Source of the DNA: Pseudobutyrivibrio sp.
GTDB taxonomy: Bacteria > Bacillota > Clostridia > Lachnospirales > Lachnospiraceae
DNA: 37,746 bases
NCBI GenBank assembly: GCA_024693775.1
Contig: JAILKL010000059.1
Location: 1 to 37,746, forward strand
Direction: 5' to 3'
Position 1 is the stretch's first letter, and each line of letters opens with the position of its first letter. Shown here piece by piece: positions 1 to 37,746 of this stretch. The notes below the pieces were generated by a model, which searched no databases, was not told where the DNA came from, and saw nothing but the letters and a program-made list of their open reading frames with translations. A program made the translations under genes and the position numbers.

Positions 1-178
1 AAGAGCAGCTGCAAAGCGCTTTAAGGTAACAGGAACAGGAAAGCTTAAGAGAAACAAGGCATACAAGAGCCACATCTTAACCAAGAAGACTACAAAGAGA
101 AAGAGAAATCTTCGTCAGTCAGCAATCGTTGATTCAACAAATGTAAAGAACATGAAGAAGGTACTTCCATATCTCTAA
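1..178 (+). CDS. rpmI: Ribosomal protein L35 (bL35), 3' part, 5' end outside window
   Basis: The frame starting at base 2 is open from the window edge to a TAA at 176-178. It encodes 58 residues of a very basic protein that begins [17 protein letters not shown] and ends KKVLPYL. The KRFKxTGxGK motif and the Lys/Arg-rich body are typical of bL35, a small protein of the 50S subunit that is usually about 65 residues long, so only a few N-terminal residues are missing. rplT follows after 44 bases on the same strand, which is the classic infC-rpmI-rplT order; infC would lie just upstream of the window. In many Firmicutes this operon is autoregulated by L20 or by a leader, but that region is not visible here. 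Confidence 0.95.
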
Positions 179-222
179 GATAGGTTGTATCCATTAATTG
201 ATTTGGTTAGGAGGAATTTAAA

Positions 223-582
223 ATGGCAAGAGTTAAAGGCGGATTAAACGCTAAGAAGAAACACAATAGAACATTAAAGTTAGCAAAGGGTTACAGAGGC
301 GCTAGAAGCAAGCAGTATCGTGTTGCAAAGCAGTCAGTTATGCGTGCACTTACTTCTTCATACGCTGGTAGAAAGCAGAAGAAGAGACAGTTCAGACAGC
401 TTTGGATCGCTCGTATCAACGCTGCAGCTCGTATCAATGGACTTTCATACTCTAAGTTCATGTACGGACTTAAGCTCGCTGGTGTTGAGATGAACAGAAA
501 GATGCTCGCTGAGATGGCAGTTAACGATGCAGAAGGTTTTGCAAAGCTTGTTGAAGTTGCAAAGGCAAAGGTAGCAGCTTAA
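223..582 (+). CDS. rplT: Ribosomal protein L20 (bL20)
   Basis: This encodes a 119-residue basic protein that starts [16 protein letters not shown] and contains [19 protein letters not shown] and [13 protein letters not shown], all hallmarks of bL20, an early-assembly 23S rRNA-binding protein of the 50S subunit. The length is normal for the family (about 117-120). The ATG at 223 is preceded by a strong AGGAGG at 209-214, eight bases away. It lies 44 bases after rpmI and is the last gene of the operon, because a strong intrinsic terminator begins 20 bases after its stop. In other Firmicutes L20 represses its own operon, but no such site can be judged here. Confidence 0.98.
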
Positions 583-602
583 TTACCTATTAACAAGGAT
601 TA

Positions 603-634
603 AAGACTCGATTGATTCAATCGAGTCTTTTTTT
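603..634 (+). terminator. Intrinsic terminator of the rpmI-rplT operon
   Basis: A perfect 13-bp stem (603-615 pairs with 617-629, arms AAGACTCGATTGA and its complement) is closed around base 616 and followed by a T tract to 634. It lies 20 bases after the rplT stop on the same strand. Confidence 0.93.
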
Positions 635-734
635 AATGCCTTGCCGTATCCCTCCCCACTTCGCATTTCCCATTATAAAAAGGTCGGCGCTCTTGGGACT
701 GTCACTGTACTCCATGCCCTTGGTCAATTTGAGC

Positions 735-1206
735 AGAATTTTAGATTGCCTTAATGGGTAAAATCGAGTATGTATGGGTGTACTTCTGCCGCGTTTTACT
801 ATTCGAAGGGACTGTTCGTACAAAGCAGACACTCTTAGTTTTTCTCTAGAAAATTCAACAAGATATGCCCCACACAGGCTCTCTCATTGGTCGTGCAACC
901 CAAGAAGCAAGACGAAGTAAATTACTTAGCCAACTGGCACCATGCCAGATTCACGTCCATGTTCAGCTGGCATTTGCCTCGCCGTCCATGGCTCGGCATG
1001 CCAGTTGGCTATGTAATTCACTTCTGTGCTTCTAGGGCTCCACTAAAAATCAAGAGCCTGTGTGGGACATACCTTGTTGAGTCTTCTTAATTTAAGTTGA
1101 GTGTGTCTGCTTTGTACGAACCGTCCTGATAGAATTGTAAAACCGTCAGAAGAACACCTGTGAATAGACATACGCGATTGCTCACTTAGATAATCCTAAT
1201 TCTTTG
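735..1206. repeat. Large imperfect palindrome (about 470 bp) in a gene-free region
   Basis: The 583-1343 gap holds no convincing gene. It holds two long inverted arms symmetric about base 968-970. The best-matched outer block is 809-832 against 1103-1126 (23 of 24 pair, around CGTACAAAGCAGACAC). Other pairing blocks include the CCCACACAGGCTC segment near 869-881 with its complement near 1040-1052, and a perfect 13-bp block TAGCCAACTGGCA at 927-939 against 999-1011. Weaker similarity continues outward (for example AGAATT near 735 with AATTCT near 1200). The tip carries nested short palindromes. The two open frames inside are explained by the mirrored sequence and lack ribosome-binding sites. 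It may be a MITE-like element or a long structured RNA; I do not recognise a named family. Confidence 0.8.
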
Positions 1207-1302
1207 AGAGTTTTTATGGCGGGCGCTGTGGTCCCTTGGATGGGACGGGGGTAAGTTTATGCTTTAACAAGGGCGGGGCGGGATTTGAGGTTAATTTGGG
1301 CG

Positions 1303-1330
1303 TAAAAAAGGCACCGCGGTTGCGGTGCCT
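1303..1330 (-). terminator. Intrinsic terminator of the LtaS-type gene
   Basis: Arms GGCACCGC (1310-1317) and GCGGTGCC (1322-1329) form a perfect 8-bp GC-rich stem with a 4-base loop. Read on the minus strand it is followed by six T residues (1304-1309). It begins 14 bases after the stop codon of the minus-strand gene. Confidence 0.92.
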
Positions 1331-1343
1331 GATTTTAGTTGGT

Positions 1344-3560
1344 TTATTCTTCGGCGTCTATTTCGGCTTCTTCGTCTTCGATAGGGGTTTCTTCCTCTAC
1401 GTAGTGTGGGTCGTTTACGGTGTATTCGTTGGACTCACGGAAGATGGTATCTGAGCTACCTAGCTGGCAAACCTTTATGGTGTCGCCGTTTTTAACTGAG
1501 GTGTCATTGATAACCAGTACCTGGCCTGATTCGTAGCCGGTAGATACCTTTTCGCCGTTTACGTATACCTTTGACCACTTGGTGAAGTTGTCGCCGTATA
1601 TGTGTAGCTGGCCGTTGAAGAAGTAAGCGCTGTCAATTGTGACATCCTTTACACCCATAGTAAGGTCTGATGCCTGATATGCAGTGCCGTCTTCGTATGT
1701 ATATCTGTCTCCGTACATAATGTCGTACTGGAGCATCTTTAGGTCGTTCATGTAGTCTGGGGTGCCATATTCTTTGCCCTCAGCCATGACACGCTGATGA
1801 TATGCGTTGATATTTCCTGTGTGGATGTCTAGACGGTTGAGGAACTCTGATACGAGCTGGTATGATGCAAGATCCTCATCTATCTTTTCCATTCCAAAGT
1901 TGTTCCATGTAAAGTATTTGGTCTTGTAAAGATCTCCTGTGGAAACCTCGTCGTCGGTAAGTCCCATTGTTGGAAGGTGATCACCGAACATGATAACAAG
2001 TGTATCCTCTCCTCTGTCGTCAAAGGCCTGGATGTAATTCTTTACGAAATCGTCTACATTGTGGATACGATTGCAATAGTATTCCCATGCACATTTTTCA
2101 CCAAAGCTCTTGCCGTTGGCTGTAACTGTGATTTCTGGGTCATCCTCTACAGGATATGTTGGGTACGCGCCATGTCCCTCTACTGTAATGGTGTAGATGA
2201 AGTCGCTACCCTCTGATGAATCCATGGAATCCATTGTGGCTCCGATAAGGATATCATCTGTAGGCCAGTTGCCTAATGGTGTGTAATCTGTGATATCAAG
2301 AAGCTCCTTTGAAGTAAAGGTATCAAATCCCATCTGTGAAAAGGCATTTGCTCTTGAGTAGAAATTACCACCGTTGTTATGAACTACGTGTGTGTTGTAG
2401 CCAAGGTCGTGAAGGACATCGGCATAACTTTCAACGTCTGTCTGCTTTAGTACTGTTTTCTGTGGATACTCACCTGGTCCAAAGAAATTAACGCTGAGAC
2501 CTGTAAGTACCTCAAACTCTGAGTTACATGTACCGGCTCCTACTACAGGAACGATACAGTGACCTGTTGAGTAGTTTTGCTCTAGAGAGTGGATGAAAGG
2601 AATTGGATCCTCGCTGGTCTCTAGGTAGTCAACCTCTGATACATCAAAGAATGACTCTAGCAAGATAACTACAATGTTAGGGTTTTTGCCGTCCGATGGC
2701 AATGTGGCAACTGTGGCTGAACCACCGTTTCCGTCTGATATGCTATCAACGTATGCCTGATCCTTTTCAAGGATGCTGTCGATTTTTTCTCTAGAATAAC
2801 CAAATGGCTTGCTCATACCTCTGTCTAGGACTGATGTTGAGAAACCGTATAAATAACCATAGTCTAAGTAACCCTGTGAAAGGTTTCCAAAGTAAGATGT
2901 AAGAACACCTTCGTTTCGAAGAATCTTTGTTGTTGGATATAAGCTTGCGAATAATACAATCACAAGTAATAATCTCTGCCAAAATGGCTTTACCTTTTCT
3001 TTTTTAGGTCCTTTTATAAGGAAGATAATCAATAGGATTACCAAAATGACCGCCGCTATCATAACCATGGTAGCTTGTTCTGCCGTGAAGTAGTTGGAAT
3101 CTGACATAGTCATCAAATCGCTGACCATGTATAGATCTGTATAACCAAATGGTGATACACGGTTAAGTAATATGACGCAGTTTATTATACCTAATATAAT
3201 AAAGAATACAGAAATAACAACGCGCCACCAGTCTCTTCTTCTACTAAGAAATCCAAGGCTGAGTGCAACAAAAATGCAGTAAGAATTAAATAAATATGGT
3301 CCAGTATGATCAACAACGAACATCCATGCATTTGTAAATGAGTGTCTAGATAACCATTCCATAATAAATATGATGATTAAAGACAACGGAATGTTCATGA
3401 TAATTGCATAATCTTCCCATAGTTTTATCCATGTCTTATGAAAAGTACAATTTAGATACCAATTTACCGCCTTTGACTCAGCAATTTTTTGAAATGGTAT
3501 CTTAACAATGCTGCCAATCTTCTTTAGCCCAGATCCAATCTTTTTAAATATCTTCTTCAT
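1344..3560 (-). CDS. LtaS-type phosphoglycerol transferase (lipoteichoic acid synthase family)
   Basis: This is a polytopic membrane enzyme of the sulfatase/alkaline-phosphatase superfamily that transfers glycerol phosphate from phosphatidylglycerol to polyglycerol-phosphate chains outside the cell. From the chosen start the protein has 738 residues. Five hydrophobic helices fall near 51-69, 87-104, 112-133, 165-183 and 196-212, followed by an extracellular catalytic domain. Family residues seen are E302 in VVILLESF, the nucleophile T344 in GAGTCNSEFE, H463 in EGHGAYP and FGDHLP at 525-530. About 100 C-terminal residues form a beta-rich, Ig-like extension and an acidic tail. The ATG at 3560 was preferred over an upstream ATG at 3653 because GGAGG lies 6 bases before it. 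It is a single gene between its own promoter and terminator, divergent from the 3701 gene. The exact polymer (LTA primer, LTA chain or another glycerol phosphate glycan) cannot be told from sequence. Confidence 0.9.
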   Translation of the reverse strand: MKKIFKKIGSGLKKIGSIVKIPFQKIAESKAVNWYLNCTFHKTWIKLWEDYAIIMNIPLSLIIIFIMEWLSRHSFTNAWMFVVDHTGPYLFNSYCIFVALSLGFLSRRRDWWRVVISVFFIILGIINCVILLNRVSPFGYTDLYMVSDLMTMSDSNYFTAEQATMVMIAAVILVILLIIFLIKGPKKEKVKPFWQRLLLVIVLFASLYPTTKILRNEGVLTSYFGNLSQGYLDYGYLYGFSTSVLDRGMSKPFGYSREKIDSILEKDQAYVDSISDGNGGSATVATLPSDGKNPNIVVILLESFFDVSEVDYLETSEDPIPFIHSLEQNYSTGHCIVPVVGAGTCNSEFEVLTGLSVNFFGPGEYPQKTVLKQTDVESYADVLHDLGYNTHVVHNNGGNFYSRANAFSQMGFDTFTSKELLDITDYTPLGNWPTDDILIGATMDSMDSSEGSDFIYTITVEGHGAYPTYPVEDDPEITVTANGKSFGEKCAWEYYCNRIHNVDDFVKNYIQAFDDRGEDTLVIMFGDHLPTMGLTDDEVSTGDLYKTKYFTWNNFGMEKIDEDLASYQLVSEFLNRLDIHTGNINAYHQRVMAEGKEYGTPDYMNDLKMLQYDIMYGDRYTYEDGTAYQASDLTMGVKDVTIDSAYFFNGQLHIYGDNFTKWSKVYVNGEKVSTGYESGQVLVINDTSVKNGDTIKVCQLGSSDTIFRESNEYTVNDPHYVEEETPIEDEEAEIDAEE

Positions 3561-3656
3561 GAATCCTCCAAAATAACTAGCTTTTATACTGCCTAACTTT
3601 GGCGAGACAGTATTACAAAAGAGTGATAAGATATATATACTCTCATAATTCAAAGC

Positions 3657-3685
3657 ATTATAACACTTTATATATCATAAAACAA
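3657..3685 (-). promoter_or_regulatory. Probable sigma-A promoter of the LtaS-type gene
   Basis: On the minus strand TTGTTT (3680-3685) and TATAAT (3657-3662) are separated by 17 bases. A TG one base before the -10 makes it an extended -10. It lies about 95 bases upstream of the chosen start, inside the 140-base divergent gap. Confidence 0.6.
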
Positions 3686-3700
3686 GAAAGCGAGACCCAT

Positions 3701-6259
3701 ATGAAATTACAGTTCTATAGAAAGGGTATTCCTATAAATATAATAAAGCGCATCATTGTGCTTGTTATCACATTTTTTATTTCCGTAATATTTTTTGAGA
3801 TTGTTACCAACATAAAAGAGGACGTAGAAGTCACGGCTCAGGGCAGTCCTACACTACCGACCTTGGCCATAAATTATTTCGACGACGGACAGACAATTTT
3901 ACATGGATACGTAAATGAAATGGATCCAGCATACATGCGTGATGCTCTTATTCCACTAGACTCTGACAGAAACATTTCCTTATCTATATCAGAGCAGGGC
4001 TACGAGATAGATTCACTCTCCTACGCCATCAAATCTCTAGATACAGAACGAAATATTTCTTCCAACGAAATAGATTTCAAAAAAGAAGGGGATGTGCTGT
4101 TGGCCAATATCACAGCTGAAAACCTTATCGATGTGGGCGAGGAATATTTACTTGTAATCACTGCTACCTCTGGTAGTGATAGCATTTACTATTACACTCG
4201 TATCATGCAGACAGAGAATTGCCACGAAAAGGAAATCCTAGATTTTGCTCAGTATTTCCACGACACAGCCCTATCTGCAAACTACAGTGAGCTAGCTTCC
4301 TATATCGAGCCTGATGGCAGCATGGATGATTCAGACCTTTCACATGTTACCATCAACTCTAGCCTTTCTCAGGTGGGCTATGGTTCCTTTGATGGTATTC
4401 AAACAGGTACTCCTAGAGTATCCTTTACAGATATCACTACAAACTATGTGAGCCTCACAATTGATTACGAGCTCACACGTGGCAGCGACAGCAAGACAGA
4501 ATATTACCTTTGCTCAGAGGATTTCCGTATTCGCTACACTGCAGATCGTATTTACCTATTATCATACGACAGAAGTATGGAACAGATTCTCGATTCTGCA
4601 TCACTTGTCATCGAGGACAATATGCTAAACATCGGTGTTACAAATCAGGATGTTCAGTATCTTTCAAATGAAACTGGTACGGTGGTTTCCTTTGTACAGT
4701 CAGGTAGTCTTTTTGAGTACAATCAGGCAGACAGAAATATTAAAGAGATTTTCTCTTTTGTAAATGACCCTACAGATATTCGTTCAATATACAATCAGCA
4801 TGAGATTATGATATTGAACATTGACGAGAGCGGTACTATGGATTATGTGGTTTATGGCTACATGAATTCAGGTACTCACGAGGGCGAATGCGGTATCAAC
4901 CTTTACCATTACGATGCCATTACAAATGTTTCTACAGAGCAGGTATTTATTACATCATCTAGTTCATACCAGATTTTAAATGCCAACTTCTCAGATTTAT
5001 TATATGAAACAGCTGATAATGAGTTCTACATCATGGTAAATGGTACATTACTGTACATTCCACTGAACAACGAGCTCTCTACTACAGAGCTTATGACAGG
5101 ACTTGATGATTCACAGTATGCGGTTTCTTCATCACGCAGATATATGGCATGGATGGATGATGCTACACTTTCCGATTCACTTCATATATTTGACCTGGAG
5201 ACCAACAACAGCTTTGATATAAATGCTGAGGATGGTCAATTGTTAAAGCCACTAGCATTTATGGATGATGACTTGATTTACGGTATCATCTATGAAAAGG
5301 ACATTACCACTGATGGTGCCGGATCCACAGTTTATCCTATGTACAAGATAGTGATTGCCGACATTTCAAATGGTTCTTCTAGTAAGGAGCTCATGTCCTA
5401 CCAGAAGAGTGGCTACTACATTACAGATGTAAATATCGATGGCTACACAATTTACATGGACCGAATCCAGTTTAGCGATGACAACACCATCCTTGAGGCA
5501 GATATGGATACTATTAAAAACAGTGCCGGTGAGCAAAACAAGGCGGTGCCTATTACCACAGAAAATGACAGCATCAAGCAGCGCTGCATCGTTTTAAACA
5601 TGGCTCCATTCGAAGAGGATGAAACCTTAGGAAATGTTACCTTTGATGTGACAGGTCTGGTGGTGGCTGATTCAAATAGCTCTATTTCAGTTGCCTCTGC
5701 CACAAGCTCTACGCAGTACTTTGTATATGTAGGAAACCGTGTAACACTGGCCACAGACAATCTTATCGAAGCCATTTCAGAAGCGGACGCAAACATGGGT
5801 ATCGTGCTTGATAACGAGCCAAAATACATATGGAAGCGCGGACGAAAGAATTACCAGTCAGCCCTTACAGGTATTACTGTTGGTTCTAGTGACTCTGATG
5901 CCAGCGGTTTAGCCAGAGCACTCTCTGCTATGCTGGTAAACGAGGGTGAAAATGTTCAGGTACATACATTGATTGAAAGCGGAGAAACACCTATTTCCAT
6001 CCTGTCTCGCACATTAAAGGACGAAACCATCCTGGATTTAACAGGTGCATCTATTTCTCAGGTGCTCTACTATGTAAACCTGGGACATCCAGTATATGCT
6101 TACACCGGAGATGACACAGCAGTTCTTGTTGTGGGATATGACGCTAATTCGGTGACACTCTTCAACCCTATGACCTTGAAGAATACAAAGATGGGACTTA
6201 CAGAAGCGGACGAGTACTTCTCATCCTTTGGAAATGTGTTTGTATCCTATATAGATTAG
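3701..6259 (+). CDS. Membrane-anchored extracellular protein with propeller-like region and C39-like pseudopeptidase C-terminus
   Basis: The protein has 852 residues from the ATG at 3701. An upstream in-frame ATG at 3599 lies in the divergent promoter region and was rejected. The ribosome-binding site is weak (AGAAAGCGAG). A single N-terminal helix at about 14-35, preceded by basic residues, suggests a type II membrane protein with the rest outside. The long middle is beta-rich, with repeats such as RRYMAWMDDATLSDSLHIFD that resemble propeller blades. The last 150 residues (LDLTGASISQVLYYVNLGHPVYAYTG... LVVGYD...LFNP) follow the pattern of C39-type papain-like domains, but no cysteine is present where the nucleophile should be, and the usual His before the GYD strand is replaced (DDTAVLVVGYD). 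It is probably a non-catalytic binding or scaffold domain. I do not recognise a named family for the whole protein. The divergent position next to the LtaS-type gene suggests an envelope role, by inference only. Confidence 0.75.
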   Translation: MKLQFYRKGIPINIIKRIIVLVITFFISVIFFEIVTNIKEDVEVTAQGSPTLPTLAINYFDDGQTILHGYVNEMDPAYMRDALIPLDSDRNISLSISEQGYEIDSLSYAIKSLDTERNISSNEIDFKKEGDVLLANITAENLIDVGEEYLLVITATSGSDSIYYYTRIMQTENCHEKEILDFAQYFHDTALSANYSELASYIEPDGSMDDSDLSHVTINSSLSQVGYGSFDGIQTGTPRVSFTDITTNYVSLTIDYELTRGSDSKTEYYLCSEDFRIRYTADRIYLLSYDRSMEQILDSASLVIEDNMLNIGVTNQDVQYLSNETGTVVSFVQSGSLFEYNQADRNIKEIFSFVNDPTDIRSIYNQHEIMILNIDESGTMDYVVYGYMNSGTHEGECGINLYHYDAITNVSTEQVFITSSSSYQILNANFSDLLYETADNEFYIMVNGTLLYIPLNNELSTTELMTGLDDSQYAVSSSRRYMAWMDDATLSDSLHIFDLETNNSFDINAEDGQLLKPLAFMDDDLIYGIIYEKDITTDGAGSTVYPMYKIVIADISNGSSSKELMSYQKSGYYITDVNIDGYTIYMDRIQFSDDNTILEADMDTIKNSAGEQNKAVPITTENDSIKQRCIVLNMAPFEEDETLGNVTFDVTGLVVADSNSSISVASATSSTQYFVYVGNRVTLATDNLIEAISEADANMGIVLDNEPKYIWKRGRKNYQSALTGITVGSSDSDASGLARALSAMLVNEGENVQVHTLIESGETPISILSRTLKDETILDLTGASISQVLYYVNLGHPVYAYTGDDTAVLVVGYDANSVTLFNPMTLKNTKMGLTEADEYFSSFGNVFVSYID

Positions 6260-6273
6260 TTTTAGACATAAAT

Positions 6274-6324
6274 AAAGCATCTTGTTTATTGAAGTATTAC
6301 ACTTCAGTAGCAAGATGCTTTTTT
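6274..6324 (+). terminator. Intrinsic terminator after the 3701 gene
   Basis: Arms AAGCATCTTG (6275-6284) and CAAGATGCTT (6311-6320) pair perfectly. An inner CTGAAGTG-like stem fills the loop and TTTT follows to 6324. It lies 15 bases after the stop. The opposite-strand U tract is poorer, so it serves the plus strand mainly. Confidence 0.88.
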
Positions 6325-6325
6325 G

Positions 6326-6961
6326 TTAAATGCTATAGATAAATAATAAGATGGCTATATAATAGGTAGCCAAATTAAAGTAATGACAAAGCTTTTTTAA
6401 TGGCTTTGTGTGGAAATGATAGAAGTATAAAAACAGGATTGAAAAATCGCTAAGGAAGAATAATGCTCCTGCCATCATAGTGATTCCACCAACGGAAATG
6501 GCCTTTAGAGCCATGGCCGATACAAAGTAGCAATACACAAAGGCTGGATAGAAAAGTCGACCCATATGAAGGTGTATTTTCTTATATAACAGGTACATTA
6601 AACCGCATATAGGTATTGGTAGTATGAATATCCATGGATTTGTTGGCTGGTGGTAGGTGCACATATTTATCAGCAAGAAAACATGTCCAACCATGAATAC
6701 CAGGATGCCCCACGCCATATAATGCTTTTGGTGATAGCTATTGAACAAAGCCATAAATATATCGCCTACAAAGCATGCAATCAGCGCCAGCAACAATCTA
6801 TGTATGCTCTCCGAATAACACTCTCGCTCAATTAGAATTACTAAAAATCCCGCAGAGCAGATAATTTTCATTGGAAGATACCATTTAGCAGATAGCTTGT
6901 TGTCACATACTGCAAATAGGCCAATCAACAATAGTCCGTAAATAATAATTTCAGTAATCAT
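6326..6961 (-). CDS. YhhN/TMEM86-family membrane protein (lysoplasmalogenase-like)
   Basis: This 211-residue protein is almost entirely hydrophobic, with about seven or eight helices. The characteristic polar motifs of the YhhN family are visible: GDIFMALF after the third helix, VGHVFLL, and LSDFSILFLYF near the C-terminus. Animal TMEM86B in this family hydrolyses lysoplasmalogen. Plasmalogens occur in many anaerobic Lachnospiraceae, so the same chemistry is plausible but unproven here. The ATG at 6961 has a GGGGGG ribosome-binding site about 6 bases upstream. It lies just behind the terminator of the LRR gene with little room for its own promoter, so read-through from the surface operon is likely. 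Its 3' end abuts the convergent terminator at 6274-6324. Confidence 0.85.
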   Translation of the reverse strand: MITEIIIYGLLLIGLFAVCDNKLSAKWYLPMKIICSAGFLVILIERECYSESIHRLLLALIACFVGDIFMALFNSYHQKHYMAWGILVFMVGHVFLLINMCTYHQPTNPWIFILPIPICGLMYLLYKKIHLHMGRLFYPAFVYCYFVSAMALKAISVGGITMMAGALFFLSDFSILFLYFYHFHTKPLKKLCHYFNLATYYIAILLFIYSI

Positions 6962-6990
6962 AATATCCCCCCTTATCTTTATTATTTATT

Positions 6991-7020
6991 AAAAAAGGTC
7001 CTAGTTGAATCTAGGACCTT
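6991..7020 (-). terminator. Intrinsic terminator of the surface-protein operon
   Basis: AAGGTCCTAG (6995-7004) pairs with CTAGGACCTT (7011-7020) over a 6-base loop. On the minus strand six T follow. It starts 7 bases after the LRR protein stop. Confidence 0.9.
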
Positions 7021-7026
7021 TTAGTT

Positions 7027-8991
7027 TTAATATTCTTCTCTGCTTCTAGCCGCGAGAATTTCTAGATTTCTCTGCTGTCTGCTAAATAATAGTACTGCCG
7101 CACCTAACATGAAAATAGCAATGCAAAGCAAATATCTATTGTCGAATCCATCGGCGGTCTTTGGGGTAGTGTCCTGGGTACGTCCCTGAGAAACTGTGCC
7201 GTCCGATGCAACTGTATAGGTGACAGTTGTGGTGGTCTTTCCTGTGATAGTAAGATTTGTTTCACCATAACCATCTGTATACTGAAATCTTACTACATGA
7301 GTGCCTACAGATAAAGACTTAATGTAATTATATGTCATAGTCAGGATAACAGATCCTGTTTCTAGCGTGTAATTTCCCTGAGGAATATCCACTCCGTCCA
7401 CCATAACATTTGTAAGCTTTTCCATAGGTCCGTTGCAGACTATACGAACTGGGCCTCCGGTCTGAGCCACTGTCTGGCTGGCACCCTCTGTAATCTTGTA
7501 AATTCCCTCTGTAGCTTTTCCTGATGACGCAGACGATGTAGTTGTCTTCTTGTATTTAAAAGTAGCTGTACGGTTGGTATTTACGGTTCCTGACTGGTAT
7601 TCACCATCAAAATATGTATAGCCACTGTAGGTCTTGGCTTCATAGCTATAGGTAGTGCCTGCTGTATATGTATCTGTGGTTCTGGTCTTTGTTTCTATCT
7701 TTGTAGTACCGTCAGCCTGATAGAATACGTCGTAGACTGTGACGGTGTAGGTTTTTGTGGTGGTCGAGTCTGTGGTGGAGCCGGAGTTATTCGAATCAGA
7801 TGAAGATGTTGCAGCATATGTAAATGTAACTGTGTCTGCCCCAGTAACTGTATATGGGCTATTTCCACTTGATAATGTATATCCATCATATGTTGCTGCT
7901 GTAATTGTAGCGCCCGATTCATATGTATTAGTTGTAGTAGTTGTTTTACTGCTTTCTATTGTATTTGATGTATCATAAAACTCCTCTATAACTGTTACAT
8001 TATACGAATCTGTAGCTCCAGCTTTATATGTAAAAGTAATAGCAGCTGTTTCCGTTCCAGTAACTGTGTATGGACTATTACCACTTGTTAATCCATATCC
8101 ATCATATGTCGCTGCTGTAATTGTAGCGCCAACTGTATAGGTCGTAGTAGTCGAGGTTCCTTTATCCGACTCAATATTTCCATCTGAATCATAAAACTCT
8201 TCTACAACAGTTATATCTATTGTGTCATCGGAATCACCTGTATCTGCATTGTCAAATAATAAAATACATCTTGTATCCCCGTAATCTATTACATAACCAT
8301 CAAAATAATCTTCCACCGCAGTATCGGCACCATCTGATGCTTTTACTGTAAGTGTATATGATGAATTACTAAACAATGGCCAATTAGACTGAGTTCCAAA
8401 TGATGTAATATTACTTGCTTTTTCGAATGTTAATTCACTTACTCGTGATCCATAGAATGCATCGTCAGCTATCGATGTACATGACGAACTAACTGTTAAT
8501 GTTGTAATTCCAGCTGGAACAAATATTAGCTCGGTATCCTTATATAATGCATTGTTATATGTCCAGTAAGTGCCACTACTACCAATAGTAAAACTAGTTA
8601 AAGAGGAACAATCTCTAAAGGAATCACTAGAAATTGTTGAAACTGAACCTAAATACACCTGATTTAAACTAGAACATCCTAAAAATGCCTGTGTTCCCAC
8701 ACTGGCAGTACCCATAATATTTACATTTGTTAATGCTGAACAATTTGAAAATGCACTATCTCCTATAGTTGCCCCATTACCATCATCATCTACAGAAGTT
8801 ATTGTTGAATTACCTGCATAAGCTGATGCAGAAACACTCTCTCCATTTTCAAAAGAAAATGCATCTCCATCATCATTTAGACCTGCATCAGACGTTAGAC
8901 CTCCGAAAAAAGTCCAACCGGAAAGAATCACAGATGCGCTTATTAGAAAACATCCTATTTTTTTCAAAAATCCCTTTTTAATCTTCATCAT
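7027..8991 (-). CDS. BspA-type leucine-rich-repeat surface protein with TPKTAD sorting signal
   Basis: The protein has about 654 residues. Order of parts: a signal peptide (KKIGCFLISASVILSGWTFFGG); BspA/LRR_5-type repeats at about 70-200 (units such as IGDSAFSNCSALTNVNI and VGTQAFLGCSSLNQVYL); three MucBP-like repeats at roughly 255-320, 330-395 and 415-490 that start VVEEFYD, VIEEFYD or VYDVFYQ; a beta-rich domain; and a wall-sorting tail with TPKTAD near 605, a hydrophobic stretch at about 617-634 and a basic tail. TPKTAD is a variant of the SPKTG/LPXTG-like signals used by Lachnospiraceae sortases, and a sortase gene lies immediately upstream. The start is uncertain: TTG at 9006 and ATGs at 9000, 8991 and 8988 are all in frame. 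I chose 8991 because GGGG lies 9 bases before it. It is the last gene of the operon, followed by its terminator. Confidence 0.85.
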   Translation of the reverse strand: MMKIKKGFLKKIGCFLISASVILSGWTFFGGLTSDAGLNDDGDAFSFENGESVSASAYAGNSTITSVDDDGNGATIGDSAFSNCSALTNVNIMGTASVGTQAFLGCSSLNQVYLGSVSTISSDSFRDCSSLTSFTIGSSGTYWTYNNALYKDTELIFVPAGITTLTVSSSCTSIADDAFYGSRVSELTFEKASNITSFGTQSNWPLFSNSSYTLTVKASDGADTAVEDYFDGYVIDYGDTRCILLFDNADTGDSDDTIDITVVEEFYDSDGNIESDKGTSTTTTYTVGATITAATYDGYGLTSGNSPYTVTGTETAAITFTYKAGATDSYNVTVIEEFYDTSNTIESSKTTTTTNTYESGATITAATYDGYTLSSGNSPYTVTGADTVTFTYAATSSSDSNNSGSTTDSTTTKTYTVTVYDVFYQADGTTKIETKTRTTDTYTAGTTYSYEAKTYSGYTYFDGEYQSGTVNTNRTATFKYKKTTTSSASSGKATEGIYKITEGASQTVAQTGGPVRIVCNGPMEKLTNVMVDGVDIPQGNYTLETGSVILTMTYNYIKSLSVGTHVVRFQYTDGYGETNLTITGKTTTTVTYTVASDGTVSQGRTQDTTPKTADGFDNRYLLCIAIFMLGAAVLLFSRQQRNLEILAARSREEY

Positions 8992-9028
8992 AGTACCCAT
9001 CCCCAAATCGATAGCCCTTTATGACAAA

Positions 9029-10207
9029 CTATCTGACTCTCTTAGCTACGATGAACATTCGGCCATTCTCCTTGTAAGTATTACATGTGCTGAGAGTCAA
9101 TATTTTGTCAGTACTAGTAATATTAATCGTCTCATCATACACTGATAAACTCTGGATGTTATCCAAAAACTCCTGGAGCTCCTCTCCTGTAACTGCATTT
9201 ATAAAGTCATAGTATTTATAGGATTCGTCGTCGCTATAGCCTACCTCAGATAAGCCTACTCCAACTACCTCATACTCTTGCTCCTCATATAAAGTTTTAA
9301 AGATTATCGTCTTGTGAGACTGATAATAGTCATAATCTAAATATCTTTTTAGCCCACCAAACATTGCTCCTGAACGCATATTATGTCCATAGATTATAGT
9401 GTTTGTGGTTGGATTAACTATGTCACATCGATAATCAACGAATAGAGTACCTGCAGTGCTATCCTCACCATAAAAATCCCTTCTAAGGTAGTATTCTGGA
9501 TCATTAGGTGTCTGCATAACAGGATAGTTGATATCGGTGTCAACGACCTCTAAAATGCCTACCAAATCTGTATTCTGCGAATACAAATCCTGTAATTCAG
9601 GAAGGATTTGGCGGTCGCTAGCTGCATAATCAGTATCCCAAGGACTCTCAATGTAATCATCAGTAATATCATTTGCTGATGAGGCATTTTCTACATCTTC
9701 ACCTCCATCTGAGTCCTCTACAGAATCTATATCGTCATTTTCTTCTTCCATATTAGCTTTATTTTGTGAATTATTAGTGATTGAAGCCTCCTTGACAGAC
9801 TCCTGGACCTTGGCCATTTTTCTAGCCTGCATCACATCCTTTATCTCCACAAAGCTATAAATACCAATCAAAAGAACTGCTAAAGACACAAAAAGAAGGC
9901 CAACGAGTCTTTGACCCTTAGCCTTCCCTGCTGCTTCTTCTATTATTTCTCTGTCATCTAAAAGCCCAGCGGACTTGTTGGCAACAATGTCCGCAATGTG
10001 CTCTGTATATTGCTTTCCTATTGGGCTATTAAAAGTAATGATGCCATCTCGAATATCATTATAAAGGCGTAGTGCGACCTCCGGATCCTGGATATCCAGC
10101 TCTTCATTGATGCACTCTATTTTTTTGACGTCTTCCTGAGCCGCTCTATACTCATAGAAGGTTTCGAATTCGAAACCTCCTATGATAAAATTTTTATTCT
10201 GTGACAT
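9029..10207 (-). CDS. Class B-like sortase (membrane transpeptidase)
   Basis: This 392-residue sortase cleaves a sorting signal and joins the surface protein to the cell wall. A cytoplasmic N-terminal region of about 95 residues precedes a single transmembrane helix (about 101-121), an acidic linker and the catalytic domain. The catalytic triad is visible: H275 in IIYGHNMRSGAMFG, C375 in LTLSTC and R383 in GRMFIVAKRV. The YGHNM and TLSTC forms fit class B. The N-terminal cytoplasmic domain is unusually long for a stand-alone sortase. It starts 14 bases after the giant adhesin gene and ends about 37 bases before the LRR gene, which carries a fitting C-terminal signal, so this looks like a dedicated enzyme-substrate pair. 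The region before the ATG (GGGGATGAGTGGTGA) offers a usable ribosome-binding site. Confidence 0.93.
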   Translation of the reverse strand: MSQNKNFIIGGFEFETFYEYRAAQEDVKKIECINEELDIQDPEVALRLYNDIRDGIITFNSPIGKQYTEHIADIVANKSAGLLDDREIIEEAAGKAKGQRLVGLLFVSLAVLLIGIYSFVEIKDVMQARKMAKVQESVKEASITNNSQNKANMEEENDDIDSVEDSDGGEDVENASSANDITDDYIESPWDTDYAASDRQILPELQDLYSQNTDLVGILEVVDTDINYPVMQTPNDPEYYLRRDFYGEDSTAGTLFVDYRCDIVNPTTNTIIYGHNMRSGAMFGGLKRYLDYDYYQSHKTIIFKTLYEEQEYEVVGVGLSEVGYSDDESYKYYDFINAVTGEELQEFLDNIQSLSVYDETINITSTDKILTLSTCNTYKENGRMFIVAKRVR

Positions 10208-10221
10208 TCACCACTCATCCC

Positions 10222-13200
10222 CTATTTGATTGTAACTGGCATCGTTTCTGATCTAGTTACTTCTGTTAACGTATTATCGATAACAGAGTATCCAATTACA
10301 TAATAGTAATATACGCTGCCACTTGTCAAATTAGAGTTTGTGTATTTTTTGAGACTTGCTGGATAACAAGCAACTTTCTTTTCATTTCCAGCTTCGTCTA
10401 TACGATAAATCTTGTAAATTGTCACATCGCCAACTGCCTCTGACCAATCTATTGTTGCCTTTCCTGTTGAATTGCTTGTTACTTTGATTGTAGAAGTAGT
10501 AATACCTGTTGTTTTTTGAGCTGTCTTATATTCGCTATACTGTAAATCATTGTTAATTGTTGCATAGCTACGAATCTTTACCTGATAACTGCATACGCTA
10601 TCCAGACCAGTAAATGTATATTCCTCACTTCCATCAGATATTGTTGTAGATGCTACAACTGCGCCAGTATCCACTTTTATAATCTCGATTTCGTCACCGT
10701 CTGCATAGATATCATGAACCCATGTAGCTGTTACAGAAGTACTATCACTTGTTAACTGTAAATTGATAGGAGTTCCAACTACTATATCTGGATAGTATGT
10801 CTTAGATCCTGATATATTTCCAGTTCCTGTAAGAGTAACTGTGCATGGTGAATAAATATTTGTACCATACTCTACTGTATAGTCTGTGTTTTCTGTAAGT
10901 TTGTATGGATCATTGTCATCAGACATAATAAATACTGACAATGGTGGCTTAATCTGATAGCCCGTATATCGATTGTTCTTTGAATAAACAACATTACAGT
11001 TTGAAATATCTCTTGAAACAATCTCGTATGATGCTTCTTTTGGATTGCTAACTGTAGCTGAACCTACTTTATAATTAACAACTACAGTAATAGTTCCTAA
11101 ATCAGTAAAGTTTTCTGTCTGTGTAGTTCTATCGTCATCTCTATAATATTCTATTGAGCTGATTTCTGCAGAACTTACATTCAATTCTGGAACTATCTTG
11201 ATAGGGTAACCAGTAAACTCATATTTAGGATCAATATTTGTTATTTCAACATCGTCTTCATTAAACGATATTCCGTAATTTACTGATTTTTCTCCCTGCC
11301 AATAGTGATCTCCATTTCCGACATATAGCACTGTTCCATCAGAGAAGAAATCGTCTGTTGATGTTATTTTACTTGCGGAATATTCTCCGTTTTTTAATAT
11401 AAAGTCTTCTGTCTGTTCATTCTGATGCTCAAGAACTAAAACACAATCAGGATCTATTTGTTTACCTGTGTACAACTGAGGCTGTACACCCTTCACATAT
11501 GTTCCATTATATTCGTAGTATGCCTCTGTTTCTGATAAATTACCCCAAATATAGTATTCTAATTCTTTTTCTCCTGTATAATTTCCTATACCTGTAACTA
11601 CTAATGTCTTCTTACCTGGAGTGATATTATCTGTAAGTGTTAATGTATAATCTACATCTTCTGTTAGCGCTAATGTGCCGTCATTTACTTCTATTTCTGG
11701 CTCTATTGAATATCCTTTATTGTAGAAATAATTATTACCATTATCTCCATTATTCATGAACTTGACACTGAAATCACTGTCTGAAATATCATCTTGAAGT
11801 ACCAAGTACATGATTCTAAATGTTGCTGCTGTAGAGCCTGAAGCAAAGTAATTTCCACCGCTGTAATTAGTAGCCGTAGATGCTGCTATTGATACTGTAA
11901 TATATGATGCACTTATTATTGCTCCAGTATCCTTATTAAATGTCGAAACTGGAATATCCTCATCACTTTCATCATCATATGCTACTGTATAATCTTCATC
12001 CTCTGTTAACTTGCCCTTAGTCTGACCACTTGTTCCTAAAGTATTATCTGTTACCGTAATCGTAGGTTTAATCAGATTATTTTTATTTTTGTAAACGGCA
12101 TAATAGTAGTTAACATACTGACTTGCATAATCTGATGTAATTAAATCAGTATCAACTAAATATGTGGTTACTGCAGATTCATCCATTCTCTTTACGCTTG
12201 TATCCGCAATTGTAAATGTAAGCTGCCCTGCTGTCTCAGTTGTAAATGCTGTTTCATTTGTAAATGTCTTTGATGCATCCGTAATCTCTTTTCTATTGAT
12301 TGCATATAGCTGTGATATTGTTCCACAGTATGAACCCAATCCTGTGATTACTATGTATTTTTCTCCAGCATCTACTGATGCATCCTTTTCACCTGAAGCA
12401 TCAATGTATGATACTTCATAATCTTTATTTACTGTTAGACGTGTTGTTCCACTATATACAGTAGGTGTTGGCTTTTGAGCGATTCCATTATATGTATAAT
12501 GGCACATTGCTGTCTTATTAGCTGATGATGTATATGTATAGCTAGACTGATCAGCATTTTGCATTGAATATGTTACCTTAAGATCTGTTAAGGTGTTTAG
12601 ATTCTTTCCAATGTTGTATGGCAATGTGATGGAATCTGTATAATTACCCTTACCTGTAATAGTAATTGCTGGAGAACCATCTGCTACAGTTGCGTTAACT
12701 GTGTCAGAACCATCTCTATTCCATGCGCCTGTGCCAGCAGCCGAGTTGTTAGTAAGACTAATCTCATAATCTGTACCCTCTTCCAGCACCTTATGAGTAG
12801 TACTTGTACCTGCTATCTTCAAATCCTCAATAACTAGTGTTGGAATATTTGTTGGATTGTCTGTACTATTTACTTCTGTAACGTCTGATAAATATATTTT
12901 TAAGCCCTCTGTATCAGTTGAAATTACATATCTTGTATCAGCTGTTACATAATAATCTTCCCAATTACCCGGTTTATACTTAAGCTCTGTCTTACTATAG
13001 TAATAGTGGAAATTATTTGATAATGAACGCGGTGTCACCTTAAAGATTACAGAGTTTGTCTGTATACAGTTATTTGCTCCAACTATTTGTATAGTATATT
13101 GTCCTATCTCTTTTAATGTGGAAGTACTTCCTGCTGCATTTAATACCTTAATCGTGTAGTCATATCCATCCGAATATTTTTTCATTGATCTTAAAGGGGT

Positions 13201-16200
13201 AGTACCATTTACTGTTACAGTAATAATATCGTATGGATCAATTGTCTTTCCTGTATACTCTGTAGTTGTTGGATTGATTGTAATTGTTGAACTACGTAAA
13301 TCCAGCTGGCTAATGGTAAATTCCTTTGAAATATTAGTGCCTGTGTAATTACCGTTATCTACAGCAGATATAGTTACAGATCCATTTGTAGATACACCTG
13401 ATGCATTGTTAGTATATACAGGAGTAGTATAATCTACACCCTCAGTTAAAGTATGTGTACCATTTTTTACAGTGATTGTAGGTTTAACCTCTACGCCATA
13501 TCCTGCATAAATTGCTTCTCCTACAGTAATCATTGATGCTGTTATTGCAACCTGATTAATTGTGAATTCAGCAGTCTTTTCACCTGAATATGCATTTATA
13601 CCTTCCACAGTAACTGTGGCAGTGCCAGCATCAACATTGTTTGTGTATGATACTGTATAGTCTGTATTTTCACGCAATGAGTCAGACCTACCTGATACAG
13701 TAACTGTCACTGTAGGTTTAATCTCTGATCCAGTATAATCAAATTTTGTTCCACTTAATGTAACTGTTGCATTTTCAAGTGAAATTCCCGCAACCTTTAA
13801 TGATGCTGAAAGTGATCCATATACTGTTGTTTTATCCTTTGGCTTTGCTGTAATCGTATAGTCGTCCATCAATGTAACTGTTGCTGGTGAAATAGTTACA
13901 TAATCAGTTATTGACGAATTGTAAATAATTGTCTTACCTGAAGTTTGTGACGAGTCTGTAACAGTTATTTGTGCTGGTACTGTTATTTCGGAACCTGTGT
14001 ATGGCAATTCCGTAACACTCTGACCAGACCCATCTATAAACTTCATAGTTGCATTACTTAGGTTGTATCTAATATAAAATGGGTAATTAGTACCTGATGT
14101 ATTACTATTTTCTATAAAATATCTACTTCCCGTGCCTGGTTTTAATACTGCATACCATAGACCAACATCCTTTGGCACAGATCCGCTACCACTATATGTA
14201 ATAATGTAATCTCCAGCGCCTGCTGCACCATCAGTAGTAGTTGTAGCCTGTATAGCACCCGCACTCTTTAATTCAGAAAAATCTACTGTAATATTGCTTC
14301 CTGTATAGTCATAGACTTTGTCGTCATTGACGACTGTGCCACCCGCTAATGTAAGTGAAGTATATGTACTTACATCAACAAGGAAGCATACCGGATTTCC
14401 ATTGGTATAGGTCACTCCTGTAACAGTGCCTGAACATGCACTATTTTCTTTGGCTGTTACTGTGATATCCGCATCAGGACCTGGAAGTCCTTCTCGCGCT
14501 CTTGTAACTGTTGTATGATTTAAAGGATTTGCCAATGTTTGGCTATAGGTTAAATCTCCTTGGTTTTCCTTATACTTAATTATTGGAGTATATGTCGTAG
14601 TAGGATCACCTGATGGATACAATTCATAGCATCCATAAGTAGCACTTGTAGTGTTTTTTGTATATTTTGCATCCATGGTTACATTTGCATATGATGAATT
14701 TAATTTCAAAATAATGTTAAATGTTACCTTTTTATAACCACTATATGATCCTATTCCGTGTAACCAGAACCAGTTTGTATTATCACCATATGAAGGTGCT
14801 TTGTTAGCACCATATATTTCTGTAATACTAGTGTCATTTTCCTGAGCCTGTATTGCAGCCAAAACAGTTGTGCCAGCTATGGAATCTGTGGCTGTTTTAT
14901 CTGTTACAATTTCATAGTCTATTCCATAAGTTAATGTAGTGCTTGATGAACTTGTTCCTGTTGCAAGTTTTAATGTTTTGGCTGATGATTCAACATCGCT
15001 CTTTATCTGTGTAGGATCAATTACAGATGCAATATATTCATAGTCATCTGAGAATGTTGCAGTAAAATCTTTTATAGAATTTGTGGCTATAGTGAAGGTT
15101 ACTGTTAAATTCTTGCTATTGTCCTCATAGTTATCCCCAGTTATCTTGATGTTTATAGTTGCCGTTCCAGGATTAGTATTACTTGTGTAACTTATTGTGC
15201 ATTTGCTGCTAGTAATATCATTTCCTGACATATCAGTCACTACTAATGCTGGTTCTTTAGCTGTACCATCAAAAATAAATGTTTCCTGCGTAATTGCAGC
15301 TGTATAAGTAGAGCTACTTGTATCAATCAACAAATTGTTACTGTCTGACGCATCCGCATAGTATACCTTTACATATCCAGGAACAATCTCCCTTACAATT
15401 GTTATGCTATCCGTAAAGTTTCCTACGCCAGCAAATGTATTGGACTTACTTGAAACAACATCAGTGCCAACCAACGCATTTTCAGGTGTGAAATCGCTAG
15501 AAGTCAGATTATATGCACCATCTGTTGATGTACTTGGTAACGTAACTGTAGCAGGATAATAATACAGCTCTGGAGTAGCATATAAACTATCACCTGTATA
15601 ATACATTGTTCTATTTCCTGCAGTTCTAATTCTGCTATTGGTTGCACTATCAGAAATTGATACAGGTATTATCTGATAATATACTGTGGCCGTTCCATAA
15701 TAGCCTCCCATACCAGTAATTGTATAATTTACTTTATTATAATCTGTACTTGATTTTGCAGCATCTGTCTTTAGTCTTGCATCATACGCATTGTCACCTG
15801 TTAGTGTGGTTTCGATACTTGTTACTTCATAATCAGTATTTTCGGATAATCCCGTACTGCCCACTGTGAAACCAATTATAGGTGCTTGGCCTATTCCGCT
15901 TGCGTTTCCTCTCCAAGGAATTGACCATCTACTAGTATCAGTAGTGGTATTTGTTGCATTAGCTTTAAAATATGTTGACTCAGTATCTATCAAATAATCT
16001 CGTCCGTTATATGGACTTATAGTAACTAATGCACTTGAAATATCTTTACCAACATAGTATGTCTTTGATATTTCTCCTGTAAAATTACCTGTTCCAGCAA
16101 TTTTTACTGTTTTTTTACCTGCAGTTCCTATACTGGTATTGCTTGAATAATCTACTGTATAGTCTTCCTCAGTAAGTGTTGTGGTTGTTGATCCATTTAC

Positions 16201-19200
16201 ATATGTTAAGGTAAGTGATAATTTTACATCATTGCCAGAATCATAATTTTTTTGATATTCATCATCTAATGAAGTATTATCTGCCTCAACTACTGTAACA
16301 TTACTAATATCTACAGGCTGAATCTTGAAATATACGACTGCATTATTATGCGCATATGATCCATATCCTTTAATGTAAATGTATGGAGAAGAATCTTTAC
16401 TCCAATCTCCACTAATATTTGCTTCTGTAGAGTTAACATATGATAATGTATAATCTTTATTTCTTGTAAGCTCATTTCCTTCGCTATCATATACCGTAAC
16501 AGCACAGCTTTGCTTTATACCTGAGCCCTTATAATGTGTGATAAATGTATCATCTAGATAATATACATATTCGTAATTTCCACTAGAGTCTGCACTTGTA
16601 GGTGTTGATTGTACAATAGCCGTATTTACGCCATTTTCACCTGTCACATTAATTGAATATCCAGATGTATTACTTGCTATTGTAAATTTAACTACAACAT
16701 CATCCTTTAAATTGCCGTTGGATGTCGCACTTATTGTAATGGTTCTTTCTCCAGGTGCAGGATTCTGCTCATAAGTTACAGAGAAATTATCATTGTACAA
16801 AGTATCACTGGCTGAAGGGTCTATAGTTTCAGAATATGTAGTATTTGTTCCATCTGTTATAGAAACCTTCACAGCTGGTGTAATGACCTTACCTGTGTAT
16901 GTATATGTCTTATTTTCAACAAGACCTACTACTACATTATCCGAATTACCTGAAGCTATGCTTGCTTGATTTATAGTAAATTGATATTTGTCTCCACTTA
17001 AAGTGCCCTTATAATTACCTAGACCTGTAATTGTGTATGTTGCTGTTCCTGCGTTAGTATTATCTGAATATGTTATTTCATAATCTGTGCCTTCTGATAG
17101 TACAGTTGCTCCATATTTTAATGTAATATCTGCTGATGAAGAGGAGGTAGATGTACCTGTTGTTAATTTCTGCTCTGTTCCATCAAATGTCTTTGAAATA
17201 CTTGAACTAATAGTAACTGTAACATTGCTTAATGGTAAGCGTTCAACAGTATATGTGGCAACCTTGTCTATACCTGCATACGTATTCAGACCTGTAACCT
17301 TAATATATTTTGTTGTTCCACTTGTGACATCATTAGTTAAAGTCTTAGTGCATTCTGCATCATCATAAATACCAATTTCGTAATCAGTTCCTTCAACTAT
17401 TGTTGCATTAGGAACAAACACCTTGATTGTAGGTGTTGCATCAGTAGAATCATATTTACTGTCCGTTGTTGCAAAATACTTGCTGGTCATATTTGGATTA
17501 TAGTAGGTTGTATATCCAGTTGCATAACCATTTGAACTTGTTCCATCATAATTCGAACCGTCCGTAATACGTATAACCAAATCATTTTTATAACATGGAA
17601 TAATTTTATATGCGGACTGTTTGTAGGTGCTTGAATCAAAATTATTGCCAGCACCTGTTACGCGTACTTCTGGACTATCTGTTGTTTCTGTTCTATCTCC
17701 TATATAGCTTGTTGTATAATCCGGTTCTGTTGTATAATCCGTATCTGTTGTATAATCCGTATCTGCGGTTAATTTTTCATCTCCTATATAAACGTCAAAA
17801 TCAGTACCGGCAACTGGCTCAATTTTTTCTCCAGTATGGTCAAACTGGTAATTGCCATCTACACCATTATGTTTCCATTTTATTGTTGTAGAAGACATAC
17901 TGGCTTTTTGAATTGTAAAATTGACTGAAAGACTTCCAGTATAACCCTTATTATCTTTCATAGTAAATGTTATTGTTTTTTCGCCAGCTGTTATAGCACT
18001 TTTTTCTGTACCACCCTTATCTGTGATTATATAATCAGCTGTATCCTTGTTAATTACATCAGTAACTACCTGACCATCACTATCTGTAAATGCTACTTCA
18101 AGCCAAGAATTATTATTTGAAGAATCTACCGTTAGTGTTTTTTCTAAAGCTGTATATTCCTCATCCTTAAAATTATTACCCTTGCTGGTCAGACTGACGC
18201 TATATAAGTCACTTATATCTAAACCTTTTTTTAATTTGGTCCATGTAACATCACCTGTAAAGTTTCCTGTACCAGAAAGGTTTACAACATATGTTATTCC
18301 TGTAGATTCAGCAGAAGATGTAAAACTATTAACTACAAAATCTGTATTAAATACTGGTGTTACTCCAGAAATTGCCGTTATACCGGTGATGCTAGTTATT
18401 GTACTATTAGACACTGTTAAATCAGCGCTAGCAAAAGCATCTACTGTTAAAGTAATTGGCGAAATAGTAAAACTTCTAGTGTATGTATATGTCTTTGTGT
18501 TTACTGTTTGAGAAATAGTTACGCTTGCTTTGCTAGTACTTGTACTTACATTTGTATTATTATCCCATTTAGTTATTGTTACAGTAGCCTCTGTTCCTGA
18601 TGCAGAGTACGCCTTTACTGTTGGCTGTACCTCTTTGCCGGTATAGCTAATTGTAGGTTGAGCATCAGTACTATCTGGATCCCATTCAGCAATAGTAAAA
18701 CTAAGTACATAAACTGTTACATCCTTTGTTGAAGTAGTAGTCGCATTTACGTAGCTTGCACGTACTGTAACAGAACCTGGTCCTACTGCAGTTAATTTTC
18801 CTGTTGCAGAATCAATAGTTGCCACAGTACTTGTATTTTCAACGATTGACCATGTAACTGTTCTATCAACTTCATTTCCATTGCCATCTAAAATTTTTGC
18901 AGTAAATGTTTCTGTATCACCTTTTCCAAGATGATAATAGCCGCTACTATCTGCTTCAGCAGTTGTTGCACTTATAGAATCAATAACATACGAATCTGTT
19001 GTCTTATCTGTAATTTCTACCGTATCACCAGATACTATATAAAAAATTTCATTATAAGCAGAAGCAGACTCCCATGCTCCTGTTACACCTATCATATATG
19101 TTGGTGCATTATATGTAGTTCCGTGTTGTGTACCAAATCCGATTTCCACTTCATCATTCGTGGTTGATACAACTATAGAATAAGTTTCTCCACCAGAAAT

Positions 19201-20874
19201 ATATCCAGCATCATCTACATCAAACGGAATTTCAACAGCCGTTGTCTGACTAGATGTAGATGCATCTATTGTTATTGTCTTTTGAGAAACCAATGTACCT
19301 TTTGTTGGATCAGTACTACTACTTGTCAATGATTTATATACAGAAGCTGTGAACGTATAGCTTACATTTGCTTCCATTTTGACATCGAACTTTGCCTTTA
19401 ATACGCGAGTATATTTATCTGCAACTGCAGTCTGGATTGTTGCAAATTTCTGAATTGGTGACAAAGTTACCCAATTTGAAGAATTATATGTACCTGTAAC
19501 ATATGTAGTAAAGTGCTCTGCATCGAAATAAACATCTTCGCCTACAATCTCAGACTCCATTTCTGTTATTGTGTAGTCTTCTTCAATTCGATATACAGTT
19601 ACTTCTTCTTCATCCTTGTCTTCTAACTCCTCCAATCCCAGGAAGGATACCTTTACAGTGTTTCCATCGTCCTGTGGTTGATACTTCTCTCCACTACGGC
19701 GATAAATATTGATATTGTATGCAGCTGTGGCTACAAATGCGCCCTCTTCGAGATTGTTATTTACAACCTCTTCCATTGCCTTTGTGCCCACGTAGAGAAT
19801 ATCTACTGTGGCGCCGCGTGGCATCATACCAGAAACTACGACCTTTGTGCCGTAGAAGGTTCTTGTGAATTCCTGGTAAACCAGGCGCTCGTCCTCATAA
19901 CCACAGTGTGTACATACACCATCTTCATCTAATGTACACTCCTCTGTGATTTCCTCACCGCAATGTATGCATCTCTTAACATGAGTGCCGTCGCCGTTGC
20001 TGACGTACTCGTACTCATGCTCGCACTCTTCCTCTATTAGATTGCCATCGGCATCGAATGTGCCTGTGATTCTTTCCTTTTCAACTGCGATTAACTTACC
20101 TGTTTCCTCATCGAGAACATACTCATATATGATTTTTGTCTGAGTTCCGTCTTCGTTTTCGATGATTTCGAAGTAGGTTTCTCCCTCTTCATGAGTTTCT
20201 TCTTCGGCTTCCTCCTCTTCTACTACTGGGTCACCATTTTCATCAAAATTTCCGTCAACTCGCTCTTTTTCAACAGCAATTAATTCGCCTGTCTCTTCAT
20301 CTGTTACATATTCGTAAACTACCTTTGTCTGGGTTCCGTCCTCGTTTGTAATAATTTCATAGTAAGTCTCGCCTGCTGTATGAGTATCTTCTGTATCTGA
20401 TGGTTTTTCTGATTCTGAGGTTGTTTCTGTATTTGTTGGGTTTTCTGTTATTTCGCTTGCTGGATCTGTTGGCTGGCCCTCTACGTTTGTTGTTGTCTGA
20501 TCTGTAGACTGACCTTCTGTATTTGTTGGCTGACCCTCTTCAGCTGTAGCTGGCTGATCTGCAGACTGGCCGTCTACATCTGTGGTTGCTGGCTGATCTA
20601 CAGACTGGTCAGAACCGCCTGTTCCTTCTATATTATTAGAAGCTCCTGCATCTGATGGTGTGCTGGCTGGCTCGGCCGCTGGCGCCGATTCCTGTGCTGG
20701 CGCAGCATTATCCACGGTACCGGATTCTTCTCCGCCACCTTCTGCACTGGCCTCCGCCACCACTTCCTCTGCCGTGGCTGCCACATACACATCATTTCCT
20801 ACCATTGCCATAAGCATAAGCAGTACTAATGATAATGATAATAATCTTTTGTTTAATTCTTTGATGTCTCTCAT
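10222..20874 (-). CDS. Giant secreted Ig-repeat adhesin (3550 residues)
   Basis: A signal peptide (LLSLSLVLLMLMAMVG) is followed by a low-complexity Thr/Gln/Glu/Ala region to about 165. Next come two near-copies of a 50-residue unit (GETYYEIITNEDGTQTK, GETYFEIIENEDGTQTK) and a four-cysteine ribbon-like motif (RCIHCGEE...VCTHCGYED) near 300-328. A Big_2-type domain lies near 630-725 (KLTAVGPGSVTVRASY). From there to about 3360 it is a long series, more than 20 by eye, of divergent Ig-like units with the pattern YTGxxIxPxVTV, LxEGTDYxVxYxNN and GxGNYxG. Two fibronectin type III domains close the protein (about 3370-3550). No transmembrane helix or sorting motif is seen at the C-terminus (ends SETMPVTIK), so it may be secreted or held non-covalently. 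GGGGA lies 9 bases before the ATG. It is the first gene of the operon with the sortase and LRR protein. Adhesion is inferred from the architecture. Confidence 0.9.
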   Translation of the reverse strand: MRDIKELNKRLLSLSLVLLMLMAMVGNDVYVAATAEEVVAEASAEGGGEESGTVDNAAPAQESAPAAEPASTPSDAGASNNIEGTGGSDQSVDQPATTDVDGQSADQPATAEEGQPTNTEGQSTDQTTTNVEGQPTDPASEITENPTNTETTSESEKPSDTEDTHTAGETYYEIITNEDGTQTKVVYEYVTDEETGELIAVEKERVDGNFDENGDPVVEEEEAEEETHEEGETYFEIIENEDGTQTKIIYEYVLDEETGKLIAVEKERITGTFDADGNLIEEECEHEYEYVSNGDGTHVKRCIHCGEEITEECTLDEDGVCTHCGYEDERLVYQEFTRTFYGTKVVVSGMMPRGATVDILYVGTKAMEEVVNNNLEEGAFVATAAYNINIYRRSGEKYQPQDDGNTVKVSFLGLEELEDKDEEEVTVYRIEEDYTITEMESEIVGEDVYFDAEHFTTYVTGTYNSSNWVTLSPIQKFATIQTAVADKYTRVLKAKFDVKMEANVSYTFTASVYKSLTSSSTDPTKGTLVSQKTITIDASTSSQTTAVEIPFDVDDAGYISGGETYSIVVSTTNDEVEIGFGTQHGTTYNAPTYMIGVTGAWESASAYNEIFYIVSGDTVEITDKTTDSYVIDSISATTAEADSSGYYHLGKGDTETFTAKILDGNGNEVDRTVTWSIVENTSTVATIDSATGKLTAVGPGSVTVRASYVNATTTSTKDVTVYVLSFTIAEWDPDSTDAQPTISYTGKEVQPTVKAYSASGTEATVTITKWDNNTNVSTSTSKASVTISQTVNTKTYTYTRSFTISPITLTVDAFASADLTVSNSTITSITGITAISGVTPVFNTDFVVNSFTSSAESTGITYVVNLSGTGNFTGDVTWTKLKKGLDISDLYSVSLTSKGNNFKDEEYTALEKTLTVDSSNNNSWLEVAFTDSDGQVVTDVINKDTADYIITDKGGTEKSAITAGEKTITFTMKDNKGYTGSLSVNFTIQKASMSSTTIKWKHNGVDGNYQFDHTGEKIEPVAGTDFDVYIGDEKLTADTDYTTDTDYTTEPDYTTSYIGDRTETTDSPEVRVTGAGNNFDSSTYKQSAYKIIPCYKNDLVIRITDGSNYDGTSSNGYATGYTTYYNPNMTSKYFATTDSKYDSTDATPTIKVFVPNATIVEGTDYEIGIYDDAECTKTLTNDVTSGTTKYIKVTGLNTYAGIDKVATYTVERLPLSNVTVTISSSISKTFDGTEQKLTTGTSTSSSSADITLKYGATVLSEGTDYEITYSDNTNAGTATYTITGLGNYKGTLSGDKYQFTINQASIASGNSDNVVVGLVENKTYTYTGKVITPAVKVSITDGTNTTYSETIDPSASDTLYNDNFSVTYEQNPAPGERTITISATSNGNLKDDVVVKFTIASNTSGYSINVTGENGVNTAIVQSTPTSADSSGNYEYVYYLDDTFITHYKGSGIKQSCAVTVYDSEGNELTRNKDYTLSYVNSTEANISGDWSKDSSPYIYIKGYGSYAHNNAVVYFKIQPVDISNVTVVEADNTSLDDEYQKNYDSGNDVKLSLTLTYVNGSTTTTLTEEDYTVDYSSNTSIGTAGKKTVKIAGTGNFTGEISKTYYVGKDISSALVTISPYNGRDYLIDTESTYFKANATNTTTDTSRWSIPWRGNASGIGQAPIIGFTVGSTGLSENTDYEVTSIETTLTGDNAYDARLKTDAAKSSTDYNKVNYTITGMGGYYGTATVYYQIIPVSISDSATNSRIRTAGNRTMYYTGDSLYATPELYYYPATVTLPSTSTDGAYNLTSSDFTPENALVGTDVVSSKSNTFAGVGNFTDSITIVREIVPGYVKVYYADASDSNNLLIDTSSSTYTAAITQETFIFDGTAKEPALVVTDMSGNDITSSKCTISYTSNTNPGTATINIKITGDNYEDNSKNLTVTFTIATNSIKDFTATFSDDYEYIASVIDPTQIKSDVESSAKTLKLATGTSSSSTTLTYGIDYEIVTDKTATDSIAGTTVLAAIQAQENDTSITEIYGANKAPSYGDNTNWFWLHGIGSYSGYKKVTFNIILKLNSSYANVTMDAKYTKNTTSATYGCYELYPSGDPTTTYTPIIKYKENQGDLTYSQTLANPLNHTTVTRAREGLPGPDADITVTAKENSACSGTVTGVTYTNGNPVCFLVDVSTYTSLTLAGGTVVNDDKVYDYTGSNITVDFSELKSAGAIQATTTTDGAAGAGDYIITYSGSGSVPKDVGLWYAVLKPGTGSRYFIENSNTSGTNYPFYIRYNLSNATMKFIDGSGQSVTELPYTGSEITVPAQITVTDSSQTSGKTIIYNSSITDYVTISPATVTLMDDYTITAKPKDKTTVYGSLSASLKVAGISLENATVTLSGTKFDYTGSEIKPTVTVTVSGRSDSLRENTDYTVSYTNNVDAGTATVTVEGINAYSGEKTAEFTINQVAITASMITVGEAIYAGYGVEVKPTITVKNGTHTLTEGVDYTTPVYTNNASGVSTNGSVTISAVDNGNYTGTNISKEFTISQLDLRSSTITINPTTTEYTGKTIDPYDIITVTVNGTTPLRSMKKYSDGYDYTIKVLNAAGSTSTLKEIGQYTIQIVGANNCIQTNSVIFKVTPRSLSNNFHYYYSKTELKYKPGNWEDYYVTADTRYVISTDTEGLKIYLSDVTEVNSTDNPTNIPTLVIEDLKIAGTSTTHKVLEEGTDYEISLTNNSAAGTGAWNRDGSDTVNATVADGSPAITITGKGNYTDSITLPYNIGKNLNTLTDLKVTYSMQNADQSSYTYTSSANKTAMCHYTYNGIAQKPTPTVYSGTTRLTVNKDYEVSYIDASGEKDASVDAGEKYIVITGLGSYCGTISQLYAINRKEITDASKTFTNETAFTTETAGQLTFTIADTSVKRMDESAVTTYLVDTDLITSDYASQYVNYYYAVYKNKNNLIKPTITVTDNTLGTSGQTKGKLTEDEDYTVAYDDESDEDIPVSTFNKDTGAIISASYITVSIAASTATNYSGGNYFASGSTAATFRIMYLVLQDDISDSDFSVKFMNNGDNGNNYFYNKGYSIEPEIEVNDGTLALTEDVDYTLTLTDNITPGKKTLVVTGIGNYTGEKELEYYIWGNLSETEAYYEYNGTYVKGVQPQLYTGKQIDPDCVLVLEHQNEQTEDFILKNGEYSASKITSTDDFFSDGTVLYVGNGDHYWQGEKSVNYGISFNEDDVEITNIDPKYEFTGYPIKIVPELNVSSAEISSIEYYRDDDRTTQTENFTDLGTITVVVNYKVGSATVSNPKEASYEIVSRDISNCNVVYSKNNRYTGYQIKPPLSVFIMSDDNDPYKLTENTDYTVEYGTNIYSPCTVTLTGTGNISGSKTYYPDIVVGTPINLQLTSDSTSVTATWVHDIYADGDEIEIIKVDTGAVVASTTISDGSEEYTFTGLDSVCSYQVKIRSYATINNDLQYSEYKTAQKTTGITTSTIKVTSNSTGKATIDWSEAVGDVTIYKIYRIDEAGNEKKVACYPASLKKYTNSNLTSGSVYYYYVIGYSVIDNTLTEVTRSETMPVTIK

Positions 20875-21185
20875 AAGCCAATCCCCTTTACATCAGAAAC
20901 CCTTTTAAACGTGTTGTTTTGCTGCTTTTGCCAGCTATTTGGCCAACAAAATTTGCGCAAAAAATAGACATAATTATAGTATTACAATTTCATTATCGGA
21001 CGGTTTAACCCCCGATTTTACGTACTTTTATGGGTTTTTCTGTGAACTATTAGTGAAGTTGTAAAGTGAATGTTCTTTTGGAGACATTATCTTAATTAGG
21101 GGGTGTAAATGTTGGAATTAGAAATGTTAATTGCTGGTGAAATATCTCATTACAAATCAGATAACAATATCTTGTTTTTCATCAA
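20875..21185 (-). promoter_or_regulatory. Upstream region of the surface operon
   Basis: This 311-base gene-free region lies between the Fic terminator and the giant adhesin gene. On the minus strand a TATAAT stands at 20973-20978, about 100 bases upstream of the start, with no convincing -35, so the promoter may need an activator. A leader of roughly 90 bases with a GGCCAAATAGCTGGC-like inverted segment follows. I looked for a c-di-GMP riboswitch and saw none. The short plus-strand frame from 21109 is not supported. Confidence 0.35.
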
Positions 21186-21241
21186 AAAAATCGTAAATAC
21201 TATGAAAATCTATTGCTATGTTTTCATAATATTTACGATTT
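21186..21241 (-). terminator. Intrinsic terminator of the Fic gene
   Basis: Arms 21188-21208 (AAATCGTAAATACTATGAAAA) and 21221-21241 (complement with one mismatch) form a 21-bp stem with a 12-base loop. On the minus strand a run of T (21184-21190) follows. The stop codon of the Fic gene lies inside the first arm. Confidence 0.85.
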
Positions 21242-21847
21242 ATCAACGAGGCATTTATATAATAGCTGCTCGAAAGGCCCATAATTTAGGATAGCGCTTT
21301 CTTTGCTGGCTAATATCATGTCGTTCTTTGTGGTTTTAGAAAAATCTATGTCGAAATATCCGCTGTTCATGCATACATATTCAATAAATACACGCTGGGC
21401 GCGACCATTGCCTTCACGGAAAGGATGGATCATATTTATCTCGCCAATGAGGTACGCCAGCTTTTTAGCCATTTCCTTTTTATCGCTCACATCCTTTAGG
21501 TAATTGTTGGCGATGATCCAGTCCTGCACTTTTTTAAATTCGATTTCAATGAATTGAGTCAGGCAAAAGATGGTGCCTTTTGAAATATCAACTGTGCGGA
21601 TTTGTCCTGCCCATTCATATATATCCTGGAACATATATCTGTGAATTGCACAAAGATGGTCCAAGGAAAAATCGCCAGGAATTGGGCGCTGGCTGATTTC
21701 AAAATATCTGGCACTGGAGAGCTCCTGTTCCACCTTGAACAGCTCATCCTTGTCCCTAATATCAAGTTTGTTTTTCAGCACATGGGTGTGAGGATAACAG
21801 TACTGACCGTTATCTTCATACTCATAACGGTAATATTCATCCATCAT
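21233..21847 (-). CDS. Fic-family AMP-transferase (toxin of a Fic toxin-antitoxin pair)
   Basis: The protein has 204 residues with the complete Fic core HPFREGNGRAQR at 141-152, including the catalytic His141 and the phosphate-binding Asn-Gly-Arg. YEWAGQIRTVDISKG at 77-91 and the preceding helices fit the Fido fold. Enzymes of this family usually transfer AMP from ATP to a hydroxyl side chain of a target protein; the target here is unknown. The glutamate helix that would inhibit the enzyme in cis is not obvious. It is instead carried by the small gene 43 bases upstream, which makes this a class I arrangement. Two adjacent ATGs (21847, 21844) follow an AGGAT site. The gene ends inside its own terminator. 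Confidence 0.92.
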   Translation of the reverse strand: MMDEYYRYEYEDNGQYCYPHTHVLKNKLDIRDKDELFKVEQELSSARYFEISQRPIPGDFSLDHLCAIHRYMFQDIYEWAGQIRTVDISKGTIFCLTQFIEIEFKKVQDWIIANNYLKDVSDKKEMAKKLAYLIGEINMIHPFREGNGRAQRVFIEYVCMNSGYFDIDFSKTTKNDMILASKESAILNYGPFEQLLYKCLVDKS

Positions 21848-21890
21848 AATTTTTATCCTACATCTTTACTTATAGATTTGTATCCAATTA

Positions 21891-22055
21891 TTATACTGCG
21901 GAAACGTAACGTGATTTGATTTCTCTAACTACGTCCTCCACATCTATTTCCTGTTCGATAATCATTCTTCCACGCTCTATTTCCTCAGGTGTGAGAATCA
22001 TATCTTCCATGGCAAATGATGCACTAACGCTAGCTATCTTTTCGTCTGTTGACAT
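21891..22055 (-). CDS. VbhA-like Fic antitoxin
   Basis: This 54-residue acidic helical protein starts MSTDEKIASVSASFAMEDM. The stretch SFAME (Ser13 to Glu17) fits the inhibitory motif [S/T]xxxE[G/N] of Fic antitoxins, with Asp instead of Gly or Asn after the Glu. In VbhA-VbhT that glutamate pairs with the Fic Arg and blocks productive ATP binding. The following ILTPEEIERGRMIIEQEIDVEDV is a helical pair common to these antitoxins. I chose ATG 22055 because GGAGAG lies 5 bases before it. An in-frame ATG at 22088 with GGGGAG 11 bases upstream would add 11 residues. It precedes the Fic gene by 43 bases, the usual antitoxin-first order. Confidence 0.85.
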   Translation of the reverse strand: MSTDEKIASVSASFAMEDMILTPEEIERGRMIIEQEIDVEDVVREIKSRYVSAV

Positions 22056-22140
22056 TAATCTCTCCTTTTTTATCGTCTTTATATCCATTTTTTTAATATC
22101 TCCCCGCGATCTTTGTGTTTATAATCGTTGATATTGGTTA

Positions 22141-22209
22141 CTATTTTCATGTCCTGCGAAGCAGGATTATTGCTGACAATTTCATTGTTTGATCAGCAAG
22201 AAGTCATAG
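22141..22209. repeat. Left arm of a 69-bp inverted repeat (pairs with 23661-23729)
   Basis: The 69 bases match the complement of 23661-23729 at 66 positions. The arm contains two hairpins: TCCTGC-GAA-GCAGGA (22152-22166), and one with outer arms TTGCTGA and TCAGCAA (22170-22199) enclosing ACAAT-TTC-ATTGT. It ends in AAGTCATAG, a tail also seen at the other arm. It stands directly upstream of the antitoxin gene, pointing the other way. Confidence 0.9.
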
Positions 22210-22336
22210 GTTTTTGATTTTCCTCAGAAAATCAAGAACCGGACACAGACCAATATTTTCTGAAAGAAAATGTTGCTTGGCAAAGCCAAGTTCTTGTGGG
22301 CTTTTTCCTTAAGTGGCCCACAAGAAGTCATTACTT
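22206..22336. repeat. 131-bp direct repeat, copy 1 (four-hairpin module)
   Basis: Identical over 131 bases to 22463-22593. It contains four consecutive stem-loops: TTGATTTTC/GAAAATCAA (22214-22222 with 22227-22235), ATTTTCT/AGAAAAT (22255-22261 with 22265-22271), CTTGGC/GCCAAG (22276-22281 with 22285-22290) and CTTGTGGGC/GCCCACAAG (22293-22301 with 22316-22324). It follows the left inverted-repeat arm without a gap. No open frame runs through it. Confidence 0.93.
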
Positions 22337-22462
22337 ATTATACCATAGTTTGCATGTCCTATTTGTGAAATACGAGATGTATTGTTATTGTTTGTAACGG
22401 TTAATATGACATGAAAATTGTTTTATATCACATTTCTAGCATTTAAATCTATTCCCAAATGT
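22337..22462. other. Spacer between the two 131-bp copies, no gene seen
   Basis: This is 126 bases of AT-rich sequence separating the two identical copies. It holds no hairpin comparable to those of the module and no supported reading frame. Confidence 0.5.
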
Positions 22463-22593
22463 ATAGGTTTTTGATTTTCCTCAGAAAATCAAGAACCGGA
22501 CACAGACCAATATTTTCTGAAAGAAAATGTTGCTTGGCAAAGCCAAGTTCTTGTGGGCTTTTTCCTTAAGTGGCCCACAAGAAGTCATTACTT
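22463..22593. repeat. 131-bp direct repeat, copy 2 (four-hairpin module)
   Basis: A perfect copy of 22206-22336, 257 bases downstream, with the same four stem-loops and the same tail GAAGTCATTACTT. Complete identity, including loops and linkers, implies a recent duplication or gene conversion. Confidence 0.93.
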
Positions 22594-22827
22594 CTAAGTA
22601 TCAAATAATTAAATATGAATCAGCAAAGGATTTTAACTATTTTTTTAATTCTCCTTCTTGCGGCGTATCTACCTTATTTAATGTATACATTTACCTCGTT
22701 AATTCTTTATAAAATGCTAATAATTCTTTTATTTGCCTAGCGCTATTTGGTTGATTCATAAATAAACTATTCTGATTTCTTTTTGTCTGTCATCATTATT
22801 ATCTGATATCTTTCAGATTAAATTAAT
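22594..22827. other. AT-rich intergenic stretch, possible gene remnant
   Basis: This 234-base region has no supported gene. On the minus strand two tiny adjoining frames (22691-22759, MNQPNSARQIKEL..., and 22637-22690, MYTLNKVDTPQEG...) sit head to tail. They could be debris of a decayed gene or chance; nothing recognisable remains. Confidence 0.35.
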
Positions 22828-23643
22828 CTATATCAAATCATATAGCTCCAATTTTTTCATTATCAGCTCTATATTCAAAGGCATATCTCTAAATTCTCGT
22901 GTCACTATCAAATTGTCCCCTTGCAGATATCCATTAGTTTCATACTGATGTATCTTATAAAGGTTTGTCGATGCGTATTCCTCATCATCGCCTCTTCCTA
23001 GATGCTCCCAATAGATTGTCTTTCGCTCCTTTAAATTCAACACAACAAAATCCGGATAAACCCGCCTATTCCCCAGCATCAACTCCGGCTCATACTGATA
23101 TGGTATACCTTTTTGATATAGTAAATCTGCTATGATTTTTTCTGATTTGGATCTAACCATTTCACCTTGTTGTGTTTTAAAAGTTCCTTTCTGGGGATAC
23201 CCGTTTTGCATTCCTGAGTGCTTTTCTGTCCATTTAGCAATAAACTGTTCATCTGTATCCGATATTCTTTTGACTAAGAATCTTTTTCCTTCAGACATTT
23301 TATTCAAAGCTTCTGTCTCACAGTCCGAACAATAGCTCTCCAAAAAATTGTCTATTAATTTTTCCTGTTTTTTTATTACCTTTTCCAATCTATGTAAATA
23401 TTCGTTTTGCACAATTACGCTAGCCTTTGGTAGCTCGCTTTGCTTTATATATGTCCTTTTATTTTCTTCTTTTTTATAATAAATGTACTTATCTTTTTGA
23501 GGCACGGTCCAAACCTTATAAATGCCTAGATTATCTTCATATTCTTTCTCTAATTTTTCTTCATTTAGCTTTTTCTGCTTTTCTAACTCTATTAAGGAAC
23601 TTTTTATCATTTCCTTCTCTTTAATAAAAATCTTTGTTTTCAA
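22828..23643 (-). CDS. Hypothetical protein with PD-(D/E)XK nuclease-like C-terminal domain
   Basis: The 271-residue protein begins with a charged coiled coil (about 8-40) and a second helical segment (about 78-105) that runs into CSDC. The C-terminal half follows the order of PD-(D/E)XK nuclease folds: VRSKSEKIIADLLYQKGIPYQYE (E168), then VYPDFVVLN (D198), then TIYWEHLG (E213), then a helix with K230 and DNLIVTRE. The third motif reads E-H rather than E-x-K, so catalysis is uncertain. I do not know a characterised homologue. The start is a TTG at 23643 with AGGAG about 8 bases upstream; ATG at 23610 is the alternative. The leader between the promoter side and the start consists of three hairpins shared with the inverted repeat at 22141. 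It is the only convincing gene within the 22141-23729 inverted-repeat unit. Confidence 0.65.
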   Translation of the reverse strand: MKTKIFIKEKEMIKSSLIELEKQKKLNEEKLEKEYEDNLGIYKVWTVPQKDKYIYYKKEENKRTYIKQSELPKASVIVQNEYLHRLEKVIKKQEKLIDNFLESYCSDCETEALNKMSEGKRFLVKRISDTDEQFIAKWTEKHSGMQNGYPQKGTFKTQQGEMVRSKSEKIIADLLYQKGIPYQYEPELMLGNRRVYPDFVVLNLKERKTIYWEHLGRGDDEEYASTNLYKIHQYETNGYLQGDNLIVTREFRDMPLNIELIMKKLELYDLI

Positions 23644-23660
23644 TAACTCACTCCTAAAAA

Positions 23661-23729
23661 CTATGACTTATTGCTGACCAAACAATGAAATTGTCAGCAA
23701 TAATCCTGCTTTGCAGGACATGAAAATAG
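23661..23729. repeat. Right arm of the 69-bp inverted repeat, leader of the nuclease-like gene
   Basis: Complementary to 22141-22209 with three mismatches. Read on the minus strand it gives TCCTGC-AAA-GCAGGA, then a TTGCTGAC/GTCAGCAA hairpin, then AAGTCATAG, ending about 10 bases before the AGGAG of the 22828-23643 gene. A further perfect 11-bp hairpin (CATGAAAATAG at 23719-23729 with CTATTTTCATG at 23736-23746) overlaps its outer end, so the leader of this gene would carry three tandem stem-loops. Confidence 0.9.
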
Positions 23730-23738
23730 ATAAACCTA

Positions 23739-23759
23739 TTTTCATGGTATTTACGATTT
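23739..23759. repeat. 21-bp repeat, third copy of the Fic terminator arm
   Basis: Differs by two adjacent bases (GG for AA) from 21221-21241 in the same orientation, and matches the complement of 21188-21208 except at one position. Here it is not part of a 21-bp hairpin. Together the copies bracket the Fic pair and the inverted-repeat unit. Confidence 0.7.
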
Positions 23760-24358
23760 CATTTTTCATGTTTTAGGTTTTTATTTTCTCTAAACATGAT
23801 TTGGGCTTTCTCTTTTTCATGTTTTTGAATTTTATTTTCTCGAAACATGATTTGCTCTTTCTCTTTTTCATGTTTTTGAGTTTTATTTTCTCGAAACATG
23901 ATTTGCTCTTTCTCTTTTTCATGTTTTAGATTTTTATTTTCCTTAAACATGATTTGGGCTTTCTCTTTTTCATGTTTTTGAATTTTATTTTCTCGAAACA
24001 TGATTTGCTCTTTCTCTTTTTCATGTTTTTGAATTTTATTTTCCTTAAACATGATTTGCTCTTTCTTTTTTTCATGTTTTTGAATTTTATTTTCTCGAAA
24101 CATGATTTGCTCTTTCTCTTTTTCATGTTTTAGGTTTTTATTTTCCTTAAACATGATTTGGGCTTCCTCTTTTTCATGTTTTTGAGTTTTATTTTCTCTA
24201 AACATGATTTGGGCTTTCTCTTTTTCATGTTTTAGAATTTTATTTTTCTTTAACATGATTTGGGCTTTTTCTTTTTCATGTTCTAGAATTTTATTTTCTC
24301 TAAACATGATTTGCTCTTTCTCTTTTTCATGTTTTAGGTTTTTATTTTCCTTAAACAT
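23759..24358 (-). CDS. Doubtful repeat-encoded 199-residue coiled-coil frame
   Basis: The 51-bp array is open in this frame and would encode twelve 17-residue repeats of the type MFRENKIQKHEKEKEQI. Variation is at fixed positions (Lys/Arg at 3; IQ, NL, TQ or IL at 7-8; EKEQ, EKAQ or EEAQ later), giving a highly charged helical protein. Against translation: no ribosome-binding site precedes the ATG at 24358, a TGA stands two codons upstream, most differences between units change the amino acid, and an exact multiple-of-three period keeps a frame open by itself. For: every unit stays open and several changes are conservative (Lys for Arg). I list it only as a possibility. Confidence 0.25.
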   Translation of the reverse strand: MFKENKNLKHEKEKEQIMFRENKILEHEKEKAQIMLKKNKILKHEKEKAQIMFRENKTQKHEKEEAQIMFKENKNLKHEKEKEQIMFRENKIQKHEKKKEQIMFKENKIQKHEKEKEQIMFRENKIQKHEKEKAQIMFKENKNLKHEKEKEQIMFRENKTQKHEKEKEQIMFRENKIQKHEKEKAQIMFRENKNLKHEK

Positions 24359-24359
24359 G
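23762..24359. repeat. 51-bp tandem repeat array (11 full units plus one partial)
   Basis: CATGTTT recurs at 23767, 23818, 23869, 23920, 23971, 24022, 24073, 24124, 24175, 24226, 24277 and 24328, exactly 51 bases apart (the 24277 unit reads CATGTTC). Each unit is a 32-base inverted pair, usually CATGTTT...AAACATG, followed by a 19-base pyrimidine-rich linker. The variants are mosaic: the left arm reads TAGG, TAGA, TGAA or TGAG; the right arm reads TCTAAA, TCGAAA or CCTTAAA; the linker reads ATTTGGGC or ATTTGCTC. Neighbouring units differ and similar units recur at a distance. There are no unique spacers, so it is not a CRISPR array. Confidence 0.95.
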
Positions 24360-24558
24360 AATCAGTACCAGCCAGGAACGAAAATATCCCTGGTTTTACT
24401 GTATAAAATCTAAAAAATGGGAAATAAAAATAGAATAATAGAATAAATACTCATAGAATCTATAATAATTCCCATCAACCGTCAACCCACTTCATTATTC
24501 CTGTGGAATTATTATCTTACATACATATATGTCTCCGAATAACTATTCTTTTTTCTAC
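24360..24558. other. Gene-free stretch between the two repeat arrays
   Basis: It holds a CCAGG/CCTGG hairpin (24372-24392) and a long-loop ATGGGAA/TTCCCAT pair (24417-24423 with about 24470-24476). A TTCCTGTGGAATTATTATC segment near 24499 resembles the left arm of the first unit of the 24656 array and could be a decayed extra unit. No gene is seen. Confidence 0.5.
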
Positions 24559-24628
24559 AATAACCCGTTCTCCAACCCTTTCCACACAAAAAAACTCCAG
24601 GCCTGGGGCCTGGAGCTCTATTATTACT
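24559..24628 (-). terminator. Duplicate of the ABC-operon terminator, upstream copy of a 70-bp direct repeat
   Basis: Nearly identical to 25074-25144: AATAACCCGTTCTCC, then CCCTTTCCACAC, a run of A, and the stem CTCCAGGCC/GGCCTGGAG. On the minus strand the stem is followed by seven T. This copy lies beyond the 74-bp array, so RNA reading out of the ABC operon would meet a second identical stop. Confidence 0.8.
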
Positions 24629-24655
24629 TGTTCCTATGATCTCTCCTGGCTATTT

Positions 24656-25063
24656 CCCCTGTGGATTCTTTATTATTGTAGATTTACAGGTGGATATTTT
24701 TATTTCTATTTTTCTTGTTTTGATAATTTTCCCTGTATTTCTTTATTTCTTTGAATCTACAGGGGTATTCTTGCTCTATTTATATCACCCACCCTTGCTT
24801 TTCACCCTGTAGATTCATTGCTTTCTTTTCTTTGCAGGGGCATTCTCGCTTTTATACTTCTTGCAATTCTTATTTTTGCCCCTGCAAATCCCTTATTATC
24901 TTTATTTCACAGGGGAAAAAGAACAATCCGTTATCTTATTTGTATTCATTTCACCCCTGCATTTTATTCTTTTTATTGGTTTTACAGGGACATTCAAGAT
25001 TTCACTTTCCCTTAATTCTCTACTGTCTCCTGTAAAATCTTTATTTCTCCAATTTGCAGGGGG
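24656..25063. repeat. Six-unit array of CCCTGYA hairpins, period 73-75 bp
   Basis: Six left arms (CCCTGTG, CCCTGTA, CCCTGTA, CCCTGCA, CCCTGCA, CCTGTAA) place their CTG thymine at 24660, 24734, 24808, 24883, 24958 and 25031, so the spacing is 74, 74, 75, 75 and 73. Each is followed about 22-24 bases later by an inverted right arm (TACAGGG or TGCAGGGG type). Right arms also pair with the left arm of the next unit: GAATCTACAGGG (24753-24764) with CCCTGTAGATTC (24805-24816), 12 bp, and TTTGCAGGGGC (24831-24841) with GCCCCTGCAAA (24878-24888), 11 bp. The DNA between arms is AT-rich, pyrimidine-biased on the plus strand and not conserved. The period is not a multiple of three, so it is not a repeat-coding frame. 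Confidence 0.9.
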
Positions 25064-25073
25064 ATCCTCTTCC

Positions 25074-25144
25074 AATAACCCGCTCTCCAACCCTTTCCAC
25101 ACAAAAAAAAACTCCAGGCTGGGGCCTGGAGCTCTATTATTACT
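25074..25144 (-). terminator. Intrinsic terminator of the ABC exporter operon, downstream copy of the 70-bp repeat
   Basis: On the minus strand the stem CTCCAGGCC/GGCCTGGAG type hairpin (25112-25131) is followed by nine T, about 50 bases after the stop of the last ABC gene. The surrounding 70 bases recur at 24559-24628. Confidence 0.88.
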
Positions 25145-25184
25145 GCAGCTTCCTGCTAGAAAGCGGTTACGTTCCTGCAGAAAT

Positions 25185-27095
25185 CTACGCGTTCTGAATC
25201 TTTCCTGTATATAACTGATAGTACTTGCCACCCTCAGTAATGAGTTCTTCGTGGCTACCACGCTCTATGATGCGACCCTGGTCAAGGACCATGATACAAT
25301 CACTGTTGCGGATAGTTGAAAGTCTGTGGGCGATGACGAATGTTGTACGGCCATGCATAAGCTTGTCCATACCATCCTGTACAATCTTCTCTGTACGAGT
25401 ATCGATAGATGAAGTAGCTTCATCAAGGATAAGTACTGGAGGATCTGCAATTGCAGCTCGTGCGATAGCAAGGAGCTGGCGCTGTCCCTGTGAAAGATTG
25501 CCGCCGTCACCTGTGATTACTGTGTCGTAACCCTTTGGTAATCTGCGGATAAATCCGTCAGCGTTAGCAAGCTTTGCTGCTGCAATAACTTCATCCATAG
25601 AAGCATTTAGCTTTCCATAGCGAATGTTATCTGCGATAGTACCTGTAAACAAGTGAGTATCCTGTAATACGATACCAAGTGAACGACGTAGGTCGGCCTT
25701 CTTGATCTTGTTTACATTGATTCCATCATATCTGATCTTTCCATCAGCAATATCATAAAATCTATTAATAAGGTTTGTGATAGTTGTCTTTCCTGCACCT
25801 GTTGCACCAACAAAGGCAATCTTCTGACCTGGTGTAGCAAATAGCTTGATGTTGTGAAGTACTGTCTTGTCTGGGTTGTAAGCAAAGTCAACATCATCAA
25901 ATACAATATCTCCCTCGAGCTTCTGGTATGTTGTAGTACCTTCTGCCTTGTGGAAATGCTTCCAAGCCCACATACCTGTACGCTCTTCGCACTCTGTAAG
26001 CTCGCCATTCTTTTCGCAAGCATTTACAAGTGTTACGTAACCCTCATCTGTCTCAGGCTCTTCGTCAATGAGACCGAATACACGCTCGGCACCAGCCATA
26101 GCAAGTATGATTGACTGGAACTGCTGTGATACCTGCATGATAGGCATGATAAATGAACGAGTAAACTGTAAGAATGAAACAAGAGCACCAAGTGTAAGTC
26201 CTGTCCATCCATTGATTGCAAGTGTACCACCTACGATGGCACAAATAACGTAGTTTACATTACCTAGCTGTGCATTGATAGGTCCAAGAATATTGGCAAG
26301 TCTGTTAGCTCTATAAGCATTGTCGTAGAGGTTTTCGTTGAGCTCATTGAACTTTTCCATAACCTCTTCCTCGTGACAGAATACCTTTACAACCTTCTGA
26401 CCATTCATGATTTCTTCGATGTTACCGTTTACTGCACCAAGAGCTTTCTGCTGCTTGCGGAAATACTTTCCTGATGTACCAGCAAGGAATCTAGTGGTAA
26501 GAGTGATAACAAGTACCATACCAATAGTCACTGCTGTAAGTGGGCCAGAAAGCATAAGCATGTATACAAATACAGTAACAATAGTAACAGCACTATTAAG
26601 AATCTGTGGGAAACTCTGAGAAATCATCTGTCTCAAAGTATCAATATCGTTTGTGTAAATCGACATTACATCACCATGGGCGTGTGTATCGAAATATCTA
26701 ATAGGAAGATCTTCCATCTTTTCGAACATTTCATTTCGTAAATCACGAAGTGTTCCCTGACCTACGAAAATCATGATCCAGTTGAAAGCAAATGTCGCTG
26801 CAATACCTACAGCATAGAAAGCGATAAGCTGTCCAATGGCACCAGCAAGTGGTCCAAAGTCTTTGCTTCCTGAATTAACCATAGGAACAATGTAATCATC
26901 AATAAGGCTCTGCATAAATGCTGTACCCTTTGCATTACATATTACTGAGATGAAGATACAGATAACAACAACGATTATCTGAGCTGTGTATCTCTGTCCT
27001 ATGTATTTCATAAGGCGGCCAAGAACACCTCGTCTAGCGGCCTTTTGTTCTTTTGTAAGAGCAGATACTGCTCCTGGTTGTGGTCCTCTAGCCAT
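25185..27095 (-). CDS. ABC exporter half-transporter, catalytic partner
   Basis: The 636-residue protein has a six-helix transmembrane domain (about 40-335) and a nucleotide-binding domain. Walker A is GATGAGKTT near 430, the signature is LSQGQRQ, Walker B is LILDEATSSID with the catalytic Glu, and the H-loop is IAHRLSTI. An insert of about 35 residues rich in charge (TECEERTGMWAWKHFHKAEG) lies before the nucleotide-binding domain. The gene overlaps the previous ABC gene by one base (TAATG), so the two are surely translated together and should form a heterodimer in which this subunit supplies the intact Walker B. The substrate is unknown; the family exports lipids, peptides or drugs. It is followed by the terminator at 25074-25144. 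Confidence 0.93.
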   Translation of the reverse strand: MARGPQPGAVSALTKEQKAARRGVLGRLMKYIGQRYTAQIIVVVICIFISVICNAKGTAFMQSLIDDYIVPMVNSGSKDFGPLAGAIGQLIAFYAVGIAATFAFNWIMIFVGQGTLRDLRNEMFEKMEDLPIRYFDTHAHGDVMSIYTNDIDTLRQMISQSFPQILNSAVTIVTVFVYMLMLSGPLTAVTIGMVLVITLTTRFLAGTSGKYFRKQQKALGAVNGNIEEIMNGQKVVKVFCHEEEVMEKFNELNENLYDNAYRANRLANILGPINAQLGNVNYVICAIVGGTLAINGWTGLTLGALVSFLQFTRSFIMPIMQVSQQFQSIILAMAGAERVFGLIDEEPETDEGYVTLVNACEKNGELTECEERTGMWAWKHFHKAEGTTTYQKLEGDIVFDDVDFAYNPDKTVLHNIKLFATPGQKIAFVGATGAGKTTITNLINRFYDIADGKIRYDGINVNKIKKADLRRSLGIVLQDTHLFTGTIADNIRYGKLNASMDEVIAAAKLANADGFIRRLPKGYDTVITGDGGNLSQGQRQLLAIARAAIADPPVLILDEATSSIDTRTEKIVQDGMDKLMHGRTTFVIAHRLSTIRNSDCIMVLDQGRIIERGSHEELITEGGKYYQLYTGKIQNA

Positions 27096-28858
27096 TAGTT
27101 CTCGCCTCCTTCCTCTGTTTTATCGAAGTCACCGCTGCCGGCACCTGTCTGCTGCTCGTAGACTTCTTTATAAATCTCATTTCTAGCCATTAGCTCTTCA
27201 TGTGTACCAAAGTCGTTTACCTTGCCATCATCCATAACGATGATTCTGTCAGCATCCATAACTGAAGAAATACGCTGTGCAATGATAAGCTTTGTAGTGC
27301 CTGGGATTTCCTCGCGGAAAGCACGGCGGATATTTGCATCTGTAGCTGTATCAACAGCTGATGTACTATCATCCAAAATAAGAATCTTTGGTTTCTTTAA
27401 TAAAGCTCTAGCGATACATAATCTCTGACGCTGTCCACCAGATACATTTGTACCACCCTGCTCAATGTATGTGTCATATCCCTGTGGGAACTTCTCGATG
27501 AACTCGTCTGCGCAGGCAAGCTTTGCGGCATGTCTGACCTCTTCATCAGTGGCGTTTTTATCGCCCCAACGAAGGTTTTCTGCTATTGTTCCTGAGAAGA
27601 GTACGTTGTTCTGTAATACTACAGAAACCTCATTTCTGATAGTTTCTACATCGTAGTCCTTTACGTTTACGCCACCAACAAGTACCTCACCCTCATCTAC
27701 ATCATATAGACGAGAAATCATAGATACGAGTGTTGATTTAGCAGAACCTGTACCACCGAGTACACCGATTGTCTCACCAGACTTTATATCAATATTGATG
27801 TGGTCAAGTACTGGGCGCTCTGCTGTCTTGTTGTAACCAAACACAACATCCTTGAAGCTAATAGAACCATCAGCTACTTCGTATATTGGGTTTGGACCAT
27901 TCTTGATAGTTGTCTCTTCGTCGAGAACCTCTGCAATACGACGAACACTGGCTACTGACATAGTGATCATTACAAAAATCATAGCGAAGAACATAAGTGA
28001 CATAAGAATGTTCATACAATATGAGAATAATGAAACAAGCTCACCAGTTGTAAGTGTGCCATCTAATACGATGAAATGTGCACCAAGCCAGCTGATAAGA
28101 ATAATACATGTGTAAACTACAAAGTTCATAACTGGTGTTGTAAGGGCAATGAGCTTTTCAGCTGAGGTCGCTGCCTCGTAGATACCCTGGCTTCCCTTTA
28201 TAAACTTTGATTTTTCAAATATCTCACGTACATAAGCCTTTACAACTCTGATGCCTGTAACATTCTCCTGAACAGATGCGTTTAAGTCATCATATCTCTT
28301 CATCAATGTTTCGAATAAGCTACGTGTCTTTGCCATAACAAGTAACATGAATGCAAGAATAACAATCATAGCAATCAAGAATATTGATGCAAGTCTAGCA
28401 TTGATTCTGAATGAAAGAATCATGGCAACGATAACTGTAACTGGAGCTCTGAATCCCATTCTGAGAATCATGATAAAAGCATTCTGAACGTTTGTAACAT
28501 CAGTTGTAAGACGTGTTACAAGACCTGCTGTTGAATACTTGTCAATATTTTCAAATGAGAATGTCTGAATGTTTTCAAACATTTTTCTACGAAGGTTCTT
28601 TGCTAGTCCGGCTGAAGCCTTACTACCGAGGACACCTCCCATAATTCCGCCAAATAAACCAATTACTGCGCATACAATCATCTGTGCGCCAATTGCATAA
28701 ACTTCGTGCATATTTCCAACGGAAATTCCCTTATCGACCAGATCTGCGATAAGTAGCGGAATGAACATTTCCATTGCAACCTCTAGGATCATAAATACCG
28801 GAGTAAGCACGGCTGGTAATGTATAGTCTTTTATTTCATTAGCTATCTTCTTTACCAA
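27095..28858 (-). CDS. ABC exporter half-transporter, degenerate-site partner
   Basis: The 587-residue protein has six transmembrane helices followed by a nucleotide-binding domain. Walker A is GGTGSAKST near 372 (Ala for the usual Gly), the signature is VSGGQRQ, and Walker B is ILILDDSTSAVD with Asp in place of the catalytic Glu. The H-loop reads IAQRIS with Gln for His. These losses are the mark of the non-catalytic site in heterodimeric exporters such as TM287/288, LmrCD and BmrCD, and the neighbouring gene retains the intact residues. It begins 4 bases after the MarR gene and shares TAATG with the next gene, so the three form one operon. Confidence 0.93.
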   Translation of the reverse strand: MVKKIANEIKDYTLPAVLTPVFMILEVAMEMFIPLLIADLVDKGISVGNMHEVYAIGAQMIVCAVIGLFGGIMGGVLGSKASAGLAKNLRRKMFENIQTFSFENIDKYSTAGLVTRLTTDVTNVQNAFIMILRMGFRAPVTVIVAMILSFRINARLASIFLIAMIVILAFMLLVMAKTRSLFETLMKRYDDLNASVQENVTGIRVVKAYVREIFEKSKFIKGSQGIYEAATSAEKLIALTTPVMNFVVYTCIILISWLGAHFIVLDGTLTTGELVSLFSYCMNILMSLMFFAMIFVMITMSVASVRRIAEVLDEETTIKNGPNPIYEVADGSISFKDVVFGYNKTAERPVLDHINIDIKSGETIGVLGGTGSAKSTLVSMISRLYDVDEGEVLVGGVNVKDYDVETIRNEVSVVLQNNVLFSGTIAENLRWGDKNATDEEVRHAAKLACADEFIEKFPQGYDTYIEQGGTNVSGGQRQRLCIARALLKKPKILILDDSTSAVDTATDANIRRAFREEIPGTTKLIIAQRISSVMDADRIIVMDDGKVNDFGTHEELMARNEIYKEVYEQQTGAGSGDFDKTEEGGEN

Positions 28859-28862
28859 TTGA

Positions 28863-29345
28863 TTAGTCCTCCTTGTTAAGTTCTATGTAGGATTTGTATT
28901 TTATAGCATTTTCCACCATTTTTTCCATAACTTGTACAACCTCGTGGAACTGTTCATCAGATATATCTGCTGTGATATAATCCTCCGCCTCCATGATTTT
29001 ATTCTCCATAAAGGTGTTCCATTCTTTTCCCTTTTCAGTCACTATAATCTGCTTTTTTCGAGCATCTCCATCAACTGAAACCTTTGTGATTAACCCACAT
29101 TTGTCCAAGGATTGCAGCATGTCTGCCAAAGTTGACTTTGGAAAGTGAAATGTCTTCTCTAAATCCTTTGGAAAAACAGGCTCCTTTTGACGCTCCAAAT
29201 AGCCTAGCATCCATCCATGCTTTAATGCGTATTTCTCGCCTACTTCCTCATGAACGCTACGCATAACAGCTTTTCGGATTTCTCTAGACGCGCATTCAAA
29301 TAGGAATGCTAAATGAGTACGATCGTCAAACTCTTTACTCGCCAT
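28863..29345 (-). CDS. MarR-family transcriptional regulator of the ABC exporter
   Basis: This 160-residue winged-helix protein has recognition-helix region LEKTFHFPKSTLADMLQSLDKCGLITKVS and wing DGDARKKQIIVTEKGKEW, both typical of MarR. N- and C-terminal helices would form the dimer. The start at 29345 has AGGAGAG (29347-29353) just upstream. It is the first gene of the operon with the two ABC half-transporters, 4 bases before the next start. A 33-bp palindrome just after the promoter -10 is the probable operator, so the protein most likely represses its own operon until a ligand binds. Confidence 0.93.
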   Translation of the reverse strand: MASKEFDDRTHLAFLFECASREIRKAVMRSVHEEVGEKYALKHGWMLGYLERQKEPVFPKDLEKTFHFPKSTLADMLQSLDKCGLITKVSVDGDARKKQIIVTEKGKEWNTFMENKIMEAEDYITADISDEQFHEVVQVMEKMVENAIKYKSYIELNKED

Positions 29346-29399
29346 ATCTCTCCTTTCTTTAATCCTATTCTTTCTTTAATATAAATAGCCTTTGTAGGA

Positions 29400-29432
29400 T
29401 TGTTCGGATTCGGATTGTCCGTATCCGAACAA
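29400..29432 (-). promoter_or_regulatory. Probable MarR operator
   Basis: Arms TTGTTCGGAT (29400-29409) and ATCCGAACAA (29423-29432) are perfect 10-bp inverted repeats. Inside them TCGGAT and GTCCG continue the symmetry with a shifted centre. On the minus strand it begins five bases downstream of the -10, over the expected transcription start of the marR-ABC operon. Confidence 0.8.
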
Positions 29433-29437
29433 TGCAT

Positions 29438-29466
29438 ATTATACTCTCCTAAATGTGACCAAGCAA
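29438..29466 (-). promoter_or_regulatory. Promoter of the marR-ABC operon
   Basis: On the minus strand TTGCTT (29461-29466), a 17-base spacer and TATAAT (29438-29443) precede the palindromic operator. The transcription start is expected near 29430, giving a leader of about 85 bases. Confidence 0.7.
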
Positions 29467-29562
29467 CAAACAATTTATTAAAATTCTATTAAAAATTCCA
29501 CAACCGAATTTTCGCGTGGTATAGTAGACAAAGAGGTATCGGTATGATATTCTATTGCGTGT

Positions 29563-29580
29563 TTGTGGCCTAAACCACAG
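29563..29580 (+). promoter_or_regulatory. Candidate operator before the TetR gene
   Basis: TGTGG (29564-29568) and CCACA (29575-29579) form a short inverted repeat with a 6-base spacer, 41 bases upstream of the TetR start. It may be an autoregulatory site. Five-base arms can arise by chance. Confidence 0.3.
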
Positions 29581-29620
29581 CGTTCTGGGGAGAGCATAAA
29601 TTGATAAAAGGAGTAAAAAT

Positions 29621-30178
29621 ATGAGAGAAAGAAGTAAAGATCTTAGAGTTCGTAGAACTATTGCATCGATCAGAAAAGCTTTTTTTGAGCTTGTATTAGA
29701 ATCCAACTATAATGAGATTTCTATCACGGAGCTTACTGAGCGCGCAGGCATAAATCGTAAGACATTTTACTTACATTATTCTTCATTAGATGATCTTGTT
29801 TCTGAAATTGAAGAAGAAATTGTTTCTGATATTCTTGAAAAAGTCGGAACTAACGCTGAAAACTTCGATTTAGCTGGATGTATAAAGAATTTTTATGGTT
29901 ATCTAGAGGATTGCAACGAAGTACAGCAGAAGCTTCTTTGTGATGACCATTACTCATTCTTCTATGAGTCTGTAACAGATGCTGTCCTTCACAGTGCACC
30001 ATTTAAGAAATTCTTTGATCGTGTAGAATACCCATCTATTGTACGTTCTTACACAATCGCTATCACATTTATTTATCGTGACTGGCTCAAGGGTGGAAAA
30101 GAGATTTCTTATGATGTATTAGTACAGCAGGCATGCACCATTGTTGAAAGTGGTTATGCTGGTATTATTAAAAAATAA
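29621..30178 (+). CDS. TetR/AcrR-family transcriptional regulator
   Basis: The 185-residue protein has the TetR helix-turn-helix at about 10-57: RRTIASIRKAFFELVLES, ISITELTERAGINRKTFYLHYSSLDDLVSEI. The C-terminal helical domain (about 75-185) would bind a ligand and form the dimer. A strong AGGAG lies 8 bases before the ATG. It is transcribed alone, divergent from the marR-ABC operon across 275 bases and followed by its own terminator. Its target is unknown; its own promoter or the nearby exporter are candidates. Confidence 0.93.
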   Translation: MRERSKDLRVRRTIASIRKAFFELVLESNYNEISITELTERAGINRKTFYLHYSSLDDLVSEIEEEIVSDILEKVGTNAENFDLAGCIKNFYGYLEDCNEVQQKLLCDDHYSFFYESVTDAVLHSAPFKKFFDRVEYPSIVRSYTIAITFIYRDWLKGGKEISYDVLVQQACTIVESGYAGIIKK

Positions 30179-30190
30179 TATTGAACTAAC

Positions 30191-30220
30191 AAAGCCCTAT
30201 GCGAAAGCATAGGGCTTTTT
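30191..30220 (+). terminator. Intrinsic terminator of the TetR gene, shared with the convergent operon
   Basis: AAAGCCCTATGC (30191-30202), a GAAA tetraloop and GCATAGGGCTTT (30207-30218) form a perfect 12-bp stem followed by T. It lies 12 bases after the TetR stop and 14 bases from the glucokinase stop on the other strand, where the U tract is weaker. Confidence 0.93.
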
Positions 30221-30233
30221 ACGTCTAAAAATA

Positions 30234-31172
30234 TTAAAGGATAAGCTTCATTGCACCGTAGATACCAGCGTCATTGCCAAGTGTGGCAAGAACAATCTTT
30301 GTGTTGCGGCATCCGTGGAATGCAAGCTGATTGAATCTGTACTCTACCTCATCGATAAGGTACTGACCAGCCTTTGAAACACCACCGCCGATAACGAATG
30401 CTTCTGGGTTCATAACACATGAAATAACCTGAAGTCCCTGTGCGAGATACTCGCAAGCACGTCTAGCAATTTCCTTTGCTACTACATCACCCTTCTTTGC
30501 CTCGTCAAATACAGCCTTTGCATCAAGTGGCTCGATATCACGAAGACTACTCTCATCGTCGTTTGTAGCAAGTCTAATCTTTGCAAGACGAGCGATTCCT
30601 GTAGCTGAGCAGTACTGCTCAAGACATCCGCGATTTCCGCATCCGCATGTGCTTTCCTCTGTATAGTTTACTCTGATGTGTCCGATTTCACCTGCTGCAC
30701 CAGCTGTACCACAGATAATGCTATCGTTGATGATAACACCACCGCCTACACCAGTACCAAGTGTAACCATTACTGAGCTAGAATATTCTCTGGCTGCACC
30801 CATCCATGCCTCGCCGAGCGCTGCAACGTTTGCATCATTTCCAGCCTTTACCTTTATACCACCGAGGAGCTCTGATAATTCCTGTTCAACATTGAACACG
30901 CCCCATCCTAAGTTTACGCATCTATTAACTACACCGTCATCTGAAACAGGACCAGGAATACCAATTCCTACTCCCCAGACATCATCTGCAGCGATACCCT
31001 TTTCTTCCATTTTTGTAAGGACAGTCTGAGAAAGGTTCTTTAAAATGTTTACGCCGCCATTAGTAGTATCTGTAGCAACCTCCCACTTTTCCACAAGCTC
31101 GCCGTCTGTAGTGAAGAGTCCGCACTTACAAGTAGTACCGCCTAAATCTAGGCCAAAACCATAACTAGCCAT
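30234..31172 (-). CDS. glcK: ROK-family glucokinase
   Basis: This 312-residue cytoplasmic kinase would convert glucose to glucose 6-phosphate with ATP. YGFGLDLGGTTCKCGLF at the N-terminus is the phosphate-binding loop. LGTGVGGGVII and the ROK zinc motif (CGCGNRGCLEQYC) are present, and a second glycine loop (FVIGGGVSKAG) lies near the C-terminus. The length fits bacterial ROK glucokinases. The ATG at 31172 has GGAGG 10 bases upstream; a longer reading frame to 31268 would run into the penicillin-binding protein gene and was rejected. The gene begins 19 bases after the penicillin-binding protein stop, so it is the third gene of that operon. Substrate choice within ROK sugars is an inference from overall similarity. 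Confidence 0.88.
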   Translation of the reverse strand: MASYGFGLDLGGTTCKCGLFTTDGELVEKWEVATDTTNGGVNILKNLSQTVLTKMEEKGIAADDVWGVGIGIPGPVSDDGVVNRCVNLGWGVFNVEQELSELLGGIKVKAGNDANVAALGEAWMGAAREYSSSVMVTLGTGVGGGVIINDSIICGTAGAAGEIGHIRVNYTEESTCGCGNRGCLEQYCSATGIARLAKIRLATNDDESSLRDIEPLDAKAVFDEAKKGDVVAKEIARRACEYLAQGLQVISCVMNPEAFVIGGGVSKAGQYLIDEVEYRFNQLAFHGCRNTKIVLATLGNDAGIYGAMKLIL

Positions 31173-31191
31173 TAAAATAAATCCTCCAAAT

Positions 31192-33387
31192 CTATTCTGT
31201 TGTGGTAGTAATTTGAATGTCAGTTGCATTTTCAGGAATAGCTCCCTCAGGTACCTCTGTACCATCAAAGGTCTCTGTAATAACCTGATAAGTCTCTGTC
31301 TCTTCTGGGACTGGCGCTTCCTCTACCACATCTGATTCCTCAGATTCATCATCACCTTCTACTGACTCCTCTTCTGGAACCGATTCCAAATCATCAGTAC
31401 CAATGTATTCTACCGGAGCCAAAAAGTCAATCGAAGATTTATTTTCATGCACATTTTCCATATATTGCTGCCATATTCTAGCAGGATATGAGGACCCGGT
31501 AAGGCCTGGCACCTTCTTTGGAATATCATAGCCTACCCACACACTAGTGGTGTAGTATCTGGTATATCCAACGAACCATCCATCTCTATTACTATTTGTG
31601 GTGCCTGTTTTTCCTGCGCATGGCATATCGGTCAGCGCGGCACCTTTTGCTGTACCGTCAGTTATAACCGATTCTAACATACTTGTCATGTTTCTGGTTG
31701 CATTTTCTTCATAAATTTCTATTTCTTCTGGTTTTGCTTCATATATTATATTGCCATCTGCATCTGTAATCTTTGTTATGCAGCCTGGGTTTCTCATGTA
31801 GCCATCATTTTCTATAGTGGCGTAGCCTGTGGCCATCTCTAATGGACTGACACCCACAGTAAGTCCACCTAGACATGCTGCCATTCCATAGTCTTCCTCT
31901 ACCAGCTGTGAAAATCCCAGGTTTTTCAAATATTTCATTCCCACCTGTGGGGTTAATTCCTCGTATAATTGCCAGGCTATTGTGTTCTTGGAATACATTA
32001 CCGCCTGGCGCAGTGTGATTTCACCAGAGTATGCTCCATTGGAATTTTCCGGGCCATCCTCTATAGGCTGATCGAATACTATCGTATCTGGAGTGTAGCC
32101 TCTCTCTAACTGTGGAGTGTATACCAGAAGAGGTTTAATCGAGCTGCCTGGCTGTCTATAGCTTTGGAATGCTCGGTTTAATGTATAACCGCTGACGTCC
32201 TGAGTACGCCCTCCTACTATGGCCACCACCTGCCCTGTTTCATTATCAATAGAAACTGCTGCACCCTGAAGGGCATAGATACCCTCGTCATTTAAATCCT
32301 GAAACTCTGATAGATTTTCATCTATGGTTTGCTGCAGCTGGTTTTGCATATTCATGTCAATAGATGTATAGATTCTATAGCCTTCAGTAAAAAGCGTTCT
32401 GTTCCACTGGTCATAGCTTTGTGCATACTGCTTTTCATAGCTCTTTCTACCGTTTGTAGTAGAAAAATCTGTCTTGAATTCAAACCCATCCATCTCCATG
32501 AGCACACGTGTGGCGCAATAATAGGTGTAGGTTTCTACATAATTATTCTTGATGCTATCAGGTCTATTTAATACGATTTCTTCGGCAAGAGCGTTGTTAT
32601 AGGTTTGCTCGCTAATGATTTTGTCCTTGTACATGGAGCCTAGAATAATATTTCGACGCTTCATGGTATGGTCGGGATTTAGCACCGGATCATAATAGGT
32701 AGGACTGTTTGGAATAGCCAGTAGATAACAGATTTCCGAGAGAGTCAGCTCACTGGCATCCTTACTAAAATATCCCTTTGCTGCAGCCTGAATTCCATAA
32801 TATCCATTGGCAAAATATACATTATTTAAATAAAACTCTAGAATATCTTCCTTTGAATATCGCTCCTCTAGCTCACTTGCAATATAGATTTCCTCCACCT
32901 TTCTCTGCCAGGTTTTCTCATTGCTTAGGTACATGGTTCTAGCCAGCTGCTGAGTAATTGTACTACCACCCTGAGTGGCTTCGCCATTTTTTACCATGGC
33001 TATGGCAGCACGAATAATGGCCTTGTAATCAACGCCCTTATGCTTATAAAATTTTTTGTCCTCGATGGAAATAATCGCCTGAGTTACATAGGCTGGAATC
33101 TCATTGTAGGTGAGATAATAGACATCTTTTTCCCCTTTAAGCACAGATATAGTCTCTCCATTTGCATCATAAACGATGCTAGTTTCTGTCTGCCTAAAGG
33201 TTTCTGGAGAGGATTGTTTCACAAGCGAAGAAGCCTCCGACTTTAGGTCTGAGACTTGTGAAGCATATCCCCCCACATAATAATACGCCACTGCGGCTAT
33301 TAGGATAATCAGTAATGCAATTTGAAACTTCAGTAATCCAAGAACCCGCTCGGTCTTGGTTTTCTTTCTTCGCTCTGCTTTACTCAT
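31192..33387 (-). CDS. Class A penicillin-binding protein (PBP1A type)
   Basis: This 731-residue bifunctional peptidoglycan synthase is anchored by one helix (about 20-38). The glycosyltransferase (GT51) domain shows E109 in ISIEDKKFYKHKGVD, QGGSTITQQLAR at 139-150 and RKVEEIYIASELE. The transpeptidase domain shows SSIK (S415 to K418), SKN at 466-468 and KTGT at 593-596, so both active sites look intact. The last 80 residues are an acidic, Thr/Glu-rich extracellular tail. The gene starts 9 bases after the EAL protein stop and lacks a clear ribosome-binding site, which suggests translational coupling. Glucokinase follows after 19 bases. Confidence 0.95.
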   Translation of the reverse strand: MSKAERRKKTKTERVLGLLKFQIALLIILIAAVAYYYVGGYASQVSDLKSEASSLVKQSSPETFRQTETSIVYDANGETISVLKGEKDVYYLTYNEIPAYVTQAIISIEDKKFYKHKGVDYKAIIRAAIAMVKNGEATQGGSTITQQLARTMYLSNEKTWQRKVEEIYIASELEERYSKEDILEFYLNNVYFANGYYGIQAAAKGYFSKDASELTLSEICYLLAIPNSPTYYDPVLNPDHTMKRRNIILGSMYKDKIISEQTYNNALAEEIVLNRPDSIKNNYVETYTYYCATRVLMEMDGFEFKTDFSTTNGRKSYEKQYAQSYDQWNRTLFTEGYRIYTSIDMNMQNQLQQTIDENLSEFQDLNDEGIYALQGAAVSIDNETGQVVAIVGGRTQDVSGYTLNRAFQSYRQPGSSIKPLLVYTPQLERGYTPDTIVFDQPIEDGPENSNGAYSGEITLRQAVMYSKNTIAWQLYEELTPQVGMKYLKNLGFSQLVEEDYGMAACLGGLTVGVSPLEMATGYATIENDGYMRNPGCITKITDADGNIIYEAKPEEIEIYEENATRNMTSMLESVITDGTAKGAALTDMPCAGKTGTTNSNRDGWFVGYTRYYTTSVWVGYDIPKKVPGLTGSSYPARIWQQYMENVHENKSSIDFLAPVEYIGTDDLESVPEEESVEGDDESEESDVVEEAPVPEETETYQVITETFDGTEVPEGAIPENATDIQITTTTE

Positions 33388-33396
33388 AGGATTATT

Positions 33397-35865
33397 TTAG
33401 TTGTTTTCTAGTAGCTCTTCAAATTTAGAAACAGCAATAGGTGGGGAAAGCAGATATCCCTGATACATATCACAACCCAGCATCAGTAATTTAGCTCTAT
33501 CTGTGTCAGTCTCTACACCCTCTGCAATACATATTTTACCAAAATCATGGCACATATTAATAATATGATTAATCAGCATAAGACCTGTGTCTGTATTCAT
33601 CTGCAGCACCAGACTTCTGTCGATTTTTACTGTATCAATACCCTTCATGGTCAGCATGAGAATTGATGAATACTCACTTCCCATATCATCCAAGGATATG
33701 CCGTAGCCCTCCTTTGCCAATTTCAAAATAAGAGTGTTCAAAAAATGCTTATCCATGGCCTCGTGAGATTCGGTAATTTCAAATTCTATCTGCTTGTTAT
33801 CTATATCAAACTGATTTGTTATAGCGACAATCTTTTTGATATAATCTGGCACCGCCAGGGTAATACGGCTCATATTTACAGAAATCTTGAAATCTCTTCT
33901 GCCCAGCTTGTTCCACCTTTGCAGGATTCTACAAGTCTCTTCTAACACATAGAAATCCAGATAGGAAATTAGCTTCTCCTGCTCTAGGGCCTGGACAAAT
34001 TTTTCTGGCGAAACCACCTTACCATTTACCTCTACCCTACGCACTAGGGCTTCTGCCGCCACAATCTTTGTGTTTTCACAGATTGCCTTTGGCTGCAAAT
34101 AAACCACATATCTTTTATTCTTAATTTCATTTAAAAGATCATTTAAATGAAGTGGTCTATGCTTTGAAACATCATCCATGTGGTGAATATAATATTCCTG
34201 CTTTGCCACTCTCATGGACTGCTCTGCCTTGTCGATGTTTTTCAGTAATTCCGTTACCTCATAGTCCCAATTGTAGCCAATGGATGCCAAATCATATTTT
34301 TCCAATTCATCTAATAGCTTTAGCATCTTATCATAAAAGATTTTCTGTTCTATGTTTTCTTTTACGATTACAAAGTTGTCACCACTGAGACGATATATTT
34401 CATCCGCTTCAAAGAAACGCATAGCAATTGTAGCTGCCAGCTTTATCGCCTCATCGCCCTTTGCATGGCCATAAATATCATTGATGGTTTTTAGTCCATT
34501 TAAATCTATAAAGGCTACACCTGTATTTATGAATCGGTCTGTTCCACGTCTTGCTATAAATTCGTTGTAGCTTCGGCGGTTCAAAACCCCTGTAAGGGCA
34601 TCCTTATAGATCAAATTGAGGATCTGCTCCTGTCTATCTTTGAGCTTTTCCTCCATCATAATAAACTTTGTAACTTCCTCGTAGGCTGCGATTATCTTCT
34701 CGTAATTCTTTCCCTTTTTCCTGATAATGTTTCCATGAATCCACACATCATGGTCCACTACATCTTTATCAACATCCAACCTAAAGGTTACCTCAGCTTG
34801 TCCACTTCTAGCCACTTCCAGTACAGAGTTTTGCACTATGTCCCTGTCGTCTGGGTGCACAATCTTTATCAATTTACTGCTATCTAAATGATAAAAGTCC
34901 TCTATTACAATTGGTCGATCCTCATCTAAAAGACGAATATTGCATGAATTTATTCTATTAATCAGGGTATTATTAATCGTTAGAAGCTTATACTCATCTC
35001 CAACCTTTTCATACACAGTAATACCTACTGGTGTGGCATTTAAAATCTCCTCCAGCTTTTCGTTGGTCATCTTCATCTCGTTTTGAACGCTCATCAAATT
35101 ACTGATGTTCATAAACAAAATATAAAGATATTCATCAAAGCCTATGGTGATTTTCTTGTGCTCGCACTTTACCCACACTGGCTTTCCCTTTGAATCAAGT
35201 ACTCTGTAGGTAGCGCGATAATTTCCTATGCATCGACCACTTTCTCTAATACATTCATCCAATACATCGTGATCTTCATCATATATAAAATCATGAATAT
35301 CTCTATTTATATTTTGCTGCACTTCTTCTCTTGTGGCGTTAAAAATCTTTAAGGCCCCGTCGTTTAAGAAGTTTAATTTGTATCTGCCATCACTATGCTT
35401 TTTGAATATGACAATGCCTGAGCTAATGCTTTCTAACAATGCTCTAGACTGCTTGAATATGGATTCATTTTCATTATAAATAATGATTATGCTCTTAAAT
35501 ATATTGCCTTTACTTTTATATTCAGTATCTATGTCACCTCTGCATATCATTATTGTGCCATAGCGTTGCTCACCGCTTTTAGGCATTATCACAGAGTCGA
35601 CATACAAACGCTCATCACTAATATTTTCATGGAATTCTATGAAGTATTTAAGATCCTTATGACTGGATTCCACTAGGGGATTCATGACTTTTTGAATGTC
35701 CTTATTTTCTTTAAAAAATTCTTCCTTTGAATTATAGCCAAACAAAGCTAAGGCCTTTGGCGTAATATCTAATGTAGTAAACTTTCCATCTACATACTCA
35801 TACCAAAAACCACCATCGCTGGTTTGATCCACATATTTAACTAAACTTTTTTCAATCACATCCAT
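33397..35865 (-). CDS. PAS-GGDEF-EAL protein, probable c-di-GMP phosphodiesterase
   Basis: The 822-residue protein appears cytoplasmic (no membrane helix). PAS-like sensor regions fill about 10-400. A GGDEF domain follows (about 415-560) whose signature reads SGDNF at 494-498, so the catalytic Glu is lost and cyclase activity is unlikely. The EAL domain (about 575-815) keeps its key residues: E605 in AEALVR, N664 in SVNMS, E697 in FEITES, D726-D727 in DDMGSE, K747 in VKIDRS, E782 in AEGVET and Q802 in YQGYLL. It should hydrolyse c-di-GMP, perhaps with GTP or redox/ligand sensing through the other domains. GGGGA lies 9 bases before the ATG. It is the first gene of an operon with a PBP and glucokinase. 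Confidence 0.93.
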   Translation of the reverse strand: MDVIEKSLVKYVDQTSDGGFWYEYVDGKFTTLDITPKALALFGYNSKEEFFKENKDIQKVMNPLVESSHKDLKYFIEFHENISDERLYVDSVIMPKSGEQRYGTIMICRGDIDTEYKSKGNIFKSIIIIYNENESIFKQSRALLESISSGIVIFKKHSDGRYKLNFLNDGALKIFNATREEVQQNINRDIHDFIYDEDHDVLDECIRESGRCIGNYRATYRVLDSKGKPVWVKCEHKKITIGFDEYLYILFMNISNLMSVQNEMKMTNEKLEEILNATPVGITVYEKVGDEYKLLTINNTLINRINSCNIRLLDEDRPIVIEDFYHLDSSKLIKIVHPDDRDIVQNSVLEVARSGQAEVTFRLDVDKDVVDHDVWIHGNIIRKKGKNYEKIIAAYEEVTKFIMMEEKLKDRQEQILNLIYKDALTGVLNRRSYNEFIARRGTDRFINTGVAFIDLNGLKTINDIYGHAKGDEAIKLAATIAMRFFEADEIYRLSGDNFVIVKENIEQKIFYDKMLKLLDELEKYDLASIGYNWDYEVTELLKNIDKAEQSMRVAKQEYYIHHMDDVSKHRPLHLNDLLNEIKNKRYVVYLQPKAICENTKIVAAEALVRRVEVNGKVVSPEKFVQALEQEKLISYLDFYVLEETCRILQRWNKLGRRDFKISVNMSRITLAVPDYIKKIVAITNQFDIDNKQIEFEITESHEAMDKHFLNTLILKLAKEGYGISLDDMGSEYSSILMLTMKGIDTVKIDRSLVLQMNTDTGLMLINHIINMCHDFGKICIAEGVETDTDRAKLLMLGCDMYQGYLLSPPIAVSKFEELLENN

Positions 35866-36115
35866 GAAAAAATCCCCATTTTAGAGCAAATTTGTCCTAC
35901 ATTATTCTAGCTAATTATAATGTTTAATTTGTGTTTTTTTATCACATCTTTTGGGTAATGTCATTTCTTTTACCAATTTTTTAGTAAATCTTGTTTTCTT
36001 TGGCTTTATCTCTTGTATTTAAAGCATTTCTTAATTAATATAAAAAAGGTTAAAATAATTGAATCTCATAAGGTTTTTCCTTTGATTCTAGATTAATAAT
36101 AGGGAGGGTTTTAAC
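35866..36115. promoter_or_regulatory. Divergent promoter region of the EAL operon and galM
   Basis: This is 250 bases of very AT-rich sequence. TATAAT occurs on both strands at one place (minus 35914-35919, plus 35916-35921), but good -35 boxes are not evident. TTAAAATAAT near 36051 is another candidate -10 for galM. No gene is seen. Confidence 0.35.
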
Positions 36116-37150
36116 GTGGAAAAAGAAAAGATCGGCGTTACCAAAAATGGCGAAGACATTATTGCCTACACATTAGTTAATGAGAATGGAATGCAGGCCA
36201 AGATTATGAACTTTGGCTGCAACCTTTTAGAGCTTTGGGTTCCTGACAAGGATGGAGTTCTTTCTGATGTGGTTTTAGGCTACGATAAAATTGAGGATTA
36301 TTTTGTAAACACACCTGGTTTTGGATGCTGCATTTGTCCAAACGGCAACCGTATTGGCGACAGCAAATTTACACTTAACGGTGTTGAGTACAAGCTTGAC
36401 GCAAATGATGGAAAGAACAATCTTCACTCTGGATTCAACCCAATGCACAAGCGCATCTGGAATGTAGAGTCTGTTGATGAAAAGCACATTACATTTACAT
36501 GCCACAAGGCTGATATGGAGTGTGGTTTCCCAGGAGAAATGGACATTACTATCACATATACTCTTACAGATGACAACGAGCTTTGCCTTGATTATTCAGG
36601 TGTTTCTGACAAGGATACAGTCTTTAATCCTACAAACCATACATACTTCAACCTCAACGGTCATGACAGCGGTTCTGTTATGAATCACATTGTATGGATT
36701 GATGCTGACAAGTATACTCACACAGATGCAGAGTCTATTCCTCATGGCGAGTGCCGCGATGTAAAGGGCACACCAATGGATTTCACAACTCCAAAGGCTC
36801 TTATTAAGGATACAGAGGTTGATTATGATCAGCTCAACTGGGCTGGTGGTTTTGATCACAACTATTGCCTCAACAACCACACACTTTCAAAGCCATGCTG
36901 TACTCTAGAGGATCCTGAGTCAGGTAGAAAGATGGAGGTTTACACAACACTTCCTGGTATGCAGCTTTACGCTGGAAACTACCTTGATGATTCTCACATC
37001 GGTAAGGGTGATTGCCCATATGACAAGCGCCACGGTGTATGCTTCGAGTCTCAGTACTATCCAAACGCTGTAAACGTTCCTGAGTTTGAGCAGCCAATCG
37101 CAAAGGCTGGTGTAGAGGCTCACTCAACTACAATTTATAAATTTATCTAA
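36116..37150 (+). CDS. galM: Aldose 1-epimerase (mutarotase)
   Basis: This 344-residue cytosolic enzyme interconverts the alpha and beta anomers of galactose and glucose. The GalM pattern is clear: ENGMQAKIMNFGCNLLELWVPD and DVVLGYDKIEDY at the N-terminus, NGNRIGDSKFTLNG, NLHSG, NPTNHTYFNLNGH with a catalytic His near 176, FDHNYCL, and FESQYYPNAVN with the catalytic Glu near 308. The start is a GTG at 36116 preceded by AGGGAGGG 7 bases away; no better ATG exists in frame. It is a single gene, divergent from the EAL-PBP-glucokinase operon. The glucokinase nearby also handles hexoses, but the two are not in one operon. Confidence 0.95.
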   Translation: MEKEKIGVTKNGEDIIAYTLVNENGMQAKIMNFGCNLLELWVPDKDGVLSDVVLGYDKIEDYFVNTPGFGCCICPNGNRIGDSKFTLNGVEYKLDANDGKNNLHSGFNPMHKRIWNVESVDEKHITFTCHKADMECGFPGEMDITITYTLTDDNELCLDYSGVSDKDTVFNPTNHTYFNLNGHDSGSVMNHIVWIDADKYTHTDAESIPHGECRDVKGTPMDFTTPKALIKDTEVDYDQLNWAGGFDHNYCLNNHTLSKPCCTLEDPESGRKMEVYTTLPGMQLYAGNYLDDSHIGKGDCPYDKRHGVCFESQYYPNAVNVPEFEQPIAKAGVEAHSTTIYKFI

Positions 37151-37156
37151 ATAAAG

Positions 37157-37304
37157 AAAGCAGCTATCCTAGTTTTACAAGCTCCCGTAGGGCACCCTCC
37201 ATACCTTCGCATGGGAACCCTCCCGCCGGCGTAGGTCCTTCCCATGCTCGGCATGGTATCCCCTACTCGCGCTTATCTATACTAAGTTAGCTGCTTTTTG
37301 TTTT
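37157..37304 (+). terminator. Large (about 140-base) hairpin terminator after galM
   Basis: Outer arms AAAGCAGCTA (37157-37166) and TAGCTGCTTT (37288-37297) pair perfectly and a T-rich tail follows. The arms continue inward imperfectly (GTAGGG-type and ATACC blocks) to a second strong stem GCATGGGAA (37209-37217) with TTCCCATGC (37239-37247), and a tip CGCCGGCG. The size is far beyond a normal terminator, so an element may have been inserted into one. It shares the string GCTCGGCATG (37246-37255) with the tip of the palindrome at 735-1206. Confidence 0.75.
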
Positions 37305-37346
37305 TTTATATTTACTTGTGTTGAATTACCTTACTGGCACCATATC

Positions 37347-37746
37347 CTAAAGGAAGTGAGCGCGAAGCTCTTCTGCAGGAATTGGTGAAAGGTATGCTGG
37401 TGCAATGTCGAAGACTGTCTTAGCACCTGTAGCGCCTTCCTTGTTCATGCGAGAAATTGCTCTTGCATATGCTGTAAGAACAGCACCTGTAAACTCTGGG
37501 TTTGAATCAAGATTTAAGCTATATTCAATTACATGCTTATTGCCATCAAATCCTGTCTCACCTGTATAGATAACACTACCACCGTGTGGTAATCCGCTAT
37601 GATTTTTCTTTAATTCTTCCTCAGAAATAAAGTTTACTGTTGTATCGTAATCAGAGAAGTAGTTTGGCATCTCCTTGATTTCCTTTTCGATACGAGCCTT
37701 GTCAGCGCCCTCTTCTACAACAACGAAGCACTCTCTTGTGTGCTTT
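37347..37746 (-). CDS. ddh: meso-Diaminopimelate D-dehydrogenase, 3' part
   Basis: The frame is open from the window edge, so the gene continues beyond it; about 132 C-terminal residues are visible of a family of about 325. MPNYFSDYDTTVNFI, HSGLPHGGSVI, VIEYSLNLDSNPEFTGAVLTAYARA and EGATGAKTVFDIAPAYLSP are typical of Ddh, which makes meso-diaminopimelate from tetrahydrodipicolinate with NADPH and ammonia in one step for lysine and peptidoglycan. The N-terminal NADPH-binding fold lies outside. It ends about 45 bases from the large galM hairpin, which it faces convergently. Confidence 0.93.
   Translation of the reverse strand, partial: KHTRECFVVVEEGADKARIEKEIKEMPNYFSDYDTTVNFISEEELKKNHSGLPHGGSVIYTGETGFDGNKHVIEYSLNLDSNPEFTGAVLTAYARAISRMNKEGATGAKTVFDIAPAYLSPIPAEELRAHFL

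Follow-up and report, generated by a model that had tools for sequence, protein, structure and literature searches.

What kind of genetic unit surrounds a small nuclease-like gene of Pseudobutyrivibrio is the question raised by the stretch of DNA analyzed here, a window of 37,746 nucleotides. The gene lies between two inverted repeats, called arms in what follows, and the original prediction, made from the sequence letters, took the 1.59 kb from arm to arm to be a single unit: a mobile element, an RNA-guided or RNA-regulated enzyme, or a small defense unit. The gene, the arms, and the two copies of a module found in the same place are as follows:

22828-23643, minus strand: 271-aa nuclease-like gene (structure model, alignment, PADLOC match)
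22141-22214, plus strand: left arm, a copy of a dispersed hairpin repeat (15 genome matches, RNA folding)
23656-23729, minus strand: right arm, the same repeat, between array and gene start (15 genome matches, RNA folding)
22206-22336, plus strand: 131-bp hairpin module, a dispersed repeat (24 genome matches, many partial; RNA folding)
22463-22593, plus strand: second, identical copy of the 131-bp module (genome matches)

Two other features of the window can be recorded here. An Rfam TwoAYGGAY RNA motif lies at 907-1031 on the minus strand, and a single open frame of 3550 amino acids without a Pfam match, adjoining a class B sortase gene, occupies 10222-20874 on the same strand.

The arms are present as described, each 74 nt long, with the right one directly before the AGGAG and TTG start of the gene. 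The hairpin leaders held well for the right arm, whose RNA folds into two hairpins (z -4.0), and in weaker form for the left, which also gives two (z -2.5, with 3 of 200 shuffles equally good); the RNA of the 131-bp module folds into four (z -7.1). What fell away is the role of the arms as borders. The window genome (an assembly of 2.34 Mb in 132 contigs) holds 15 matches to the arm, the two arms included, some of them partial and 10 on contigs where no family gene was matched, together with 24 matches to the module; the arms are generic repeats found at many unrelated places, an outcome that the original prediction had itself named as counting against it. None of the six paralogues in the window genome has arms on both sides, the one on contig C54 being at a contig edge with one side visible, and other family loci show different sequences upstream. 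Samples of two congeners, 1.12 Mb together, gave no match to the arm and a single one, of 33 bases, to the module. The arms and modules are dispersed repeats, and the 1.59-kb “unit” is not an element. The arms do face each other around the gene with 95% complementarity, but the repeat counts, the paralogues without paired arms, a site array left outside the arms, and a segment absent from empty sites that exceeds the arm-to-arm unit make a mobile element bounded by arms of 69-74 bp almost certainly the wrong picture.

Arm and module pieces form a mosaic hairpin repeat family, seen in the window at 22141-22336 and 23656-23759 and on other contigs. Such pieces lie within about 1.5 kb of five of the seven family genes of the window genome.

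The array that lies outside the arms, upstream of the right one, is the feature on which the remainder of the analysis turns:

23759-24364, no strand assigned: phased site array of 51-bp repeats, CATGTTT and AAACATG alternating, 24 phased sites, upstream of the gene (repeat and phasing analysis)

The right arm thus sits between this array and the gene, and none of 200 dinucleotide shuffles was phased as well. A 199-aa frame running over the 51-bp repeats was rejected as a gene, having no Pfam or NCBIfam match and quite different arrays in its place at other loci. Upstream of the paralogues in the window genome there are inverted-repeat clusters as well, with a different motif at each gene that has one. 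Across the family, an array was scored by its commonest 6-mer paired with the reverse complement, which had to beat all 50 dinucleotide shuffles. Arrays were found upstream of 79 of 99 gene entries, among which one window-genome gene appears three times (L041, L014, and L029, all scoring) beside some close orthologues, or 77 of 97 without the extras; 20 of the 99 failed this first test. Elsewhere the test was passed less often: downstream of the gene in 14 of 101 cases, in coding sequence in 2 of 104, and 1.2-1.8 kb upstream in 3 of 63. The window gene is outside the 99 because its locus offered too little upstream sequence, and it was tested apart.

Within an array the sites alternate in orientation, and their sequence differs between loci; arrays also differ in what separates the sites, which hardly changes in some and varies in others. 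Distances between sites of the same orientation peak at 52-53, 62-63, 73-74, and 94 bp, with a weak step at 84 bp (2 loci). The best-fitting period among those tried is 10.5 bp, with an n·R² of 102 over 190 locus-distances, those within an array not being independent, and of 43.5 over 97 locus-distances once the five-turn peak is left out. Sixty arrays have at least three gaps of one type, and in 55 of them the length of one kind of gap varies by no more than 2 bp (a free count). Counted on 55 representatives of the 60 arrays, 40 sites start with TAC, GAC, or TGC followed by variable bases, in a register with a convergent gap of about 24 that took only convergent gaps of 21-26 and favored 24-25, so that the gap values are partly by construction. 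The largest array, at L161, has up to 32 exact sites. Among imperfect sites, 95 versus 74 changes keep sense-strand G-U pairs, a small excess that is not significant (p = 0.12). Because the spacing follows steps of 10.5 bp, the sites are probably read as duplex DNA and not as RNA.

Some loci depart from this layout. At L172:1150-1753, in a MAG labelled Tenericutes, the period of the array is 47 bp, which misses the phasing rule by half a helical turn. At L179 and L188, which hold related genes, the array is directly downstream and none was detected upstream.

The protein beside these arrays is predicted to have two parts. An AlphaFold model of the window protein is confident (mean pLDDT 88.7) and consists of an N-terminal helix, three short strands, and a long helix, followed by an alpha/beta C-domain. 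Modelled alone, the N-terminal part has its strands at residues 43-49, 52-59, and 62-65; it is the predicted DNA-reading part, and a fold search with it gave nothing useful (best E 0.41). The C-terminal domain appears PD-(D/E)XK-like on weak fold matches in the PDB, none of which reached E <= 0.001 in Foldseek (best E 0.0095) and many of which are PD-(D/E)XK nucleases such as MunI, DrdV, Hjc, and Card1; among viral structure models, 12 fold matches reached that threshold. Residues E168, D198, and E213 are invariant in 62 of 62 aligned proteins (alignment A2, made up of the window protein and 61 of the 62 proteins listed for the loci; alignment A3 holds the window part and 54), as is the P197-D198 pair, and the sequence E213-H214-L215 shows that the lysine of ExK is missing from its usual place. 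No Pfam or NCBIfam family is common to the 62 aligned members and none matches the window protein, nor did a PDB sequence search or a search of genome contigs with the single protein give anything informative. All 62 members match the PADLOC candidate defense models PDC-S68, and 33 match HEAT_CxxC_PDDEXK; in the window protein, residues 147-264 match the C-terminal end of a PDC-S68 model.

The six paralogues of the window genome are 29-39% identical to the window protein, and family matches (E <= 1e-10) occur in at least 41 of 99 genomes, the window genome included, with up to at least 11 per genome; within the genus, at least 28 of 29 genomes carry them. Of at least 578 confirmed loci the best 80 were fetched; their records carry the labels Pseudobutyrivibrio, Butyrivibrio, Lachnospira, Acetatifactor, and Lachnospiraceae, or one of a handful of vaguer names. 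When neighboring genes were clustered no recurrent partner appeared, the largest cluster covering 7 of 43 loci; a type II restriction-modification system would have a methyltransferase gene as its partner. None of 50,697 phage and 72,556 plasmid records covers 80% of the protein; the best, a 4.2-kb phage record that bears no annotation, covers 73% at 33% identity. Partial matches borne on plasmids are annotated as AAA family ATPase or RecQ helicase in five of six records.

Does each protein belong with its own array? Similarity of sites between loci tracks identity in the N-terminal hairpin region (r 0.33, matched by none of 500 permutations), and the correlation of the C-domain with site similarity is 0.02 once the N-terminal part is accounted for. 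All nine GAC-site representatives, and none of the 23 TAC-site ones, have Arg at residue 42 (numbered as in the L037 protein); all 23 of the latter, and none of the former, have Gly at residue 44. Of course, relatedness inflates covariation and co-occurrence signals. Proteins with TGC sites depart from the simple rule (Arg 42 in two of eight), and C-domain columns covary with site class too, so clade effects contribute.

Loci that share a chromosomal place provide a second line of comparison. For example, L110 (site TGCATC) and L108 (TACAGT) are 96% identical in the near left flank, 47% in the array, 54% in the N-terminal half of the protein, 96% in the C-terminal half, and 98% in the near right flank; the L108 record starts in the outer left flank, which is therefore only partly comparable. 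The pair L173 and L070 follows the same pattern, with 95% in the C-terminal half and 93% in the right flank as against 52% in the N-terminal half and 41% in the array. Non-identical pairs of the same specificity have arrays 48-67% and N-terminal halves 64-77% identical, whereas pairs of different specificity have arrays 37-51% and N-terminal halves 47-58% identical; array identity therefore separates specificities only loosely, given the overlap of these ranges. Several specificities coexist in one genome. The comparison of sequences suggests that gene and array are matched partners.

At the window locus itself, which has an ABC transporter gene on one side and a Fic gene on the other, gene and array appear to come and go together. 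Within the genus 25 genomes were informative here: six carry array and gene, with a motif that differs from one to the next, and in the other 19 neither was seen. Of 30 pieces fetched for this place, five were not long enough to be counted, namely those of four genomes and a second one from G023. Seven of the 19 empty cases are confirmed with both flanks adjacent, and twelve were judged from about 1.5 kb without an array or a family frame; in the window genome and G002 the gene extends past the fetched 1.5 kb and is known from the family search. The seven aligned empty sites measure about 107-190 bp, compared with 3.1 kb in the window and 1.7 kb in L154. The segment in question is the following:

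22093-25184, no strand assigned: segment from the ABC transporter gene to the Fic-side homology, absent from seven aligned congeners, with array, gene, and repeats inside (locus alignment)

Direct repeats of 41 and 37 nt, each in two copies about 515 bp apart, were also noted at 24558-25144, between the array and the ABC transporter gene.

Arrays also occur away from any family gene. In an evenly spaced 800-kb sample of genome G011, four arrays were detected, two at family genes and two alone, both of the latter with the site CACTTA, which is the site upstream of L176, a family gene of the same genome. The detector missed the L176 array, so gene-less arrays may be missed too. CACTTA arrays are about 350 bp long and scattered in several species of the genus. 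Query matches to them occur in 8 of the 10 genomes that have this gene type and in 2 of the 19 that lack it (Fisher 4e-4), a count in which any match to part of an array from three queries suffices, G001 rests on a 42-bp match, and the window genome, with a TTAAGT array on contig C76 but no query match, is counted as without. The genome G021 has two CACTTA-type arrays and no gene of that type at E <= 1e-60. As far as can be judged from such matches, gene-less CACTTA arrays occur mainly where the matching gene is present.

CACTTA arrays are present in one species and absent at the orthologous place in others; no clean ends or target-site duplications were found for gene-less arrays, and in one case the whole intergenic stretch differs. 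Counting orthologous copies, 21 gene-less CACTTA arrays were placed, 15 between co-oriented genes, 5 between convergent genes, and 1 between divergent genes. Abundant gene-less copies were seen for this one specificity only. In L145, L174, and L167 (the last by way of TTACTG) a gene-less array shares its site with a gene in the same locus, and a gene-less array in L129 carries the site of L161, from the same MAG. No matching gene was assigned to those in L109, L106, L097, and L131 or to the ATCACA arrays, the kind to which the one gene-less array in a 320-kb sample of G009 belongs. Two ATCACA arrays, at L179:7750-8500 and L374:15750-16550, come from two species and have some flanking sequence in common.

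Sequence comparison supports the association of gene and array, the phasing, the covariation, the joint exchange, the joint presence or absence, and the matching gene-less arrays. From there we infer binding, a dimer, nuclease action, mobility, and a protein that causes the spread of its arrays. The N-terminal hairpin of the protein would read a short duplex site of about 6-9 bp, and a dimer would probably occupy two convergent sites whose 6-mer cores are about 24 bp apart. Site pairs 5, 6, or 7 helical turns apart would align many such dimers on one face, and the conserved PD-(D/E)XK-like domain would then act on the DNA of the array. Copies of the array may spread to other extragenic places of the same genome, much as REP palindromes do with RAYT enzymes, and an exchange of array and N-terminal half together would change the specificity. 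As a whole, this account of matched partners, duplex reading, nuclease-like action, array spread, and joint exchange is given about an even chance of being right.

One could consider instead a regulator and its operator array, in which the protein represses its own gene, the gene-less arrays are a small regulon, and the nuclease-like domain is structural or a relic. Most arrays lie immediately ahead of the gene, several of the gene-less ones are followed by some gene, and any autoregulator must exchange its DNA-reading part and its operator together. Autoregulation explains the exchange, but not the downstream arrays of L179 and L188, the length of arrays such as that of L161, or the convergent placement of 5 of the 21 gene-less CACTTA arrays; the invariance of E168, D198, and E213 also argues against it, and it is considered unlikely. 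A defense or addiction nuclease is another candidate, with the array soaking up the protein or marking self while free protein attacks invading or array-less DNA. The matches of all 62 members to PDC-S68 and of 33 to HEAT_CxxC_PDDEXK fit such a role, as do several specificities per genome that are exchanged at one place. It would sit less well with the lack of a recurrent partner gene (7 of 43 loci at most) and of any phage or plasmid record covering 80% of the protein, which leaves it quite improbable.

An RNA system would have the array transcribed into hairpins that guide, regulate, or neutralize the protein, in the manner of type III toxin-antitoxin repeats. It draws on the usual position of the array ahead of the gene and on units that are inverted repeats, and it has to contend with unit spacing in 10.5-bp steps, with arrays that are downstream or alone, and with a G-U excess that goes in its direction without being significant. 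On the spacing and the G-U counts it was rejected as the main account and is very improbable. Of the original interpretation, then, a nuclease-like gene joined to repeated inverted DNA remains, and the RNA-guided or RNA-regulated enzyme is unsupported by those same two results.

If the account of a protein that reads and spreads its own array is true, it would explain one kind of array that lies between genes in Lachnospiraceae of the rumen and gut. It would also offer a natural library of DNA readers, each protein beside many copies of its presumed target, with a recognition code readable from sequence. Somewhat more tentatively, the pairs may be a new class of element, in which a nuclease-fold protein reads duplex sites by a swappable hairpin code and propagates helically phased arrays, with several orthogonal specificities per genome.

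The original prediction knew of no described family with such a design, and no description of one was found in the open literature searched. To our knowledge, the pairing suggested here, of a nuclease-like gene with its own matched array of short DNA sites, is known from no described system. The PADLOC models PDC-S68, PDC-S69, and HEAT_CxxC_PDDEXK share a related C-terminal domain, but the PDC-S68 models span about 1200 positions, whereas the domain in the present family follows a small N-terminal part and comes with an array. In type III toxin-antitoxin systems (ToxIN), a repeat array just upstream of a nuclease gene acts as RNA antitoxin; the position of the array just upstream of a nuclease-like gene is similar here, but the spacing and covariation point to duplex DNA. 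Iterons of plasmids and centromere-like arrays consist of helically phased repeated sites beside the gene of a binding protein, as is presumed for the protein here. Unlike them, the present arrays are chromosomal, with several specificities per genome, a PD-(D/E)XK-like protein, and gene-less copies.

The nearest known arrangement is that of REP/BIME palindromes and the genes of RAYT (TnpA-REP) transposases. The gene stands beside cognate repeats of alternating orientation that are also scattered outside genes, repeat and protein coevolve, and repeat abundance follows the presence of the gene (PMC2817692). The enzymes, which are of the HUH tyrosine type, recognize and cut folded single-stranded REPs, and RAYT genes are flanked by REPs on both sides (PMC2817692; PMC8266576). 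The present pairs likewise have cognate inverted repeats of alternating orientation beside the gene (upstream in 79 of 99 entries) and dispersed cognate repeats correlated with it (8 of 10 versus 2 of 19 genomes for one specificity, with G021 as an exception). Unlike the HUH tyrosine transposase, the protein here is PD-(D/E)XK-like and has no Pfam family common to its 62 members, and its short sites are phased by helical turns, which favors a duplex over a folded single strand. The arrays here are also mostly one-sided (14 of 101 downstream regions score) and few and long, compared with over 100 short REP copies. Since the enzyme differs from that described in these sources, and the substrate probably does too, the gene-array pair is not a member of REP/RAYT; if the account given here is true, it would be a second, unrelated partnership of enzyme and repeat in bacterial genomes.
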